Origin: an uncultured Lutimaribacter sp.
GTDB taxonomy: Bacteria; Pseudomonadota; Alphaproteobacteria; Rhodobacterales; Rhodobacteraceae
DNA length: 64,000 nt
Reading direction: 5' to 3'
NCBI GenBank assembly: GCA_913061505.1
Contig: CAJXSO010000008.1
Location: 1 to 64,000, forward strand
The position numbers and the translations under genes are program-made. The notes beneath the pieces were generated by a model, which was not told the DNA's origin, searched no databases, and was given only the letters and a program-made list of their open reading frames with translations. Numbering within the stretch: the first letter of the stretch is position 1; every line of letters starts with the position of its first letter. Positions 1-64,000 of the stretch are shown piece after piece.

Positions 1-17
1 ACAAAGGCGAATATGGC

Positions 18-1709
18 ATGAGCATCGACCCAATCACACTGGCGGTTCTGGCCGGGCGCATGGAGCAGATCGCCGATGAAATGGACGCCACGCTGTTTCG
101 CGCGGCCTTTAACCCGATCATCGCCGAGGCGCATGATGCCAGCCATGGCCTTTATCACGCGGCCAGCGGCGATACGCTGGTGCAGGGCAAATCTGGCCTG
201 CCCATTTTCGTGGGCGTGATGTCTTTTGCGGTGAAAGCCGTGATCGATAAATACGGCCAAAGCGGCGATTTGGCCGATGGTGATATCTTTATCTTTAACG
301 ATGCCCATATCGGCGGCACGCACCTGTCTGATATGCGCCTTGTGCGCCCCTATTTCCACGATGGGCAGCTGTTTTGCTGGTTGGCCTCGGTGGGGCATTG
401 GCACGATATGGGCGGCGCTGTGCCCGGCAACTACAACCCTGCGGCCACAGATGCCTTTGCCGAGGCCTTTGTGCTGCCGCCCGTGCGCCTGGCGCGCGCC
501 GGTGCGATCAACCAGGATGTGATCGACATTTTGCTGCGCAACACCCGGCTGCCGCAATCAGCGCAGGGCGATTTGAATGGCCAGCTGGGCGCCTTGGATC
601 TGGGCGTGCGCCGCATGGACGAGCTGTTGGCCGAATATGGCCCCGATACCGTGCGCGCAGGGCTGGATGCGCTGGGCGAACGGGCCGAAACCCTGATGCG
701 CGCCGAATTGCGCGACCTGCCCGATGGCACCTGGAGCGCGACAGATTACCTCGATAACGACGGCATCACCGACACGCCCCTGCCCATCACCGTGACCTTG
801 CGCATCAAGGGCTGCGAAATGGAGCTGGATTTCACCGGCACGGCCGCACGCTGCGCGGGGCCTGTGAATATTGCGCGGCCCACCGCGGTGGCCACGGCCT
901 ATGTGGCGATCAAACATATCTTTCCCGCCCTGCCCGCCAACGCCGGCGTGATGCGCCCGATCACGGTCACCATCCCCGAAGGCTCGCTTTTGTCGGCAGA
1001 ATTTCCCGCCCCCGTCGGCGGCTATACCGAAACCATCTTGCGCATGATCGATGTGATATTCTCGGCCATGGCGCAGGCCGCGCCTGGGCGCGTGGTGGCC
1101 AATGCCTATGGCACAATCAATGCGCTGTCGATTGCGGGAAAGCGCGCCAATGGCAAACCTTGGGTGATGTTCTCTTTCTACGGCGGCGGCCATGGCGGCA
1201 CGCCCGAGGGCGATGGGCTAAACCATGGCAATGCGCCGATTTCCACCGCCACCATCCCGCCTTTGGAAATTCTCGAGGCGGCCTATCCGGTGATGTTCAA
1301 ACAATGGGCGCTGCGCCCCGATAGCGCGGGCGCGGGCACCCATCGCGGCGGGCTGGGTGCGGTCTATGAGATTGAAGTGCTGGAAGAAAACGGCGCCGAG
1401 GCCTTTTTGTTTGGCGAGCGTGGCCGCTTTGCCCCCCAGGGTGTGGCCGGTGGCGCCCAGGCGGCCTGCAATAGCTTTGCATATATGCAAGACGATGGGT
1501 GGCACCAGCCACCTATGGCGTCAAAAATGCGCGGCATTCGCCTGCAACAGGGCCAATCTGTGCGCCTGGAAACCCCCGGCGGCGGCGGCTATGGCGCGCC
1601 CGAAGGGCGTAACCCGAAACTGGTGGCCCAGGATGTGGCCATGGGCTTTGTCTCGGCCGAAAACGCCACCCGGCTCTATGGGCCCGCCTGGCAGGAGGAA
1701 CAGCCATGA
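18..1709 (+). CDS. hyuB: Hydantoinase B/oxoprolinase family protein (HyuB)
   Basis: This is the 563-residue beta-type subunit of an ATP-dependent hydantoinase/5-oxoprolinase-like enzyme, which with HyuA opens a cyclic amide (hydantoin, oxoproline, acetophenone carboxylation and related chemistries are known for the family). The HyuB fold runs along the whole length, with the conserved FNDAHIGGTHLSD segment at residues 93-105 and the Gly-rich GGGGYG end motif. The ATG at 18 gives the usual N-terminus (PITLAVLAGRM). The gene overlaps hyuA by 4 bases (ATGA), so the two are translationally coupled. It is the first gene seen of a five-gene operon that may start upstream of the window. The substrate cannot be read from the sequence. 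Confidence 0.93.
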   Translation: MSIDPITLAVLAGRMEQIADEMDATLFRAAFNPIIAEAHDASHGLYHAASGDTLVQGKSGLPIFVGVMSFAVKAVIDKYGQSGDLADGDIFIFNDAHIGGTHLSDMRLVRPYFHDGQLFCWLASVGHWHDMGGAVPGNYNPAATDAFAEAFVLPPVRLARAGAINQDVIDILLRNTRLPQSAQGDLNGQLGALDLGVRRMDELLAEYGPDTVRAGLDALGERAETLMRAELRDLPDGTWSATDYLDNDGITDTPLPITVTLRIKGCEMELDFTGTAARCAGPVNIARPTAVATAYVAIKHIFPALPANAGVMRPITVTIPEGSLLSAEFPAPVGGYTETILRMIDVIFSAMAQAAPGRVVANAYGTINALSIAGKRANGKPWVMFSFYGGGHGGTPEGDGLNHGNAPISTATIPPLEILEAAYPVMFKQWALRPDSAGAGTHRGGLGAVYEIEVLEENGAEAFLFGERGRFAPQGVAGGAQAACNSFAYMQDDGWHQPPMASKMRGIRLQQGQSVRLETPGGGGYGAPEGRNPKLVAQDVAMGFVSAENATRLYGPAWQEEQP

Positions 1710-3769
1710 GCAATGGCATCATGATCGGCGTCGATGTTGGCGGCACATTCACCGATGTGTTTGTGCTGGACGAGGCCACAGGCCAGGCCCGCGTGGCCAA
1801 GGTGCCAACCACCCGCCCCGATCAATCGGGCGGGTTTTTGGATGGCATCAGCCAGCAGGTCAGCGACCTGTCAGGCGTGGCCGTGGTGGTGCATGGCACA
1901 ACCGCGGGCACCAATGCGCTGCTGGAACGCAAGGGCGCCAAGATCGGCGTGATCACCACCCAAGGCCTGCGCGATGTGCTGGAAATGCGCCGCCGCGACC
2001 GGCCGCGCACATGGGGGCTGCGGGGCGATTTTAAACCTGTCGTCACCCGTGACATGCGCCAAGAAGTGCCCGAACGCACCCTGGCAGACGGGCGCATCTA
2101 CCAGCCCGTCGATCTGGATGCCGTGCGCGCCGCCGCGCACCAACTGCTGGAAAGCGGGGCGCAAGCGGTGGCCATCTTGTTTGCCAATGCCTATGCCAAC
2201 CCCGAAAACGAGCGTTTGGCCGTGCAGGCCGTGCGCGAGATCTGGCCAAACCCGCATGTCTCGGCCAGCCATGAAATTCTGCCCGAAATCCGCGAATACG
2301 AGCGCTTTTCCACCACCGCGCTCAACGCCTATCTGCAGCCCGAGGTATCGGGCTATCTGGACAGGCTGGAAACCGCGCTGAAAGGCGGCGGTTTTGATGG
2401 CGAATTCATGATCGTGCAATCCAATGGCGGGGTGATGGCGGTGGATACAGCCTGCCGCCTGCCGGTGCGCACGGCGCTGTCGGGCCCGGCGGCGGGCGTG
2501 ATCGCCGCGGCCTATATCGCACAAACCGCAGGCTACCCCGATGTGATCACCGGCGATATGGGCGGCACCTCGTTCGATGTGTCGCTGATTGCGGGCGGCC
2601 AGTCTATGTTGTCGCCGCAAACATCGATCGATTTTGGCATGGTTGTGCGCACCCCGATGATCGAGATCACCACGATCGGCGCCGGTGGCGGCTCGATCGC
2701 GTGGGTCGATAAGGGTGGCTTGCTGAATATCGGGCCGGAAAGCGCCGGCTCGAACCCCGGGCCGGTTGCCTATGGGCTGGGCAACACCCGCCCCACTGTG
2801 ACCGATGCCAATGTGGTGCTGGGCCGGATCGACCCGGACAACCCCATTGGCGGCAAGCTGACACAGCTCGATGTGGCAGCAGCCCGCCGCGCCATCGACA
2901 CCCATGTGGGCCAGCCCCTGGGGCTAGATACCATCGCCGCGGCCGAGGCGATTTTGCGCGTGGCCAATGCCCGCATGGCCGGCGCCATACGCCTGGTCAG
3001 TATCGAGCGCGGCTTTGATCCGAAACGTTTTGCTTTCATGCCCTTCGGGGGCGGTGGCGCGCTGCATACGGCGGCGCTGATCAACGATGTGGGCTTGGGG
3101 CGTGCCATTGTGCCGCGCTACCCCGGCGTGACCTCGGCCATGGGCTGTGTGATCGCGGATATGCGTCAGGATTTCGTTCAAACCATCAATGCGCTTGCAG
3201 ATGGTTTGGATGAAAGTGCGCTGGCGGCCTTTTTGCAGGACCATGTGTCGAGGGGTCACACCCTGCTAAAGGCCGCCCGCACAAGTTTCGAGCGCACCGA
3301 TGTGGTGGTCGAGCTGGATATGGCCTATCTGGGCCAAACCCACACGGTGGCCGTGCCCCTGCCTGTGACCATTGAAAATGGCACTGTCGTGCCCCCCACC
3401 CGCGCCCAGATTGGCGCGGCCTTTGATCAGGCCTATATGGCCACCTATGGCCGGCTTTTGCCCAATGGCACGCGGCGGGTGATGAACCTGCGCACAGCCG
3501 TCATTGGGCGGCGGCCAAAGTTTGAGCTGGCCACGCTAGCCCCCGAAGGCGGCACCATTGCCGCAGCGCTTAAAGGCCAGCGCCAGGTGCATTTTGGCGA
3601 CAGCTGGCACGATACCGCCATCTACCACCGTCTGGCCCTGCCCGTGGGCGCCGAAATTCACGGGCCCGCGATTTTGGAACAACCCGACACCACGGTTTTG
3701 GTCGATCCAGGCCTGGTGGCGCGGGTCGATGCCTTTGGCAATACCATCATAGAACGGACAGGGGGCTAA
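1706..3769 (+). CDS. hyuA: Hydantoinase/oxoprolinase family protein (HyuA)
   Basis: This is the 687-residue ATP-binding partner of HyuB. The N-terminal ASKHA-type phosphate motif DVGGTFTDV is at residues 10-18, the HGTTAGTNALLERKG segment follows at about residue 63, a second nucleotide-binding motif GDMGGTSFDVS lies near the middle, and FGGGGALHTAAL occurs in the C-terminal half. This is the domain order Hydant_A_N - Hydantoinase_A. Length is normal for the free-standing subunit (fused oxoprolinases are about 1,200 residues). It overlaps hyuB by 4 bases and ends one base before the next gene. The family is often annotated N-methylhydantoinase A, but the real substrate is unknown. Confidence 0.94.
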   Translation: MSNGIMIGVDVGGTFTDVFVLDEATGQARVAKVPTTRPDQSGGFLDGISQQVSDLSGVAVVVHGTTAGTNALLERKGAKIGVITTQGLRDVLEMRRRDRPRTWGLRGDFKPVVTRDMRQEVPERTLADGRIYQPVDLDAVRAAAHQLLESGAQAVAILFANAYANPENERLAVQAVREIWPNPHVSASHEILPEIREYERFSTTALNAYLQPEVSGYLDRLETALKGGGFDGEFMIVQSNGGVMAVDTACRLPVRTALSGPAAGVIAAAYIAQTAGYPDVITGDMGGTSFDVSLIAGGQSMLSPQTSIDFGMVVRTPMIEITTIGAGGGSIAWVDKGGLLNIGPESAGSNPGPVAYGLGNTRPTVTDANVVLGRIDPDNPIGGKLTQLDVAAARRAIDTHVGQPLGLDTIAAAEAILRVANARMAGAIRLVSIERGFDPKRFAFMPFGGGGALHTAALINDVGLGRAIVPRYPGVTSAMGCVIADMRQDFVQTINALADGLDESALAAFLQDHVSRGHTLLKAARTSFERTDVVVELDMAYLGQTHTVAVPLPVTIENGTVVPPTRAQIGAAFDQAYMATYGRLLPNGTRRVMNLRTAVIGRRPKFELATLAPEGGTIAAALKGQRQVHFGDSWHDTAIYHRLALPVGAEIHGPAILEQPDTTVLVDPGLVARVDAFGNTIIERTGG

Positions 3770-3770
3770 T

Positions 3771-4391
3771 ATGGCACAGATCACCCAGCTCGATCCGCAG
3801 CGCACCGCCCTGCTGACCATTGATTTGCAAAATGATTTTTTGCACCCCAAGGGCGCATATGGCCGTGCCGGCCAAGGGGCAGACGCCATCACCGCCCTGC
3901 CCGCGCGCATTGCCCCTGTGCGCGATGCCTTGCGCGCCCAGGGCGGCACCTATGTCAGCGCGCAATTCACCCTGGTGCCGGGCCCTGGCGGGGCACCGTT
4001 GATTGCGCCGCATCTGAAACAGCTGCGCCCGTTTTTAGGCCCCGGCGATTTTGCGCCCGGTGCCTTTGGGCATAACCTGGTCGATGCGCTGCAACCTGCC
4101 GATTACACCGTTGAAAAAGTGGCCTATTCCGCATTTTACCAGACGCGCCTGGAATATATCTTGCGCGCCATCGGGGTGGATACGCTGCTGATTGGCGGCA
4201 TTGTCACCAATGGCGGCGTCGCCTCGACCTTGCGCGACGCGCATTTGCGCAACATCGATACCGTTCTGCTCACCGATGGCTGCGCCGCCTTCCGACCCGA
4301 GGTGCATGACGCAACCCTGTTATCGCTGTCCTCGCTTGGCGCACAAATGACCTGTGCCCAGGCCACAGCCCTGCTGGAGGCCCGCGCATGA
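3771..4391 (+). CDS. Isochorismatase-fold protein lacking the catalytic Cys
   Basis: The 206-residue protein has the isochorismatase/cysteine hydrolase fold. The Asp of the DLQNDF motif (D18) and the conserved Lys (K116, in VEKVAYSAF) are present. The motif that normally reads TNxCV and carries the nucleophilic Cys reads T146-N-G-G149-V here, so residue 149 is Gly. Amidases of this fold (N-carbamoylsarcosine amidase, nicotinamidase, maleamate amidase) need that Cys; true isochorismatases, which hydrolyse a vinyl ether, lack it. The protein is therefore either a non-amidase hydrolase or inactive. It sits between hyuA (one-base gap) and a lyase gene (4-base overlap), so it belongs to the same catabolic operon. 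Confidence 0.88.
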   Translation: MAQITQLDPQRTALLTIDLQNDFLHPKGAYGRAGQGADAITALPARIAPVRDALRAQGGTYVSAQFTLVPGPGGAPLIAPHLKQLRPFLGPGDFAPGAFGHNLVDALQPADYTVEKVAYSAFYQTRLEYILRAIGVDTLLIGGIVTNGGVASTLRDAHLRNIDTVLLTDGCAAFRPEVHDATLLSLSSLGAQMTCAQATALLEARA

Positions 4392-5257
4392 GCCTGAAAG
4401 CCCGCATCACGCAGCCCCAGATCTTGATCGCCCCCGGCGTTTATGACGGGCTGACCGCCGCTTTGGCGCAACAAGCCGGTTTCGAGGCGCTTTACCTCAG
4501 CGGTGCCGCCGTGGCCTATACCCGCCTTGGGCGGCCCGACATTGGCCTGACATCGGTTTCAGAAATGGCCGATACCATGGCGCTGATCCGCGATCGGGTA
4601 GACCTGCCCGTGATCATCGATGCCGATACCGGCTTTGGCAATGCGTTAAACGCCCAACGCACCATGCGCCTTTATGAGCGCGCAGGCGCCAATGCGCTGC
4701 AAATCGAGGATCAAACCTACCCCAAACGCTGCGGGCATTTGGCCGATAAATCGCTGATATCGCAGGCAGAAATGGTTGGAAAAATCTCCGCCATGGCAGA
4801 TGCGCGCGCCCATGATGACACGCTGATCATCGCGCGCACCGATGCCATTGCCGTCGAAGGGTTCGAGGCCGCCATCGCCCGGGCCGAGGCCTATGTGGCC
4901 GCAGGCGCCGATATTTTATTCGTCGAGGCCCCCCGCAGCGGCGACGAATTGCAGCGCGTGGCCGAGACGTTCAAGGGCCGGGTGCCGATGCTGGCCAATA
5001 TGGTCGAAGGCGGGGCGACGCCCATTACCTCGGCCCATGATCTGCAGGCCTTGGGCTTTGATATTGTGATCTTTCCCGGCGGTATCGTGCGCGCCCTGGC
5101 GCATGCGGCGCGCGATTATTTCACCTCGTTGCAGGCCCATGGCAGCAACACGCCCTTTGCCCATCGCATGTTCGATTTTGACGGGTTAAACGAGGTGATC
5201 GGCACATCCGAAATGCTTGGCGCAGGCCAGCGCTATGATGGCAGCGAGGGCGCATGA
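4388..5257 (+). CDS. Isocitrate lyase/PEP mutase family protein
   Basis: The 289-residue protein belongs to the isocitrate lyase/PEP mutase superfamily (2-methylisocitrate lyase, dimethylmalate lyase, oxaloacetate decarboxylase, petal-death-type lyases). The Mg-binding motif IIDADTGFGN (D78, D80), the E107-D108 pair and the gating loop KRCGH with the catalytic Cys (C115) are all visible. KRCGH points to C-C lyase rather than phosphonomutase activity. It overlaps both neighbours by 4 bases in the Hyu operon, which suggests that it splits a branched hydroxyacid made further up the pathway. Exact substrate unknown. Confidence 0.9.
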   Translation: MSLKARITQPQILIAPGVYDGLTAALAQQAGFEALYLSGAAVAYTRLGRPDIGLTSVSEMADTMALIRDRVDLPVIIDADTGFGNALNAQRTMRLYERAGANALQIEDQTYPKRCGHLADKSLISQAEMVGKISAMADARAHDDTLIIARTDAIAVEGFEAAIARAEAYVAAGADILFVEAPRSGDELQRVAETFKGRVPMLANMVEGGATPITSAHDLQALGFDIVIFPGGIVRALAHAARDYFTSLQAHGSNTPFAHRMFDFDGLNEVIGTSEMLGAGQRYDGSEGA

Positions 5258-6630
5258 CACTGGCCCCGCCCCCCGCCAAATTTGATCTGGAAACCGAAAC
5301 CCTGATCATTGGCGCCGGGGCCGCGGGGTTGACGGCGGCCCTAGTGGCGCGCGAGGCGGGCCAAGAGGTGCTGGTGCTAGAGGCCGATGCCGTGCCCGCC
5401 GGATCGACCTCGTTATCGGCGGGGCTGATCCCGGCGGCTGGCACCAGGTTTCAGCGCGCGGCCGGCATCACCGATAGCGTGGCCGAATTTGCCGCCGACA
5501 TACAGGCCAAGGCCAAGGGCGAAAACGACCCCGCCTTGGTGCAGGCAATGGCCCAAACCGCAGCGCAAGTGGTGGAATGGCTGGCCGATCGCCATGGTTT
5601 GCCCTTTTCGGTGGTGGAAAACTTTGACTACCCCGGCCACAGCCACCGCCGCATGCATGGCCTGCCCACGCGCGCCGGGCGGGAATTGGTTGACAGTTTG
5701 CGCGCCGCCGCCGAGGCGGCCGGGGTGGATATCATCTGCAACCGGCGCGCAGACCGGCTTTATCGCAGGGATGCGCGCATTGCAGGGGTGCGCGTGCGCA
5801 GCCCCGAAGGTGCCGAAACCGTGGGCTGCAAGCGGTTGATCCTGGCCTGCAACGGCTATGGTGGAAACCGCGAGATGGTGGCCCAACATATGCCAGATAT
5901 CAGCCGCGCCCTGTGGTTTGGCCATGATGGCAACCGCGGCGAGGCGGTGCTGTGGGCCAATAGCTTGGGCTGCGAAACCCGCCATTTGGGCGCCTATCAG
6001 GGCCATGGCAACGTGGCCTACCCCCATGGCATCCTGATCACCTGGGCGGTGATCATGGAGGGGGGCATCCAGCTGAACCTGCAAGGGCAGCGGTTTTGGA
6101 ACGAAAGCCAAGGCTATTCCGAGGCCGCCCGCGCCGTGCTGGCGCAGCCCCAAGGCGTGGCATGGACCATATTTGACACGCGCATCGCCGCGATTGCCCG
6201 CCAGTTCGAAGATTTCAAACAAGCCGAGGCGCAAGGCGCCATTCGCACGGCCGGTGATACCCATAGTTTGGCCTTGGCCACCGGCCTGCCCGAATCGGCC
6301 CTGGCAGAAACGCTGGCCCAAACCGCGCATTTCGCAGCCTCTGGCCAGCCCGACCCGTTTGGCCGCCGCCTGCCCCCCCAGCCATTGCAGGCACCTTTTG
6401 TGGCGGTCAAGGTAACGGGGGCCCTGTTTCACACCCAAGGCGGCATTGTGGTTGATCCGGCAACCGCCCAGGCGCGTTTGCAACGCGGCGGCGTGCTGGC
6501 CAATCTTTACGCGGTGGGCGGGGCGGCCTGCGGCGTATCTGGCAGCGCCGACAGCGGGTATCTATCCGGCAACGGCCTGTTGGCCGCGCTTAGCCTTGGC
6601 TGGCTGGCCGGGCGCCACAACCCGGCATAG
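5254..6630 (+). CDS. FAD-dependent oxidoreductase (fumarate reductase flavoprotein-like)
   Basis: The 458-residue flavoprotein resembles fumarate reductase/succinate dehydrogenase flavoproteins, 3-ketosteroid dehydrogenases and tricarballylate dehydrogenase. The Rossmann FAD motif IIGAGAAGL is at residues 18-26, and the C-terminal FAD-binding segment with a Gly-rich GSADSGYLSGNGL stretch closes the protein. No signal peptide and no haem-binding motif are seen, so it acts in the cytoplasm and needs another electron acceptor. It overlaps the lyase gene by 4 bases and is the last gene of the operon; the next gene is convergent, 19 bases away. It probably inserts or reduces a C=C bond in the pathway substrate. 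Confidence 0.87.
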   Translation: MTLAPPPAKFDLETETLIIGAGAAGLTAALVAREAGQEVLVLEADAVPAGSTSLSAGLIPAAGTRFQRAAGITDSVAEFAADIQAKAKGENDPALVQAMAQTAAQVVEWLADRHGLPFSVVENFDYPGHSHRRMHGLPTRAGRELVDSLRAAAEAAGVDIICNRRADRLYRRDARIAGVRVRSPEGAETVGCKRLILACNGYGGNREMVAQHMPDISRALWFGHDGNRGEAVLWANSLGCETRHLGAYQGHGNVAYPHGILITWAVIMEGGIQLNLQGQRFWNESQGYSEAARAVLAQPQGVAWTIFDTRIAAIARQFEDFKQAEAQGAIRTAGDTHSLALATGLPESALAETLAQTAHFAASGQPDPFGRRLPPQPLQAPFVAVKVTGALFHTQGGIVVDPATAQARLQRGGVLANLYAVGGAACGVSGSADSGYLSGNGLLAALSLGWLAGRHNPA

Positions 6631-6649
6631 GGGCGCGCGGCCCTGGCCC

Positions 6650-8083
6650 CTAGCGCGCCTGCAACGCCGCTTTCAGCACGGCCGATACCGGGGCCAGCGC
6701 CACGCGCTCGGCCCGGTCGGCCAAACCCCACAAAATAAGCGCCGAAATGGTTTCAGGCCGGGTTCGGCCAACCATGATGATGCCGCCTTGTTCCTGGCCC
6801 GCCTTAAAGGCTGCTTGGTCTAGAAAGCGGCGCACAGCATTGGCATCTTGGCCTTTGGAATCGAAATCGCGAAACAGCGTTGCCGCCGCCAGGCCCGCCT
6901 TGCTGGCCGCTTTGCGGGCCGTATCCAGCCCGCGCGGTGCCAAAACCAGCCCATGCCCGGTTTCCCCCAAAATCGCCGCCACCTGATCAGATATCACGCG
7001 GCTGCCCTGTAGGCCGGCCTTGTCGCCCTCGAGCACCGCCACGGTTTCGGGCAGGGCTGCAAGCGTGGCTGCCAAACTGGCCTCGACATCGCCGGCTGTG
7101 GCCGTTTCAGGAATATCGGCCAGGGCCAGCACCTCGAACCCTGCCTCGCGGTAGCGCGCCATGGCCGCCGCAGCGCCCGGGCGCTGCGGATCTAGCGCAA
7201 AGCTGACCTGATAGGGAAAATTGGCCAGCGCATCGACCGCGCCCGTAAAATCACCGCGATCGATCAACACGATCGACATCAGCGGCTTGCCCTCGGGATT
7301 TTCAAAGCTGCTGGCATAAAGATCCAGCGCCGCGGGCGGCGGCGGGGGCGCTGCGGGCTGCGTTTGGCCCAGGCTGGGCAGCCGCGATGGCATCTCGGGG
7401 GCGGGTGCTGCCATCACCGTGGGCGCAGGCGCTGCGGGCGCGGGCGCTTGCGCTGTGGGTGTTGGCAGGGCTGTGGCGGGGCTGGCCCCTTCGCCCGAGG
7501 GGGGCGCGGGCTGATCTGGCGGCGCCAATTCAGTGCTGGCCTCGGGGCGGGCGGGGGTATTGGTATCAACCACGGCTTGGGCGGGCAGCGCTTGCGCCAG
7601 GCGCGGTGCGGCGGGCGCCTCGATCATCGGGCCAGATTGCGCCACCGAGGGGCGCTGCGCGGGCGCCGGCGCTGGTGCCATGGGTTGTTCGGCCACGCTG
7701 GGCTGGCTGGCCTGTGGCGCAGGGGCGGGCGTGGCGGCAGGCGGGGTGGCGGCCGGCGGGGTAGCGGCCGTGCCATCTGCCACCTGCGCGGCATCAGGGC
7801 TGGGCTGATCGGCCGGCGCGGCCATTTCTTGCGCCGTATCTTCTGCTGTATCTTCTGCCGTATCTTCTGCGGCACCTGCAGGCACAGCTGCTGCGGCATC
7901 CTTGCCAGCATCCGTGGGTGCGGCACCTGGCGCAGGGGTGGCGGGGCTATTTACCTGTGCCTCGGGAACCGGCGCATTTGCCAAAGGCCCAAGGCCCGGC
8001 CCCACCCAAACCGACGCAGCGCCCAACCCCACAACCGACAGCAAGCTGCCAACCACCAAACCACCAAAAAATCCGCGCACCAT
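6650..8083 (-). CDS. Divergent polysaccharide deacetylase family protein
   Basis: The 477-residue protein begins MVRGFFGGLVVGSLLSVVG, an N-terminal membrane anchor or uncleaved signal segment. A long Ala/Pro-rich low-complexity linker (roughly residues 35-255) follows, and then a C-terminal divergent polysaccharide deacetylase (YibQ-like) domain with LMSIVLIDRGDF, VSFALDPQRP and GIIMVGRTRPETI stretches. The ATG at 8083 is preferred because an AAGGAAG ribosome site lies 7 bases before it; an upstream GTG at 8110 is possible. It faces the Hyu operon and is divergent from trpG. The protein is probably periplasmic and envelope-linked. The linker holds a tandem 12-bp repeat. Confidence 0.85.
   Translation of the reverse strand: MVRGFFGGLVVGSLLSVVGLGAASVWVGPGLGPLANAPVPEAQVNSPATPAPGAAPTDAGKDAAAAVPAGAAEDTAEDTAEDTAQEMAAPADQPSPDAAQVADGTAATPPAATPPAATPAPAPQASQPSVAEQPMAPAPAPAQRPSVAQSGPMIEAPAAPRLAQALPAQAVVDTNTPARPEASTELAPPDQPAPPSGEGASPATALPTPTAQAPAPAAPAPTVMAAPAPEMPSRLPSLGQTQPAAPPPPPAALDLYASSFENPEGKPLMSIVLIDRGDFTGAVDALANFPYQVSFALDPQRPGAAAAMARYREAGFEVLALADIPETATAGDVEASLAATLAALPETVAVLEGDKAGLQGSRVISDQVAAILGETGHGLVLAPRGLDTARKAASKAGLAAATLFRDFDSKGQDANAVRRFLDQAAFKAGQEQGGIIMVGRTRPETISALILWGLADRAERVALAPVSAVLKAALQAR
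7836..7871. repeat. Tandem 12-bp repeat, three units, within a coding sequence
   Basis: Three consecutive copies of GTATCTTCTGCY lie in the linker of the deacetylase-like gene and encode repeated AEDT units on the minus strand. The unit length is a multiple of three, so gain or loss of a copy keeps the reading frame. Confidence 0.85.
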
Positions 8084-8267
8084 GGACAATCTTCCTTTGT
8101 TTACAGGCACCCCAGGCAGCCCCCACCCGGATCATTGCGCCACTTTCAGCCCTCGCCAATCAAAACCGCAGGTGATGCGTGGCTTGACCTTGCGGCGCAA
8201 GACTGAACAAGTATACCGCGAGCAACACGCGGGCCTCCAGACCCGAATAAAGGAAAAGACCGGTCTG

Positions 8268-8849
8268 ATGCTACTCTTGATCGATAATTACGACAGTTTC
8301 ACCTATAATCTGGTGCATTATCTGGGCGAGCTGGGCGCCGATACCGTGGTGCGCCGCAACGACGCACTGGATGTGGCCCAGGCCTTGGCCATGAAACCCG
8401 AGGGCATTTTGCTGTCGCCGGGGCCCTGCGACCCAGACCAAGCGGGCATCTGCCTAGAGCTGACCAAGGCCGCAGCCCACCATGCAATCCCGCTGATGGG
8501 GGTGTGCCTGGGCCATCAAACCATTGGGCAGGCCTTTGGCGGCAAAGTCGTGCGCTGCCACGAAATTGTGCATGGGAAAATGGGGCAAATGCACCACGAT
8601 GGTGGTGGCGTTTTTGCCGGGCTTCCCAGCCCGTTCGAGGCCACCCGCTATCATTCTCTGGTGGTCGAGCGCGCCAGCCTGCCTGACTGCCTAGAGGTGA
8701 CAGCATGGCTGCAAGATGGCACGATCATGGGGCTGCAGCACCGCGATCTGCCCATTCAAGGGGTGCAATTCCACCCCGAATCTATCGCCTCGCAGCATGG
8801 CCATGCCCTGTTGAAAAATTTCCTGACCATGATGAAAGTGCCCGCATGA
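8268..8849 (+). CDS. trpG: Anthranilate synthase component II (glutamine amidotransferase)
   Basis: The 193-residue class I glutamine amidotransferase supplies ammonia to TrpE for anthranilate synthesis. The typical start [15 protein letters not shown], the nucleophile C80 in GVCLGHQ and the H169-P-E171 pair of the catalytic triad are present. The ATG at 8268 is chosen over longer in-frame extensions because it gives the canonical N-terminus. No trpE is seen here. It overlaps trpD by 4 bases and opens the trpG-trpD-ung-trpC-moaC-moeA operon. A possible promoter lies upstream (TTGCGG, 16 bases, TATACC at about 8189-8216). Para-aminobenzoate synthase component is an alternative reading, since the subunit can serve both. 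Confidence 0.95.
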
Positions 8850-9865
8850 GCGACCAGCTAAAACCCCTGATCGCCGCCGCCTGCGAGCGCCCGCTGTCGC
8901 GGGCCGAAGCCGAGGCCGCCTTTACGATTTTGTTCGAGGGCGAGGCCACCCCCAGCCAAATTGGCGGCCTGTTGATGGCGCTGCGCACCCGGGGCGAAAC
9001 GGTTGATGAATTCGCCGCCGCCGCCGCTGTGATGCGCAGCAAATGCCACAAGGTGCAGGCGCCCTTGGGCGCGATGGATATCGTGGGCACCGGCGGTGAT
9101 GGCAAAGGCACGCTGAATATCTCGACCGCCACCGCCTTTGTTGTGGCGGGGGCCGGTGTGTATGTGGCCAAGCATGGCAACCGCAATCTTAGCTCGAAAT
9201 CGGGGGCGGCCGATGCGCTGGGGGCCCTGGGCGTGAACGTGATGATTGGCCCGGATATTGTTGAAAAGGCGATCAATTCTGTTGGCATCGCCTTTATGAT
9301 GGCGCCTATGCATCACCCCGCGATGGCCCATGTTGGCCCCACCCGCGCCGAGCTGGGCACCCGCACGATTTTCAATATCCTTGGTCCGCTGACCAACCCT
9401 GCCGGTGTGAAACGTCAGCTGACAGGCGCCTTTAGCCGTGCGTTGATCAGGCCGATGGCCGAAACCCTGGGCGCTTTGGGGTCGGAACGGGCCTGGCTGG
9501 TGCATGGCAGCGATGGCACCGATGAAATGACCATCACCGGCGTCACATGGCTGGCCGCACTCGAGCGCGATGGCACCATCCGCGAGGCCGAGCTGCACCC
9601 CGAAGATTTTGGCCTGCCGGTGCACCCGTTCGAGGCCATTTTGGGCGGCACACCGGCCGAAAACGCCACAGCCTTTGGCGCGCTGCTGGATGGCGCGGCG
9701 GGTGCCTATCGCGATGCGGTGTTGCTGAACGCGGCCGCGGCGCTGGTGGTGGCTGACAAAGCCGCAGACCTGAAACAGGGGGTCGAAATGGCCCGCCATA
9801 GCATCGATAGCGGCGCAGCAAAGGCAAAACTGCACGCGCTTGCCGCCGCCACCACCGCCGCGTGA
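8846..9865 (+). CDS. trpD: Anthranilate phosphoribosyltransferase
   Basis: The 339-residue enzyme transfers phosphoribose from PRPP to anthranilate, step two of tryptophan synthesis. The PRPP-binding glycine motif [13 protein letters not shown], the [21 protein letters not shown] region and the [10 protein letters not shown] motif are all present. Length is standard. ATG at 8846 overlaps the trpG stop by 4 bases, and its own stop overlaps the GTG of ung. Confidence 0.97.
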
Positions 9866-10548
9866 GCATGGGGGCGCATCCGGCCAATGCAGGGTTTGCC
9901 CAGCTGGCCGCCCCCGATGCCTGGGCCGATTTGCGCTTTTTTGCCACGCAATGGCCGCGCATCGCGCAGGACTTGGCCCAGGATACGCGCCAGGTGTTGC
10001 CCCCACCTGCGGATCTATTTGCAGCCCTTACGCTGTGCCCGCCGGCCAAAGTGCGGGTGGTGATTTTGGGCCAAGACCCGTATCCAACCCCGGGCCATGC
10101 CCATGGGCTGGCCTTTTCAGCAGCCCCCGAAACCACCCCCCTACCCCGGTCTTTGGCAAATATTTTCAAAGAGTTGCACGACGATCTTGGCGCATCACCT
10201 TCACATGCCGATCTGCGCTTTTGGGCCCGTCAGGGCGTGCTGCTGTTAAACACCGCGCTCAGCGTGCCTGCCGGGCTGGCGGGGGGGCATGCCAAATTGG
10301 GCTGGGCGCAGCTGACCGCCGAAGTTTTGGCGCGCCTCAATACGCGCCCCCGCGCCTATCTGCTATGGGGGCGGCACGCGCAGGCCTTTGCCGGGCAGAT
10401 CACCCACCCCCAGGCGCTGATTTTGACCAGCGCCCATCCCTCGCCCCTGTCGGCGCGGCGCGGTTTTTTCGGCGCCCGCCCCTTTTCCCGCGTGAACGAC
10501 TGGCTTATTGCCAATGGGGACACGCCCATAAACTGGACGACGCCATGA
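9862..10548 (+). CDS. ung: Uracil-DNA glycosylase, family 1
   Basis: The 228-residue enzyme removes uracil from DNA at the start of base excision repair. The water-activating motif reads [19 protein letters not shown] (catalytic D72), followed by LLNTALSV and the C-terminal HPSPLSA (H192). GQDPYP replaces the more common GQDPYH; catalytic Asp and His are intact. It starts at GTG 9862, whose last bases form the trpD stop, or at ATG 9868. It ends in a 4-base overlap with trpC, so a repair gene is translated as part of the trp/moa operon. Confidence 0.93.
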
Positions 10549-11354
10549 CAGACACGATTTTAGACAAGATCAAAGCCTATAAACTGCAAGAGGTGGCCGC
10601 AGATCGCGCCAGCGTTCCGCTTTCCGCCGTAGAAGAGGCCGCGCGCGCAGCCCCGCCGGTGCGCCCCTTTGGGCAGGCCCTGGCGCGCGCCTCGGCCAAA
10701 GGCTATGGGTTGATTGCCGAGATCAAGAAAGCCAGCCCATCCAAGGGCTTGATCCGCCCCGATTTTGACCCGCCCGCCTTGGCCCAGGCCTATGCGGCGG
10801 GGGGGGCCACCTGCCTGTCGGTGCTGACCGACACCCCCAGTTTTCAGGGCGCAAAAGACTATCTGCGCGCCGCCCGCGCCGCCTGCGAGCTGCCCGCGCT
10901 GCGCAAGGATTTCATGTATGACACCTATCAGGTGGCCGAAGCACGGGCGCTGGGGGCGGATTGCATTTTGATCATCATGGCCTCGGTCAGCGATGCCCAG
11001 GCACAAGAGCTGGAAGAGGCCGCCATGGCCTGGGGCATGGATGCGCTGATCGAGGTGCATGACGCCCCGGAAATGGAGCGGGCGCTGGCGCTGAAATCGC
11101 CGCTGATCGGGGTGAATAATCGCAATCTGAAAACCTTTGAAACCACCTTAGACACCACGCGCATATTGTCAAAAATGGTGCCCCAGGGGCGTTTGCTGAT
11201 CTCTGAATCGGGGCTGAACACGCCACAGGATTTGGCCGATATGGCCCAGCATGGCGCGCGCAGTTTCCTGATTGGCGAAAGCCTGATGCGCCAGGCCGAT
11301 GTGGCCCGCGCCACGCAGCATTTGCTGGCCAATCCGGTGGCGGGGGCAGCGTAA
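10545..11354 (+). CDS. trpC: Indole-3-glycerol phosphate synthase
   Basis: The 269-residue TIM-barrel enzyme closes the indole ring of tryptophan. Family motifs [36 protein letters not shown] and ISESGL are present. The ATG at 10545 overlaps the ung stop and gives the usual [14 protein letters not shown]-terminus; the much longer open frame upstream is the shadow of ung. Its stop overlaps the start of moaC (TAATG). TrpF is not fused. Confidence 0.97.
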
Positions 11355-11830
11355 TGGCGGGGCTGACGCATTTTGATGGCAAGGGCGATGCCCATATGGT
11401 GGATGTGTCTGACAAGGCCATCACGGCACGTATCGCCGTGGCCGAGGGGCATGTGCGCATGGCACCGGCCACCTACCAAACCATCGCCGAAGGCCGGGCC
11501 AAAAAAGGCGATGTGCTGGCCGTGGCGCGGCTGGCGGGCATCATGGGCGCCAAGAAGACCCCCGAACTGATCCCGCTGTGCCACCCGCTGCCGGTGACAA
11601 AAGTGGCGGTCGAGATGACGCTGGATGCCGCATTGCCCGGCGTGCGCATCGAGGCCACGGTAAAAACCACAGGCCAAACAGGCGTGGAAATGGAGGCGCT
11701 GACAGCCGTTTCCACCGCCGCATTGACGGTCTACGACATGGCCAAGGCGGTGGATAAGGAAATGGAAATTGGCGGCATTCGTGTGCTGCTGAAAGATGGC
11801 GGCAAATCGGGGCGGTTCGAGGCAAAATGA
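11354..11830 (+). CDS. moaC: Cyclic pyranopterin monophosphate synthase (MoaC)
   Basis: The 158-residue enzyme makes cyclic pyranopterin monophosphate from the MoaA product in molybdenum cofactor synthesis. [25 protein letters not shown] and the end block [25 protein letters not shown] are highly conserved family motifs. Its start overlaps the trpC stop and its stop overlaps moeA, so Moco and Trp genes share one transcript. Confidence 0.97.
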
Positions 11831-13008
11831 TTTCTGTCGACGCGGCATTGCAAAACCTGTTCGATCTGGCCCCCGATCTGGCCGTTGAACACGTGCCTTT
11901 GGCACAGGCGGGCGGGCGCATCCTGGCACAGCCCTGCCATGCGCGGCGCAACCAACCGCCCTTTGCCGCATCGGCCATGGATGGCTATGCGCTGGATGCA
12001 TCTGCCGTGCGGCCCAATGCCCGTTTCGAGGTGATCGGCGAGGCGGCCGCGGGCCACGCCTTTGGCGGGGCTGTGGGCCCGGGCCAAGCGGTGCGCATCT
12101 TTACCGGCGCGCCCGTGCCCGAGGGCGCCAACATGGTGGTGCTACAAGAAGATTGCCAGCGCGATGGCGCGCAGATGACCATTACAGGCACGCCAGATGG
12201 CGCCACAAATATCCGCCCCGCTGGCTGCGATTTTCAGCTGGGCGACAGCCTGGCCGCCCCCCGGCGCCTAAGCCCGATGGATGTGGCCTTGCTGGCGGCG
12301 ATGAATATTGCCCAGGTGCCCGTGGCCCGACGCCCCGTGGTGGCGCTGATCAGCACCGGCGACGAGCTGGTGGTGCCGGGCGAAACCCCGGGGCCAGACC
12401 AGATCATTGCCTCAAACACCTTTGGCCTGGCCGCAATGCTGCAAAGCTATGGCGCGCAAACCCGCATTTTGCCCATCGCCCGCGATAATATGGAGGCGCT
12501 GCATCTGGCCTTTTCGCTGGCCGAGGGGGCAGATGTGATCGTGACAATCGGCGGCGCCTCGGTGGGCGATCACGATTTGGTGGCCAAGGCAGGCGCCAGT
12601 TTGGGCGTGCAGCAATCGTTTTACAAAGTGTCAATGCGCCCGGGCAAACCGCTGATGGCGGGGCGGCTGGGGCACAGCGTGGTGCTGGGCCTGCCGGGAA
12701 ACCCGGTATCGGCCATGGTATGCGGCTATGTGTTTTTGCTGCCCATGCTGCGCAAAATGGCGGGGCTGCCTGCCACCCATAGCCCAACGCGCCGCGCAGC
12801 GCTGCTGTCGCCGCTGGGCGCCAATGGCGCGCGCACCCATTACATGCGCGCCCGTCTTACCCACGAGGGCATCACCGCATTCGAGCGCCAAGACAGCGCG
12901 CTTTTGCGCGTTTTATCCGACGCCAACGCATTGGTGATCCGCCCCATCGGCGACCCGGCCCGCGCTGTGGGCGAAATGGTAGAGTATATGCCACTCGAAA
13001 GCGAATAG
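11827..13008 (+). CDS. moeA: Molybdopterin molybdenumtransferase (MoeA)
   Basis: The 393-residue enzyme inserts molybdenum into adenylated molybdopterin. The ASAMDGYAL motif near residue 55, the [12 protein letters not shown] motif in domain 3 and the GGASVGDHD and [11 protein letters not shown] motifs match MoeA; the C-terminal beta-barrel domain is complete. It overlaps moaC by 4 bases and ends one base before the lexA promoter, so it is the last gene of the trpG-moeA transcript unless readthrough into lexA occurs. Confidence 0.96.
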
Positions 13009-13037
13009 TTGACACAAAACGGGAACATGCGTAGAAC
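13009..13037 (+). promoter_or_regulatory. lexA promoter
   Basis: A perfect -35 box TTGACA (13009-13014), a 17-base spacer and a -10 box TAGAAC (13032-13037) lie 33 bases before the lexA start codon, directly after the moeA stop codon. The spacing is ideal for the housekeeping sigma factor. Confidence 0.75.
13023..13037 (+). promoter_or_regulatory. LexA operator (SOS box GAAC-N7-GAAC)
   Basis: GAAC, seven bases, GAAC: read on the minus strand this is GTTC-N7-GTTC, the SOS box known from Rhodobacter. It covers the -10 box of the lexA promoter, so bound LexA would block RNA polymerase and give autorepression. Confidence 0.85.
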
Positions 13038-13069
13038 AAAGCAATACGCATTTGCCGGAGGCCGCGCCC

Positions 13070-13765
13070 ATGTTGACGAAAAAACAACGCGACTTACTGA
13101 ATTTTATCCACAATCGGGTGCAGCGCGATGGTGTACCGCCCAGCTTTGATGAAATGAAAGAGGCGCTGGATCTGCGCTCGAAATCGGGCATTCACCGCCT
13201 GATTACAGCGCTGGAAGAGCGCGGCTTTATCCGCCGTCTGGCCCACCGCGCCCGCGCCATCGAGGTGGTGCGCCTGCCCGATGCCTTGACCACCCCCAGC
13301 CCGCAGCCCGCCTTGCGCGTGATCGATGGGGAACGCCCCAGCGAAAGACCAGCCGCCGCGCAGGCGATCGAAACGCTGCATGCGCGCGAATTGCCGGTGA
13401 TGGGGCGTATTGCCGCCGGTGTGCCAATCGAGGCGATTGCCGAAATCTCGCATCACATTGCGGTGCCGGGCAGCATGGTGGCGGGCCGCGGCGAGCATTA
13501 CGCGCTAGAGGTTAAGGGCGATTCGATGATCGAGGCAGGCATCAACGATGGCGATATCGTGGTGATCCGCGAAACCAACACCGCCAATAACGGCGATATC
13601 GTTGTGGCGCTGGTGGAAGATCAGGAAGCCACGTTGAAGCGGTTTTTCAAACGCGGCGACAGCGTGGCGCTAGAGGCGGCAAACCCGGCCTATGAAACCC
13701 GCGTTTTGCCCGGCCACAAGGTGCGTGTGCAGGGCCGTTTGGTGGGGTTGATCCGCACCTACTAA
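13070..13765 (+). CDS. lexA: LexA repressor
   Basis: The 231-residue SOS repressor has an N-terminal winged helix (residues 1-65, [13 protein letters not shown]) and a C-terminal S24 self-cleaving protease domain. The cleavage site A116-G117, the nucleophile S152 (KGDSM) and the general base K190 (ATLKRF) are all present, so autocleavage should be intact. The ATG at 13070 is chosen because GGAGG ends 8 bases before it; an upstream in-frame TTG is less likely. The operator over its own promoter indicates autoregulation. In related bacteria LexA also affects GTA production. Confidence 0.97.
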
Positions 13766-13824
13766 TCTTTCTGGCAGCGCGCCGGCCTGTGCCCCAGCGG
13801 CACGGCTGGCAGCAGGGTTGGCCG

Positions 13825-15849
13825 CTACCACCCGCCATGCCACAGGCGCAGCCCGCCCATCTGGGCCACGCTGCGCATGCGCAGCCCCCCATCTGGCGTG
13901 GCATAAAGCGCGATTGCCCCGGTTTCTTGCAAGCGGCGCTTATCAATGGTTTGGCAGGGCAAATCCGGGGGCAAGGTGGCATCGCTTATCACCCAGTCGC
14001 CCGGCCGGCAGGTGGCAGCCTGCGCGGCTTTGGCACCGCGCAGCACCATCAGCCGCCCCTGCCCCAGAACCGGCACCGCCGGCCAGCGCGCAGCAGCCGC
14101 CGCTTGGCTGGTGGCAATATCGCCATCATTTTCCAGCCAAACACGCGCCACAAACCCCTGCCCCCGCGCGGCAGACAGGGCCCGCCCCTCTGGGCCCATC
14201 AGCCCCACCAAGCGCCCGCTGTCGGCCACCAGGGCCACTGGCCGCTGCACGCTGGCCCATAAGGCAAGGGCCAGTGCCACCGGCACCAGCCCCAACAGGC
14301 ACCAACGCCCCTGCCACAAAACCACCCCCAGCGCCCCCAGCGCCATCAGCGGCAACACCACCGCAGGGGGCGTCGGCACGCCGCTTGTGGCACCGGGCCA
14401 GGCCGCCACGGTATCGGCCACAAACAACACCCATGCCAAACCTTGGCCCATCACCCACAGCGGCACCCCATCAAGCCCAAAGGGCATCAGGCAAATGCCA
14501 ATAACCGCCGCAGGCATTATCACCGCCCCCATCAGGGGCACGCTGGCCAGATTGGCCAGCAATCCGTAATGGGCGATCTGGTTGAAATGCGCCGCCGCCA
14601 AAGGTGCCGTGGCCAGCCCCGCAATGCCCGAGGATACCACCACGCCAAGCGCCAGCCGCAGCCATTTTTGGGCCATCCAGCCGTTATTTGGGCGCTGCTT
14701 GCTCAACCAGCCAAACACCGCCACCAGGGCAGTGGTGGCGGCAAAACTCATTTGAAAACCGGGGCCTGCCAGTGCCTCGGGGCGCAAGACCAGCACCACC
14801 AGCGCCGCAACAGCGACCGATCGTAACGACAGCACGCGGCGTTCCAGCAACACCGCGCAGAGCATCACCGCAACCATGCTAAAGGCGCGTTCGGTCGCCA
14901 CATTGCCCCCCGAAAGCGCCAGGTAAAACGCCCCTGCCGCCATGGCCACCACGGCCGCAATCTTGCGCGCAGGCAGGCGCAACGCCAGGGGTGGGCACAG
15001 CGCCAGCCCACCGCGAATAAGGGCAAAAACAAACCCCGCCAACAGCCCCATATGCAGCCCCGAAATGGCCAGCAGATGCGCCAGATTGCTGTCGCGCAGC
15101 GCCTCGAGCCGGGGCTGCGCCACGGCCGAACGATCGCCTGTGAGAATCGCTGCCGCAAACCCGCCCGCATCGCCAGGAATGCGCGCCTGCACCCTTTGCG
15201 ACAGGCGGTGGCGCAGCTGCCCCAGCCACACACCCTGGCGATCTGCCACCGCCAGCACCACCGGCGTGCGGGTATAGCCCACCGCACCAATTCCCAAAAA
15301 CCAGGCATGGCGGCGAAAATCAAAGCCACCCGGCTCGACCGGGCCAGAGGGCGCCGCAAGATGCGCGCTCATCATCACCCGTTGCCCAGGCGCCAGCGCC
15401 ACAGCGCCTTGCGCCCCATGCAGCGACACCCGCACGCGGCGCGGCACCCTATCGGGGGCGGTATCGGCCAGCACCACCTGATCCAGCAGCAGCCGCAACG
15501 CATCGCTGCCCGAGCGATCTATCGCGATAATGCGCCCCTCGACCGGCCCATAATAGCGAAAGCCCAGCACCGGCCCCGCCACCGCATGCGCACGCAAGCC
15601 CGCCAACAGCACCCCCAGCACAACCAGCGCCACAGCCCCCGCCCACACCTGCGCCAGCAGCCCGCCCCGCAGCGCCACGGCGCTGGCGATTACAAAAATG
15701 ACAAAAAGCGCCGTATAAATGGGGAAAGTCAGCTCGATCGTTAAGGAAAAATACAACCCTATCCCACAGGCTAAGATCACCGGCGCCCAGGGAAACAGCG
15801 CCCCCCGCTGCAGGGCAAAGGCGGTTTCAAGTGTTTGGAAAACACGCAC
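13825..15849 (-). CDS. comEC: ComEC/Rec2 family DNA uptake channel protein
   Basis: The protein of about 674 residues is the inner-membrane channel for transport of single-stranded DNA during natural transformation. An N-terminal DUF4131 region, the competence domain with the HLLAISGLHMGL motif and many membrane segments are present, followed by a shortened beta-lactamase-like C-terminal part. The start is uncertain: a GTG at 15849 has AGGGGG upstream and is preferred here, while a TTG at 15897 would add 16 residues. In Rhodobacterales ComEC is needed to take up DNA delivered by gene transfer agents. It converges on lexA and is divergent from gltX; a CtrA-like box lies just upstream. Confidence 0.93.
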   Translation of the reverse strand: MRVFQTLETAFALQRGALFPWAPVILACGIGLYFSLTIELTFPIYTALFVIFVIASAVALRGGLLAQVWAGAVALVVLGVLLAGLRAHAVAGPVLGFRYYGPVEGRIIAIDRSGSDALRLLLDQVVLADTAPDRVPRRVRVSLHGAQGAVALAPGQRVMMSAHLAAPSGPVEPGGFDFRRHAWFLGIGAVGYTRTPVVLAVADRQGVWLGQLRHRLSQRVQARIPGDAGGFAAAILTGDRSAVAQPRLEALRDSNLAHLLAISGLHMGLLAGFVFALIRGGLALCPPLALRLPARKIAAVVAMAAGAFYLALSGGNVATERAFSMVAVMLCAVLLERRVLSLRSVAVAALVVLVLRPEALAGPGFQMSFAATTALVAVFGWLSKQRPNNGWMAQKWLRLALGVVVSSGIAGLATAPLAAAHFNQIAHYGLLANLASVPLMGAVIMPAAVIGICLMPFGLDGVPLWVMGQGLAWVLFVADTVAAWPGATSGVPTPPAVVLPLMALGALGVVLWQGRWCLLGLVPVALALALWASVQRPVALVADSGRLVGLMGPEGRALSAARGQGFVARVWLENDGDIATSQAAAAARWPAVPVLGQGRLMVLRGAKAAQAATCRPGDWVISDATLPPDLPCQTIDKRRLQETGAIALYATPDGGLRMRSVAQMGGLRLWHGGW

Positions 15850-15905
15850 GCTTGCCCCCTGCTTGGCACCCCGGTAGACAGGCGTAAAAGCTAGCAACTG
15901 AATTC

Positions 15906-15920
15906 TTACCGAAAGGTTAA
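15906..15920. promoter_or_regulatory. CtrA-like box (TTAC-N7-TTAA) between comEC and gltX
   Basis: TTAC, seven bases, TTAA (followed by C) differs by one base from the CtrA consensus TTAA-N7-TTAA. It lies in the short divergent region between comEC and gltX. Competence genes of this order are known CtrA targets, which supports the call, but the match is imperfect. Confidence 0.4.
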
Positions 15921-15929
15921 CTAAACCGC

Positions 15930-17330
15930 ATGTCAGGCCCTGTCGTCACCCGTTTTGCCCCCTCGCCCACTGGCTATTTGCACATCGGCGGCGCCCGAAC
16001 GGCGCTGTTTAACTGGCTTTATGCGCGGGGGCGTGGTGGCAAGTTTTTGTTGCGTATCGAGGATACGGATCGCGCCCGATCAACCCCCGAGGCGACGCAG
16101 GCCATTTTATCGGGCATGGCCTGGCTGGGGCTGGATCATGACGGCGAGATCATCAGCCAATTCGACCGCGCCGCGCGCCACGCCGAAGTGGCCCACAGCC
16201 TGCTGGCCGCGGGCAAGGCCTATAAATGCTTTGCCACCCAAGAGGAAATTCAAGCCTTTCGCGAGGCCGCACAGGCCGAAAAACGTTCCACCCTTTTCCA
16301 AAGCCCCTGGCGCGATGCCGACCCCGCCAGCCACCCAGATGCCCCCTATGTGGTGCGCATCAAGGCCCCGCGCGACGGGGTGAGCGTGATCAAAGACCAG
16401 GTGCAGGGCGATGTGACCATTCGCAATGACCAGCTGGATGATATGGTTTTGCTGCGCTCTGATGGCACGCCCGTTTATATGTTGGCGGTTGTGGTGGATG
16501 ATCACGACATGGGCGTCACCCATGTGATCCGCGGCGATGACCACCTCAATAACGCCGCCCGCCAGATGATGATTTACCAAGCGATGGGGTGGCAGGTGCC
16601 TGTATGGGCGCATATCCCGCTGATTCATGGGCCCGATGGCAAGAAATTGTCAAAACGCCACGGCGCCCTGGGTGTGGATGAATACCAAAAACTGGGCTAC
16701 CCGGCGGCGGGCATGCGCAACTATCTGGCCCGCCTGGGCTGGAGCCATGGGGATGACGAATTTTTCACCGATGCCCAGGCGCAAGAGTGGTTCGATCTGG
16801 GCGGTATTGGCAAATCAGCCGCACGGTTTGATTTCAAAAAGCTGGAAAACCTATGCGGGCAGCATATTGCTGCCAGCGATGATGCCGCACTGCTGCATGA
16901 ATTGCAGGCCTTCTTGGCGGTCACGGGCCAAGATGCGCTGGATGCGCAAAAGACAGCGCTGTTGGAAAAAGGTATGTACTGCCTGAAAGAGCGCGCCAAA
17001 TCTTTTCCTGAACTGATTGAAAAGGCAGAATTTATACTGGCCAACCGCCCCATCCAACCCGATGAGAAAGCGGCGCAGGCGCTAGATTCTGTATCCCGTG
17101 GTATACTGAAAGAATTGACGCCGCACCTGCAAAATGCTAGCTGGTCGCGGGATAAGATCGAGGAGGTGGCCTCTGCCTTTGCCGAGGCGCAAGGCGTGAA
17201 GTTTGGCAAGCTTGCCGGCCCATTGCGGGCGGCGCTGGCCGGGCGCAGTGCCACCCCAAGCGTCTTCGATATGATGCTGGTCCTTGGGCAAGAAGAAACC
17301 CTTGCCCGGCTGACCGATGCCGCGGAATGA
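15930..17330 (+). CDS. gltX: Glutamate--tRNA ligase
   Basis: The 466-residue class I aminoacyl-tRNA synthetase charges tRNA-Glu (and in many alphaproteobacteria tRNA-Gln as well). The HIGH-type motif GYLHIGGAR is at residues 15-23 and the KMSKS-type motif KKLSKR at residues 238-243. Length and the C-terminal anticodon-binding region are normal. ATG at 15930. It is followed by gltA after 81 bases. Confidence 0.96.
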
Positions 17331-17411
17331 TGGCCCTGCCGCCAGACCGCCATTTATAAAGGAACGCCCATACGATCCGCGTATGAGGCCAGTGATGAAG
17401 GGATTAGGCCG

Positions 17412-18707
17412 ATGACTGACACTACCAAAAGCGCGACGCTGTCGATTGGCGGGCAAAGCGTTGAATTGCCCGTTCTCAGCCCCTCGGTTGGGCCAGATGT
17501 GCTGGATATCCGCAAGCTTTATGCCCAAGCGGGCGTTTTCACCTACGATCCCGGCTACACCTCGACCGCCAGCTGCGATTCGACCATCACCTATATTGAT
17601 GGCGACGAAGGCGTGCTGCTGCATCGCGGCTACCCGATTGATCAGCTGGCCAGCAAATCGCACTACCTAGAGGTGTGCTACCTGCTGCTTTACGGGGAAT
17701 TGCCCACCGCAGCACAGCTGGAAGATTTCGAAACGCGCATCACCCGCCACACCATGATCCACGAGCAGATGCACAACTTCTTCCGTGGGTTCCGCCGCGA
17801 TGCGCACCCAATGGCCACCATGGTGGGCGTTGTGGGGGCGATGTCGGCCTTTTACCACGATTCGCTTGATATCAGCGATCCGTGGCAGCGCGAGGTGGCC
17901 TCGATCCGTTTGATCGCGAAAATGCCCACGATCGCGGCCATGGCCTATAAATATTCGGTCGGCCAGCCTTTCGTATACCCGCGCAATGATTTGGATTACG
18001 CGGCCAATTTCCTGCATATGTGTTTCTCGGTTCCGGCCGAAAAATACGAGGTGAACCCGATCCTGAGCCGCGCGATGGATCGTATTTTCACCCTGCATGC
18101 CGATCACGAACAAAACGCCTCCACATCGACTGTGCGTTTGGCCTCGTCTTCGGGCGCCAACCCGTTTGCCTGTATCGCAGCCGGCATTGCCTGCCTTTGG
18201 GGCCCGGCCCATGGCGGCGCCAACCAGGCCTGCCTGGAGATGCTGAAAGAGATTGGCAGCGTCGATCGCATTCCCGAATTCATCGCCCGCGCCAAAGACA
18301 AAAACGACCCGTTCCGCCTGATGGGCTTTGGCCACCGCGTGTATAAAAACTTTGACCCGCGCGCCACGGTGATGAAGCAATCGGCCGACGAGGTGCTGGA
18401 TCTGTTGGGCATCGAGGATAACCCGCTGCTGCAGGTGGCCAAAGAGCTGGAACGCATCGCGCTGCAGGACGACTATTTCGCCGATAAAAAACTGTTCCCC
18501 AATGTCGATTTCTACTCGGGCATCATTCTCGAGGCGATGGGCTTCCCCACGTCGATGTTCACCCCGATTTTTGCGCTGTCGCGCACAGTGGGTTGGGTCA
18601 GTCAGTGGAAAGAAATGATCAGCGATCCACAGATGAAAATTGGCCGTCCGCGCCAGCTGTATCTGGGCGCCACCCAGCGCGATTATGTGGATGTCGAAAA
18701 CCGTTAA
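17412..18707 (+). CDS. gltA: Citrate synthase (type II)
   Basis: The 431-residue enzyme condenses acetyl-CoA with oxaloacetate at the entry of the TCA cycle. The catalytic blocks [12 protein letters not shown] and [14 protein letters not shown] and the C-terminal GRPRQLY are present. Length is that of the large, NADH-sensitive Gram-negative type. It is followed by a strong hairpin terminator. Confidence 0.97.
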
Positions 18708-18725
18708 ACCGGGTTTCCACCCAAC

Positions 18726-18753
18726 AAAAAAGGCGCCCTTGGGCGCCTTTTTT
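18726..18753. terminator. Bidirectional rho-independent terminator between gltA and crotonase gene
   Basis: A perfectly symmetrical hairpin (AAAAAAGGCGCC, loop CTTG, GGCGCCTTTTTT) has a T tract on both strands. It can end transcription of gltA and of the convergent enoyl-CoA hydratase gene. Confidence 0.9.
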
Positions 18754-18770
18754 CGTTTGGATAAGGGGGC

Positions 18771-19547
18771 TTAGCGGCCTTCGAATTTCGCCGGGCGCTT
18801 TTCCAGAAAGGCGGTTACGCCCTCTTTGAAATCGCGGCTTTTGCCACAAACGCCCTGCAAACGCCCCTCTAACGACAGCTGGTCTTCCAGGCTGTTATCC
18901 CATGCGCCGCGGATCGATTCTTTGATTTTGGCATAGGCCAGGGTTGGCCCACTGGCCAAATGCGCCGCGCGCGCGCGCCATGTTTGCTCGAACGCATCAT
19001 CTGCCACAGCCTCCCAGATCAAGCCCCAGTCATCGGCTTGGCGGGCGCTGATTTTATCGGCAAAAAGCGCAGCCCCCATCGCCTTGGCCGCGCCCATGCC
19101 GCGCGTCATCCAATAGGTGCCGCCCGCATCGGGGATCAGGCCAATACGGGCAAAGGCCTGCAAGAAATAGGCGCTTTCCGTGGCGATCACCACATCGGCG
19201 GCCAGCGCGAGATTGGCCCCTGCCCCGGCTGCCGCGCCATTCACCGCGCTGATCGTGGGAATTGGGCTGTCGTAGATGGCGCGCAGCATCGGGCCGTATT
19301 CATCGCGCAAGGTGCGCTCCATATCGATCTCGGCGGCATTGGCCCGGTCGCTTAGGTCTTGGCCAGAACAAAAGGCGCGGCCCTTGCCCGTGATCACCAA
19401 AACCCGGGCATGTTTGGGGGCCTCGCGGGCGGCATCGGCAATTTCGGCCCGCATTTGCGCATTCAGCGCATTCATTTTGTTTTCGCGATTCAGCGCAATA
19501 ACGGCGATATCGTTGGCAACTTCGAATGTGATGGTCTGGTAATCCAC
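18771..19547 (-). CDS. Enoyl-CoA hydratase/isomerase family protein
   Basis: The 258-residue crotonase-fold protein has the CoA-binding and oxyanion motifs (GKGRAFCSGQDL; AAAGAGANLALAADVVIATESA) and the family-typical GLIPDAGGTYWMTRGMG. It is closest in type to PaaG-like hydratase/isomerases. The GTG at 19547 is chosen because GGGAGGG lies 8 bases upstream; the frame could extend further but without a ribosome site. Substrate is unknown: phenylacetate-type or branched-chain enoyl-CoA are both possible, and the valine locus in this window lacks its own hydratase. It stands downstream of ccmH on the same strand, 69 bases away. Confidence 0.88.
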   Translation of the reverse strand: MDYQTITFEVANDIAVIALNRENKMNALNAQMRAEIADAAREAPKHARVLVITGKGRAFCSGQDLSDRANAAEIDMERTLRDEYGPMLRAIYDSPIPTISAVNGAAAGAGANLALAADVVIATESAYFLQAFARIGLIPDAGGTYWMTRGMGAAKAMGAALFADKISARQADDWGLIWEAVADDAFEQTWRARAAHLASGPTLAYAKIKESIRGAWDNSLEDQLSLEGRLQGVCGKSRDFKEGVTAFLEKRPAKFEGR

Positions 19548-19616
19548 GCTTGGCCCTCCCCTATGTGTCAGGCGCAGCATAGCCCAGCCATGACGAAGGA
19601 AAAGAGGAACTAAGCG

Positions 19617-20081
19617 TCACTTTTCCATAATGTCACGCAGGCGCGCCGCCTCTTCCGTGCTGAGCGCCGCAGCACCCGCCCCCTCGGGCGCGGCCTGACG
19701 GCGGCGCAGGTAGCCAAACCCAATCGCGCCAGCCCCCAGCAACATCAGCGGGCCCGCCCACCACAGCAGCCAGTTGATGCCGGTTTTTGGCGGCGCCAGC
19801 AGCACATATTCGCCGTAGCGCGCAACAACATAGTCAATCACCTGCTGGTCGCTATCGCCGGCCACCAAACGCTCGCGCACCAAAAGGCGCAGATCGCGGG
19901 CAAGTTCGGCATTGGAATCATCGATGTTCTCGTTGCGGCACACCAGGCAGCGCAGCCCCTTGGACAGGCCGCGCGCCCGCTCTTCCAGCGCTGGGTCTGC
20001 CAGTATCTCGTCGGGTTGCACCGCCCATAGCGGCGCGCCCGGCGTACCAAGCAGCATCAGCATGACCAATAGCCGTTTCAT
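19617..20081 (-). CDS. ccmH: Cytochrome c-type biogenesis protein CcmH
   Basis: The 154-residue periplasmic, membrane-anchored thiol protein reduces the apocytochrome c CxxCH motif for haem attachment. A signal peptide (residues 1-20, ending LWA), the redox motif LRCLVC (C45, C48) and a C-terminal membrane helix (INWLLWWAGPLMLLGAGAIGF) are present. It overlaps ccmF by 4 bases. The CcmI-type tetratricopeptide part is absent, as in the short CcmH/CycL form. Confidence 0.95.
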   Translation of the reverse strand: MKRLLVMLMLLGTPGAPLWAVQPDEILADPALEERARGLSKGLRCLVCRNENIDDSNAELARDLRLLVRERLVAGDSDQQVIDYVVARYGEYVLLAPPKTGINWLLWWAGPLMLLGAGAIGFGYLRRRQAAPEGAGAAALSTEEAARLRDIMEK

Positions 20082-22054
20082 TCCGCAGGCACCCCTGCAG
20101 CGGGTGCGCGGCGCCGGGCCCCGGCCGCCACCCGGTAGCGGCGATCAAACAGGCTGAACATGCCCCCCAGCGCCATCAGGATCGAGCCCGCCCAGATCCA
20201 GTTTGCCAATGGTTTGTAATAGGTGCGCATCGCCCAGCCGCCATTTTCCTGCGGATCGCCTATTACAACATAGACATCGCGCAAGAACCCATAATCAATG
20301 GCCGCCTCGGTGGTGGGCATGCCGGCCACCGGGTAGACGCGTTTTTCCGGTGTCAAAACAGCCACCTGCGCGCCATCCTTGGTCACGGTGACATGGCCCA
20401 TCGTCGAGATGTAATTGGGGCCTTGCACGCGCTCGACCTTATCCAAGGTCAGGGTATAGCCGGCAATATCGTAACTGCCTTTTACCTGCACCACGCGAAT
20501 ATCTTCGGCCTGCCACGCCATCAGCCCGGCAATACCTATCATCGTCACGCCCAGGCCCGAATGGGCAATGGCCTTGCCCCAATCTGCGCCGGGCAGGCGT
20601 GTCATGCGCGCCAGGCGCGCGCCAAAGCTGCCGCGCCCTGTGCGATTGAACAAATCAACCGCAGCGCCCGAAATCAGCCATGCGCCCAAAAACAGCCCCA
20701 CAGGCCCCAAAGCGCCGCGCCCGGTTTGCACAGCAAAGGCCAGGGCCGCCAGCGCCAGCGACAGGGCAAATGCCCCCCACAAAGGGCGCGCCGCGCGGCC
20801 CAATGTGGCGCGTTTCCACGGCAGCATGGCACCCAAGGGCAATATCGCCCCCAAAACCACAAAAAACGGCGTGAAGGCTGCGTTAAAGAACGGCTCGCCC
20901 ACCGATAGTTTACGATCCCACAGCATTTCAGCCACCAAGGGCCAGATGGTGCCGATGAACACCACAAAGGCACTGACCGCCAGCAAGATGTTGTTCACCA
21001 CCAGCCCGCTTTCACGGCTGAGCATGCTGAACACGCCTTTGGCCTCCATCGCCTGCACGCGAGCGGCATAAAGCGTTAGCGCACCGCCCATGAAAACCGC
21101 CAGGATCATCAAAATAAACACCCCACGCTCGGGGTCGTTGGCGAAGGCATGCACCGAGGTGATCACGCCAGAGCGCACGATAAACGTGCCGATCAGCGAA
21201 AAGCCAAAAGCCATAATCGCCAGCAAAATCGTCCAGCTTTTCAACGCTTCGCGCTTTTCCACCACAATCGCCGAATGCAGCAGTGCCGCCGCCAGTAGCC
21301 AAGGCATAAAGCTGGCGTTTTCCACCGGATCCCAGAACCAAAAACCGCCCCAGCCCAGTTCGTAATAGGCCCACCAGCTGCCAAGCGCGATGCCGATGGT
21401 CAAAAACACCCATGCCGCCAGCGTCCATGGCCGCACCCAGCGCGCCCAGGCCGCGTCGACGCGCCCCTCGATCAGGGCGGCTACGGCAAAGGAAAACGCC
21501 ATCGACAGCCCAACATAGCCCAAATACAGAAATGGCGGGTGAAAGGCCAAGCCGGGGTCTTGCAGCAGCGGGTTCAGGTCTTGGCCGTCAAAGGGCGGCA
21601 CCGCCAGGCGCAAAAACGGGTTCGAGGTGAACAGAATAAAGGCCAAAAACGCCACCGAGATCGAGCCCTGCACCCCCAGCACCCGCGCTTTTAACGTGGG
21701 CGGCAAATTATTGCCAAACCAGGCGGCCGTGGCGCCAAACAGCGCCAAAATCAGCACCCACAGCAACATCGACCCTTCGTGATTGCCCCAAACACCCGAG
21801 ATTTTATAGATCATCGGCTTGGCCGAATGGCTGTTAAGCACCACCAGTTTCAGGCTGAAGTCCGATGTCACAAACGCATAGGTCAGCGCGGCAAAGGAAA
21901 ACGCAATCAGCAGAAAATGCGCATTGGCTGCTGGTTCGGCAACGGCCATCCACCCGGGCAAACGCCGATGCGCGCCAATAAGGGGAACAACCGTCTGCAC
22001 GATGGCAACGACGAAGGCGAGGACGAGGGCAAAGTGACCGAGTTCTGTAATCAT
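20078..22054 (-). CDS. ccmF: Haem lyase CcmF/NrfE family protein
   Basis: The 658-residue polytopic membrane protein is the core of the system I cytochrome c synthetase, taking haem from CcmE. The WWD-type signature GWGGFWFWDPVENASFMPWL and many membrane segments are present. The ATG at 22054 gives the usual MITELGHFALVLA N-terminus. A small hairpin covers the likely ribosome site in front of it. It is separated from ccmE by the holin/endolysin pair. Confidence 0.96.
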   Translation of the reverse strand: MITELGHFALVLAFVVAIVQTVVPLIGAHRRLPGWMAVAEPAANAHFLLIAFSFAALTYAFVTSDFSLKLVVLNSHSAKPMIYKISGVWGNHEGSMLLWVLILALFGATAAWFGNNLPPTLKARVLGVQGSISVAFLAFILFTSNPFLRLAVPPFDGQDLNPLLQDPGLAFHPPFLYLGYVGLSMAFSFAVAALIEGRVDAAWARWVRPWTLAAWVFLTIGIALGSWWAYYELGWGGFWFWDPVENASFMPWLLAAALLHSAIVVEKREALKSWTILLAIMAFGFSLIGTFIVRSGVITSVHAFANDPERGVFILMILAVFMGGALTLYAARVQAMEAKGVFSMLSRESGLVVNNILLAVSAFVVFIGTIWPLVAEMLWDRKLSVGEPFFNAAFTPFFVVLGAILPLGAMLPWKRATLGRAARPLWGAFALSLALAALAFAVQTGRGALGPVGLFLGAWLISGAAVDLFNRTGRGSFGARLARMTRLPGADWGKAIAHSGLGVTMIGIAGLMAWQAEDIRVVQVKGSYDIAGYTLTLDKVERVQGPNYISTMGHVTVTKDGAQVAVLTPEKRVYPVAGMPTTEAAIDYGFLRDVYVVIGDPQENGGWAMRTYYKPLANWIWAGSILMALGGMFSLFDRRYRVAAGARRRAPAAGVPAE

Positions 22055-22071
22055 GCCCCAATTATAGGGGC
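22055..22071 (-). promoter_or_regulatory. Hairpin over the ccmF ribosome binding site
   Basis: GCCCC, loop of 7, GGGGC, read on the minus strand, ends directly before the ccmF ATG, so the only G-rich ribosome site sits in the stem. The loop contains TATAATT, which could also act as a -10 box. Function inferred only. Confidence 0.35.
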
Positions 22072-22077
22072 TAAGAA

Positions 22078-22104
22078 GGGGCAGGCAAATGCGATTCCTG
22101 CCCC
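22078..22104 (-). terminator. Hairpin after the holin gene, possible terminator
   Basis: An 8-bp stem (GGGGCAGG / CCTGCCCC) with an 11-base loop lies between the holin stop codon and ccmF. On the minus strand it is followed by TTCTT, a weak tail, so it may end or attenuate the endolysin-holin transcript. Confidence 0.5.
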
Positions 22105-22123
22105 CCTGTTCAACTTGTCGCAA

Positions 22124-22690
22124 TCAGCGCAGCCCGGCCCCGTTATTTTGCCATTGCTGCAAGACCGGGTTTTCATCTGGCTCTAGCGCCTGCAGGGCAA
22201 GCCCGGCATCGCTGCCGGTATCGGCCAAGGCCACAGGCATGGCACGCGCGCCGCGCAGATCGCTGATCGCAGGCACCGCTTGCCGGGCCAGGGCTGCGCG
22301 AAACTCGTGCCCTTTTTGCTGGTGGCGCGCCCCGAAATAAAAGCTGATGATCACCCCCAGCAGCCACCAAAGCGGCTCGGGCACAGTGGCCAGGCCCGCC
22401 ATGCGCTGCGCAAACCACCCAGGCGCCACCATGGCCGCCACAAACAAGGCGGCCGTGCCAAGCGCAAACAGCGGCCGCGGCAGGCGGTTTAGCCCATCCA
22501 TCGCCCGATCAAAGCCACCGCGCTGCGGCTGGCCAAATTCGGCGGCAAATTGCGCCAGCGCCGCCGCTTGCAAATCCGAGGCGCGGGCATCTGCGCTGTC
22601 GGGGTTGGGGCGCAGCAAATTTGCAGTGTCGCGCAGCAGGTTGCGCCCGCCGCCAAACAGCATATCCAAAACCTGTGTGATCAAAGCCAT
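22124..22690 (-). CDS. GTA-type holin (3TM holin family)
   Basis: The 188-residue protein matches the family described as holins of three transmembrane segments for gene-transfer release. Two hydrophobic helices are clear (RPLFALGTAALFVAAMVAPGW and PLWWLLGVIISFYFGA at about residues 70-115). Holins open the inner membrane so that endolysin reaches the wall; in Rhodobacter capsulatus such a pair releases GTA particles by lysis. Its start overlaps the endolysin stop by 10 bases. It lies inside the ccm cluster and not near GTA head-tail genes. Confidence 0.82.
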   Translation of the reverse strand: MALITQVLDMLFGGGRNLLRDTANLLRPNPDSADARASDLQAAALAQFAAEFGQPQRGGFDRAMDGLNRLPRPLFALGTAALFVAAMVAPGWFAQRMAGLATVPEPLWWLLGVIISFYFGARHQQKGHEFRAALARQAVPAISDLRGARAMPVALADTGSDAGLALQALEPDENPVLQQWQNNGAGLR

Positions 22691-23292
22691 GCCGCCACCC
22701 TTGCGTTGAATTGCGCCTGCGTCAGGTGAAAGCGCGGCTGCATAAACGCCTCGGCGCGCGCGATCCAGCCGCCCTTACCGCCCCGCCGGTTGCGCACATA
22801 TTTGCGGCTGGCAGGCCGCAGATCGCCCAAGCGGAAGTAATAATTGCGCCGCGCCACGCCATAGGCATCGGCCAAAGCCGCGCCGTTTTGCTGCGCCAGC
22901 GCAGCGGCCGCCGCCGCGGTTTTGGGGCCAATCACCCCATCCACCTGCAAGACCTGCCCCAGATCGACCAAAAGCCGCTGCAAGATGCGCACCGCATTGG
23001 CCCCTGCATTGACATACATATCAAAAACCGGGGGCTGCAGGACCGGGGGCAAAAGCCCAATGTTTGGAGCGTGAAAGAACCGTTCTACCAAAACCGCCTG
23101 CGCGGCATCCGCGCTGAGTGCGGCAATATCGGCGCGGGTGATTTGGCCATCGCCCGTCAGGTCATGCCCATAGCGGCGCCAGGTGGCCAGGGTGATGCCA
23201 TATTTGGTGGCACCGCCCGGATCATCTGGGTCGTCGACAAACCCGCCTTCGCGCGCGATAATCTGGCGCGCCATTTCCGCGATCTGCTTCAT
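22681..23292 (-). CDS. GTA-type endolysin, GH108 N-acetylmuramidase
   Basis: The 203-residue protein has a glycosyl hydrolase family 108 domain with the catalytic Glu in the REGGFVDDPDDPGG motif (E15) and a C-terminal peptidoglycan-binding type region. It would cleave the glycan strands of peptidoglycan. Residues 44-55 (DLTGDGQITRAD) look like an EF-hand/dockerin calcium loop inserted after the GGATKYGIT motif. The ATG at 23292 is preferred because AAGGGG lies upstream; longer frames lack a ribosome site. It is translationally coupled to the holin and lies 56 bases from ccmE on the same strand. Confidence 0.86.
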   Translation of the reverse strand: MKQIAEMARQIIAREGGFVDDPDDPGGATKYGITLATWRRYGHDLTGDGQITRADIAALSADAAQAVLVERFFHAPNIGLLPPVLQPPVFDMYVNAGANAVRILQRLLVDLGQVLQVDGVIGPKTAAAAAALAQQNGAALADAYGVARRNYYFRLGDLRPASRKYVRNRRGGKGGWIARAEAFMQPRFHLTQAQFNARVAAWL

Positions 23293-23336
23293 ACTTGCCC
23301 CTTTCGCTGTGGTGGGCAAACGGTGTGCAGCGCGGG

Positions 23337-23352
23337 TTAAGGGCAGATTTAA
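23337..23352. promoter_or_regulatory. CtrA-like half-site pair, spacing one base off
   Basis: TTAA, eight bases, TTAA lies between ccmE and the endolysin gene, overlapping the ccmE stop codon. The CtrA consensus has a 7-base spacer, so this is suggestive only. Confidence 0.2.
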
Positions 23353-23795
23353 CTATCGTTCGGTTCTTTATAAACGCCTTGTTCTTTTAGCGCGTCCACC
23401 ACTTCTTTTGGCATGTATGTTTCATCATGTTTTGCCAATATTTCAGAGGCTTCAAATACGCCGTTGATGTATTTTCCGGTGCCAACCATGCCCTGATTTT
23501 CGGCAAAAAGATCGGGCAAAATACCGGTGAATTTCACCGGCACAGTGGCCCCGCCATCGGTGACGTTGAATTGCACAGTCTCGCCCTGGCCGCGCACGAT
23601 GCTGCCCTCTTCTACCAGCCCGCCGATGCGAAACACCTCGGTTGGGCCGGGCGGATCTGCCATCACTTGGCTTGGGGCACGAAAGAAATTGATGCCATCG
23701 CGCATCGCATAGCCAATCAACCCGGTAGAAATGATCAGCGCAACGAATGTCAGCGCGATGATTTGTATGCGGCGTGTCTTTTTCAGCGATTTCAT
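23349..23795 (-). CDS. ccmE: Cytochrome c maturation haem chaperone CcmE
   Basis: The 148-residue periplasmic haem chaperone has an N-terminal anchor helix (residues 10-31), an OB-fold and the haem-binding motif AKHDETYMP with H123, which binds haem covalently, and Y127. It is normally followed by ccmF; here the endolysin and holin genes come between. Confidence 0.96.
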   Translation of the reverse strand: MKSLKKTRRIQIIALTFVALIISTGLIGYAMRDGINFFRAPSQVMADPPGPTEVFRIGGLVEEGSIVRGQGETVQFNVTDGGATVPVKFTGILPDLFAENQGMVGTGKYINGVFEASEILAKHDETYMPKEVVDALKEQGVYKEPNDS

Positions 23796-23926
23796 CGCAT
23801 CCTCACTTGGCTGTGCACCTAACCCATGGCCCCTTGCAGGCCTTGGCCCATCATATCGGCAGCAACGGGCCGCAGCGCAAGCCCTGCACGCGCCAAATGC
23901 GGCAATTGGCCTTTCACCCCGGTGCC

Positions 23927-24739
23927 TTAGGCCTGGGAAAAGCGCACCTCGCGGCGTAAAAACTGGGTGGCCCGGTCAGACACGCGGCGCGGATCGCCGG
24001 TGGTGAGATATTTCGCCTCGTGGCCGGTGCCGCGCATGCTGGGGTGGCGCTGCAGATAGTCGGCCAGGCTTTCGGCCACCAAATTGGCCTGGCTGAATAC
24101 CATCACATCGCCGCCCAAGGCATCTTGGAACACAGCCTCCATCAGCGGGTAATGCGTGCAGCCCAAAATCGCGGCTTGCGGATTGGGCATTTTGCGTTTG
24201 AGCGCGTCAACATGGCTGCGCACCAAAGCTTCGGCCAAGATCAGATCGCCCTCTTCGATGGCATCCACGACCCCCCCGCAGGCCTGCGCCTCGACATCCA
24301 CGCCAATGGCGCGAAACGCCAATTCGCGCTGAAAGGCACGGCTGGCCACGGTGGCGGGCGTGGCAAACAGCGCCACGTTTTTCACCGCCACTTCGCGGGG
24401 CGGGCTGTTATCGCCCCATTGCCGTTCTGTCAGCGCCTCGATCAGCGGCACAAACACCCCCAGCACGCGTTTGTCGCGCGGCACCCAGCTTTCTTGCATC
24501 CGGCGCAACGCCGCCGCGCTGGCGGTATTGCAGGCCAAAATCACCAGATCGCAGCCCTCGTCCCACATACGGCTGACAGCGGCGCAGGTCAGGCCATAGA
24601 TATCGTCGCTGTCGCGCACCCCATAGGGGGCGTGCAGGTTATCGCCAAAGTAAACAAAGGGCACATCGGGCAAACGCTTGCGCGCTGCCTCTAGCACCGT
24701 CAGGCCCCCCAGGCCCGAGTCGAAAATGCCAACAGCCAT
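23927..24739 (-). CDS. murI: Glutamate racemase
   Basis: The 270-residue enzyme makes D-glutamate for peptidoglycan. Motif [12 protein letters not shown] near the start, C70 in ILACNTAS and the second catalytic Cys in LGCTHYPL are present. The ATG at 24739 gives the canonical N-terminus; a TTG at 24751 would add four residues. A 131-base gap separates it from ccmE. Confidence 0.95.
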
Positions 24740-24760
24740 AATTTCCGCCAAATCACCCGC

Positions 24761-25648
24761 TTAGGCGCGGTATTTTTCCTCGAATTCGAAACCGTAGCTT
24801 TGCGCATCTATCGGCTTTGGCGACAACTCATAAGTGGCTTTGCGCAGAAAATCCATCATCGCTTTTGAATCCTGCGCGCGCGCGTCAATTTCCGCCTGCG
24901 CGATGGGTTTGCCTATGACCACCCGAACAGGTGTATCGACGCGGGCGCGAAACTCTTTGATCAGCAGCCCCATGCGCAATGTGTAGTGCAGGTGGCTGGC
25001 CAATTGGAACAAGCGGCTGGTATGGCCGTCGAAATAAACCGGCACCACAGTGGCGCGTGATTTTGCCACCATTCGCGCGGTAAAGGCGCGCCAGCCCGGA
25101 TCCATCGGCTGTGCAAAGGGGCGCGCCGCGGTTGACACGGTGCCACCGGGGAAAATGCCAATCGCCCCCCCTGCCCCCAGATAGCGCAGCGCCTCTTTGC
25201 GGGTGTCCAGGTTTAGCTGCACCGCTTCTTTGGTGGCATCAAACGATATCGGCAAAATCACCCTGTTGATATCTTCGGCCTTGCGAAAAACATGATGCGC
25301 CATGATCCGAAAATCGCCGCGCACAGTGGCCAAGATATGGCCCATCATCAGCCCGTCCAAAATGCCATAGGGATGGTTTGCAATCACGATCAAGGGGCCG
25401 TTGGCGGGAATATGCGACAGGCTGCCGCCGATGACATCCAGCGTCAGGCCATAGCGTTCCACCATCACCTGCCAGAAATCACGCCCCTGCGCCACGTCTT
25501 GCTCGTAGCCCTGCGCGCGGCGGATCAGGCTGTAGCGGCCCGTTACATTTTCCAACACCCGTATCAGGGCGCGCCCACCTTTCGAGCTGGCAGAATGGGC
25601 ATAGCTGATATCGCGGGCAATTTTCGGGGGCAGACGCATGGGGCACAT
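24761..25648 (-). CDS. Lysophospholipid acyltransferase family protein
   Basis: The 295-residue protein has a PlsC-type acyltransferase domain. The acyltransferase block reads NHPYGILDG (His and Asp of the HX5D active site) and is followed by IGIFPGGTVST, the FPEGT-like block. It probably acylates a lysophospholipid or lyso-lipid at the inner face of the membrane. The PYGILD form is typical of a Rhodobacterales subgroup related to hemolysin/OlsA-like acyltransferases; the acceptor is not known. It lies 21 bases before murI on the same strand. Confidence 0.85.
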   Translation of the reverse strand: MCPMRLPPKIARDISYAHSASSKGGRALIRVLENVTGRYSLIRRAQGYEQDVAQGRDFWQVMVERYGLTLDVIGGSLSHIPANGPLIVIANHPYGILDGLMMGHILATVRGDFRIMAHHVFRKAEDINRVILPISFDATKEAVQLNLDTRKEALRYLGAGGAIGIFPGGTVSTAARPFAQPMDPGWRAFTARMVAKSRATVVPVYFDGHTSRLFQLASHLHYTLRMGLLIKEFRARVDTPVRVVIGKPIAQAEIDARAQDSKAMMDFLRKATYELSPKPIDAQSYGFEFEEKYRA

Positions 25649-25891
25649 TCCAAAACCGGCGCGGGGAAATGCGCCACTATCGGGGGCAGAGTGTGCAACA
25701 ATTTTGCGACACTTCTATGACAGGCACAGCCCGCAGAAAATCGCCACGCGCCTAAAAATACCGCGCCCCGGCCCTTGAGCGGAAAAAAATCTGTCCTTAA
25801 TCGTCAATAGGCTATGGTGGCCGTTACGTCATAGCGGAAGTAGATGTAATTATTTTATTATTTCTCTATAGTGTTGGTGCGAACAAGGAAT

Positions 25892-26806
25892 ATGGCGACG
25901 ATGGATTGGGATAAACTGCGAATTTTTCACGCTGTTGCCGATGCGGGCAGCCTGACCCATGCGGGCGATGCCCTGCATCTTAGCCAATCTGCCGTCAGCC
26001 GGCAGGTGCGGGCGCTGGAAGAAAGCCTGAACACCACCCTGTTTCACCGCCACGCCCGCGGCCTGATTTTAACAGAACAGGGCGAATTGCTGTTTGATGC
26101 TACATCGGCCATGGCCAAACGGCTTGATGCGGCATCGGCGCGCATTCGCGACAGCGAAGACGAGGTGTTTGGCGAATTGCGCGTCACCACCACCACCGGC
26201 TTTGGCAGCTTGTGGCTGGCCCCACGCCTGCCCGCGCTTTACGAGAAATACCCGGATCTGAAAATCGAACTGATGCTGGAAGAACGGGTGCTGGATTTGC
26301 CCATGCGCGAGGCAGATGTGGCCATTCGCATGAAAGAACCCAGCCAAGCGGATTTGATCCGCAAACGCCTGATGGCGGTAAAAATGCGCCTTTATGCCTC
26401 GCAGGCCTATATCGAACGCAGCGGCATGCCCACCGTGCCCGATGACCTGCGCCACCACCGCCTGATTTGCCAAAACCCCACATCTGCGCAGGTGGGTGCG
26501 GGCGCACAGCTGGTGCAAACCCTGATGGCGCATCAGCCGCGCTCGACCCTGACGGTGAACAATTACTTTGGCGTGCTGCAGGCGGTGCTGCACGATTTGG
26601 GCATTGGCGTTCTGCCCGATTATCTGACCCAGGATTTTCCCGATCTGGTCGAGGTGCTGCCCGAGGTCGAATCAACCGATGTTCCGGTATTTTTGGCCTA
26701 TCCCGAAGAGCTGAGGCACTCAAAACGGGTGTCAGCCTTTCGGGAATTCGTGCAAGACGAGATTATTGCCTATCGCAAACGGGTGAAAGATCAGGCAGTT
26801 AGCTAA
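25892..26806 (+). CDS. LysR family transcriptional regulator
   Basis: The regulator of about 304 residues has an N-terminal winged helix-turn-helix (WDKLRIFHAVADAGSLTHAGDALHLSQSAVSRQVRALE, cited in part) and a LysR substrate-binding domain. Start is ambiguous: ATG 25892 is 2 bases behind AAGGA, ATG 25901 is 11 bases behind it. A 243-base region upstream with an AT-rich stretch (25845-25880, TATAGT at 25867) holds its promoter. No obvious target gene adjoins it except the divergent acyltransferase. Its own terminator follows. Confidence 0.92.
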   Translation: MATMDWDKLRIFHAVADAGSLTHAGDALHLSQSAVSRQVRALEESLNTTLFHRHARGLILTEQGELLFDATSAMAKRLDAASARIRDSEDEVFGELRVTTTTGFGSLWLAPRLPALYEKYPDLKIELMLEERVLDLPMREADVAIRMKEPSQADLIRKRLMAVKMRLYASQAYIERSGMPTVPDDLRHHRLICQNPTSAQVGAGAQLVQTLMAHQPRSTLTVNNYFGVLQAVLHDLGIGVLPDYLTQDFPDLVEVLPEVESTDVPVFLAYPEELRHSKRVSAFREFVQDEIIAYRKRVKDQAVS

Positions 26807-26842
26807 CAAATTAAGCAAGCCATGCATTCTGCGCATACCGGG

Positions 26843-26868
26843 CATGCTGCACTTGCGGCATGTTTTTT
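26843..26868 (+). terminator. Rho-independent terminator of the LysR gene
   Basis: CATGCTGC, loop ACTT, GCGGCATG (one G-T pair) is followed by six T residues. It lies 36 bases behind the LysR stop codon. Confidence 0.8.
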
Positions 26869-26869
26869 C

Positions 26870-26898
26870 TTGATTGGACAAGAACAGATACCTAATTG
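26870..26898 (+). promoter_or_regulatory. Possible promoter of the intergenic small RNA
   Basis: TTGATT (26870-26875) begins right after the LysR terminator T tract; 17 bases later is TAATTG (26893-26898). The -35 is fair and the -10 is weak, so this is tentative. Confidence 0.35.
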
Positions 26899-26904
26899 AG
26901 CACG

Positions 26905-26987
26905 TGACGGTGATGACGATTAGTTTCTCATCATCTTCATACCTCCCTGTTGGACTTCGGCCGAGCTTAGCGCTCGGCCTTTTTTTT
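26905..26987 (+). ncRNA. Candidate small RNA between two terminators
   Basis: A segment of about 83 nt between the LysR terminator and purL carries its own strong terminator. From 5' to 3' it shows an 8-bp stem (26909-26916 with 26928-26935, one G-U pair) with an 11-base loop, an unpaired stretch with ACCTCCCT (26941-26948), which is complementary to ribosome binding sites, and the terminator hairpin at 26959-26987. This layout is that of a trans-acting small RNA; C-rich CCUCC motifs are known in stress-induced small RNAs of Rhodobacter. The 5' end is estimated from the putative promoter. An attenuator-like leader of purL is the alternative. Confidence 0.55.
26959..26987 (+). terminator. Strong rho-independent terminator upstream of purL
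   Basis: GGCCGAGC, a five-base loop, GCTCGGCC and eight T residues. The T tract is on the plus strand only, so it ends a plus-strand transcript that starts after the LysR terminator. Confidence 0.9.
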
Positions 26988-27105
26988 GGCCTTGACGCCG
27001 CCAAACCCTGCCCCGCTGGCGCCGCGGTCTTTTTTGTCTTGCCTCTTTCCCAACCCGCGCCCTTCCGCTATGACGCGCGCAACCGCGCAGCCTATGGGGA
27101 ACCAC

Positions 27106-29265
27106 ATGCAAGAACCCGCCATCACGCCCGACCTGATTGCCGCTCATGGCTTAAAGCCCGACGAATACGAGCGCATTCTGGATATCATCGGTCGCGCGCC
27201 CAGTTTCACCGAGCTTGGCATTTTCTCGGCCATGTGGAACGAACATTGTTCTTACAAATCCTCGAAAAAATGGCTGCGCACCCTGCCCACCAGCGGCCCA
27301 CAGGTTATTTGTGGCCCCGGTGAAAACGCCGGCGTTGTCGATATCGGCGATGGTCAGGCGGTGGTGTTCAAAATGGAAAGCCACAACCACCCCAGCTATA
27401 TCGAGCCCTACCAAGGTGCGGCCACCGGCGTGGGCGGCATTTTGCGCGATGTCTTCACCATGGGGGCGCGCCCGATTGCGGCGATGAATTCGCTGTCTTT
27501 CGGGCAGGTCGATCACCCCAAAACCCGCCAGCTTGTGCATGGCGTGGTCGAGGGTATCGGCGGCTATGGCAACTGCTTTGGCGTGCCCACCGTGGGCGGC
27601 GAAGTGCGCTTTCACCCCGCCTATAACGGCAATTGCCTGGTCAATGCCTTTGCCGCAGGCCTGGCTGATGCCGATAAGATCTTTTATTCCGCCGCATCCG
27701 GCGTGGGCATGCCTGTGGTGTATCTGGGCGCCAAAACCGGGCGCGATGGCGTGGGCGGCGCCACGATGGCCAGCGCCGAGTTTGACGAAACCATCGAGGA
27801 AAAGCGCCCCACCGTGCAGGTGGGCGACCCCTTTACCGAAAAGCGCCTGATGGAGGCCTGCCTAGAGCTGATGCAAACCGGCGCGGTGATCTCTATCCAG
27901 GATATGGGCGCCGCCGGCCTGACATGCTCGGCCGTGGAAATGGGCGACAAAGGCGGCCTGGGCATCAAGCTGCAGCTTGATGACGTGCCCCAGCGCGAGG
28001 CCAATATGACAGCCTATGAAATGATGCTGTCAGAAAGCCAAGAGCGCATGCTGATGGTGCTGCGCCCCGAAAAAGAGGCCCAGGCGCGCGCGGTGTTTGA
28101 AAAATGGGATCTGGATTTCGCCATCGTGGGCGAAACCATTCCCGAAGACCGCTTCTTGATTTTGCACAAAAATCAGGTGATGGCAGATCTGCCCTTGTCG
28201 AAACTGTCCTCGTCGGCGCCCGAATACGACCGCCCCTGGGTGCCCACCCCTGCCGCAGAACCGCTGCAAGACGTGCCTGCCATTGACCCGATCGACGGGC
28301 TAAAGGCGCTGCTGGCCACGCCAAACTACGCCGCCAAGCAATGGGTTTATGAACAATACGACTCGATGGTGATGGCCGACAGCCTGCGCACCCCGGGCCT
28401 GGGGGCGGGCATTGTGCGCGTGCATGGCACCGACAAGGCGCTGGCCTTTACATCAGATGTCACACCCCGCTATGTGCGCGCCAACCCCGTCGAGGGCGGC
28501 AAACAAGCCGTGGCCGAGGCCTATCGCAACCTGGTGGCAGTGGGCGCGCGGCCCTTGGCCACCACCGACAACCTGAATTTCGGCAACCCCGAAAAGCCCG
28601 AAATCATGGGCCAGTTCGTGGGCGCCATCCAGGGCATTGGCGCCGCTTGTCAGGCGCTGGATACGCCCATCGTTTCCGGCAATGTCTCGCTTTATAACGA
28701 AACCGATGGCCAGCCCATTCTGCCCACCCCCACCATCTGCGCCGTGGGCCTGATCGACACGCCAGAGCAGGCCATTTTGGGCACAGCCCGCGATGGCCAT
28801 GTGGCGCTGCTGATTGGCGAAACCACCGGGCATCTGGGGCAATCGGCACTGCTGGCCGAGGTGTTCAACCGCGAAGAGGGCGATGCCCCCGCCGTGGATC
28901 TTGCGGCCGAAAAACGCAATGGTCAGTTCATCTTGGATAATCACGCCCTGATCACCGCCTGCACCGATCTGGCCGATGGCGGTTTGGCCATGGCCGCCTT
29001 TGAAATGGCCGAAGCCGCAGGTGTTGGCATTGTCTTGGACGACAGCGATATGGGCCAGCTTTTTGGCGAAGATCAGGCGCGCTATCTGGTGGCGTGCAAC
29101 TTTGACAAGGCCGAGGCGCTGATGGTGGCCGCCGCCAGCGCGGGCGTGCCCATTCGCAGCGTGGGCCGCTTTGCCGGCGATAGCGTGCGCCTGGGCCAGG
29201 CCGAGGCACCGCTGGCCGATCTGGCGGCCCTCTATCGTGGTGCTTTTGCACAGGCGCTGGCCTAA
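27106..29265 (+). CDS. purL: Phosphoribosylformylglycinamidine synthase subunit PurL
   Basis: The 719-residue small-type PurL makes FGAM from FGAR, ATP and ammonia (with PurS and PurQ) in purine synthesis. Conserved blocks [25 protein letters not shown] and [21 protein letters not shown] are present, and the C-terminal AIR synthase-type domain is complete. The ATG at 27106 is chosen (N-terminus [20 protein letters not shown]) over the long upstream frame, with GGGGAA before it; ATG 27094 is possible. Confidence 0.96.
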
Positions 29266-29387
29266 GGGCGCCAGCGCAGGCCCCGCAGCCCAGGGCGCGG
29301 GGCCAGCCATGATCTGGCCTGCTGCTTCTTGCACATAAGGCATGGCAGGTTTACATCTTTGTCCAGAGCACAAAACAGGAGCCGCAA

Positions 29388-29624
29388 ATGCCAATGCATG
29401 CCCACGAAATCGAAGACCTGCTGCGCCAGACATTTCCGAACGCTCAGATCACCGTGGATGGGAATGATGGCGTGCATATGTCTGCGATGGTGATTGATGA
29501 AAGCTTTCGCAGCATGAACCGCGTGCAACAGCAACGCGCCGTTTACGCCGCGCTGAAAGGGGTGATGGACGGGCCAAATGGCGCGCTACACGCCCTGGCG
29601 CTGACCACACGCGCCCCAGACTAG
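29388..29624 (+). CDS. bolA: BolA family protein
   Basis: The 78-residue BolA/IbaG-type protein partners with monothiol glutaredoxin in iron-sulfur cluster handling and iron sensing. The family block with IDESFRSMNRVQQQRAVYAAL and the C-terminal HALALTT are present. AGGAG lies 6 bases before the ATG. It forms an operon with the small membrane protein and grxD, which supports the Grx-BolA partnership. Confidence 0.93.
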   Translation: MPMHAHEIEDLLRQTFPNAQITVDGNDGVHMSAMVIDESFRSMNRVQQQRAVYAALKGVMDGPNGALHALALTTRAPD

Positions 29625-29628
29625 GGCG

Positions 29629-29874
29629 ATGGCCATGCAGCAGTTCAGCATTCCGATCTTGATCGCGCTGATCGCCGCTGTCACCGTGGCCATTGCCATT
29701 TTACGCCTGCGCGGCGAGCATCACGCAAAACGCGGCTCACAGCCCGGCACCGGGTTTCACGTTTTGCATTCAAATTACAGCTCGGGTTTGGGGGGCAATA
29801 GCACCAGCTGGAAAGTGCCCCGCGACCCACAGGCCTATGCCCGTTCTTTCGTGCCCAAGGGGCACAAGGACTGA
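29629..29874 (+). CDS. Small single-pass membrane protein in the bolA-grxD operon
   Basis: The 81-residue protein begins four bases after bolA. One hydrophobic helix (residues 6-25, FSIPILIALIAAVTVAIAIL) is followed by a charged, Gly/Ser-rich tail with NYSSGLGGNSTSWKVPRDPQ. No known domain is recognised. Its position between bolA and grxD with tight spacing (18 bases to grxD) makes it a real gene, possibly linking Fe-S handling to the membrane. Function unknown. Confidence 0.75.
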   Translation: MAMQQFSIPILIALIAAVTVAIAILRLRGEHHAKRGSQPGTGFHVLHSNYSSGLGGNSTSWKVPRDPQAYARSFVPKGHKD

Positions 29875-29892
29875 ACAATAAAGGGAAAAAAC

Positions 29893-30255
29893 ATGAGCGA
29901 CGCAAAGACACGCATCGAAGACACGATCAAGGCCAATGACGTTGTGCTTTTCATGAAAGGCACCAAAACCATGCCCCAATGCGGCTTTTCGCAGCGCGTG
30001 GCAGGTGTTTTGAATTACATGGGCGTCGACTACGCAGATGTAAACGTGCTGGATGATGCCGAAATTCGCCAGGGCATCAAAGACTATTCAGATTGGCCCA
30101 CCATCCCCCAGCTTTATGTAAAGGGCGAGTTTGTGGGCGGCTGCGATATCGTCACCGAAATGACCCTGTCGGGCGAGCTGGATACGCTGCTGGATGGGTC
30201 AGGCGTGGCCTATTCCAAAGAGGCCGCAGATAAAATTCGCGAGGCAAACGCCTGA
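29893..30255 (+). CDS. grxD: Monothiol glutaredoxin, Grx4 family
   Basis: The 120-residue protein has the CGFS active site (C30, in [11 protein letters not shown]), which binds a bridging [2Fe-2S] cluster with glutathione, and the [19 protein letters not shown] block. It stores or transfers Fe-S clusters and pairs with BolA, encoded two genes upstream. Confidence 0.96.
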
Positions 30256-30264
30256 TATCTCAAT

Positions 30265-30292
30265 AAAAAACAGCCCCCCAGGGGCTGCTTTT
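30265..30292. terminator. Bidirectional terminator between grxD and zapA
   Basis: CAGCCCC, loop CCA, GGGGCTG flanked by six A residues on the left and CTTTT on the right. The T6 tract on the minus strand makes it the main terminator of the zapA operon; it also serves grxD. A second GC-rich hairpin (30313-30333) contains the zapA stop codon. Confidence 0.85.
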
Positions 30293-30321
30293 GCGCGTTG
30301 TTACGCCATCAGGGCCCCGCA

Positions 30322-30702
30322 TTATGCGGGGCCTGTTGTTTTTTCTTCCAGTTGCGCGGCCAAGGCCTCGGCCCGGGCGGTTAATTCGGCCAGGGTTTCT
30401 GCCACGCCTGCGGGCATCACCGGCACCTCGATACGCTCGGGCGCGGGCGCCGGCGTCGATTTCAACTGCGCCAGTTCCGCCTCGAGCGTGGCCAGCTTGT
30501 CTTGCATGCCGGCTGTGCGATCGGCCAGCATCAGCCCCGCCATCAACAGCATGCGCGCCTCGGGCAGGCGCCCGATCTGGCTGCTTAGCACGCTGGCCTC
30601 GGCATCCAGCATGCCGGCCGCGGCCTGCAAATACTGCTCTTCGCCATCTTGGCACGACACTTCAAAACTGCGTCCGCCGATACGAATTTCCACCTCAGGC
30701 AT
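30322..30702 (-). CDS. zapA: Cell division protein ZapA
   Basis: The 126-residue ZapA-like protein binds FtsZ filaments and promotes Z-ring bundling. The N-terminal globular part ([20 protein letters not shown]) and the coiled-coil region (about residues 50-95) fit the family; a Pro-rich linker and a second helical segment extend the C-terminus. ATG 30702 has GGAGGA upstream. Its start overlaps the stop of the upstream coiled-coil gene by 8 bases. Confidence 0.88.
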
Positions 30703-31270
30703 TGGCTTCCTCCGGCTGGTCATTTTGTTCGGGCGCTAAAAGCGGTGCGATCGTGGCGATGATGGCATCGGCCTCGGCCATATCGACGGCGCGGGCGGCG
30801 CGCAGGGCGTCCAGCTCGGCCTGCAACGAGGCATTGATCAGCTCGGGCGCCACAACACCGGCCATAGCGGCATCGCGCAGCGCCTGCATGGCCGATTGCA
30901 TCTGCACGCCTGCCGCGCGCAGGCCTTGCACCTGCTCATCCAGGCTGGCGGCCGTGGCGTGTGCCGCATCCAGCTGTGCCTGCATTTGCGCCACATCCGG
31001 CACAGCTGCGGGCGCGGGCGCAGTTTCAGCCGCCTCTAGCCGCGCTTTCAGCACTTTGATCCGTTCTTCCAACTGGGCTGTCACCAGTTTTTCATCGTCC
31101 AGCGCCTGGCGCAGCTTGGCCAGCTCTGCGCCATCATCACCGGTCTCGTTGGCCCCGTCATCTGCGGCAGTGCTGTCTGGCATGGGCTGCGCGCCCAACC
31201 CATCCAAAGCCTGTGCGATGCGATCCATGGCCGCCGTCATGCGGCGTTCAAGCTCTGCGATTTCGCTCAT
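30695..31270 (-). CDS. Coiled-coil protein coupled to zapA
   Basis: The 191-residue, Ala/Glu-rich acidic protein consists of an N-terminal helix ([20 protein letters not shown]), an acidic linker and a long coiled coil (about residues 50-170). No enzymatic domain, signal peptide or membrane helix is seen. It overlaps zapA by 8 bases, so the two are co-translated; a role with ZapA at the division site is an inference. Function not established. Confidence 0.72.
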
Positions 31271-31481
31271 TTACCCTCACTTTTGCCCAATGGCTTTGCA
31301 CCTGTGGCTGTCTTTACCCGACAGATGCGAATCGCACCGCCCTGTCGTTTGCGCCAGTTTAGACAACGAATACCGAAAATGCGCCCCCTTTGCGCCCAAA
31401 GACTTGCAGGCTTTGCTTGAACTATGGGCGGGGGGTGGTATGAGGCTGGCCAACAACAAGCCTAGCCAGAGGACTGCTCTC

Positions 31482-33497
31482 GTGGATATTTCTGCCCTGC
31501 GTTCAGCCAACCCCGACCATTGGATGCGCGCCACTGCCATTCGCGCCCTAACCCTTGATGCGGTGGCAGCCGCCAATTCGGGCCATTCCGGCATGCCCAT
31601 GGGTATGGCCGACGCAGCCACTGTGCTGTTTGAAAAGCACCTGAAATTCGATGCCAAAGCCCCCCATTGGCCCGATCGCGACCGCTTTATCCTGTCGGCG
31701 GGCCACGGTTCGATGCTGCTTTATTCGCTGCTGTATCTCACCGGCAACCCCGACATTACGCTCGATCAGCTACGCGCCTTCCGCCAGTGGGGCGCAAAAA
31801 CCGCAGGCCACCCCGAATATGGCCATGCCGCGGGCATCGAAACCACCACCGGCCCCTTGGGCCAAGGGATTGCCACCGCCGTGGGTTTTGCCATGGCCGA
31901 GGAAATTCAGCGCGCCCAGTTTGGCCGCAAGATCGTGGATCACTACACATATGTCATCGCCGGTGATGGCTGCCTGATGGAGGGCGTCAGCCAAGAGGCC
32001 ATCGGCCTGGCCGGGCGCCACCAGCTGGGCCGCCTGATCGTGCTGTGGGATAATAACAACATCACCATCGATGGCACGGTCGAACTGTCTGATCGCACCG
32101 ATCAGGTGGCGCGCTTTAAGGCCAGTGGCTGGCATGTGCAGGAAATCGACGGCCACGACCCGGCGGCCATTGATGCGGCCCTGACGGCTGCCAAAGCCAG
32201 CAAGAAACCCTCGATGATTGCGTGCAAAACCCACATCGCCCTGGGCCATGCCGCCCAAGACACCTCAAAGGGCCATGGCGCGCTGACCGATGCCGCGCAG
32301 CTGGCCGCGGCCAAAGCCGCCTATGGCTGGCCCGGCGGCGCCTTTGAAGTGCCCGCAGATGTGAAAGCCCAGTGGGAGGCAATCGGCGCCCGCGGCGCCG
32401 AGGCGCATGCCGAATGGGCCGCGCGCCTGGCCGCCCTGCCCGCCGGCAAACGTGGTGAATTCGAACGCCGCTACGCGCTGGAGGCGCCCAAAAAACTGGC
32501 CAGCACCATCCGCGCCCTGAAAAAGCAGGTCAGCGAAAGCACCCCAAAGGTGGCCACACGCAAATCTAGCGAAATGGTGCTAGAGGTGGTTAACCCGATC
32601 ATGGCCGAAACGGTGGGCGGCTCGGCCGATTTGACCGGCTCGAACAACACCAAAACCGGCGATCTGGGCATGTTCGATATCGAAAATCGCAAGGGGCGCT
32701 ACATCTATTGGGGCATTCGCGAACATGGCATGGCCGCGGCGATGAACGGCATGGCGCTGCACGGGGGCATGCGCCCCTATGGTGGCACCTTCATGGCCTT
32801 TACCGATTATGCCCGCCCCGCCATGCGCCTGGCCGCGTTGATGCGCATTCCCAGCGTGTTTGTCATGACCCATGACAGCATCGGCCTGGGCGAAGATGGC
32901 CCAACCCACCAGCCTGTGGAACACCTGGCCATCAGCCGCGCCACGCCCAACACCTGGGTGTTCCGCCCCTGCGATACGGTGGAAACCGCCGAAGCATGGG
33001 AACTGGCGCTAAGCACCAAGGAAACCCCGTCGGTTCTATCGCTGACCCGTCAAAACGTGCAAACCCTGCGCACCCAGCATAAAACCCGCAACCTTTCCGC
33101 CCAAGGCGCCTATGTTTTGGCCGAGGCCACCGGCAAGCGCCAAGCCATCTTGATCGCCACCGGCTCGGAGGTGGAAATTGCCATGGCTGCGCGCGACCTG
33201 CTCGAGGGCCAGGGCATTGGCACCCGGGTGGTTTCGATGCCTTGCATGGAGCTATTTGCCGCCCAAGAGGAAAGCTACCGCAAAAAAGTGCTGCCCGCCG
33301 GCCCCGTGCGTGTCGGGGTCGAGGCATCGGTGCGCCAAGGCTGGGACCGCTGGCTGCTGGGCGAACGTGGCCGCGAGGCGAAAGCCGGCTTTGTGGGCAT
33401 GGAGGGCTTTGGCGCCTCGGCCCCGGCAGAGGTGCTGTATGAAAAATTCGGCATCACCGCCCAGGCCGTGGCCGATAAGGTGAAAAGCCTGCTGTAA
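31482..33497 (+). CDS. tkt: Transketolase
   Basis: The 671-residue thiamine-diphosphate enzyme exchanges two-carbon units in the pentose phosphate pathway. [11 protein letters not shown], the ThDP motif [13 protein letters not shown]...NN (from about residue 155), and the pyrimidine-binding domain [12 protein letters not shown] are present. The GTG at 31482 is preferred because AGAGGA lies 8 bases upstream and the length is then standard; an ATG at 31440 would add 14 residues. The open frame extends much further upstream across zapA, but that part is antisense to real genes. Confidence 0.96.
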
Positions 33498-33526
33498 CCA
33501 CAGCCGCAACTGACCCCAAAAATCAC

Positions 33527-33552
33527 AAAGGCCCCAGCACCCTGGGGCCTTT
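33527..33552. terminator. Terminator between tkt and the fasciclin gene
   Basis: AAAGGCCCCAG, loop CACC, CTGGGGCCTTT: an 11-bp perfect hairpin between the convergent genes tkt and the fasciclin protein, usable on both strands. Confidence 0.85.
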
Positions 33553-33570
33553 GTTGCATCTAGGCCGCGG

Positions 33571-34086
33571 TTAGTGGCACGCAGGGCGGGTGCCCGGCAA
33601 TAGAACCTTGTCGATCACATGGATCACGCCATTGTCGGCCTTGATATTGGCAATGATCACATTGGCGCTTTGGCCCGTGCCATCGGCAATCGACACGCCA
33701 GATGCGTTGCGCGTGATGCACAAACGCGCGCTGTCGAGGATGGGTTTGAAATAATTCGACCCATGCGGAATCATCTCGGCGGTCAGGTGGCGATCATCGA
33801 CATGATAGAGCAAAACATTGGTCAGCTGGCCCTTGTTTTCGGGCTGCAGCAAGCTTTCCACCGTGCCCGCGGGCAGCGCGGCGAAAGCATCGTTGATCGG
33901 CGCATATACGGTAAAGGGGCCTGGGCCCTTTAGCGTGTCCACCAGCCCGGCGGCGCTGACTGCGGCCACAAGCGTGGAAAAACGCGCATCCCCCGATGCG
34001 ATGTCAACGATATCTGCCGCGCTTGCGGCGGTGCCAAGCGTTACGGCGGTGGCCGCTGCGGCGGCAAATTTGCGAATAGCTGTCAT
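33571..34086 (-). CDS. Secreted fasciclin domain protein
   Basis: The 171-residue protein has a signal peptide (residues 1-23, ending AASA) and a single fasciclin/FAS1 domain with the H1 and H2 motifs FTVYAPINDAFAALP and VHVIDKVLLP-like ending (IHVIDKVLLP). FAS1 domains mediate adhesion or surface interaction. ATG 34086 has GAGGGA 9 bases upstream; an upstream ATG at 34095 abuts that site and is less likely. Confidence 0.9.
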   Translation of the reverse strand: MTAIRKFAAAAATAVTLGTAASAADIVDIASGDARFSTLVAAVSAAGLVDTLKGPGPFTVYAPINDAFAALPAGTVESLLQPENKGQLTNVLLYHVDDRHLTAEMIPHGSNYFKPILDSARLCITRNASGVSIADGTGQSANVIIANIKADNGVIHVIDKVLLPGTRPACH

Positions 34087-34264
34087 GAAAAACATTCCCT
34101 CTTTACTGTCCACTTTTTGTGCACGCTGATTTGCATGTGACAGGGATACGCAGGCAGGCCCGATAGTGGATTTCATTCTCACGCAAACGTCAGAAATGGG
34201 CCGTGAATTGGGGCATCAGGGCCAAAAACAGCGACATTTTGAAACAATTGCCGCTTTGCCCAGG

Positions 34265-35236
34265 CTAATGCCCGCCCGCCTTTTTGCCCCTCAACGCGGC
34301 CAGCAAGGGGCCCAAAACCTGCGTGGCAAGCGGGATCAACACCAGCCCCAGCACCAGCCCAAACACCCCATCCAGCGCCGCCGTGACCAGCCATTTCACC
34401 ACGCCGGCCCCTTGCCCAAACGCCGCCGCGGCGCCCTCGGCCAGGGCCTGAATGGTATGGCCCGGCTCGGCCACATGAAAGGCATGCAGCCCGTGTTCGA
34501 TGATCGAGCCGCCCACCCACAGCATCGCCGCCGTGCCAATAATAGACAGCAACAGCAGCAAGCGCGGCATGAATTTCACCAGCCCGCGCCCAAAGGCCCG
34601 CACCGCCCCCAGCCCGGCATTGCGCGCCAGATAGAGGCCAATATCATCCATCTTCACAATCACCCCCACCGCGCCATAAACCGCAATGGTGACAGCCGTT
34701 CCCACCACGGCCAATGTGGCGGCCTGCATCCACACATTGGGCGCCTCAATCGCGGCCAGCGAAATGGTCATGATTTCTGCTGATAAGATAAAATCGGTTT
34801 TGATCGCACCGCGCACTTTTTCTTCTTCCAGATGGGCGGGATCGGCCACGCTCATATCGGCGTCGATTTCGTGACTGGCATGGGGAAAAAGGCTGTGAAA
34901 CACCTTTTCCGCCCCCTCAAAACACAAATATGCCCCCCCCAGCATCAACAGCGGGGTAATCGCCCAAGGCGCGAAATTGGCCAGCAGCATGGCCACCGGC
35001 AGCAACAAGACCAGTTTGTTAAAGAACGAGCCGCGCGCGATTTTCCAAATGATCGGCAATTCCCGCGCCGGGGCGAAACCCTGCACATATTTCGGGGTAA
35101 CGGCTGCGTCATCAATCACCACGCCCGCGGTTTTTCCGCCCGCTTTGGCGGCGGCTGCGGCAATATCATCCACGCTGGTTGCTGCCACTTTGGCAATGGC
35201 TGCCACATCATCCAACAGCGCCAGTAAACCGCTCAT
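34265..35236 (-). CDS. DUF808 family inner membrane protein
   Basis: The 323-residue protein matches the DUF808 (YedI-like) family: N-terminal MSGLLALLDDVAAIAKVAATSVDDIAAAAAKA-type segment (cited in part), the AGVVIDDAAVTPKYV block, and several membrane helices. The family has no proven function. The ATG at 35236 is preceded by AGGTG; the frame extends upstream without support. It is divergent from gap. Confidence 0.88.
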   Translation of the reverse strand: MSGLLALLDDVAAIAKVAATSVDDIAAAAAKAGGKTAGVVIDDAAVTPKYVQGFAPARELPIIWKIARGSFFNKLVLLLPVAMLLANFAPWAITPLLMLGGAYLCFEGAEKVFHSLFPHASHEIDADMSVADPAHLEEEKVRGAIKTDFILSAEIMTISLAAIEAPNVWMQAATLAVVGTAVTIAVYGAVGVIVKMDDIGLYLARNAGLGAVRAFGRGLVKFMPRLLLLLSIIGTAAMLWVGGSIIEHGLHAFHVAEPGHTIQALAEGAAAAFGQGAGVVKWLVTAALDGVFGLVLGLVLIPLATQVLGPLLAALRGKKAGGH

Positions 35237-35416
35237 ACCTGCATCACCTTTCGTCAAACCGTTGCCCCACACTACCCCAGCACAGCGCCAGAACAAGGGC
35301 GCAATGCCAGAATGCCAGTTTTGCGCTAACATGCGGGTTTTCTTGTAAAACACGCTTTGCAGCCCGTGGCACTGCCGCTATACCGCCGGTGATTTACCCG
35401 AACAGGAGACGCACAC

Positions 35417-36418
35417 ATGACCATCACACTGGGGATCAATGGTTTTGGCCGCATCGGCCGCAGCACGCTTATGCATATCGCCGAGAAAGCCCGCCAAGAT
35501 GTTCGTGTGGTGAAGGTGAACGCCACCGGCCCGCTGGAAACCGCCGCGCATCTGGTGCGCTATGACAGCGTGCATGGGCGTTTTCGCAACGAGGTGAAAA
35601 TTGGCGATGGCACCATGGATCTGGGCCATGGCGAGATGCAGATGATGTCCACCTATAACATGGACGAGCTGGATTGGTCGGGTGTGGATGTGGTGCTGGA
35701 ATGCACCGGCAATTTCAACGATGGCGACAAATGCCAAAAGCACCTGGAACGCGGCGCCAAAGCAGTGCTGATTTCGGCGCCAGCGAAAAATGTGCAAAAA
35801 ACCATCGTGATGGGTGTGAACGACAGCGAATTGGCCCGCGGCGATGTGATGATCTCGAACGGCTCTTGCACCACCAATTGCTTGGCGCCCGTGGCCAAGG
35901 TGTTGCACGAAAATATCGGCATCGAGTCGGGCATCATGACCACGATTCACGCCTATACGGGCGATCAGCCCACGCTTGATCGTCGCCACAAAGATCTCTA
36001 TCGCGCGCGCGCCGCCGCGATGAGCATGATCCCCACCTCGACCGGTGCCGCCAAAGCCCTGGGCGAGGTTTTGCCTGCGCTGAAAGGCAAATTGGATGGA
36101 TCCGCCGTGCGCGTGCCCACCCCAAATGTTTCGGCTGTTGATCTGACATTTATCGCGCAAAAAGACGTGACCGAGGCAGATGTAAACGCCCTGATGGCCG
36201 AAGCCGCCGCAGGCCCGCTGAAGGGTATTTTGGGCTATACCGAGGAAAAGCTGGTTTCGGTGGATTTCAACCACACCGAAGAAAGCGCGCATTTTGCCGC
36301 CGATCAAACCAAGGTCATCGGCGGGCGCCTGGTGCGCGTGCTGGCATGGTATGACAACGAATGGGGCTTTTCCTGCCGCATGGCTGATGTGGCCGCAGCC
36401 ATGGGCCGCCTTTTGTAA
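35417..36418 (+). CDS. gap: Glyceraldehyde-3-phosphate dehydrogenase, type I
   Basis: The 333-residue enzyme has the NAD-binding motif GINGFGRIGR, the catalytic Cys C151 in SNGSCTTNCLAP and H178. The residue that normally follows the second beta strand as Asp (IND, contacting the adenosine ribose of NAD) is Ala (A36 in VKVNATG), which hints at altered cofactor preference. It ends with AWYDNEWGFSCRM. A strong terminator follows, then a tiny membrane ORF. Confidence 0.95.
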   Translation: MTITLGINGFGRIGRSTLMHIAEKARQDVRVVKVNATGPLETAAHLVRYDSVHGRFRNEVKIGDGTMDLGHGEMQMMSTYNMDELDWSGVDVVLECTGNFNDGDKCQKHLERGAKAVLISAPAKNVQKTIVMGVNDSELARGDVMISNGSCTTNCLAPVAKVLHENIGIESGIMTTIHAYTGDQPTLDRRHKDLYRARAAAMSMIPTSTGAAKALGEVLPALKGKLDGSAVRVPTPNVSAVDLTFIAQKDVTEADVNALMAEAAAGPLKGILGYTEEKLVSVDFNHTEESAHFAADQTKVIGGRLVRVLAWYDNEWGFSCRMADVAAAMGRLL

Positions 36419-36465
36419 CAGCGCGCCCTGCCGCTTGCACTGCCAAGCCCCGACAGGCATAAAGT

Positions 36466-36493
36466 AAAGGGCCCAGCCAATGGGCCCTTTTTT
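36466..36493 (+). terminator. Rho-independent terminator of gap
   Basis: AAAGGGCCCA, loop GCCAA, TGGGCCCTTT followed by further T residues, 48 bases behind the gap stop codon. Confidence 0.88.
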
Positions 36494-36517
36494 ATTGTCT
36501 TATGTTCGAGTGCCGCC

Positions 36518-36661
36518 ATGACCAACCCAATCGCCCTTGTGCTGGCCAGTATTATCGTCATCGGCCTGATTTTGGACATGGCCCTGAACAGCGGCACCGC
36601 GTTCTTGTTTTTGGCGCGCAAATTTGCGCAATTCATCGAATGGCTGGCTTTTTGGCGCTGA
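36518..36661 (+). CDS. 47-residue membrane peptide downstream of gap
   Basis: A short frame encodes MTNPIALVLASIIVIGLILD followed by MALNSGTAFLFLARKFAQFI and EWLAFWR. It has one strong membrane helix (residues 5-20) and an amphipathic second half ending in the aromatic EWLAFWR. I recall similar tiny proteins behind gap in other Rhodobacterales, sometimes misnamed after gap, which supports a real gene. It lies 24 bases behind the gap terminator; no clear ribosome site. Function unknown. Confidence 0.6.
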   Translation: MTNPIALVLASIIVIGLILDMALNSGTAFLFLARKFAQFIEWLAFWR

Positions 36662-36726
36662 TCCAATAAACACTGGCCAGCCCGGCCAATTGCCCGTAGC
36701 TTTTGCGCAGTGACGGGGGGCAAACC

Positions 36727-37674
36727 ATGGAAATATTGGCAATTTCAGCGGCGATCTTGGCCTTGGGCGCGGCAATTTTGGCAGCGCTTGTTGGCTACAG
36801 CTGGTGGGTCAAGCGCCGGGTCGAGGCGGCGGTGCCCGCGCGCGGCAAATTCGTGCAGATCAGCACAGGCCCGCTGCATTACGTGGAAAAGGGCCAAGGC
36901 CCCAGCATCGTGATGATCCATGGCTTGGGGGCCCAACTGGGCAATTTTGACCAGTTTTTGATGGATGAGATGGCCAAAACCCACCACTGCATTGCCATCG
37001 ATCGCCCCGGCATGGGCTGGTCTGCGCGGCCCGCCACGGCCCCCGCAAACCCACGCGCCCAGGCCGCCTATATCGCCGAGGCCATAGATGCCCTGGGGCT
37101 GGATCGCCCGCTGCTGGTTGGCCATTCCTTGGGCGGGGCAATTGCGCTGTGTTTGGCCTTGGATTTTCCCGAAAAAACCCGCGGCCTGGCCCTGTTGGCC
37201 CCCTTTACCAGCCGCGGCGATCGGCCCTCGCCCGCCTTTGCGGGGCTGGCCATTGCCCGGCCCTGGCGGCGCAAACTGGCTGCATGGACGGTGGCCACGC
37301 CGCTGGGCATGTGGCGCTCGGCGCCGGTGTTCGACCTGGTCTTTGGCCCTGATCGTGTGCCCAGCGGTTATGGGCGCGCGGGCGGCGGCATGCTGGGCCT
37401 GCGCCCGGCCAGTTTTGAAAACACCAGCCGCGATTATCTGGCTTCGCTCGGCGATATCAAATGGATGCAGGCCAATTATTCCCAGCTGCAGATGCCGGTG
37501 CATATTCTCTTTGGCCGCGATGACCGGATTTTATCGCCGCAAATTCATGGCCGCGATCTGGCAGCCAGCCACGCCCATATTCACTATCACGAGATCGAGG
37601 GCGGCCATATGTTGCCGCTGACGCAGCCCGATGGCTGCGCCACTTTCATACGCCAGGCAGAGGCTGAAAAGTAA
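36727..37674 (+). CDS. Alpha/beta hydrolase
   Basis: The 315-residue protein has an N-terminal membrane helix (residues 2-26, then a basic KRR) and an alpha/beta hydrolase domain. The oxyanion motif HGLGAQ, the nucleophile elbow GHSLGG, the Asp in FGRDD and the catalytic His in GGHML are present, so it should be active and membrane-anchored. ATG 36727 has GGGGGG upstream. Substrate unknown (esterase, lipase or C-C hydrolase are possible). Confidence 0.88.
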   Translation: MEILAISAAILALGAAILAALVGYSWWVKRRVEAAVPARGKFVQISTGPLHYVEKGQGPSIVMIHGLGAQLGNFDQFLMDEMAKTHHCIAIDRPGMGWSARPATAPANPRAQAAYIAEAIDALGLDRPLLVGHSLGGAIALCLALDFPEKTRGLALLAPFTSRGDRPSPAFAGLAIARPWRRKLAAWTVATPLGMWRSAPVFDLVFGPDRVPSGYGRAGGGMLGLRPASFENTSRDYLASLGDIKWMQANYSQLQMPVHILFGRDDRILSPQIHGRDLAASHAHIHYHEIEGGHMLPLTQPDGCATFIRQAEAEK

Positions 37675-37692
37675 TTTTTTCCAGCGAAATCA

Positions 37693-38187
37693 TCATTTTC
37701 CAAGCTTATCTAAAAGCTTTGCCTTAACTGCGGGTGGCACAAATTTTGTCACATCGCCATCCAGCCGCGCGATTTCTTTCACCAGCTTAGAAGCAATGGC
37801 CTGATGGCGTGCGTCGGCCATCAAAAACACTGTTTCTACAGTGCTATCCAAGGCACGGTTCATGCCAACCATCTGGAATTCGTATTCGAAATCAGCCACC
37901 GCGCGCAGGCCCCGCACGATCACCTGTGCGCCCACTTCGCGCGCGCAATTGATCAGCAAATTTTCAAACGGATGCGCCACAATTTCCGTGCCTGTTTCGC
38001 GGCTTAGGCTGGCACATTCATCCTCGATCATCGCCACCCGCTCTTCTAGCGAAAACAGCGGGCCCTTGTCACGGTTGATGGCCACGCCAATCACCAGACG
38101 ATCAACCAATGTTGCCGCGCGGCGGATAATATCGACATGGCCCAAGGTGATTGGATCAAACGTGCCCGGATAAAGGCCAATGCGCAT
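37693..38187 (-). CDS. coaD: Phosphopantetheine adenylyltransferase
   Basis: The 164-residue enzyme adenylates 4'-phosphopantetheine in coenzyme A synthesis. The nucleotidyltransferase motif GTFDPITLGH (residues 8-17), VRGLRAVADFEYE and the SKLVKEIA motif match CoaD. The ATG at 38187 gives the canonical N-terminus. Confidence 0.96.
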   Translation of the reverse strand: MRIGLYPGTFDPITLGHVDIIRRAATLVDRLVIGVAINRDKGPLFSLEERVAMIEDECASLSRETGTEIVAHPFENLLINCAREVGAQVIVRGLRAVADFEYEFQMVGMNRALDSTVETVFLMADARHQAIASKLVKEIARLDGDVTKFVPPAVKAKLLDKLGK

Positions 38188-38297
38188 GGCGTGTCCCCCG
38201 CTTTTTGGGTGGTAAGGTGAATTTATGGGGGGCACGCAATATTATTGCACAGCGGAATGCAACCAGTTTTTCTGGCACGGGTTTTTCTGGTATGGGC

Positions 38298-38732
38298 CTA
38301 GTGGCCCATGATCATGCCTTCCAGCGCGGTCTTTTCCATATCCAGCTCTTGCAAGCGCGCCTTGACCACATCGCCAATGGTCACAATCCCCACCAGGGCG
38401 CCATTTTCCAGCACGGGCATGTGGCGAAAACGGCCATCTGTCATGCGCTGCAGCACGCTATCGGCGCTGTCATCCGGGGCGCAACAGGTTGGGTTGCGCG
38501 TCATCATATTGGCCACCGTTTCATCCAGGCAGGCCCCGCCCCGCACCGCCAAGGCACGCACGATATCGCGTTCAGATAGAATACCATCGGCGCCCTGCCC
38601 GTCTTGCGACACAACCACGCCGCCAATGCGCCGCTCGGCCAGAATTTCTGCCACAGCCGCGACAGATGTATCTGGGCTGACAGTGATAACCGAACGATCG
38701 CCTTTTGCGTTTAGGATCTGGTGAACAAGCAT
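38298..38732 (-). CDS. CBS domain pair protein
   Basis: The 144-residue protein is a single Bateman module: two CBS domains (residues about 1-70 and 75-135) with ILSERDIVRAL and VGIVTIGDVVKARL motifs. Such stand-alone modules bind adenine nucleotides and regulate partners. No partner domain is fused. ATG 38732 has AGGAGG upstream. Confidence 0.9.
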   Translation of the reverse strand: MLVHQILNAKGDRSVITVSPDTSVAAVAEILAERRIGGVVVSQDGQGADGILSERDIVRALAVRGGACLDETVANMMTRNPTCCAPDDSADSVLQRMTDGRFRHMPVLENGALVGIVTIGDVVKARLQELDMEKTALEGMIMGH

Positions 38733-38804
38733 GCCTAGCTCCTCCTTGTGCAAAGCCATGCCCTAGCGTCCCCAAGGTGCGACATTCTGTCAAGCTTTCT
38801 TGGC

Positions 38805-39704
38805 CTAGCCCGCCGCCTCTTCCAGGCGCGCCACCTCGGCGCGGATGCCATCGCACAGGGCCGCGGCAAAGCGATTAAGCCGCTCTAGGCGGCGGTCATC
38901 GGCATGACGGATCAGATAAAAACTGCGCGTCAAGCTTATGGTTTCAGGCAAAATTTTGCGAATGCCGCGGCCAAAGGGCATGGCGAAATCATGCACAATC
39001 CCAATGCCCGCACCGTTGCGCACCCAGTTGAACTGCACCGACACCGAATTCGAGGCCAAGGCCACGCGGGGCACGCCAATTTCGGCCAGATAATCCAGCT
39101 CTTTGTCGAAAATCATGTCGGCGATGTAACCCACCACCCGATGCTGGGCCAAATCATCAAGGCAAGTAATCGGGGGGGCGTGGCGCAGATAGGCGCGCGA
39201 GGCGGCCAGATGCAGGCGATAATCGGTGATTTTTTGCACGCTCAGCCGCCCCGCATTTGGCGGGCTTACGCCAATGGCCATATCCGCCTCGCGCTTTGAC
39301 AGGTTAAAAACCCGCGGCAGCGCGACGATTTGCAGATCCAGATCTGGGTTATCGGCCATGATCGCGGCACAGACCTGCGGCAAAAGGAAATTGGCACAGC
39401 CATCGGGCGCGCCAATGCGAATTTGCCCGGCCAAAGTGCCGGTTTGCCCCTGCAATTCAGCCACCGCCGCGCCCATGGCCTGCTCGGCGCGTTCGGCATG
39501 GGCCAACAGGCGCTGGCCGGCATCTGTCAGCGCATAGCCTTGGGGCGATTTGCCAAAAAGCGGGCTGCCCAGCATTTCTTCCAGCCGCGCAATGCGCCGG
39601 CCCACGGTGGCGGGATCGACCCGCAAAATCTTGCCCGCCGCCGACAGGCTTTCGGTGCGCGCTACTGCCAAGTATATGCGCAAATCATCCCAGTGTATGT
39701 CCAT
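38805..39704 (-). CDS. LysR family regulator divergent from mmsA
   Basis: The 299-residue regulator has a LysR winged helix (WDDLRIYLAVARTESLSAAG and the LRVDPATVGRRIARLEE recognition part) and a substrate-binding domain. DPATVGRRI in place of SQ..VSR is typical of one LysR subgroup. ATG 39704 has GAGGGG five bases upstream; GTG 39710 is possible. It is divergent from mmsA across 104 bases, the classic LysR arrangement, so control of mmsA or the valine locus is likely. Confidence 0.9.
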   Translation of the reverse strand: MDIHWDDLRIYLAVARTESLSAAGKILRVDPATVGRRIARLEEMLGSPLFGKSPQGYALTDAGQRLLAHAERAEQAMGAAVAELQGQTGTLAGQIRIGAPDGCANFLLPQVCAAIMADNPDLDLQIVALPRVFNLSKREADMAIGVSPPNAGRLSVQKITDYRLHLAASRAYLRHAPPITCLDDLAQHRVVGYIADMIFDKELDYLAEIGVPRVALASNSVSVQFNWVRNGAGIGIVHDFAMPFGRGIRKILPETISLTRSFYLIRHADDRRLERLNRFAAALCDGIRAEVARLEEAAG

Positions 39705-39808
39705 TGTCACCCCTCACCCTGCAAAAATGCAAAACCTTTTTGGAAACTTGCCCCTATCGCGCAGATAAATGCAAGCCTATCTTAGCGCCAATTCATCAGG
39801 AGGATCCC

Positions 39809-41308
39809 ATGCAGGAACTGACCCATTACATCAACGGTGCCCATGTCAAAGGCACCTCTGGCCGTTTTGCCGATGTCTATAACCCCGCCACCGGCGAAGT
39901 GCAGGCCAAGGTGCCTTTGGCCAATGCCGAAGAAATGGCCCATGCCGTGGCCATCGCCGAAGCAGCCCAGCCAGAATGGGCCGCGGTCAACCCCCAGCGC
40001 CGCGCGCGGGTGATGATGAAATTCGTCGATCTGCTGAACCGCGATATGGACAAGCTGGCCGAGGCGCTCAGCCGCGAGCACGGCAAAACCTTCCCCGATG
40101 CCAAGGGCGATGTGCAGCGCGGGCTGGAAGTGGTGGAATATTGCATCGGCGCCCCGCAGCTGCTGAAAGGCGAATTCACCGACAGCGCCGGCCCCGGCAT
40201 TGATATGTATTCCATGCGCCAGGCGCTGGGTGTCACCGCGGGTATCACGCCCTTTAACTTTCCCGCCATGATCCCGATGTGGATGTTTGCCCCCGCCATT
40301 GCCTGCGGCAACGCCTTTATCCTGAAACCGTCCGAGCGCGACCCCTCGGTGCCCTTGATGCTGGCCGAGCTGATGGAAGAAGCCGGCCTGCCCAAAGGCA
40401 TTTTGCAGGTGGTCAATGGCGATAAAGAGGCGGTGGATGCCATCCTAGACCACCCCGTTATTCAATCGATCGGCTTTGTCGGCTCGACCCCGATTGCCGA
40501 ATATATCTACGGCCGTGGCTGCGCCAACGGCAAGCGCGTGCAGTGCTTTGGTGGCGCCAAAAACCACATGATCATCATGCCCGACGCCGATATGGACCAA
40601 GCCGCAGACGCGCTGATCGGCGCAGGCTATGGGGCCGCGGGCGAGCGGTGCATGGCCATCTCGGTTGCCGTGCCCGTGGGCGAGGAAACCGCCGATCGTT
40701 TGGTTGAAAAGCTGGTGCCGCGCATCGAGGCGCTGAAAGTTGGCCCCTACACCGCCGGCAACGATGTCGATTACGGCCCCGTTGTGACCGCGGCTGCCAA
40801 GGCCAATATTTTGCGCCTGGTCGAAAGCGGTGTGGCACAGGGTGCCGAACTGGTGGTTGATGGCCGCAATTTCCAGCTGCAAGGCTATGAAGATGGCTTT
40901 TTCGTAGGCCCGCATCTGTTTGACCGTGTCACCAAGGACATGGATATTTACAAACAGGAAATCTTTGGCCCGGTTCTGTCTTGCGTGCGCGCCCAAACCT
41001 ATGAAGAGGCGCTGGGGCTGGCCATGGACCACGAATATGGCAACGGCACCGCGATCTTTACCCGCGACGGCGACACCGCACGCGATTTTGCCAACCGGAT
41101 CAACATTGGCATGGTGGGCATCAACGTGCCAATCCCTGTGCCGCTGGCATACCACACCTTTGGTGGCTGGAAAAAATCGGCCTTTGGCGATTTGAACCAG
41201 CACGGCCCGGATGCGTTCAAATTCTACACACGCACCAAAACCATCACCTCGCGTTGGCCCAGCGGCATCAAGGAAGGTGCGGCCTTTAACTTTAAGGCCA
41301 TGGACTAA
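39809..41308 (+). CDS. mmsA: Methylmalonate-semialdehyde dehydrogenase (CoA-acylating)
   Basis: The 499-residue CoA-dependent aldehyde dehydrogenase converts methylmalonate semialdehyde to propionyl-CoA, the last step of valine breakdown. Motifs TPFNFPAMIPMWM, FVGSTPIA and the catalytic Cys C281 in GAAGERCMA are present. AGGAGG 5 bases before the ATG is a very strong ribosome site. The longer in-frame extension upstream overlaps the divergent LysR start and is rejected. Confidence 0.96.
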   Translation: MQELTHYINGAHVKGTSGRFADVYNPATGEVQAKVPLANAEEMAHAVAIAEAAQPEWAAVNPQRRARVMMKFVDLLNRDMDKLAEALSREHGKTFPDAKGDVQRGLEVVEYCIGAPQLLKGEFTDSAGPGIDMYSMRQALGVTAGITPFNFPAMIPMWMFAPAIACGNAFILKPSERDPSVPLMLAELMEEAGLPKGILQVVNGDKEAVDAILDHPVIQSIGFVGSTPIAEYIYGRGCANGKRVQCFGGAKNHMIIMPDADMDQAADALIGAGYGAAGERCMAISVAVPVGEETADRLVEKLVPRIEALKVGPYTAGNDVDYGPVVTAAAKANILRLVESGVAQGAELVVDGRNFQLQGYEDGFFVGPHLFDRVTKDMDIYKQEIFGPVLSCVRAQTYEEALGLAMDHEYGNGTAIFTRDGDTARDFANRINIGMVGINVPIPVPLAYHTFGGWKKSAFGDLNQHGPDAFKFYTRTKTITSRWPSGIKEGAAFNFKAMD

Positions 41309-41310
41309 GC

Positions 41311-41952
41311 TTAGGGCTGATCTGCCTTGCCAATCGCATCGGCAAAGCCATGGTTTTTATCGCGGTGCCCCGCCTCGTCGGCCCGCACCGCGATAATCAA
41401 ATCACGCAGCCGCGCGTCGGCGGGCAGGTTCCAATAGGCAATCGCCATTTCGGGGGCCGGTATGTTTTCAATCCGGCCTTCGTCAACCTCGGCCAGGTAA
41501 TGGGTGTAGCTGATCACCGCCTCTTCCTCGAGATAGCCAACAATACGGTGGGCTGTGCGCGGAAAGAACAGGTAGATCGCGAAATAGAGGTTAAAAAACA
41601 CGCCCTGTGCGATCAGGATCAAGACCCGCTCGAACAGCGACGGCTTTGCAATTTCGATAAAGGCCATCAGATGCATGCGTTCGTTTTCCGCCTCGTCCAG
41701 CAATTCGCGTATCCAGCCTTGGTCGTCGCGAAAGCGCCGCAACGCCTTGAGATGCTGCAACACCCCGCCAACCATACCCGGCACCGCCGCCACCGTTTCC
41801 AGCACCACCGCACGATGGCCATAGCGGCGGGCAAAAAAGGCATCGGCAAAAAAGCGCATGAATTTCACCACGCGCAGGGCAATACGATCGGGCAAATCAG
41901 CCGGCGGGCGGTGGGTGATCAGCGTGTGATCCGGACCGGATTGGTCAAACAT
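41311..41952 (-). CDS. Alternative oxidase (ubiquinol oxidase, non-electrogenic)
   Basis: The 213-residue protein is a di-iron alternative oxidase, which passes electrons from ubiquinol to oxygen without proton pumping. All six ligands are visible: E52 ([10 protein letters not shown]), E91 and H94 (NERMHLM), E143 ([13 protein letters not shown]), E193 and H196 ([11 protein letters not shown]). Two hydrophobic interfacial helices lie between them. Length is short, without the plant-type N-terminal extension. AGGAGA precedes the ATG. It lies within the valine locus, convergent with mmsA (2-base gap) and divergent from the acyl-CoA dehydrogenase. Confidence 0.93.
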
Positions 41953-42086
41953 GCATATCTCCTATACCTTTACCTTACGCAGGTGGGCACCGCCCCACCC
42001 CCCAACAAGGGCCTGCGGCAACCCGCCTCGGGCTTGATAGCAGGCGATAGGCAGCACCGCTTTGGCCACGGCCTGCTTGCGGGTGG

Positions 42087-42114
42087 TTGAAAAACTCCTG
42101 TAAGAATTTAGAAT
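42087..42114 (+). promoter_or_regulatory. Promoter of the isobutyryl-CoA dehydrogenase operon
   Basis: TTGAAA (42087-42092), a 16-base spacer and TAGAAT (42109-42114) lie about 50 bases before the start codon. Both boxes are close to consensus. Confidence 0.55.
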
Positions 42115-42131
42115 TAAACACGCGTTCAATT
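42112..42131. promoter_or_regulatory. Inverted repeat operator candidate at the valine operon promoter
   Basis: AATTAAAC, four bases, GTTCAATT: 7 of 8 arm positions pair. It overlaps the end of the -10 box and the predicted transcription start, where a repressor would act. The binding protein is not known; TetR- or MerR-type regulators of branched-chain catabolism are candidates. Confidence 0.45.
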
Positions 42132-42162
42132 ATACGTCGCCACCCAGCGAGAGGACACCAAG

Positions 42163-43308
42163 ATGGACTTTGCACTGACCGAAGAACAAACCGCCATTTT
42201 CGACATGGCCCATGCCTTTGGCCAAGAGCATATCGCGCCCCATGCCCGCGCATGGGAGGCGCAGGGCACCATCCCCAAAGAGCTGTGGCCAAAGGTGGCC
42301 GAGCTGGGCTTGGGCGGCATTTATGTCTCGGAAGACTGGGGCGGCTCTGGCCTGTCGCGGCTGGATGCCACCTTGGTGTTTGAAGCGCTGGCCATGGCCT
42401 GCCCGTCGGTGGGGTCGTTTTTATCGATCCACAACATGTGCGGCGGCATGATCGATAAATTTGGCAGCACCGAGACCAAGGAAAAATGGCTGCCCGATCT
42501 TTGCGCCATGAACAAAGTGTTCTCTTACTGCCTGACCGAACCGGGCAGCGGCAGCGATGCGGCCGCATTGCGCACGCGGGCGGAAAAAACCAACACAGGC
42601 TATCGGCTGAACGGCACCAAGGCGTTTATCTCGGGCGGCGGCTATTCCGATGCCTATGTGACGATGGTGCGCACGGGCGATGACGGGCCAAAGGGCATTT
42701 CCACCGTTGTGGTCGAGGCAGGCACAGATGGCCTGTCTTATGGCGGGCTAGAAGACAAGATGGGCTGGCGCAGCCAACCCACAGCGCAGGTGCAATTCGA
42801 CGATTGCCTTGTGCCGCTAGACAATTTGATTGGCCACGAGGGGCATGGGTTTTCCTATGCAATGGCGGGGCTGGATGGCGGGCGGCTGAATATTGCCGCC
42901 TCGGCGCTGGGGGCTGCGCAAAACGCGCTGGATATCACCCTAACCTATATGGGCGAGCGCCGCGCCTTTGGCAAAACCATCGATCAGTTTCAGGCCTTGC
43001 AATTCAAATTGGCCGAATTCGAGACAAAGCTGCAATCGGCCCGCATCATGCTGCGCCAAGCGGCATGGAAGCTTGATACCAAAGCCGCCGACGCCACCAA
43101 ATTCTGCGCTATGGCCAAGCTGATGGTCACAGATAACGCCTTTGAGGTGGCCAATGGCTGCCTGCAAATGCATGGCGGCTATGGGTATCTGGCCGATTAT
43201 GGCGTAGAAAAAATCGTGCGCGATCTGCGCGTGCACCAGATTTTGGAAGGCACAAACGAAATCATGCGCCTGATCATCAGCCGCCAGATGCTGGCCGATC
43301 GTGGCTAG
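42163..43308 (+). CDS. Isobutyryl-CoA dehydrogenase-like acyl-CoA dehydrogenase
   Basis: The 381-residue flavoprotein fits the acyl-CoA dehydrogenase family: N-terminal helical domain, YCLTEPGSGSDAAALRT FAD/substrate motif (split by one residue group), and the C-terminal catalytic E362 in LEGTNEIMR. The valine-locus context (HIBCH, mmsB and mmsA neighbours) points to isobutyryl-CoA as substrate, yielding methacrylyl-CoA, with electrons going to ETF and ubiquinone. It is first gene of a plus-strand operon of three. Confidence 0.92.
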   Translation: MDFALTEEQTAIFDMAHAFGQEHIAPHARAWEAQGTIPKELWPKVAELGLGGIYVSEDWGGSGLSRLDATLVFEALAMACPSVGSFLSIHNMCGGMIDKFGSTETKEKWLPDLCAMNKVFSYCLTEPGSGSDAAALRTRAEKTNTGYRLNGTKAFISGGGYSDAYVTMVRTGDDGPKGISTVVVEAGTDGLSYGGLEDKMGWRSQPTAQVQFDDCLVPLDNLIGHEGHGFSYAMAGLDGGRLNIAASALGAAQNALDITLTYMGERRAFGKTIDQFQALQFKLAEFETKLQSARIMLRQAAWKLDTKAADATKFCAMAKLMVTDNAFEVANGCLQMHGGYGYLADYGVEKIVRDLRVHQILEGTNEIMRLIISRQMLADRG

Positions 43309-43331
43309 CACACAGCACAGATAGGCCCGCG

Positions 43332-44384
43332 ATGAGCGATATCTTGATCCGCAGCAGTGGCCAGGCAGGCCGCATCACGCTGAACCGCCCCCAGGCGCTG
43401 AACGCGCTGACCTACGAGATGGCGATGCAGATCGATGCGGCCTTGCGTGGCTGGGAACACGACCCACAGATCACGCGGGTGATCATCGATGCCGCGGGCG
43501 AGAAAGCATTTTGCGCAGGCGGTGATATTGCCCAGCTCTACAGCACCGGGCGCGCGGGCGATTTCACCTATGGCCGCACCTTTTGGCGCGATGAATACCG
43601 CATGAACGCGCGTTTGGCAGGCTTTGCCAAGCCGGTGATCAGCTTTATGCAAGGCTTTACCATGGGCGGCGGTGTGGGCGTGGGCTGCCATGTGCACCAC
43701 CGCGTTGTGGGCCACAGCAGCCAGATCGCCATGCCCGAGGTGGGCATCGGCCTTGTGCCCGATGTCGGTGGCTCGGGGCTATTGGCGCGCGCGCCGGGAA
43801 AGCTGGGCGCCTATCTGGGCACCACCGCCAGCCGCATGGGCGCGGGCGACGCCATTTATGCAGGTTTTGCCGATCATTTCGTGCCCGAGGCGGCATGGCC
43901 CCAGCTGATCGAGGCGCTCTGCACCAGCCCCGATCTGGCCCCGCTAGAGGCCGCCAAAGCCCCCCCGCCAGAGGCCCCGCTGCAGGCGCTAGAGGCGCAG
44001 ATCAACGCAGCCTTTGCCAGCCCCAACCTGCCCGATGTTTTGGCGCATCTGGCCGCGGATGATAGCGATTTTGCCCAGAAAACGCTGAAATCGCTTGGGC
44101 GCAACTCGCCTTTGGCGGTGGCATCTGCGCTGGAAATGGTGCAGCGCTTGCAAGATCTGGGTGCCGACATTCGCACCGATATTCGCACAGCACTAGAACT
44201 GGAATACCGCTATACGTTCCGCGCGATGGAGCATAGCGATTTTCTAGAAGGCATTCGCGCCGCCATTATCGACAAAGATCGCAGCCCCAGATGGCGCCAT
44301 GACCTGCACCAGGATATGACGGCAGATGTGCAGGCCATGCTGGCCCCGCTTGGTGCGCAGGCGCTGACATTTGAACAGGAGTAA
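43332..44384 (+). CDS. 3-hydroxyisobutyryl-CoA hydrolase
   Basis: The 350-residue crotonase-fold protein is longer than hydratases (about 260) and has the HIBCH signature: AFCAGGDIAQLY, MGGGVGVGCHVHHRV, and PEVGIGLVPDVGG with catalytic Glu and Asp. It hydrolyses 3-hydroxyisobutyryl-CoA to the free acid in valine breakdown. Its place between the dehydrogenase and mmsB confirms the pathway. It ends three bases before mmsB. Confidence 0.92.
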   Translation: MSDILIRSSGQAGRITLNRPQALNALTYEMAMQIDAALRGWEHDPQITRVIIDAAGEKAFCAGGDIAQLYSTGRAGDFTYGRTFWRDEYRMNARLAGFAKPVISFMQGFTMGGGVGVGCHVHHRVVGHSSQIAMPEVGIGLVPDVGGSGLLARAPGKLGAYLGTTASRMGAGDAIYAGFADHFVPEAAWPQLIEALCTSPDLAPLEAAKAPPPEAPLQALEAQINAAFASPNLPDVLAHLAADDSDFAQKTLKSLGRNSPLAVASALEMVQRLQDLGADIRTDIRTALELEYRYTFRAMEHSDFLEGIRAAIIDKDRSPRWRHDLHQDMTADVQAMLAPLGAQALTFEQE

Positions 44385-44387
44385 ACC

Positions 44388-45266
44388 ATGAAAATCGGAT
44401 TTATCGGCCTTGGAAATATGGGCGCGCCTATGGCTGCCAATTTGGCCAATGCAGGCCATCAGGTAACGGGCTTTGATACCGCCGCAGTCACGCTTGAAAA
44501 TGTCAGCATCGCCGCCACCGCGGCCCAGGCTGTGGCGGGCGCCGATGCGGTGATCACCATGCTGCCCAATGGCCAGATCCTGCGCGCTGTGGCGGGCGAT
44601 ATCATCGCGCATATGCGCCCGGGCGCTGCGCTGATCGATTGCTCGACCGTCGATGTGGAAAGCGCCCGCGCCGTGGCCGAAATGGCCAGCGCCGCCGGCC
44701 TTTTGCCCGTTGACGCCCCCGTTTCTGGCGGTGTGGGCGGGGCCACCGCCGGCACGCTGACCTTTATGGCCGGGGGCAGCGACGCGGCCTTTGAGATGGC
44801 AAAGCCGCTGTTTGATATCATGGGCCAAAAGGCCGTGCATTGCGGCGATGCCGGGGCGGGCCAAGCCGCCAAGATCTGTAACAACATGATTTTGGGCGTC
44901 ACGATGATCGCCACCTGCGAGGCCTTTGCCCTGGCCGATAAGCTGGGGCTGGACCGGCAAAAGATGTTTGACGTGGTCAGCACCTCGTCGGGCTATAGCT
45001 GGACAATGAATGCCTATTGCCCGGCCCCGGGCGTGGGCCCGCAATCGCCTGCGGATAATGGCTATAAGCCGGGCTTTGCCGCAGATCTGATGCTGAAAGA
45101 TCTGGGCCTCAGCCAGCAAGCCGCCGCCGCAGCCGATGCCGATACCCCCATGGGACAAGCCGCGCTAGAGCTGTATCGCCGCTTTGTCGAGGAAGAAGGC
45201 GGGCGCGGCATGGATTTTTCGGCCATGCTGCCAAGGTTTGAAAAACGCACGCGCAATAGCGGCTAA
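44388..45266 (+). CDS. mmsB: 3-hydroxyisobutyrate dehydrogenase
   Basis: The 292-residue NAD-dependent enzyme oxidises 3-hydroxyisobutyrate to methylmalonate semialdehyde. The Rossmann motif GFIGLGNMGAPMA (residues 4-16), the substrate motif DAPVSGGVGGATAGTL and the catalytic K162 (GQAAKICNN) are present. Its product is the substrate of MmsA, encoded 3 kb upstream. Confidence 0.95.
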   Translation: MKIGFIGLGNMGAPMAANLANAGHQVTGFDTAAVTLENVSIAATAAQAVAGADAVITMLPNGQILRAVAGDIIAHMRPGAALIDCSTVDVESARAVAEMASAAGLLPVDAPVSGGVGGATAGTLTFMAGGSDAAFEMAKPLFDIMGQKAVHCGDAGAGQAAKICNNMILGVTMIATCEAFALADKLGLDRQKMFDVVSTSSGYSWTMNAYCPAPGVGPQSPADNGYKPGFAADLMLKDLGLSQQAAAAADADTPMGQAALELYRRFVEEEGGRGMDFSAMLPRFEKRTRNSG

Positions 45267-45304
45267 TTTAGGCACCCATTTCAGCTTTTGCTTGCACCTT
45301 GGGG

Positions 45305-45330
45305 CACGGACCTGCACAACTGGGTCCGTG
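45305..45330 (+). other. Hairpin between mmsB and the methyltransferase gene
   Basis: CACGGACC, loop of 10, GGTCCGTG: an 8-bp perfect stem without a T tract, ending five bases before the AAGGAA ribosome site of the next gene. It may be an mRNA-processing or translational element, or a weak terminator. Confidence 0.45.
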
Positions 45331-45346
45331 TAACAAGGAACAAGCG

Positions 45347-46159
45347 ATGGTGCAGTCTGCCTCACCGCTTACGGTAAAAGTAAGCCAAGACCTACAGAAA
45401 ATTCTGGCCGCCCCCGCCAGCCCCACGCAGCTGAACAGCGCCTTGCGGCTGCTGGCAAAATGGCGCGCGCGGCTGGTGCAAAACACCACGCTGGCCCAAC
45501 AGGGCAATATCGTGGCCAGCGGCCCCTTTGCCGGCATGGTCTATGCCACTGCTGCCACCGAAGGCGCAGCCCTGCCCCGGCTTTTGGGCTGCTACGAGGC
45601 CAGCCTGCAGCCGGTGATCGAAACCATCATCGCACGCGCCTATCCGCAGGTTGTGGATGTGGGCTGCGCTGAAGGCTATTACGCCGTGGGCTTGGCCCGG
45701 CGCATGCCAAACAGCACGATCTTGGCCTTTGACATCGACCCCAACGCACAGGCCAGCACCCGCGCCTTGGCCCAGGCCAATGATGTGGCAGGGCGCGTGC
45801 AGGTGGGGGGGCTGCTGGATCACGCGGGCCTGGCCGTATGCGCGCAGCAAAAAACCGTGCTGATTGTCGATATCGAAGGGGCCGAGGGCGCGCTACTAGC
45901 CCCCGATCTGGCCCCTGCCCTGCGCCATACCGATATTTTGGTTGAAACCCATGACGGCCTGCAGCCAGGGGTCAGCGCTGCGCTGCGCGCGCGGTTTGCC
46001 AGCACCCACGCCATCACCCAGATCGGGCGTGATTTGCAGCCACAGGCCCTGCCCGATTGGATGGACAGCCTGCCTGATCTTGACCGTTTACTGGCGCTTT
46101 GGGAATGGCGCAGCAGCCCCACCCCATGGCTATGGATGCAAGCCCATGCCCGCGCCTGA
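45347..46159 (+). CDS. Class I SAM-dependent methyltransferase
   Basis: The 270-residue protein has a class I methyltransferase fold: motif I VVDVGCAEGYYAVGLA, acidic end of strand 2 in LAFDIDPNA, and VLIVDIEGAEGALL. The N-terminal 80 residues are helical and family-specific. The IEGAE block resembles FkbM-type methyltransferases, which act on sugars. It overlaps the glycosyltransferase by 14 bases, so a glycan or glycoconjugate substrate is likely. AAGGAA precedes ATG 45347. Confidence 0.8.
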   Translation: MVQSASPLTVKVSQDLQKILAAPASPTQLNSALRLLAKWRARLVQNTTLAQQGNIVASGPFAGMVYATAATEGAALPRLLGCYEASLQPVIETIIARAYPQVVDVGCAEGYYAVGLARRMPNSTILAFDIDPNAQASTRALAQANDVAGRVQVGGLLDHAGLAVCAQQKTVLIVDIEGAEGALLAPDLAPALRHTDILVETHDGLQPGVSAALRARFASTHAITQIGRDLQPQALPDWMDSLPDLDRLLALWEWRSSPTPWLWMQAHARA

Positions 46160-47831
46160 TCTGGCCAATGCCGCCATCTGGTATGCCGAAGATGGCTACA
46201 GCCCCAGCACCCACGGCATCAACGGGCGCCGCGTGGCTGGCGCCTCGTTTTTGCAAGGGTTTTTGCGCCATGCCAAGGCCGACAGGTTTTATGCCATCGT
46301 CCAAAACAAAACCAGCGGGCAAGCGTTCCAACAAACGGCGGCAGATCATGCGCCCGATACCCCGGTCGAGCTGATCAACCGCGCCAATACCCAGCGGCTG
46401 GGTGCGGCGGGCGTGGTCAATTTTCCCTCGCCCAATTTTGCCCCCGAACTGTGGCGCCGCTACCCGCTGGGCGATGCGCGCTACAGCCTGTGCGGCATTA
46501 CCCATACCACCGCCACAAAGGCGGTGATGGGCGGTATCTTTGATTTGTGCACAGCCCCTTTGCAGCCATGGGATGGGCTTATTTGCACATCAAGGGCGGT
46601 GCAGGCCTCGATGCAGCATCAGATGTCATTGATCGATGACTATGCAAAGGCGCGCTTTGGCAAGGCCCCCCCACGCCCGCAAATGCCGGTGATCCCATTG
46701 GGCATTGATTGCGCCGCCTTCACCCCCAGCAAAGCTGCGCGCCATGGGCTGCGGGCCAAGCTGGGGTTGGGCCCAGACGATGTTTTGGTGCTGACCCTGT
46801 CGCGCCTTGCCCCATACGGCAAATTCGACCCCTATCCGCTGTTTTTGGCACTGCAAGCGGCACAGCAACAGCTGGGCACAGGCCAGCGCCTGCATTACCT
46901 GACATGCGGGATTTATCTGGATGAGCATTCCCAGACGGTTTTTGAAACCGGCGCCGCCAGCCTGATGCCCGATGTGGCCTATCACCACCTGGATGGCAGC
47001 GATGCTGCCCTGCGCCATCAGGCGCTTTCGGGGGCGGATATTTTTGCCTTTCCCATTGATAACGTGCAAGAAACCTTTGGCCTTGCCCCGATCGAGGCGA
47101 TGGCCGCGGGCCTGCCGGTGATTGTCTCTGACTGGGATGGCATGCGCGACACCGTCACCCCCGATGTGGGCATAGCCGTGCCCAGCCGCGGCCTAAGCGC
47201 GCGCCACAGCTATGGCGAAGGGGTGGCCTATGCCTTTGAGTTTCTGCCCTATCACAAATACACAAACACCCTGTCTGCCCTGACCGAACTGGATTTGGGC
47301 GCCTTGGTGCAGGCCATCTTGGCCTTGGCCCGCAATCCGGGCCTGCGCAAAAAAATGGGGGCAGCGGGCCAAGCGCGGGCGCGCAGCCTGTATGATTGGG
47401 CGACAGTTATCCCACACATGCAGCGCTTTTGGGCCGAACTGAACGCGCGCCGCGCCAAAGATGCGCCCAGCACCGCCCCAAAGCCCGCGCAAACCCTGCC
47501 ACGCGAATTGCCCATTGCGCCCAACCCCATGGGGTTTTTCGCGGCCTACCCCAGCCAGATCTTGCCCGCAGGCGTAGCCCATTGCGTGGCGCAGGCCGAT
47601 GCAGGCAGGCTGCGCCAGCTCTATGAGTTGCGCCGCTATCAAAACCTAAATCCCAGTTTCGAAACGCTTGAAACCTTGCTGCGCATCTTAGAGGCGCTGC
47701 ACGGCACAGGCGCGCAAGGGGCCAATGCGCAAGAGGTGGCAAAACTGGCCGGGCTTTCGGTGTTGACCTGCGAGCGCAGCTTCGCTTGGATGCTGAAATA
47801 CGGGCTGATCGTCCGCAAAACCAGCAACTAG
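46146..47831 (+). CDS. Glycosyltransferase family 4-like protein with C-terminal winged-helix-like segment
   Basis: The 561-residue protein has a GT-B fold: an N-terminal half with SYSLCGITHT-like region (RYSLCGITHTTATKAVMGG), the nucleotide-sugar half with VIPLGID, LTLSRLAPYGK and the GT4 signature ETFGLAPIEAMAAGLPVIVSD. Residues 506-561 form a separate segment (LLRILEALHG, AQEVAKLAGLS, FAWMLKYGLIV) that looks like a winged helix-turn-helix. Start ATG 46146 overlaps the methyltransferase; a longer frame is antisense-free but in the wrong frame of the upstream gene. Sugar donor and acceptor are unknown. Confidence 0.78.
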   Translation: MPAPDLANAAIWYAEDGYSPSTHGINGRRVAGASFLQGFLRHAKADRFYAIVQNKTSGQAFQQTAADHAPDTPVELINRANTQRLGAAGVVNFPSPNFAPELWRRYPLGDARYSLCGITHTTATKAVMGGIFDLCTAPLQPWDGLICTSRAVQASMQHQMSLIDDYAKARFGKAPPRPQMPVIPLGIDCAAFTPSKAARHGLRAKLGLGPDDVLVLTLSRLAPYGKFDPYPLFLALQAAQQQLGTGQRLHYLTCGIYLDEHSQTVFETGAASLMPDVAYHHLDGSDAALRHQALSGADIFAFPIDNVQETFGLAPIEAMAAGLPVIVSDWDGMRDTVTPDVGIAVPSRGLSARHSYGEGVAYAFEFLPYHKYTNTLSALTELDLGALVQAILALARNPGLRKKMGAAGQARARSLYDWATVIPHMQRFWAELNARRAKDAPSTAPKPAQTLPRELPIAPNPMGFFAAYPSQILPAGVAHCVAQADAGRLRQLYELRRYQNLNPSFETLETLLRILEALHGTGAQGANAQEVAKLAGLSVLTCERSFAWMLKYGLIVRKTSN

Positions 47832-47854
47832 CGAAACCAACATAGGCAAAGGCA

Positions 47855-48508
47855 ATGGAATGGTCCCCGACCAAGGCCGGGCTACACGGGCTTGCCCCCC
47901 AAGATGCGCAGGCGCTATCGCAGCTCAAAGTGCTGTCTTTGCCGCAAGGCGCGGTGCTGTTTCAGCCCGGCCAGCCGGTTGCGGGCTATGCCATCATTCT
48001 TTCAGGGCAGGTCGATGTCACACTAAGCGCGGCATCGGGGCGCGAGATTTTGCTCTATTCAGTCGTGCCGGGGCAAAGCTGCATTCAAACCACGATGGGC
48101 CTGTTGGGCGAGGCCAGCTATAGCGCCGGCGCACAAACCGCCTGCCCGACCCAACTGGTCATGGTGCCGCGCCCCCTTTTCACCCGGTTGATGGACAGCA
48201 CCCCCAGCTTTCGCACCATGGTGTTTTCCGCCTTTGCCGGGCGTATGGGCACGATGATGGAGCTGCTGGAAAAAGTGGCCTTTGCGCGGGTAGAATGCCG
48301 CATTGCCGAACGGCTGTTGGCCCTGGCAACAGGCCCCGGCCCCGTGCAGCTGACCCAAAGCGAACTGGCCGCACAAGTGGGCACCGCCCGCGAGGTGGTA
48401 TCCCGCCGGCTGGAAAACTGGGCGCAACGCGGGCTGGTGCGCACCGCGCGTGGCCAGATCGAGCTGTGCAACCGCCCCGCCCTGCAAGCCATTGCCGATG
48501 CAATCTAG
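47855..48508 (+). CDS. Crp/Fnr family transcriptional regulator
   Basis: The 217-residue regulator has an N-terminal cyclic-nucleotide-type beta-barrel (residues 20-110), a dimerisation helix and a C-terminal Crp-type HTH with SELAAQVGTAREVVSRRLENW. The recognition helix carries Arg-Glu and Arg (TAREVVSR), as in proteins that read TGTGA half-sites. No Fnr-type N-terminal Cys cluster is seen, although C-T-S cysteines occur inside (CIQTT, ACPTQ). A TGTGAC/GTCACA palindrome lies just downstream, in front of the DUF2892 gene. Confidence 0.9.
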   Translation: MEWSPTKAGLHGLAPQDAQALSQLKVLSLPQGAVLFQPGQPVAGYAIILSGQVDVTLSAASGREILLYSVVPGQSCIQTTMGLLGEASYSAGAQTACPTQLVMVPRPLFTRLMDSTPSFRTMVFSAFAGRMGTMMELLEKVAFARVECRIAERLLALATGPGPVQLTQSELAAQVGTAREVVSRRLENWAQRGLVRTARGQIELCNRPALQAIADAI

Positions 48509-48524
48509 CCCCAGCGCGCCCCGC

Positions 48525-48541
48525 CTGTGACCAAGTCACAG
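48525..48541. promoter_or_regulatory. Crp-type palindromic operator
   Basis: CTGTGAC, CAA, GTCACAG is a perfect 17-bp inverted repeat with TGTGA/TCACA half-sites. Its centre is about 41 bases before the predicted transcription start of the DUF2892 gene, the class II activator position. Confidence 0.7.
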
Positions 48542-48567
48542 ACAGGTCAGTTAAGATGCGCTATACT
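48539..48567 (+). promoter_or_regulatory. Promoter of the DUF2892 gene
   Basis: A weak -35 (CAGACA, 48539-48544), 17 bases, and a good -10 TATACT (48562-48567). A weak -35 overlapped by a palindrome fits an activator-dependent promoter. Confidence 0.6.
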
Positions 48568-48597
48568 GGGCCCATCGTCGGCAAAAGGAGATCTGAG

Positions 48598-48795
48598 ATG
48601 ACGAAAAATATCGGCGGTTTCGAGCGTATCTTGCGCATCGTTGTAGGGCTGGCCCTGATTGCGGGCTATTTTGCCAATGGCGAAGGCGCCTACAGCTGGC
48701 TTTACCTGCTGGGTATTGTGCCCCTGGCCACCGGGGTGATTGGCTGGTGCCCGCCCTATGCGATGCTGGGCATCAACACCTGCGCAAAAAAATAA
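48598..48795 (+). CDS. DUF2892 (YgaP-like transmembrane) protein
   Basis: The 65-residue protein has two membrane helices (residues 10-25 and 31-48) and the family ending [14 protein letters not shown] with two cysteines. DUF2892 is the membrane part of the E. coli rhodanese YgaP. AGGAG precedes the ATG. It is placed behind a Crp-type promoter next to the Crp/Fnr gene, so regulation by that protein is likely. A role in sulfur or redox handling is inferred. Confidence 0.85.
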
Positions 48796-48804
48796 CGGGG
48801 TTTG

Positions 48805-48841
48805 GGGCCGCGCGCGCCACTATTGGCGCGCGGCCCTTTTT
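48805..48841 (+). terminator. Terminator of the DUF2892 gene
   Basis: GGGCCGCGCG, a 12-base loop, CGCGCGGCCC followed by five T residues on the plus strand, ten bases behind the stop codon. Confidence 0.82.
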
Positions 48842-48847
48842 GCCGCC

Positions 48848-51712
48848 CTATTCGGCCGCTTGCCCGGCAGCGCCCGGTTTCAACATGGGCGCCAAATAGC
48901 GCCCTGTGTGGCTTTCGGGCACCAGGGCCACGGCCTCGGGCGTGCCCACCGCCACGATCTGGCCGCCGCCATCGCCCCCCTCGGGGCCGATATCGATGAT
49001 CCAGTCGGCGGTTTTGATCACATCCAAATTATGTTCGATCACCACCACCGAATTGCCCTGATCCACCAGTTCATGCAGCACTTCGAGCAGCTTTTTCACA
49101 TCTTCGAAATGCAGCCCCGTGGTAGGCTCGTCTAATATATACAGCGTGCGCCCGGTCGAGCGCTTGCTCAGCTCTTTCGACAGTTTCACCCGCTGCGCCT
49201 CGCCGCCCGATAGGGTGGTGGCCTGCTGGCCCACCTTGATATAGCCCAGTCCCACACGCATCAGCGCATCCATCTTTTCGCGGATCGAGGGCACCGCCTT
49301 GAAAAACTCTTGCGCGTCCTCCACCGTCATATCCAGCACATCGGCGATGGATTTGCCCTTGAACGTCACCTCCAGCGTTTCGCGGTTATAGCGTTTGCCG
49401 TGGCAGGTTTCGCAGGTCACATAGACATCGGGCAGAAAATGCATCTCGATCTTGATCACCCCGTCGCCCTGGCAGGCCTCGCAGCGCCCGCCCTTGACGT
49501 TGAAACTGAACCGCCCCGGTTTGTAGCCGCGGGTTTTGGCCTCGGGAAGGCCGGCAAACCAATCGCGAATGGGGGTAAAGGCGCCTGTGTAGGTCGCCGG
49601 GTTCGAACGCGGCGTGCGCCCGATGGGGCGCTGATCAATGTCTATCACCTTGTCCAAATACTCTAACCCCTTGATCGTTTCGCAGGGCGCGGGTGTTTGG
49701 CGGGCACCGTTCAGCCGCATCGAGGCGGTTTTGAACAGCGTCTCGATTGTCAGGGTCGATTTGCCGCCGCCCGACACGCCGGTGACACATAAAAACGTGC
49801 CCAAGGGAAATTCGGCCGTGACATTTTTCAGGTTATTGCCAGTGGCCTTGACCACCGTCAGCTTTTTCTTGTTGCCCTTGCGGCGGGTCTGGGGCACGCC
49901 GATTTGCCGGGCCCCCGACAGGTATTGCCCAGTCAGGCTGGCGGGGTCTGCGGCCACCACAGCCGGGGTGCCATGGCTGACAACACGCCCCCCATGCACG
50001 CCGGCACCCGGGCCGATATCGAAGACGTAATCCGCCTCGCGAATGGCCTCTTCATCATGCTCGACCACCAGCACCGTATTGCCCTGATCGCGCAGGTTTT
50101 TCAGGGTTTCCAACAGGCGGCTGTTGTCGCGCTGATGCAGGCCGATCGATGGCTCGTCGAGCACATAAAGAACGCCCGTCAACCCCGAGCCGATTTGGCT
50201 GGCCAGGCGGATACGCTGGCTTTCACCGCCCGAAAGCGTGCCCGCCGCGCGCGCCAAGGTTAGGTAATCAAGGCCCACATTGTTCAAAAAGCCCAAACGC
50301 TCGCGGATTTCTTTCAAAATCGCGCGGGCAATTTCGTTTTTCTGTGCGCTCAGCGCCGCAGGCACGGTTTCAACCCAGGCCAGCGCCTCTTTGATCGACA
50401 TTTCAACAACTTGGCCCACATGCAGGCCTGCAATTTTCACCGCCAGCGCCTCGTCGCGCAGGCGATAGCCATGACAGCTGCCGCAGGGGCGGTTGTTTTG
50501 AAAACGCTCGAATTCTTCGCGGATCCAGTTGCTGTCGGTCTCGCGATAGCGCCGCTCCATATTGGGGATAACCCCCTCGAACACACGGGCTACCTGATAA
50601 ACGCGCCCGCCTTCGTCGTAGCGAAACTGAATTTCCTCGTCGCCCGAGCCATACAAAAACACCTGCTGCACATGGGCGGGCAGATCTTTCCATTTGGCGC
50701 TGGCCTTGAATTCGTAATGGCGGGCAATCGCCTCGATCGTTTGCAGGAAATAGGGCGATTTGCCCTTGCGCCAGGGGGCCAGGGCGCCATCGCTGATTTT
50801 CAGATCGGCATCGGGCACCACCAAACGCTCGTCGAAAAACAGCTCCATCCCCAGCCCGTCGCATTGCGGGCAGGCGCCAAAGGGGGCGTTGAACGAAAAC
50901 AGCCGCGGCTCGATTTCGGGGATGGTAAAGCCAGACACGGGGCAGGCGAAATTTTCCGAAAAGGTAATACGCTCGGCCTCGCCCTCGCGCGGGGCGGTTT
51001 CCAAAATGGCGATGCCCTGCGCCAAATCCAGCGCTGTGCGCAAGCTATCTGCCAGCCGGGTTTGCAACCCGTCTTTGATCACAATCCGGTCGACCACCAC
51101 ATCGATATCGTGGCGAAATTTCTTATCCAGCGTCGGGGGCGTATCCAGATCGTGAAAGGCGCCATCGACCTTGACACGCTGAAAGCCCTGTTTGCGCAAT
51201 TCGGCAAATTCTTTGCGATATTCACCCTTACGGTCGCGCACGATGGGCGCCAGCAGATAGGCGCGCTCGCCCTCGTCACGGGCCATGATGGCATCGACCA
51301 TGTCTTGCACCTGCATCGCCTCGATCGGCAGGCCTGTTGCGGGCGAATAGGGCGTGCCAACGCGCGCAAACAGCAGGCGCATATAATCGTAAATCTCGGT
51401 CACAGTGCCCACGGTCGACCGCGGGTTTTTCGAGGTTGTTTTCTGCTCGATCGAAATGGCAGGCGACAGGCCGCTGATATGGTCAACATCGGGCTTGCCC
51501 ATCATATCCAAAAACTGCCGGGCATAGGCCGACAGGCTTTCGACATAACGCCGCTGCCCTTCGGCATAGATGGTATCAAAGGCCAGGCTGGATTTCCCCG
51601 AGCCAGACAGCCCGGTGATCACCACAAACTGATCGCGTGGAATATCCACATCGACATTTTTCAGATTGTGTTCGCGCGCGCCGCGCACCTCGATTTTCTT
51701 CAACTCGGCCAT
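48848..51712 (-). CDS. uvrA: Excinuclease ABC subunit A
   Basis: The 954-residue ABC-type ATPase finds DNA lesions with UvrB in nucleotide excision repair. Walker A motifs GLSGSGKS (residues 34-41) and GVSGGGKS (second half), both ABC signatures, and the C-terminal zinc module (CEACQGDG ... [10 protein letters not shown]) are present. In the first zinc module the first pair reads C257-P-V-S260 instead of CxxC, with C281-P-Q-C284 intact. A near-consensus SOS box lies 65 bases upstream. Divergent from the rhodanese gene. Confidence 0.97.
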
Positions 51713-51776
51713 CTAAACCCCCGCAATGACGCCTTACAGATAGAAGCTTTGCCCCGAGTCTCCAACCGAAAAGGCG

Positions 51777-51791
51777 GAACAAAGCAAAAAC
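51777..51791 (-). promoter_or_regulatory. Near-consensus SOS box upstream of uvrA
   Basis: Read on the minus strand: GTTT, seven bases, GTTC, one mismatch from the Rhodobacter LexA box GTTC-N7-GTTC. It lies 65-79 bases upstream of the uvrA start codon. Confidence 0.4.
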
Positions 51792-51966
51792 ATAACGGGG
51801 ATGCAGCCAAATAGCAGGCACCCATGGGGCGTTTTGGGGGCAGTTTGGCAGATTTCACCGGATTTCGGCGCTTTAATATTCCATTTTCAGAATTTATCTG
51901 CCATACCGGCCTTGTCCAGATTTGCACGACACCCCAAATGGGGGAAAACAACAAAAGGAAATGCCC

Positions 51967-52320
51967 ATGTTTGGCCTGTTTCGCAGCCCCGCCACCGTAG
52001 ATTTGGCCGATCTGATGCCACGTATTGCCGCGGGCGAGGTGATTTTGATCGATGTGCGCGACCCGGCAGAGCTGCAGATGGGCGGGCGGGCTGCCGGGGC
52101 GCTGAACATTCCGCTGATGCGCCTGCCGATGATGGCAGATCCGCGCCACCCCGATTTTCACCCCGATTTAAGCCCCGAGAAACCCGTGGCGCTTTATTGT
52201 GCCAGCGGCGCGCGGTCGGCCCATGGCAAGGCCCTGCTGCAGCGGCTGGGCTATGGCGAGGTGCATAATATCGGCGGTTTCGGCGATTGGCAGGCAGCGG
52301 GCGGGGCCACCTGCCGCTAA
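51967..52320 (+). CDS. Single-domain rhodanese
   Basis: The 117-residue protein is one rhodanese domain with the active-site loop LYCASGARS (C80) that carries a persulfide in sulfur transfer. The loop length of six residues between Cys and Ser fits sulfurtransferases. No signal peptide. ATG 51967 is chosen because AAGGAA lies six bases upstream; ATG 51961 abuts it. It is convergent with lpdA, 3 bases apart, and divergent from uvrA. Confidence 0.9.
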   Translation: MFGLFRSPATVDLADLMPRIAAGEVILIDVRDPAELQMGGRAAGALNIPLMRLPMMADPRHPDFHPDLSPEKPVALYCASGARSAHGKALLQRLGYGEVHNIGGFGDWQAAGGATCR

Positions 52321-52323
52321 CGC

Positions 52324-53718
52324 CTACATGTGAATGGCGCGCCCATAGGCATCTAGCACCGATTCATGCATCATCTCTGATAGGGTGGGATGCGGGAATA
52401 CCGTGTGCATCAGGTCTTCCTCGGTGGTTTCCAGCTGGCGCGCCACCACATAGCCCTGAATCATCTCGGTCACTTCGGCGCCCACCATATGCGCGCCCAG
52501 CAATTCGCCCGTTTTGGCATCGAAAATGGTTTTCACCATGCCCTCGGCCTCGCCCAAAGCGATGGCTTTGCCGTTGCCGATAAAGGGGAAACGCCCCACT
52601 TTCACCTCGAACCCCGCCTCTTTGGCGCGCGCCTCGGTCAGGCCCACGCTGGCCACTTGCGGGTGGCAATAGGTGCAGCCGGCAATGCTGCCCGGCTTAA
52701 TCGGATGCACCGGCTTGCCGGCGATCATATCGGCCACCATCACCCCTTCGTGGCTGGCTTTATGCGCCAGCCATGGCGCCCCCGCCACATCGCCAATGGC
52801 ATAAAGCCCCGGCACGGCGGTGCGGCAATGATCATCTGTCACCACATGGGTGCGATCGATCTGCACGCCCAGGGCCTCTAGCCCCAAGCCCTCGACATTG
52901 CCAACGATGCCCACGGCGGAAATCACCGTGTCAAACTGGTGCTGTTCGATCTTGCCGTTCACCTCGATATGGGCGGTAACAACGCCCTTGGCGCGATCCA
53001 GCTGTTTAACGCCGGATTTCTCCAAAATCGTCATGCCCTGCTTTTGGAACTGCTTTTTCGCAAAGGCGCTGATTTCGGCATCTTCCACGGGCAGGATACG
53101 ATCCATCACCTCGACCACTGTGGTTTCGGCACCCAAGGTGTTGTAAAAGCTTGCGAATTCTATGCCAATCGCCCCCGATCCGATGACCAGCAGCTTTTTG
53201 GGCATGCGCGGCGGTGTCAGCGCGTGCTTATACGTCCAGACCAAATCGCCATCGGCCTCTAGCCCGGGCAATTCGCGGGCGCGCGCGCCGGTGGCCAGAA
53301 TGATATGGGGGGCGTGCAACTGTTCTGTGCCCTTGTCGGTGCTCACCTGCACCTTGCCCTGCCCTTGCAGCTGGGCGGCCCCCATGATGACGCTGACCTT
53401 GTTTTTCTTCAGCAGATGGCCCACCCCACCGTTCAGCTGCTTGGCCACCGCACGCGAGCGTTTGACCACCGCATCCAGATCATAGCTGATCCCTTGGGCC
53501 GACAGGCCAAATTCCTTGGCCCGGTGCATCAGGTGAAACACCTCGGACGAGCGCAGCATCGCCTTGGTCGGAATACAGCCCCAGTTCAGGCAAATGCCGC
53601 CCAAATGTTCGCGTTCAACAACCGCCACCGATAAACCGTTTTGCGCGGCGCGGATGGCGGCCACATAGCCCCCCGGCCCTGCCCCAATGATAACCACGTC
53701 AAACGATTTGGCAGCCAT
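52324..53718 (-). CDS. lpdA: Dihydrolipoyl dehydrogenase
   Basis: The 464-residue flavoprotein reoxidises dihydrolipoamide of 2-oxoacid dehydrogenase complexes or the glycine cleavage system. FAD motif IIGAGPGGYVAA, redox disulfide GGICLNWGCIPTK, NAD motif VIGSGAIGIEFA and the C-terminal HPTLSEMMHE with the His-Glu base are present. No 2-oxoacid dehydrogenase genes adjoin it here; which complex it serves cannot be read from this window. Confidence 0.95.
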   Translation of the reverse strand: MAAKSFDVVIIGAGPGGYVAAIRAAQNGLSVAVVEREHLGGICLNWGCIPTKAMLRSSEVFHLMHRAKEFGLSAQGISYDLDAVVKRSRAVAKQLNGGVGHLLKKNKVSVIMGAAQLQGQGKVQVSTDKGTEQLHAPHIILATGARARELPGLEADGDLVWTYKHALTPPRMPKKLLVIGSGAIGIEFASFYNTLGAETTVVEVMDRILPVEDAEISAFAKKQFQKQGMTILEKSGVKQLDRAKGVVTAHIEVNGKIEQHQFDTVISAVGIVGNVEGLGLEALGVQIDRTHVVTDDHCRTAVPGLYAIGDVAGAPWLAHKASHEGVMVADMIAGKPVHPIKPGSIAGCTYCHPQVASVGLTEARAKEAGFEVKVGRFPFIGNGKAIALGEAEGMVKTIFDAKTGELLGAHMVGAEVTEMIQGYVVARQLETTEEDLMHTVFPHPTLSEMMHESVLDAYGRAIHM

Positions 53719-53849
53719 TGCACCCTCCGATCAATATTTAGTTCAGCATTAAACTATTTCTGATCACGACGCAAGAATTCAGCCAACAATCAAGCGCCCG
53801 CCGCGAAGGCATGGCAGCGACACTCGCATTTTCATGGGTGGTCAGCGGG

Positions 53850-54428
53850 TTAGGCGGCTTCTTGCAGGCTGCGTATGGTTTGGCCATAGCCACCTGCCGC
53901 CAGATAGGCCTGTTCGGCCCCCGTGCTAGACCGGCTTAGCGCCGCATTGCGATAGGGGAAGCGGCCAAATTGGCGGATCACCTCGCGATGCGCTTTGGCA
54001 TGAAACAGGTTGCTGGCCCCGGTTTCGGGCATGCGTTCCAGCATCAAACGCACGCAGCGCTCTTGATCGCACAGGTTTTCCGAATGCATCAGCGGCAAAT
54101 AGAAAAACTGCCGCGCCGGCTCGTCAACGCGCAAATCCCACTTTCGGTCGATCGCAGATTTGGCCGCCGCCAGCGCAACCGCATCTGTGGCAAAGCTGCG
54201 CGGATCGTTGCGAAACATGTTGCGCGGGAATTGGTCGGTTAGAATAATATAGGCCAGCACGCCGTTTGGATGGGTCAGCCACAGGCCATAGGCCCCTTCG
54301 CTGGCATTTTCCCAAGCGGTCTGAAACTGATCGCGCACGGTTTGGTCCAGCGCCTCGGTGCTGTTATACCAGCCCTGCTGGCCCACCTCGTCTAGCCAAA
54401 AGCCCAAAATTTTGTCTACGGCGACCAT
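53850..54428 (-). CDS. DUF924 family protein
   Basis: The 192-residue helical protein matches DUF924 (KILGFWLDEVG at the start, ILTDQFPRNMFR, FFYLPLMHSENL, and the FGRFPYRNAAL end block). The family is related in fold to tetratricopeptide-like helical repeats and has no proven function. It stands alone between lpdA and the MFS gene on the minus strand. Confidence 0.88.
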   Translation of the reverse strand: MVAVDKILGFWLDEVGQQGWYNSTEALDQTVRDQFQTAWENASEGAYGLWLTHPNGVLAYIILTDQFPRNMFRNDPRSFATDAVALAAAKSAIDRKWDLRVDEPARQFFYLPLMHSENLCDQERCVRLMLERMPETGASNLFHAKAHREVIRQFGRFPYRNAALSRSSTGAEQAYLAAGGYGQTIRSLQEAA

Positions 54429-54528
54429 GCGAGCCTCCTGCCCTTGCGCGCGCTTGCGCTGTTACCTGACCGTAACAAAAATCTTAGGGAAATAAACAGT
54501 CAAATTTTCCTACAATTGCGTCATTTTG

Positions 54529-55836
54529 TTACCAGGCAGCGCCATTATTCACCTCTTTGGCATCCGCATCGGCCGCTGCTTCGGCTTCGGCTGCGGCTTC
54601 TTCGGCCACTTCTGCGGCATATTCCTGCGCCACCTCCATCGCCACAACCGAGGCGGTTGGCATCATCGGCGTGTAGGCTGCCGTTTCATCAACATTGGGG
54701 GCTGCGCGCTGTGTCATCCGGTAGGCCGCATAAATGGCCAGCACGCTCATCATCACGGCGATGATCAAGAAAAACCCGTATGCGCCCAGCACGCTCATCA
54801 GCCACCCCGTCACCATCGGGCCGGCGATGGCGCCCAGGCCGTTGATAAACAGCATGCCCCCCGATGCCGCGGCCATGTCATCGGTATCGAGAAAATCGTT
54901 GGTATGGGCGATCAGCAGCGAATACAGCGGGTTAGACGTGCCCCCGATGAAAAACGCCGCAACCAGCAAGACGGTGTAATTCTGCCCAAACCCAAAGGCC
55001 AGCAGCGCCGCCCCACCGCCCAGCGCGGCAGTCACCATAATCAGCACCCGCCGGTCCATACGGTCAGACAGCCAGCCCAGCGGATATTGCAGCAGCAAGG
55101 CGCCCACGTAAAAGGCCGACACGAATATCGAAATCTCGGCCAGGCTTAGCCCCGCTTCGGCGCCAAACACCGCCGACATGCCAAATTGCGCAGCAAAGAC
55201 GCTGCCCAACATGAACATCCCCACAAACCCCAAGGGCGAAACCCCAAATAACGCCCGCAGGGTTTTGGGCTTGGTCGCCTCAAAGGCCGGGGTGGGCGAG
55301 ATCGACAGCAAGATCGGGGCGAATGCCACCGACACCAGAACTGACGGAATGATAAACAACAAAAACCCGCTGGCATCAGGCACGTTCAGCAAGGCTTGGG
55401 CCGCGATAATGCCCAGCATCTGCACGATCATATACAGCGACAAAGCCTGCCCGCGCTGGTCGTTGGTGACGGAATTGTTCAACCAGCTTTCCGCCGTCAC
55501 ATAGACGCCCGAAAAACAAAACCCGATCACCAGCCGCCCCAGCACCCAGACATAGGGATGCGCAAAGGCGGGGTATAAGATTAACACCGCCGATATCAGG
55601 CTGCCCAGCGCCGCAAACACCCGCACATGCCCCACCCGGCGGATCAATTCAGGCGTCAGGCGTGAGCCCCCCAGAAAGCCCACAAAATAGGCCGACATCA
55701 CAACCGACAGTTCCAGCGTGGAAAACCCCGCCGCCTGCCCCCGCACCCCCAAAAGCGTGCCCTGCAAGCCGTTGCCCAGCATCAGCAGCGTCATGCCCAA
55801 CAGCAACGCCCAAGTATTTGATAAAACAGTAAACAT
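54529..55836 (-). CDS. MFS transporter with acidic Ala-rich tail
   Basis: The 435-residue major facilitator has about 12 membrane helices, with GGSRLTPELIRRVGH after helix 2 and LGWLSDRMDRRVL between helices 6 and 8 as the MFS-type loop motifs. It resembles YcaD-like members. The last 40 residues are an Ala/Glu-rich acidic tail (EVAEEAAAEAEAAADADAKE) after the last helix, on the cytoplasmic side. Substrate unknown. Confidence 0.87.
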   Translation of the reverse strand: MFTVLSNTWALLLGMTLLMLGNGLQGTLLGVRGQAAGFSTLELSVVMSAYFVGFLGGSRLTPELIRRVGHVRVFAALGSLISAVLILYPAFAHPYVWVLGRLVIGFCFSGVYVTAESWLNNSVTNDQRGQALSLYMIVQMLGIIAAQALLNVPDASGFLLFIIPSVLVSVAFAPILLSISPTPAFEATKPKTLRALFGVSPLGFVGMFMLGSVFAAQFGMSAVFGAEAGLSLAEISIFVSAFYVGALLLQYPLGWLSDRMDRRVLIMVTAALGGGAALLAFGFGQNYTVLLVAAFFIGGTSNPLYSLLIAHTNDFLDTDDMAAASGGMLFINGLGAIAGPMVTGWLMSVLGAYGFFLIIAVMMSVLAIYAAYRMTQRAAPNVDETAAYTPMMPTASVVAMEVAQEYAAEVAEEAAAEAEAAADADAKEVNNGAAW

Positions 55837-56021
55837 AAATGTCTTTCTAAATTTGCGCCCCGCTTCAAGGGCGGCCTGGGGGTGAGATGGGCCAAATGGC
55901 CCAGCGCCTTTTGGCTGCTCTATCGGGGAAGCATGCCAAAATTCTGCGCAAAAAACGACCCTCCCCGCCCCATGGGGGACAAAACCGGCCTATTCTTGCC
56001 ACAGCAGCCCAAAACCCCGGT

Positions 56022-57071
56022 CTATGGCACCAAAAGCGAGGCATCCCCGTAAGAGAAGAACCTATAGCGCTGCTGCACCGCATGGGCATAGATCTGGCGA
56101 ATACGCTCTTGGCCCACAAGCGCCGAAACCAGCATCATCAGGGTGGATTTTGGCAGGTGGAAATTGGTCATCAATGCATCGGTCACGCGAAAGCTAAAGC
56201 CGGGATAGATAAAGATATCGGTATCGCCCTGCCAGGGCTGAATGGCGCCGGTTTGCGCCGCGGCTGTCTCGATCAGGCGCAGCGCGGTGGTGCCCACCGG
56301 AATAACCCGGCCACCGGCGGCCTTGGTTGCGGCCATTTCCGCCGCCGCCGTGGCGCTGACCTCGCCCCATTCGGAATGCATCTTATGGGTGGTCACATCC
56401 TCTACCTTCACCGGCAAAAACGTGCCCGCCCCGACGTGCAAGGTAACATAGGTGATATCCACCCCCCGCGCCGCCAGGGCCTGCAACAGCGGCGCATCGA
56501 AATGCAGCGAGGCGGTTGGCGCCGCAACAGCGCCCGGGGTTTTCGCCCAAACGGTTTGATAATCGTCTTTGTCTTGCGCATCCGCCGCCCGTTTGGCCGC
56601 AATATAGGGGGGCAGCGGCATGGCACCCACTTGCGCCAATGCCGCGTCGAAATCATCGCCTGTCAGGTTAAATCGCAGCGCCGCCTGGCCCTCGGCGCGC
56701 CCCTCGCATGTGGCCGAAAGCTGGTCGGAAAAGACCACCTCTTCCCCATCGGCCAATTTGCGCAAGGGCTTGACCAAGGCCGACCAGCAGCCATCGGCGC
56801 GCGGCTCCAGCAATGTCACCTCGATACGCGCCTCGACCGCCCCCTGGGCCGACTGCCGCCGCCGCACGCCGCTGAGCCGGGCGGGAATGACCTTGGTGTT
56901 GTTCAAAACCAGCCGGTCGCCCGGGCGCAGCCATTGCGGCAGGTCGAACACATGCCCATCATGCAGCCCCGCCCCATCGCTGACCAAGAGCCGCGCAGAC
57001 GAGCGCGGCTTGGCGGGGCGGGTGGCAATCAAATCTTCTGGCAAATCAAAGTCAAAATCGGTCAGCTTCAT
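56022..57071 (-). CDS. queA: S-adenosylmethionine:tRNA ribosyltransferase-isomerase
   Basis: The 349-residue enzyme adds the epoxycyclopentanediol ring to preQ1-tRNA in queuosine synthesis. Blocks [29 protein letters not shown], and the C-terminal [15 protein letters not shown] and [12 protein letters not shown] are conserved. The 185 bases behind it towards the MFS gene contain a short TGGGCC-AAAT-GGCCCA hairpin (55888-55903) and nothing else recognisable. Confidence 0.96.
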
Positions 57072-57132
57072 CTGCGGCCTTGTGGGTTATCTTGCGTGGG
57101 TTATCGTGATCGGTTGCAGCCCAAATCGGGCC

Positions 57133-60100
57133 CTATTGGTTTTGCTCGGGCGGGGGGCGGCGGAAAATATCGCGAAACATACCGGGGGTAAAGATCGACA
57201 GCGGGTTCACCTGCACGCGCGGCTGGCCCGGTTCCCCCGTAAGGGTATAATTAAACCCAAGCAAGCCCTCGCCCTTGCGCGTCAGCACCGAGCCCAAGCC
57301 GTTTAGCACATAGACCGGCGAGAACACACCGCTGAGATCCATCTGCCGGCTCTTCACCCCATAGCTGCCCTGCATAGAGATCCCCACCGAGGCACCCGTG
57401 GCACTGAAATCATCCACGATGATCTGATCGGGGCTTAGGCGAAACCGGCCATCCACCTCGGAAAACAGCACGCCCGTGCCGCGCAGCTGTTCGATCAGCC
57501 CCACCACGCTGACCGCGTTCAGTAGCGCGCTAAAGATCGGGGCCTCGCGCAGCCAGATATCGGTGATGCGCAACGTGCCCTGATAGTGGCCCGGGGCCGC
57601 GGTGGGCAGCAAGGTTAAATCCAGATCGCCCTCGCGCGCCGATTGCAACAGCCCCGCCGATAACAGCACCCCCCCGGCATTGCGCGAGCGGATGCGCACC
57701 GCAACCCGGCCATCACGCGGCACCACACGCCCTTGCACGGCGGTGGCGCCATTCACCCGCGCGGTGAATTGCCCGTCCAGGCCCTTGCCCGCCTCAAACG
57801 CGCCTTCAAAGGCCATAAAGGCGATATCATCGGTCAGCTGCAAACGATCCAGCGACAGGGTCAGCGGCCCCGATTGGCCATCACTGCCCGCAAAATTGGC
57901 CTTGCGCATATCGATGCGCCCATCCGACAGCGCAATCGCCGGGGCCTGGCCCGCCCCGCGGCCGCTCAGCACCAATGCGCCCTTTAACCAGTCATCCACG
58001 GCAAACTGGGAAAAACTGGCGCGGTCAAGCTGGCCCTCGGGGGTTAGTTGCACAGCGCCCTGTGCCACCAGCCCGGCGGCCTGCAGCGACAGCCGGTTAA
58101 TCTTGACCGGCGTGCCCAATTCGCCCTGCACCTCTAGCGCGCCGGTTTGCCCAGGCCGCAATTCCCAGCCCACTTGCGGCAAAGACAGCCCCAAGCCCTG
58201 CAGCTGCGAGGCCAGCAAGAAACTGGGCGGTTGGCCGGGCGTGAAATCTACGCTCATATCGGCCTGGGCGGCACCGCTGATCGCCCCGGGGGGCAGGCCG
58301 ATGCGGAAGGTATCGGCAAACTCGGGCCCAAGGGTGATTTGCCCGCTCAGCGTGCCGCCGCGGGCGCCCGGGCCAATGGGGCTGCGCCATAGCGCTGTCA
58401 CCGGCACCGCCCCCACCTGCCCCGGCCCGGAAATTGCCAGCTGGCGATCTTGCACATCGATCTGCAGCTGCGGCGCCTGCACCACCAGCCCCGGCACCAA
58501 AACATCCGAGCGCATATCGCGCGCCACCCCCTGCAGCGATAGCACGATATCTTCGGCCGGCAGGTTCTTTTGTAGCCGCAGATCTATCGTGCCGCCCAGG
58601 CGCAGCTGGCCCGTGGCCAGATCGGGGGACAGGCCCGCCTTTTGCAAAAACTGAAAGGGCCGTGCATCTAGCAGATGCAGCGCATCACCCAAAGCCGCCG
58701 CCGTGGCCAGCCCCACCCGCGCCTGCGGCACGGTTTGGCGGGTGTTGGGCACCTCGAATGTGGTGCCGGCAATATCGACCCACCCCGCCCCTTCGGCGCG
58801 CACCTGGCCTTGGCTGGCTGACACCAACAAACGATCATTGAGCAGCTCAAGCGTGCCGCTAACCCCGTGCAGGCGCGGAAAATCGCGGATCACGCTTAAT
58901 TCAGCCTGATCAAACCCAAAGGCAAGATAGGGCTCTGCCCGGCTGTCGGGGCTTTTGCGCAGGGCAAATTCAATGTCTGTCAGCTGCGCGTGATGCACGT
59001 TTTCGGCCACCCAAGCGCGGGTGCGGGGCGCGGCGCGTTCGGGCCATAATTGCAGCACGCGCGCGCGGGCGATTTGGGGCATTTGCGCGCCCAGGCCAAA
59101 GGCCCAGCCACGGCTATCGGCACTGACATGGCCAGACAGCTGCAGCATTTGCCCCTGGTCTTGCACCGTCATGCGCCCGATGCGCAGGTTGAACGGGGAA
59201 AGTTGCAGATGCAGATCGGCATCAGCGGCCTCGAAACTGATCGGGGCGGGATATACATCGGCCGGGTTGGCGCGAAACTCGGACAAGGTGAATTGGCCGG
59301 TAAAGGCCCGGGGCAGCCCGTTTTCCAGCCCATGCATCTGCGCCATGCCATCGGCGCGCATGCTGATCCATTTGCTGTCAAACATCAGCTCGTCAAAGCG
59401 AATGGTTTGCTGGGCGGGCGAGACGGTTAGATAGGCACGCGCCGCGGTAAAGGGCACAGGGCGCGCCGCATCAGTGGGCTGCAAGGCCCCCGCGCCAATA
59501 GATAGGGTGGCGCTGAGCGGGCCCAGGGCACCATCTTCGGCGACCGAGCCGCGCATCGCCCCCGAAATTGGCGCGCGCAGCGCATCAAGCCAAGCCAAGG
59601 CCGGGGATTGAACCGCCAGATCACGGGCGCGAAATTCTTCGAAATTCACCCCGAAATCCGATGCCACCTGCCCGATACGGCCGCGGTATTGCGCAGCCAG
59701 CAGCGCCACGCCTGCCCCCTCGCCCAGCACCGCCATATCACCCGACAGGGTTAGCTGATCGCCCACCCGATCCAGGCGCAGCCGCGCCCCATCCACCCGC
59801 CATGTGCGCCCCACGCGCAGGTCTTCGAATTGCAGGCTGAGCCCTTGGGCATCGACCCGGGCCAAACCCAGCAGCGCCGGGCGGGTCAAAAACGCATCCA
59901 TACTTTGGATCAGCTGCGCCAGCGTGGCGCTTTGGCGCAGCATCGCGCCCTCGGTGCCCAGGCTCAGGTCAAACCCGCCATCGGCCAAACGCCGCACCCG
60001 CACCGCAGCCCCATTCAGCTGCAGCGCCTGCAACTGCACTTGGCCCTGCGCCAAACTGGCCAGATCCAGGCTGGCGGTCAAATCTGCCAGGGCAAACAGC

Positions 60101-60417
60101 GGGTGGCCATCGGGGGCGGCCACGCCCAGATCTTGCAGGCGCAGCTGCAGCGCAAACCCTTGATCAAGATGCAAAAACATCTGCCCAAACTGCAGGCTTT
60201 GGCCCTGAACCTGGGCGTTGATTGCGCCCTCGATCCGCAGGCGCAGCCATTCCGGGGCGGGCACATCGCGCTGGCCCAGCCACAAGATCACCCCCAGCCC
60301 CAAGGCCAGCGTGCCCGCCAACACCGCCCCCAGCACCCGCAGCGCCCATACGCGCATAGGGCTATTGCGCCGGGGGTTCGGCGCCTTTGGGGTTTGGCTG
60401 TTTTGCTCGGGCTGCAC
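57133..60417 (-). CDS. AsmA/YhdP-like envelope protein
   Basis: The protein of about 1,094 residues has a short basic N-terminal tail, one membrane helix (RVLGAVLAGTLALGLGVILWL), and a very long beta-rich periplasmic region with an AsmA-type C-terminal domain (LRGTGVLFSEVDGRFRLSPD, SGVFSPVYVLNGLG). It fits the YhdP/DUF3971 group of bridge-like lipid transport proteins that connect inner and outer membranes. The start is uncertain: GTG 60417 keeps a plausible cytoplasmic tail, ATG 60357 begins directly at the helix, and frames further up run into the bcp promoter. It ends in a Pro-rich tail. Confidence 0.83.
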   Translation of the reverse strand: MQPEQNSQTPKAPNPRRNSPMRVWALRVLGAVLAGTLALGLGVILWLGQRDVPAPEWLRLRIEGAINAQVQGQSLQFGQMFLHLDQGFALQLRLQDLGVAAPDGHPLFALADLTASLDLASLAQGQVQLQALQLNGAAVRVRRLADGGFDLSLGTEGAMLRQSATLAQLIQSMDAFLTRPALLGLARVDAQGLSLQFEDLRVGRTWRVDGARLRLDRVGDQLTLSGDMAVLGEGAGVALLAAQYRGRIGQVASDFGVNFEEFRARDLAVQSPALAWLDALRAPISGAMRGSVAEDGALGPLSATLSIGAGALQPTDAARPVPFTAARAYLTVSPAQQTIRFDELMFDSKWISMRADGMAQMHGLENGLPRAFTGQFTLSEFRANPADVYPAPISFEAADADLHLQLSPFNLRIGRMTVQDQGQMLQLSGHVSADSRGWAFGLGAQMPQIARARVLQLWPERAAPRTRAWVAENVHHAQLTDIEFALRKSPDSRAEPYLAFGFDQAELSVIRDFPRLHGVSGTLELLNDRLLVSASQGQVRAEGAGWVDIAGTTFEVPNTRQTVPQARVGLATAAALGDALHLLDARPFQFLQKAGLSPDLATGQLRLGGTIDLRLQKNLPAEDIVLSLQGVARDMRSDVLVPGLVVQAPQLQIDVQDRQLAISGPGQVGAVPVTALWRSPIGPGARGGTLSGQITLGPEFADTFRIGLPPGAISGAAQADMSVDFTPGQPPSFLLASQLQGLGLSLPQVGWELRPGQTGALEVQGELGTPVKINRLSLQAAGLVAQGAVQLTPEGQLDRASFSQFAVDDWLKGALVLSGRGAGQAPAIALSDGRIDMRKANFAGSDGQSGPLTLSLDRLQLTDDIAFMAFEGAFEAGKGLDGQFTARVNGATAVQGRVVPRDGRVAVRIRSRNAGGVLLSAGLLQSAREGDLDLTLLPTAAPGHYQGTLRITDIWLREAPIFSALLNAVSVVGLIEQLRGTGVLFSEVDGRFRLSPDQIIVDDFSATGASVGISMQGSYGVKSRQMDLSGVFSPVYVLNGLGSVLTRKGEGLLGFNYTLTGEPGQPRVQVNPLSIFTPGMFRDIFRRPPPEQNQ

Positions 60418-60496
60418 CTTGCGCCACCATGCCTTTATTCTTGTTCCGACCGCCCTAATATGGAATGCACGATTGCAATTCGAGGGGAAACCGTAA

Positions 60497-60958
60497 ATGC
60501 CAAATGTAAACGATACTGCACCCGAATTCACCCTGCCGCGCGATGGTGGCGGCAGCGTCAGCTTGGCCGAGCTGGCCGGCGCGCCGGTGGTTTTGTTCTT
60601 TTATCCCAAAGACGATACATCGGGCTGCACCAAGGAAAGCATCGCGTTTTCAGATCTTTATCCGCAGTTTCAGGCGCTTGGCGTGCATGTTTTTGGCATC
60701 TCGAAAGACAGTGTGGCAAAACACGACAAGTTTCGCGCCAAACATGGGCTAACCGTGCCACTGCTGTCAGACGAGGGCACAACCACCTGCGAAGACTATG
60801 GCGTTTGGAAAGAAAAATCGATGTATGGCAAAACCTATATGGGGATCGAGCGGACAACGGTTTTGATCGGCGCAGATGGCAAAATTGCCCAGATCTGGCC
60901 CAAGGTCAAAGTGGCAGGCCACGCCGAGGCGGTGCTTGAGGCGGTAAAGGCGCTTTAA
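60497..60958 (+). CDS. bcp: Thioredoxin-dependent peroxiredoxin (Bcp/PrxQ)
   Basis: The 153-residue peroxiredoxin reduces hydroperoxides. The peroxidatic Cys is C44 in YPKDDTSGCTKES. The usual partner Cys five residues later is Ser here; C98 (TTTCEDYGVW) is the only other Cys and is probably the resolving one. The end motif MGIERTTVLIGADGKI is typical. It is divergent from the YhdP-like gene. Confidence 0.94.
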   Translation: MPNVNDTAPEFTLPRDGGGSVSLAELAGAPVVLFFYPKDDTSGCTKESIAFSDLYPQFQALGVHVFGISKDSVAKHDKFRAKHGLTVPLLSDEGTTTCEDYGVWKEKSMYGKTYMGIERTTVLIGADGKIAQIWPKVKVAGHAEAVLEAVKAL

Positions 60959-61017
60959 GCGCGGGTGTTAGGGCGCTAGGGCGCGCGGCAAGGCAGCAAG
61001 GCAAGATAGGGACACAG

Positions 61018-61860
61018 ATGGCGCAAACATTAACCCAAATGGCCTGCGAGGTGCTGTGCACCGCCGATGGCCGCGAAAAAACCGCACTGTCCCAGCGCCA
61101 TGCCGAAGCCTGGTTTGCCGCCCGCGCCGCGGGCAGCCCCATTCAGGTGGGCCAAGCCACCCCGCCTTTGCGCCCCGCACGCCCCGTCCGGCCCGAGCTG
61201 CTAGACCCGCGCGATGTGCCAAAGCGCAAGCCCGGCAGCCCCGCCGGGCGCATCGCCATGCTGCATGCGGTGGCCCATATCGAATTGAACGCGGTCGATC
61301 TGCATTGGGATATCGTGGCACGGTTTGGCCATGTGCCCATGCCGATTGGCTTTTACGATGATTGGGTGAAATCTGCGCAGGAAGAATCCAAACATTTCAA
61401 CCTGATATGCGACTGTCTTGAGGCATTGGGCGCAGCCTATGGCGATTTACCGGCCCATGCGGGCATGTGGCGCGCGGCCGAAGATACGCGCGATGATTTG
61501 CTGGCGCGGCTGGCGGTTGTGCCCATGGTTCTCGAGGCGCGGGGCCTTGATGTAACCCCGGGAATGATTGCGCATTTCCAGCGCGGTGGCGTGGCGCAGG
61601 CGGTCGAGGCACTGAATGTGATCTATGCCGAAGAGGTGGCGCATGTGGCCTATGGCTCGAAATGGTTTCACTTTCTATGCGGGCGCGACAACCTGGACCC
61701 GCGTGATGTGTTCCACGATCTTGTTCAGCGCTATTTCCATGGTGCATTGAAAGCGCCCTTCAACGAAGAAAAACGCGCCGAAGCTGGCCTGCCCCCCGAT
61801 TTTTATTGGCCTTTGGCCGATGAAACGCCCCCGGCCCATGTGCGCATGCCCACGCCCTAA
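61018..61860 (+). CDS. DUF455 ferritin-like domain protein
   Basis: The 280-residue protein has the DUF455 helical bundle with candidate di-metal ligands in HIELNAVDLHWD, EESKHFNLI and EEVAHVAYG (ExxH pairs). The family is related to MiaE-type di-iron enzymes; its substrate is not established. The ATG at 61018 gives the typical N-terminus. It lies 59 bases behind bcp and may be co-transcribed with it. Confidence 0.87.
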   Translation: MAQTLTQMACEVLCTADGREKTALSQRHAEAWFAARAAGSPIQVGQATPPLRPARPVRPELLDPRDVPKRKPGSPAGRIAMLHAVAHIELNAVDLHWDIVARFGHVPMPIGFYDDWVKSAQEESKHFNLICDCLEALGAAYGDLPAHAGMWRAAEDTRDDLLARLAVVPMVLEARGLDVTPGMIAHFQRGGVAQAVEALNVIYAEEVAHVAYGSKWFHFLCGRDNLDPRDVFHDLVQRYFHGALKAPFNEEKRAEAGLPPDFYWPLADETPPAHVRMPTP

Positions 61861-61944
61861 GCGCTGCAATCGGCAGGTTTTCGCCACATAGCCCCCCCTA
61901 CCGGCAGAAATCGCCCCCCTTGGGCCAAAAATGTTGCGTCTTAA

Positions 61945-61959
61945 TTAACGGGGGGTTAA
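61945..61959. promoter_or_regulatory. CtrA box (TTAA-N7-TTAA)
   Basis: TTAA, seven bases, TTAA (followed by C) is a perfect full CtrA site, 61 bases before the start codon of the M23 metallopeptidase gene. A further TTAA (61941-61944) adjoins it. Confidence 0.65.
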
Positions 61960-62020
61960 CAGCTTTTGCGAGGCACCGCTTAGGCCGGTGTTTGGGGGTA
62001 ACAGCAAAAAGGAATGGTTC

Positions 62021-63358
62021 GTGCGATCACGCCTTGCCATCAAGACACACGCGTTTCTTGAACGTTGGTTTCCAGAACGCCGCGTATTCCTGCGCTCCGA
62101 AGTAGACACACGCTTCATCCGCCTGCGCCCACATGTGCAGCTGATCGGTTTCACCGGCGCAGCCCTGGTGATGGCGTGGTCGATCATTGCAACCTCGATT
62201 TTGCTGATGGATTCGATTGGCGCGGGCAATTTCCGCGAACAGGCCAAGCGCGATCAGCGCATGTATGAAGAGCGGTTGAATTTCCTCTCCTCCGAACGCG
62301 ATGCCCGCGCAGCCGAGGCCCTGGCCGCCCAGCAGCGCTTTAATTCCGCGCTCGAGCAGATCTCGCTGATGCAATCACAGCTTTTGGCCTCGGAAACCCG
62401 GCGCCGCGAGCTGGAAACAGGTATCGAGGTTATCCAATCCACCCTGCGCCGCACGATGAAAGAGCGCGATGACTTGGGCGCCGAACTGGCGCAGCTGCAG
62501 GCCGAAGACGACAGCCAAAATGGCACCACCACCGGCCTGGCCGCCCTGCCCGTGGCCGAAGATACACTGGGGTTGGTTGTCGAGGCGCTGGCCAGCACCG
62601 CCGCCGAGCGTGACCAGATCCGCAGCAACGCGCAAACCGCGCTGGTTGATGCCGAAACAATGGCACAAAAAATCATCACGATGCAGGAGCAAAACGAAGC
62701 AATCTTTCGCCAGCTGGAAGAGGCCATGGCCATTTCCGTGGCGCCCCTGGACCGGATGTTTCGCAAAGCAGGCATGAACACCGATCGCCTGATCGAACAG
62801 GTCAAGCGCGGCTATTCTGGCCAAGGCGGCCCGCTGACACCCATCGCCCTGTCAACCCGGGGCGAGCTGCCAAGCGAGGCCACAGAACGCGCCAACCGCC
62901 TGCTGGACCAGATGGACAGGCTAAACCTTTACCGTATCGCCGCACAGGCCGCGCCTTTTGCGATACCGGTTAAATCCAGCTACCGCTTTACCAGCGGATA
63001 CGGCTACCGCCGCGATCCAAAGACAGGCGGGCGCCGGATGCATAGTGGGGTCGATTTTGCAGGCCCTGTAGGAACCCCCCTCTATGCCACGGCCGATGGT
63101 GTGGTCACCCATGCCGGCTGGCTTTCTGGCTATGGCCGTTTGGTGAAAATCAAACATGAATTCGGCATTGAAACACGCTATGCCCATCTGTCCAAAATCC
63201 GCGTGAAAGTAGGACAAAGGGTATCGCGTGGCGAACGTATTGGTGATATGGGTGCCTCTGGACGTGTGACCGGCCCCCATCTCCACTACGAAGTGCGTGT
63301 CGGTGGCAAAGCTGTAAATCCCATGATCTATATCAAGGCTGCAAACGATGTTTTCTAA
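62021..63358 (+). CDS. M23 family metallopeptidase (LytM type) with coiled coil
   Basis: The 445-residue protein has a cytoplasmic N-terminus, one membrane helix (about residues 40-62), a long periplasmic coiled coil (residues 70-170) and a C-terminal LytM zinc endopeptidase domain. The zinc ligands H341xxxD345 and H420-L-H422 are intact, so it should cut peptidoglycan cross-links. The GTG at 62021 has AAAAGGA seven bases upstream; GTG 61988 is possible. It overlaps the bactofilin gene by 11 bases, a pairing known from cell-shape modules. The CtrA box upstream suggests cell-cycle control. Confidence 0.9.
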   Translation: MRSRLAIKTHAFLERWFPERRVFLRSEVDTRFIRLRPHVQLIGFTGAALVMAWSIIATSILLMDSIGAGNFREQAKRDQRMYEERLNFLSSERDARAAEALAAQQRFNSALEQISLMQSQLLASETRRRELETGIEVIQSTLRRTMKERDDLGAELAQLQAEDDSQNGTTTGLAALPVAEDTLGLVVEALASTAAERDQIRSNAQTALVDAETMAQKIITMQEQNEAIFRQLEEAMAISVAPLDRMFRKAGMNTDRLIEQVKRGYSGQGGPLTPIALSTRGELPSEATERANRLLDQMDRLNLYRIAAQAAPFAIPVKSSYRFTSGYGYRRDPKTGGRRMHSGVDFAGPVGTPLYATADGVVTHAGWLSGYGRLVKIKHEFGIETRYAHLSKIRVKVGQRVSRGERIGDMGASGRVTGPHLHYEVRVGGKAVNPMIYIKAANDVF

Positions 63359-63836
63359 AAGCAAGATCAACGATCCCGGCCCCAAGGCCACCGAAACACC
63401 CACCCCCGCAGCCGCCGATAGCGCGGCGGCCAAGCCCATGACCGATTTCAAGGCCAGCACCCCCAAGCCGAAACCGGCCGCCTCGGTGCTGTCGTCTGAT
63501 CTGCATATCACCGGCAATATCAAAACCACCGGCGATATTCAGGTCGAGGGCTCGGTCGAGGGCGATATCCGCGCCCATCTGCTGACCATCGGCGAAACCG
63601 CCACCATCAAGGGCGAGGTTGTGGCCGATGATGTGGTGATCAACGGCCGTATCGTGGGCCGCGTGCGCGGGTTGAAAGTGCGCCTGAGCTCGACCGCACG
63701 GGTCGAGGGCGACATCATCCACAAAACCATCGCCATTGAATCGGGCGCCCATTTCGAAGGCTCGGTTCAGCGCCAAGACGACCCATTGAGCGGCAAAAGC
63801 GCCCCAAAACCGGCGGCACCCGCTGAAAACGGCTGA
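63348..63836 (+). CDS. Bactofilin
   Basis: The 162-residue protein has a disordered Pro/Lys/Ala-rich N-terminus (residues 1-48), a central beta-helix bactofilin domain (about 49-140, with repeated GDIQVEGSVEGDI and VVADDVVINGRIVG turns) and a Pro-rich C-terminal tail. Bactofilins polymerise without nucleotides and position envelope enzymes. The 11-base overlap with the M23 peptidase gene predicts a joint role in local wall remodelling. Confidence 0.95.
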   Translation: MFSKSKINDPGPKATETPTPAAADSAAAKPMTDFKASTPKPKPAASVLSSDLHITGNIKTTGDIQVEGSVEGDIRAHLLTIGETATIKGEVVADDVVINGRIVGRVRGLKVRLSSTARVEGDIIHKTIAIESGAHFEGSVQRQDDPLSGKSAPKPAAPAENG

Positions 63837-63866
63837 TTTTCAGCCCGTTTGATCACAATTTTGGCA

Positions 63867-63898
63867 TTGGGCGCCCCCGGGCGCCCAAATGTTTTTTT
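63867..63898 (+). terminator. Terminator of the M23-bactofilin operon
   Basis: TTGGGCGCC, loop CCCG, GGCGCCCAA followed by ATG and seven T residues, 31 bases behind the bactofilin stop codon. Confidence 0.87.
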
Positions 63899-63952
63899 GA
63901 GACAACAAATTTCATGCTAGTCTTGACCCATTGTTCAACCGGAGGATCAAGA

Positions 63953-64000
63953 ATGAAGACAGCACTTGCCGTTCTGGCCCTGGCCAGCTTCCCAGCGCTT
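63953..64000 (+). CDS. Start of an exported protein (cut by the window end)
   Basis: The frame begins MKTALAVLALASFPAL, a typical signal peptide start, with GGAGG 8 bases upstream. Only 16 codons are visible, so the product cannot be named. Confidence 0.5.
   Translation, partial: MKTALAVLALASFPAL

Follow-up and report, generated by a model that had tools for sequence, protein, structure and literature searches.

Does the short stretch between a lysR gene and purL in the window, i.e. the whole 64,000 nt of DNA analysed, encode an RNA of its own and, if so, which RNA is it and what controls it? The initial annotation had read the stretch as a stand-alone, terminated small RNA (sRNA) acting in trans through an anti-ribosome-site motif, and had pointed to a possible promoter, a stem-loop, an unpaired motif and two terminators in a row. 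Table 1 collects the features of the locus.

Table 1. Features of the lysR-purL locus, with positions in the window
Feature	Position	Strand	Remarks
lysR	25871..26806	+	start codon uncertain; conserved protein begins MDWDKL; reciprocal best hit of LsrB/VtlR
LysR-type box ATGC-N7-GCAT (window: TGCA-N6-GCAT), predicted LsrB-type operator	26822..26836		recognised by comparison of 41 loci
Second dyad ATGCTGCACTTGCGGCAT	26844..26861		directly upstream of -35; with the T-run 26863-26868 earlier taken as the LysR terminator
-35 element CTTGAT	26869..26874	+	TTG in 41/41, preceding C in 40/41 orthologues
-10 element CTAATT	26892..26897	+	spacer 17 nt in 38/41, last T in 41/41
sRNA gene, SorY orthologue	26904..26987	+	~84 nt; SorY model 56.1 bits, E 8e-11
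5' hairpin	26904..26940	+	structure kept, sequence variable; at least 7 pairs in 41/41
Exposed core ACCUCCCUGUUGGAC, predicted seed	26941..26955	+	invariant in 41/41 (13 letters by construction); common to the SorX orthologue
Intrinsic terminator	26959..26987	+	hairpin 26959-26979, 8 pairs (7 GC), then eight T
purL	27106..29265	+	NCBIfam PurL 979 bits; next downstream gene, outside the RNA

Anatomy of the small RNA gene

The anatomy of the gene can be read directly from the DNA, with a 5' hairpin followed by the exposed ACCUCCCUGUUGGAC and then by a GC-rich hairpin and eight T, the 5' end being placed to within ±2 nt by analogy with the mapped start of the Rhodobacter sphaeroides RNA at 1,632,642 (PMC6238624) and with contig C4 of genome G067. 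Folding of 26903-26987 gives -33.2 kcal/mol versus a shuffle mean of -17.5 (z -5.75; none of 200 shuffles folds as well). The stem-loop that had been claimed is present, with 14 pairs in the 5' hairpin of the window RNA (L001), and the motif claimed to be unpaired, ACCUCCCU, is predicted to be so with a probability of 0.73 on average in this RNA.

Relatives were drawn from 46 non-redundant best-scoring loci including the window (22 and 30 minus 6 duplicates, with the eight weak loci L023-L030 dropped), 43 of which carry a lysR orthologue directly upstream. Selection of lysR-linked loci with the exact 13-letter core, ACCTCCCTGTTGG, removed L017 and L020 and left a set of 41 for close study, the window RNA and 40 relatives. 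As an alignment of the 5' arms by MAFFT is unreliable, each sequence was folded alone; all 41 arms are more stable than their own shuffles (z < -2, mean -3.57), while the sequences themselves diverge widely, with a median pairwise alignment score of 0.46 of the maximum. Invariance of the 13-letter core is by construction, since it was required when the set was chosen, but ACT, the three letters that follow it and were not required, is also invariant in 41/41. Across the set, the mean unpaired probability of ACCUCCCU has a median of 0.73; the mean falls below 0.5 in three loci and never exceeds 0.8 because a mini-hairpin of two pairs is predicted there. At L049, GUUGGACU, adjacent to ACCUCCCU, is predicted to be paired.

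Terminators in a row, which had been put forward as strong grounds for a separate transcript, do not carry that argument, as four terminator-like sites in the 3-kb region compare with a shuffle mean of 3.6 and the number by itself proves nothing. Both hairpins exist, although the label of the upstream one (26843-26868) as simply the LysR terminator is doubtful, as discussed below. It is by its anatomy and position, conserved in 40 relatives, that the feature stands far above chance, and the observation of an sRNA gene at this place is confirmed.

Relationship to SorY and SorX

At the curated cut-offs of Rfam, no family matches anywhere in the window. Without cut-off, the sRNA stretch is matched by SorY (RF02651; 56.1 bits, E 8e-11) and SorX (RF02784; 45.8 bits, E 4e-10), which miss their cut-offs of 111 and 46.6 bits, respectively, and the third-best family reaches 26.5 bits. 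In the covariance search that had been proposed along with the sRNA reading, the SorY model matches 112 of 120 genomes of the family at E <= 0.01, while the narrow Rfam cut-off is passed in one. The single genome above it is G067, whose match at C4:1632645 lies three bases from the start mapped for R. sphaeroides SorY at 1,632,642 (PMC6238624); G067 is hence taken to be the R. sphaeroides strain of the published start or one very like it. When the window genome and 40 relatives were searched at the DNA level, 36 of these 41 genomes had a match at E <= 1, those from outside the family being all weak.

Position and sequence, both observed directly, agree: the gene lies between orthologues of lysR and purL, in the same order as in G067, and the core UUCAUACCUCCCUGUUGGACUU, the 5' hairpin and the terminator are present. 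On these sequence grounds, orthology with R. sphaeroides SorY, by position as well as by sequence, is well supported, by which the trans-acting anti-ribosome-site sRNA of the initial annotation appears to have been the right reading. The window genome (G000) also has a SorX orthologue, outside the window at G000:C2:105077-105159 (L061 2078-2160, minus strand), which scores 79 versus the cut-off of 46.6 bits and sits behind a gene that by eye resembles a response regulator. At L013, two adjacent SorY-like copies (1319-1390 and 1502-1584, minus strand) lie behind one lysR. The accessible portions of sRNA surveys of R. pomeroyi and P. denitrificans hold no entry assignable to the locus.

Promoter and upstream elements

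A generic sigma-70 scan found no promoter at the sRNA; the possible promoter suspected earlier nevertheless emerges from the comparison of orthologues as CTTGAT-N17-CTAATT, in the same register as that of R. sphaeroides SorY, with the counts of Table 1 anchored on a scan favouring CTTGA and CTAAAT. The consensus is CTTGAA-N16-CCTATAT for RpoH1 of S. meliloti and CTTGAC-N17-CTATAT for alphaproteobacterial RpoD (both quoted in PMC8844928), and because the promoter resembles both, the sigma factor is not distinguishable by sequence.

Further upstream, in the 75 nt before the -35 element, a LysR-type box is directly visible as conserved. Its strict form, ATGC-N7-GCAT, occurs in 27 of 41 SorY loci (0.5 on average and never more than 3 in 200 rounds of shuffling), and at least seven of its eight letters are found in 37 of 41 (shuffle mean 4.7, maximum 14 in 50 rounds). 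In 36 of these 37 recognisable boxes, i.e. at 36 of the 41 SorY promoters, the box starts 46 or 47 nt before -35. The window box has the T-N11-A form published for LsrB, whose site at NfeR1 (-72 to -57) is of this form and is said to resemble that of AbcR1 (PMC10746234), while its right half, GCAT-N3-GG-N3-T, is one letter away from the VtlR box GCAT-N3-TG-N3-T (PMC7486931; PMC8844928).

A weight matrix trained on 36 Rhodobacteraceae box sites only was applied behind rhizobial lsrB, ahead of AbcR. In 71 of 80 loci the best site there scores no lower than the 99th percentile of the control stretches; when the other strand of the same stretches is read, 17 of 80 pass, as a near-palindrome allows. 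In 27 loci of other families the median score is 10.6 versus -7.3 in controls, and 19 exceed the 95th percentile (5.7). Only four of the 27 pass the 99th percentile, which at 26.1 is set by two control stretches (L091, L090) with further sites of their own. The distance from box to promoter, 47 nt in Rhodobacteraceae, compares with ~37 nt in a rhizobial example judged by eye, a difference of about one helical turn. Two loci of the rhizobial lsrB type, L143 and L187, come from records titled Arenimonas and Bacillus subtilis, which are probably mislabelled or contaminated assemblies. Sites of the form ATGC-N7-GCAT were also counted genome-wide as a candidate regulon, with 75 versus 6 for the reversed pattern, but this control is distrusted and no regulon is claimed.

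Between box and promoter lies a terminator-like hairpin (26840-26865) with its T-run. This hairpin overlaps a recurring dyad, since dyads like ATGCTGCACTTGCGGCAT are seen by eye in many orthologous upstream regions, and a T-run of at least five letters is kept in only 8 of 41 orthologous loci, for which reasons the plain label of a LysR terminator is doubtful and the element is better read, at least in part, as a predicted regulator-binding element.

The neighbouring LysR protein

Among solved structures, the LysR protein best matches 9HH1 (E 2e-70), the Agrobacterium LsrB (PMC11975290). Reciprocal hits are observed directly: LsrB finds this lysR in the window genome with 239 bits versus 135 for the next LysR, and the window protein finds lsrB in an Agrobacterium, an Ensifer and a Hoeflea genome with 240-243 bits versus 152-155 for the next. 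By reciprocal best hit, the protein is thus the orthologue of LsrB/VtlR. Matches at E <= 1e-60 are present in 103 of 190 genomes of the class, and VtlR/LsrB has been reported from many Alphaproteobacteria (PMC7486931), which together with the reciprocal hits speaks against LsrB being unique to Rhizobiales, as a section heading in PMC11975290 has it and with which the orthologue found here fits badly.

In Agrobacterium LsrB, the cysteines C144, C236, C244 and C273 are modified, of which C144 and C273 are reportedly kept in S. meliloti and B. abortus (PMC11975290). None of these four columns holds a cysteine in any of 40 aligned Rhodobacteraceae sequences, that of the window included, so that the Rhodobacteraceae protein cannot use a thiol switch of the LsrB kind. 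Among 87 orthologues of other families, a cysteine occurs at C144 in seven, at C236 in six and at C244 and C273 in none. Another cysteine (HRLICQNP) is kept in 31 of the 40 Rhodobacteraceae proteins.

An RNA-like module behind lsrB-like genes across the class

If the regulator and the RNA belong together, does the arrangement reach beyond Rhodobacteraceae? For 97 loci, up to 700 nt behind the lysR orthologue were examined, with up to 700 nt in front as control. Ten are from Rhodobacteraceae (L292, the weaker second match of G018, excluded) and 87 from other families, 27 from the class search and 60 from the remaining 74 rows, with four at contig ends and the ten lowest-scoring left out. Behind the gene, the strict box is found in 49 of the 97 loci, the core CCUCCC[UA]G in 61, core and terminator in 51 and all three in 36, versus 3, 2, 0 and 0 in front of it on either strand; in the 87 other-family loci the counts behind the gene are 44, 56, 47 and 32. 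Under a slightly different rule, RNA-like modules that combine CCUCCC[UA]G with a T-run turn up in 49 of these 87 loci, in 34 of which GUCUCCCAGACGU precedes the core, while none is seen in 38. The modules come from among L081-L107 and L222-L281, and in the 17 loci scanned the listed Rfam matches lie under the cut-offs; L090 and L091 carry two boxes behind the gene.

The two helices of the module covary, with 84.7% of cells paired and none of 500 shuffles reaching any of five measures, for a consensus structure drawn by hand from the same alignment, all six slid versions of which score lower. A model, R3, built only from the 49 non-Rhodobacteraceae modules, which were found via the LysR protein and not via SorY, matches the window sRNA with 35.3 bits (E 7e-7; next match in the window 15.3 bits) and also all 46 Rhodobacteraceae sources tried (28-48 bits), which had been picked beforehand as SorY- or SorX-like. 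Part of the score is the motif CCTCCC[TA]G itself, as the training rule demanded it. On 40 of the 80 rhizobial loci, however, R3 scores no more than 15.2 bits (E >= 0.14), with nothing at E <= 10 in 28. Since CCTCCCAG and a terminator are present in the AbcR genes of these loci as well, what SorY has in common with the class-wide RNA goes beyond the motif. Both the regulator link and the class-wide family are well supported as a pattern of sequence.

Targets

In R. sphaeroides, SorY acts on the mRNA of takP by influencing how stable it is (PMC6238624). The takP ribosome site, AGGGAGG, pairs with the sRNA core. As takP, the gene for the protein of 2HZK was used, which we take to be TakP (depositors' name SmoM). 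Of 61 genomes, 10 have this gene at E <= 1e-120, and the window genome has no close TakP, the best protein showing 38% identity with a weak duplex in front of its gene. Among 12 TakP-like start regions, three (L293, L295, L302) offer contiguous pairing of at least seven letters including CCUCCC, the start codon of L300 not being located. With a close TakP in so few genomes, takP was rejected as the conserved target; the conserved role must lie with other mRNAs and probably involves a broader range of purine-rich ribosome sites, shared with SorX, whose core is identical.

The target search that had been suggested finds CAGGGAGG shortly before an ATG 15 times in the window genome versus none for the reversed-pattern control. 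Three of the 15 matches are the sRNA genes read in antisense, two at this locus and one at SorX, and follow-up covered nine of the other 12 (L210, L211 and L214 were left out). Two of the nine have AACAGGGAGG before a long reading frame, by eye a TAXI-type substrate-binding protein in one case and an acyl-CoA-ligase-like protein in the other. At E 1e-60, the other 60 genomes yield a single relative of the TAXI-like gene; the site is the same there, and the gene may be a target of SorY or SorX. As good ribosome sites have this form in any case, no target is claimed and none is nameable with confidence. In both TAXI-like loci, L305 (G000:C53:10082-11062) and L306 (G021:C25:89842-90822), CGAACAGGGAGGAAGAC stands before the ATG.

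Origin and control of the RNA

Several features are carried over from papers on R. sphaeroides SorY, namely an own promoter without processing, control by RpoE, RpoHI and RpoHII, Hfq and the action on takP. There, the RNA is described as controlled by these sigma factors, directly transcribed without processing and interacting with Hfq (PMC8307010), and is called Hfq-dependent in PMC7866481. Taken as a whole, the locus is very probably best explained as the SorY gene of this Rhodobacteraceae species, with its own promoter, most likely a trans-acting repressor as product and probable activation by LysR. From this promoter, most likely read by an RpoH-type or the housekeeping sigma factor, a primary transcript of ~84 nt would arise, with the LsrB/VtlR-type LysR bound around 26822-26861 as activator. 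The sRNA would then most likely be an Hfq-dependent repressor, whose exposed core would pair with purine-rich ribosome-binding sites (AACAGGGAGGU and shorter) and block translation, probably of nutrient uptake and metabolic genes; that it is expressed and represses targets in the window organism we infer.

That the stretch is instead a cis-acting leader or attenuator of purL, starting near 26904 and ending at 26987 or reading through into purL, is suggested by the start of purL 118 nt downstream on the same strand. Across the 43 lysR-linked loci, however, purL is found in the ~1.5 kb examined downstream in 27 and not seen there in the other 16, and in ten it is ~0.76-1.46 kb from the core; that purL is so often distant or not seen, besides the direct, unprocessed transcription of R. 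sphaeroides SorY (PMC6238624; PMC8307010), makes a leader highly improbable. An RNA cut from the 3'UTR of the lysR mRNA would also fit a gene close behind lysR on the same strand, all the more as read-through is possible where the T-run before -35 is missing, and SorX arises in that way (PMC6238624), yet the almost invariable register of the -35/-10 pair across 41 orthologues, the own start without processing reported for R. sphaeroides SorY (PMC6238624; PMC8307010) and the hairpin with T-run that separates lysR from the sRNA in the window leave such an origin very improbable.

A stress sigma factor might alternatively drive the sRNA alone, the upstream dyads serving only to terminate lysR and LysR being uninvolved. 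The second dyad with its six T would make a workable terminator, the promoter resembles the S. meliloti RpoH1 consensus (PMC8844928), and SorY is described as being under the control of RpoE, RpoHI and RpoHII (PMC8307010). Against this stand the seldom kept T-run, the conservation of letters, beyond mere pairing, at a fixed distance from -35 and the finding of sites behind rhizobial lsrB by a motif trained on Rhodobacteraceae, by which control through the sigma factor alone is unlikely, and activation of the sRNA by the adjacent LysR, as judged from the conserved box and the orthology of the regulator, is probable. In rhizobia, LsrB/VtlR is the activator of AbcR small RNAs, and LsrB is reported to be indispensable for AbcR1 in S. 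meliloti (PMC8844928). Regulator and RNA are not strictly tied, since five of the eight family genomes without a SorY match keep lysR with no such RNA in up to 700 nt (392 nt at L283); G018 has an RNA after all, and the other two lack a LysR at E 1e-40. A related question is whether SorY is truly homologous to the AbcR RNAs of rhizobia, both descending from one ancestral lsrB-linked RNA. Their same place behind orthologous regulators, a similar box and the exposure of CCUCCC in both speak for it, but the AbcR model of Rfam (ar15, RF02345), which recognises AbcR behind lsrB in 8 of 8 rhizobial loci tested, is absent among the matches of the sRNA stretch up to E 5, and the class-wide model is weak at the 40 rhizobial loci, so that common descent is somewhat doubtful.

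Significance

With the SorY reading, an unannotated stretch becomes the orthologue of a studied stress RNA; the sRNA gene is the counterpart of a known RNA, and the link to the regulator and the class-wide family are the new part. Two literatures, on SorY in Rhodobacter and on LsrB/VtlR and AbcR in rhizobia, are thereby connected. Among the open PubMed Central papers searched, which do not include the two primary papers on SorY and SorX, no paper was found that joins SorY with AbcR1, and the available portions of PMC11975290, where LsrB, Rhodobacterales and sRNA occur together, draw no link between them. If the regulator link is true, an easily handled laboratory strain would allow tests of which signal this widespread LysR protein responds to and which genes its RNA regulates. 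A wider proposal, for and against which the sequence patterns are to our mind evenly poised, would place SorY in a family of anti-ribosome-site RNAs that spans the class, is largely uncatalogued and forms a conserved output of LsrB/VtlR in many alphaproteobacterial families, SorY being one branch of it, with AbcR as the rhizobial branch or replacement and, in Rhodobacteraceae, stress input through the sigma factor and a regulator without the redox cysteines.

Comparison with known anti-ribosome-site RNAs

Like AbcR1 and AbcR2 of Rhizobiales (RF02345), the window RNA sits behind an LsrB/VtlR-type gene with an LsrB-type box and exposes CCUCCC, and the inputs proposed for it resemble those of AbcR1/AbcR2, LsrB and RpoH1 (PMC8844928). 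While the AbcR RNAs of S. meliloti are two tandem copies, one under LsrB and the other under RpoH1, the window promoter seems to carry both elements; AbcR is in addition a longer RNA (112-position model), with no sequence-model match to the window RNA. An exposed CCUCCCU and a terminator are also found in alpha-r8 (RF00519, suhB/MmgR; SisA-D of Caulobacter), of which SisA has a broad regulon through its anti-ribosome-site motif (PMC12559287). These RNAs, however, mostly adjoin a gene for N-formylglutamate amidohydrolase (PMC12559287), whereas the window RNA neighbours lysR and purL and, at 25 bits, misses the alpha-r8 cut-off of 41 bits. NfeR1/alpha-r14 has three hairpins, each with CCUCCUCCC (PMC10746234), unlike the two hairpins and single CCUCCC of the window RNA.

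The closest relatives are SorY and SorX. SorX shares the identical ACCUCCCUGUUGGAC core and the same terminator plan, but in R. sphaeroides it is processed out of the 3'UTR that follows an OmpR-like gene (PMC6238624), and the window genome has a SorX orthologue of its own at another place. SorY differs in the sequence of the 5' hairpin, in the score far under the curated cut-off and in takP, which has no close counterpart here, yet it agrees with the window RNA in the position between lysR and purL, the promoter register, the presence of the 5' hairpin, the identical UUCAUACCUCCCUGUUGGACUU and the terminator.
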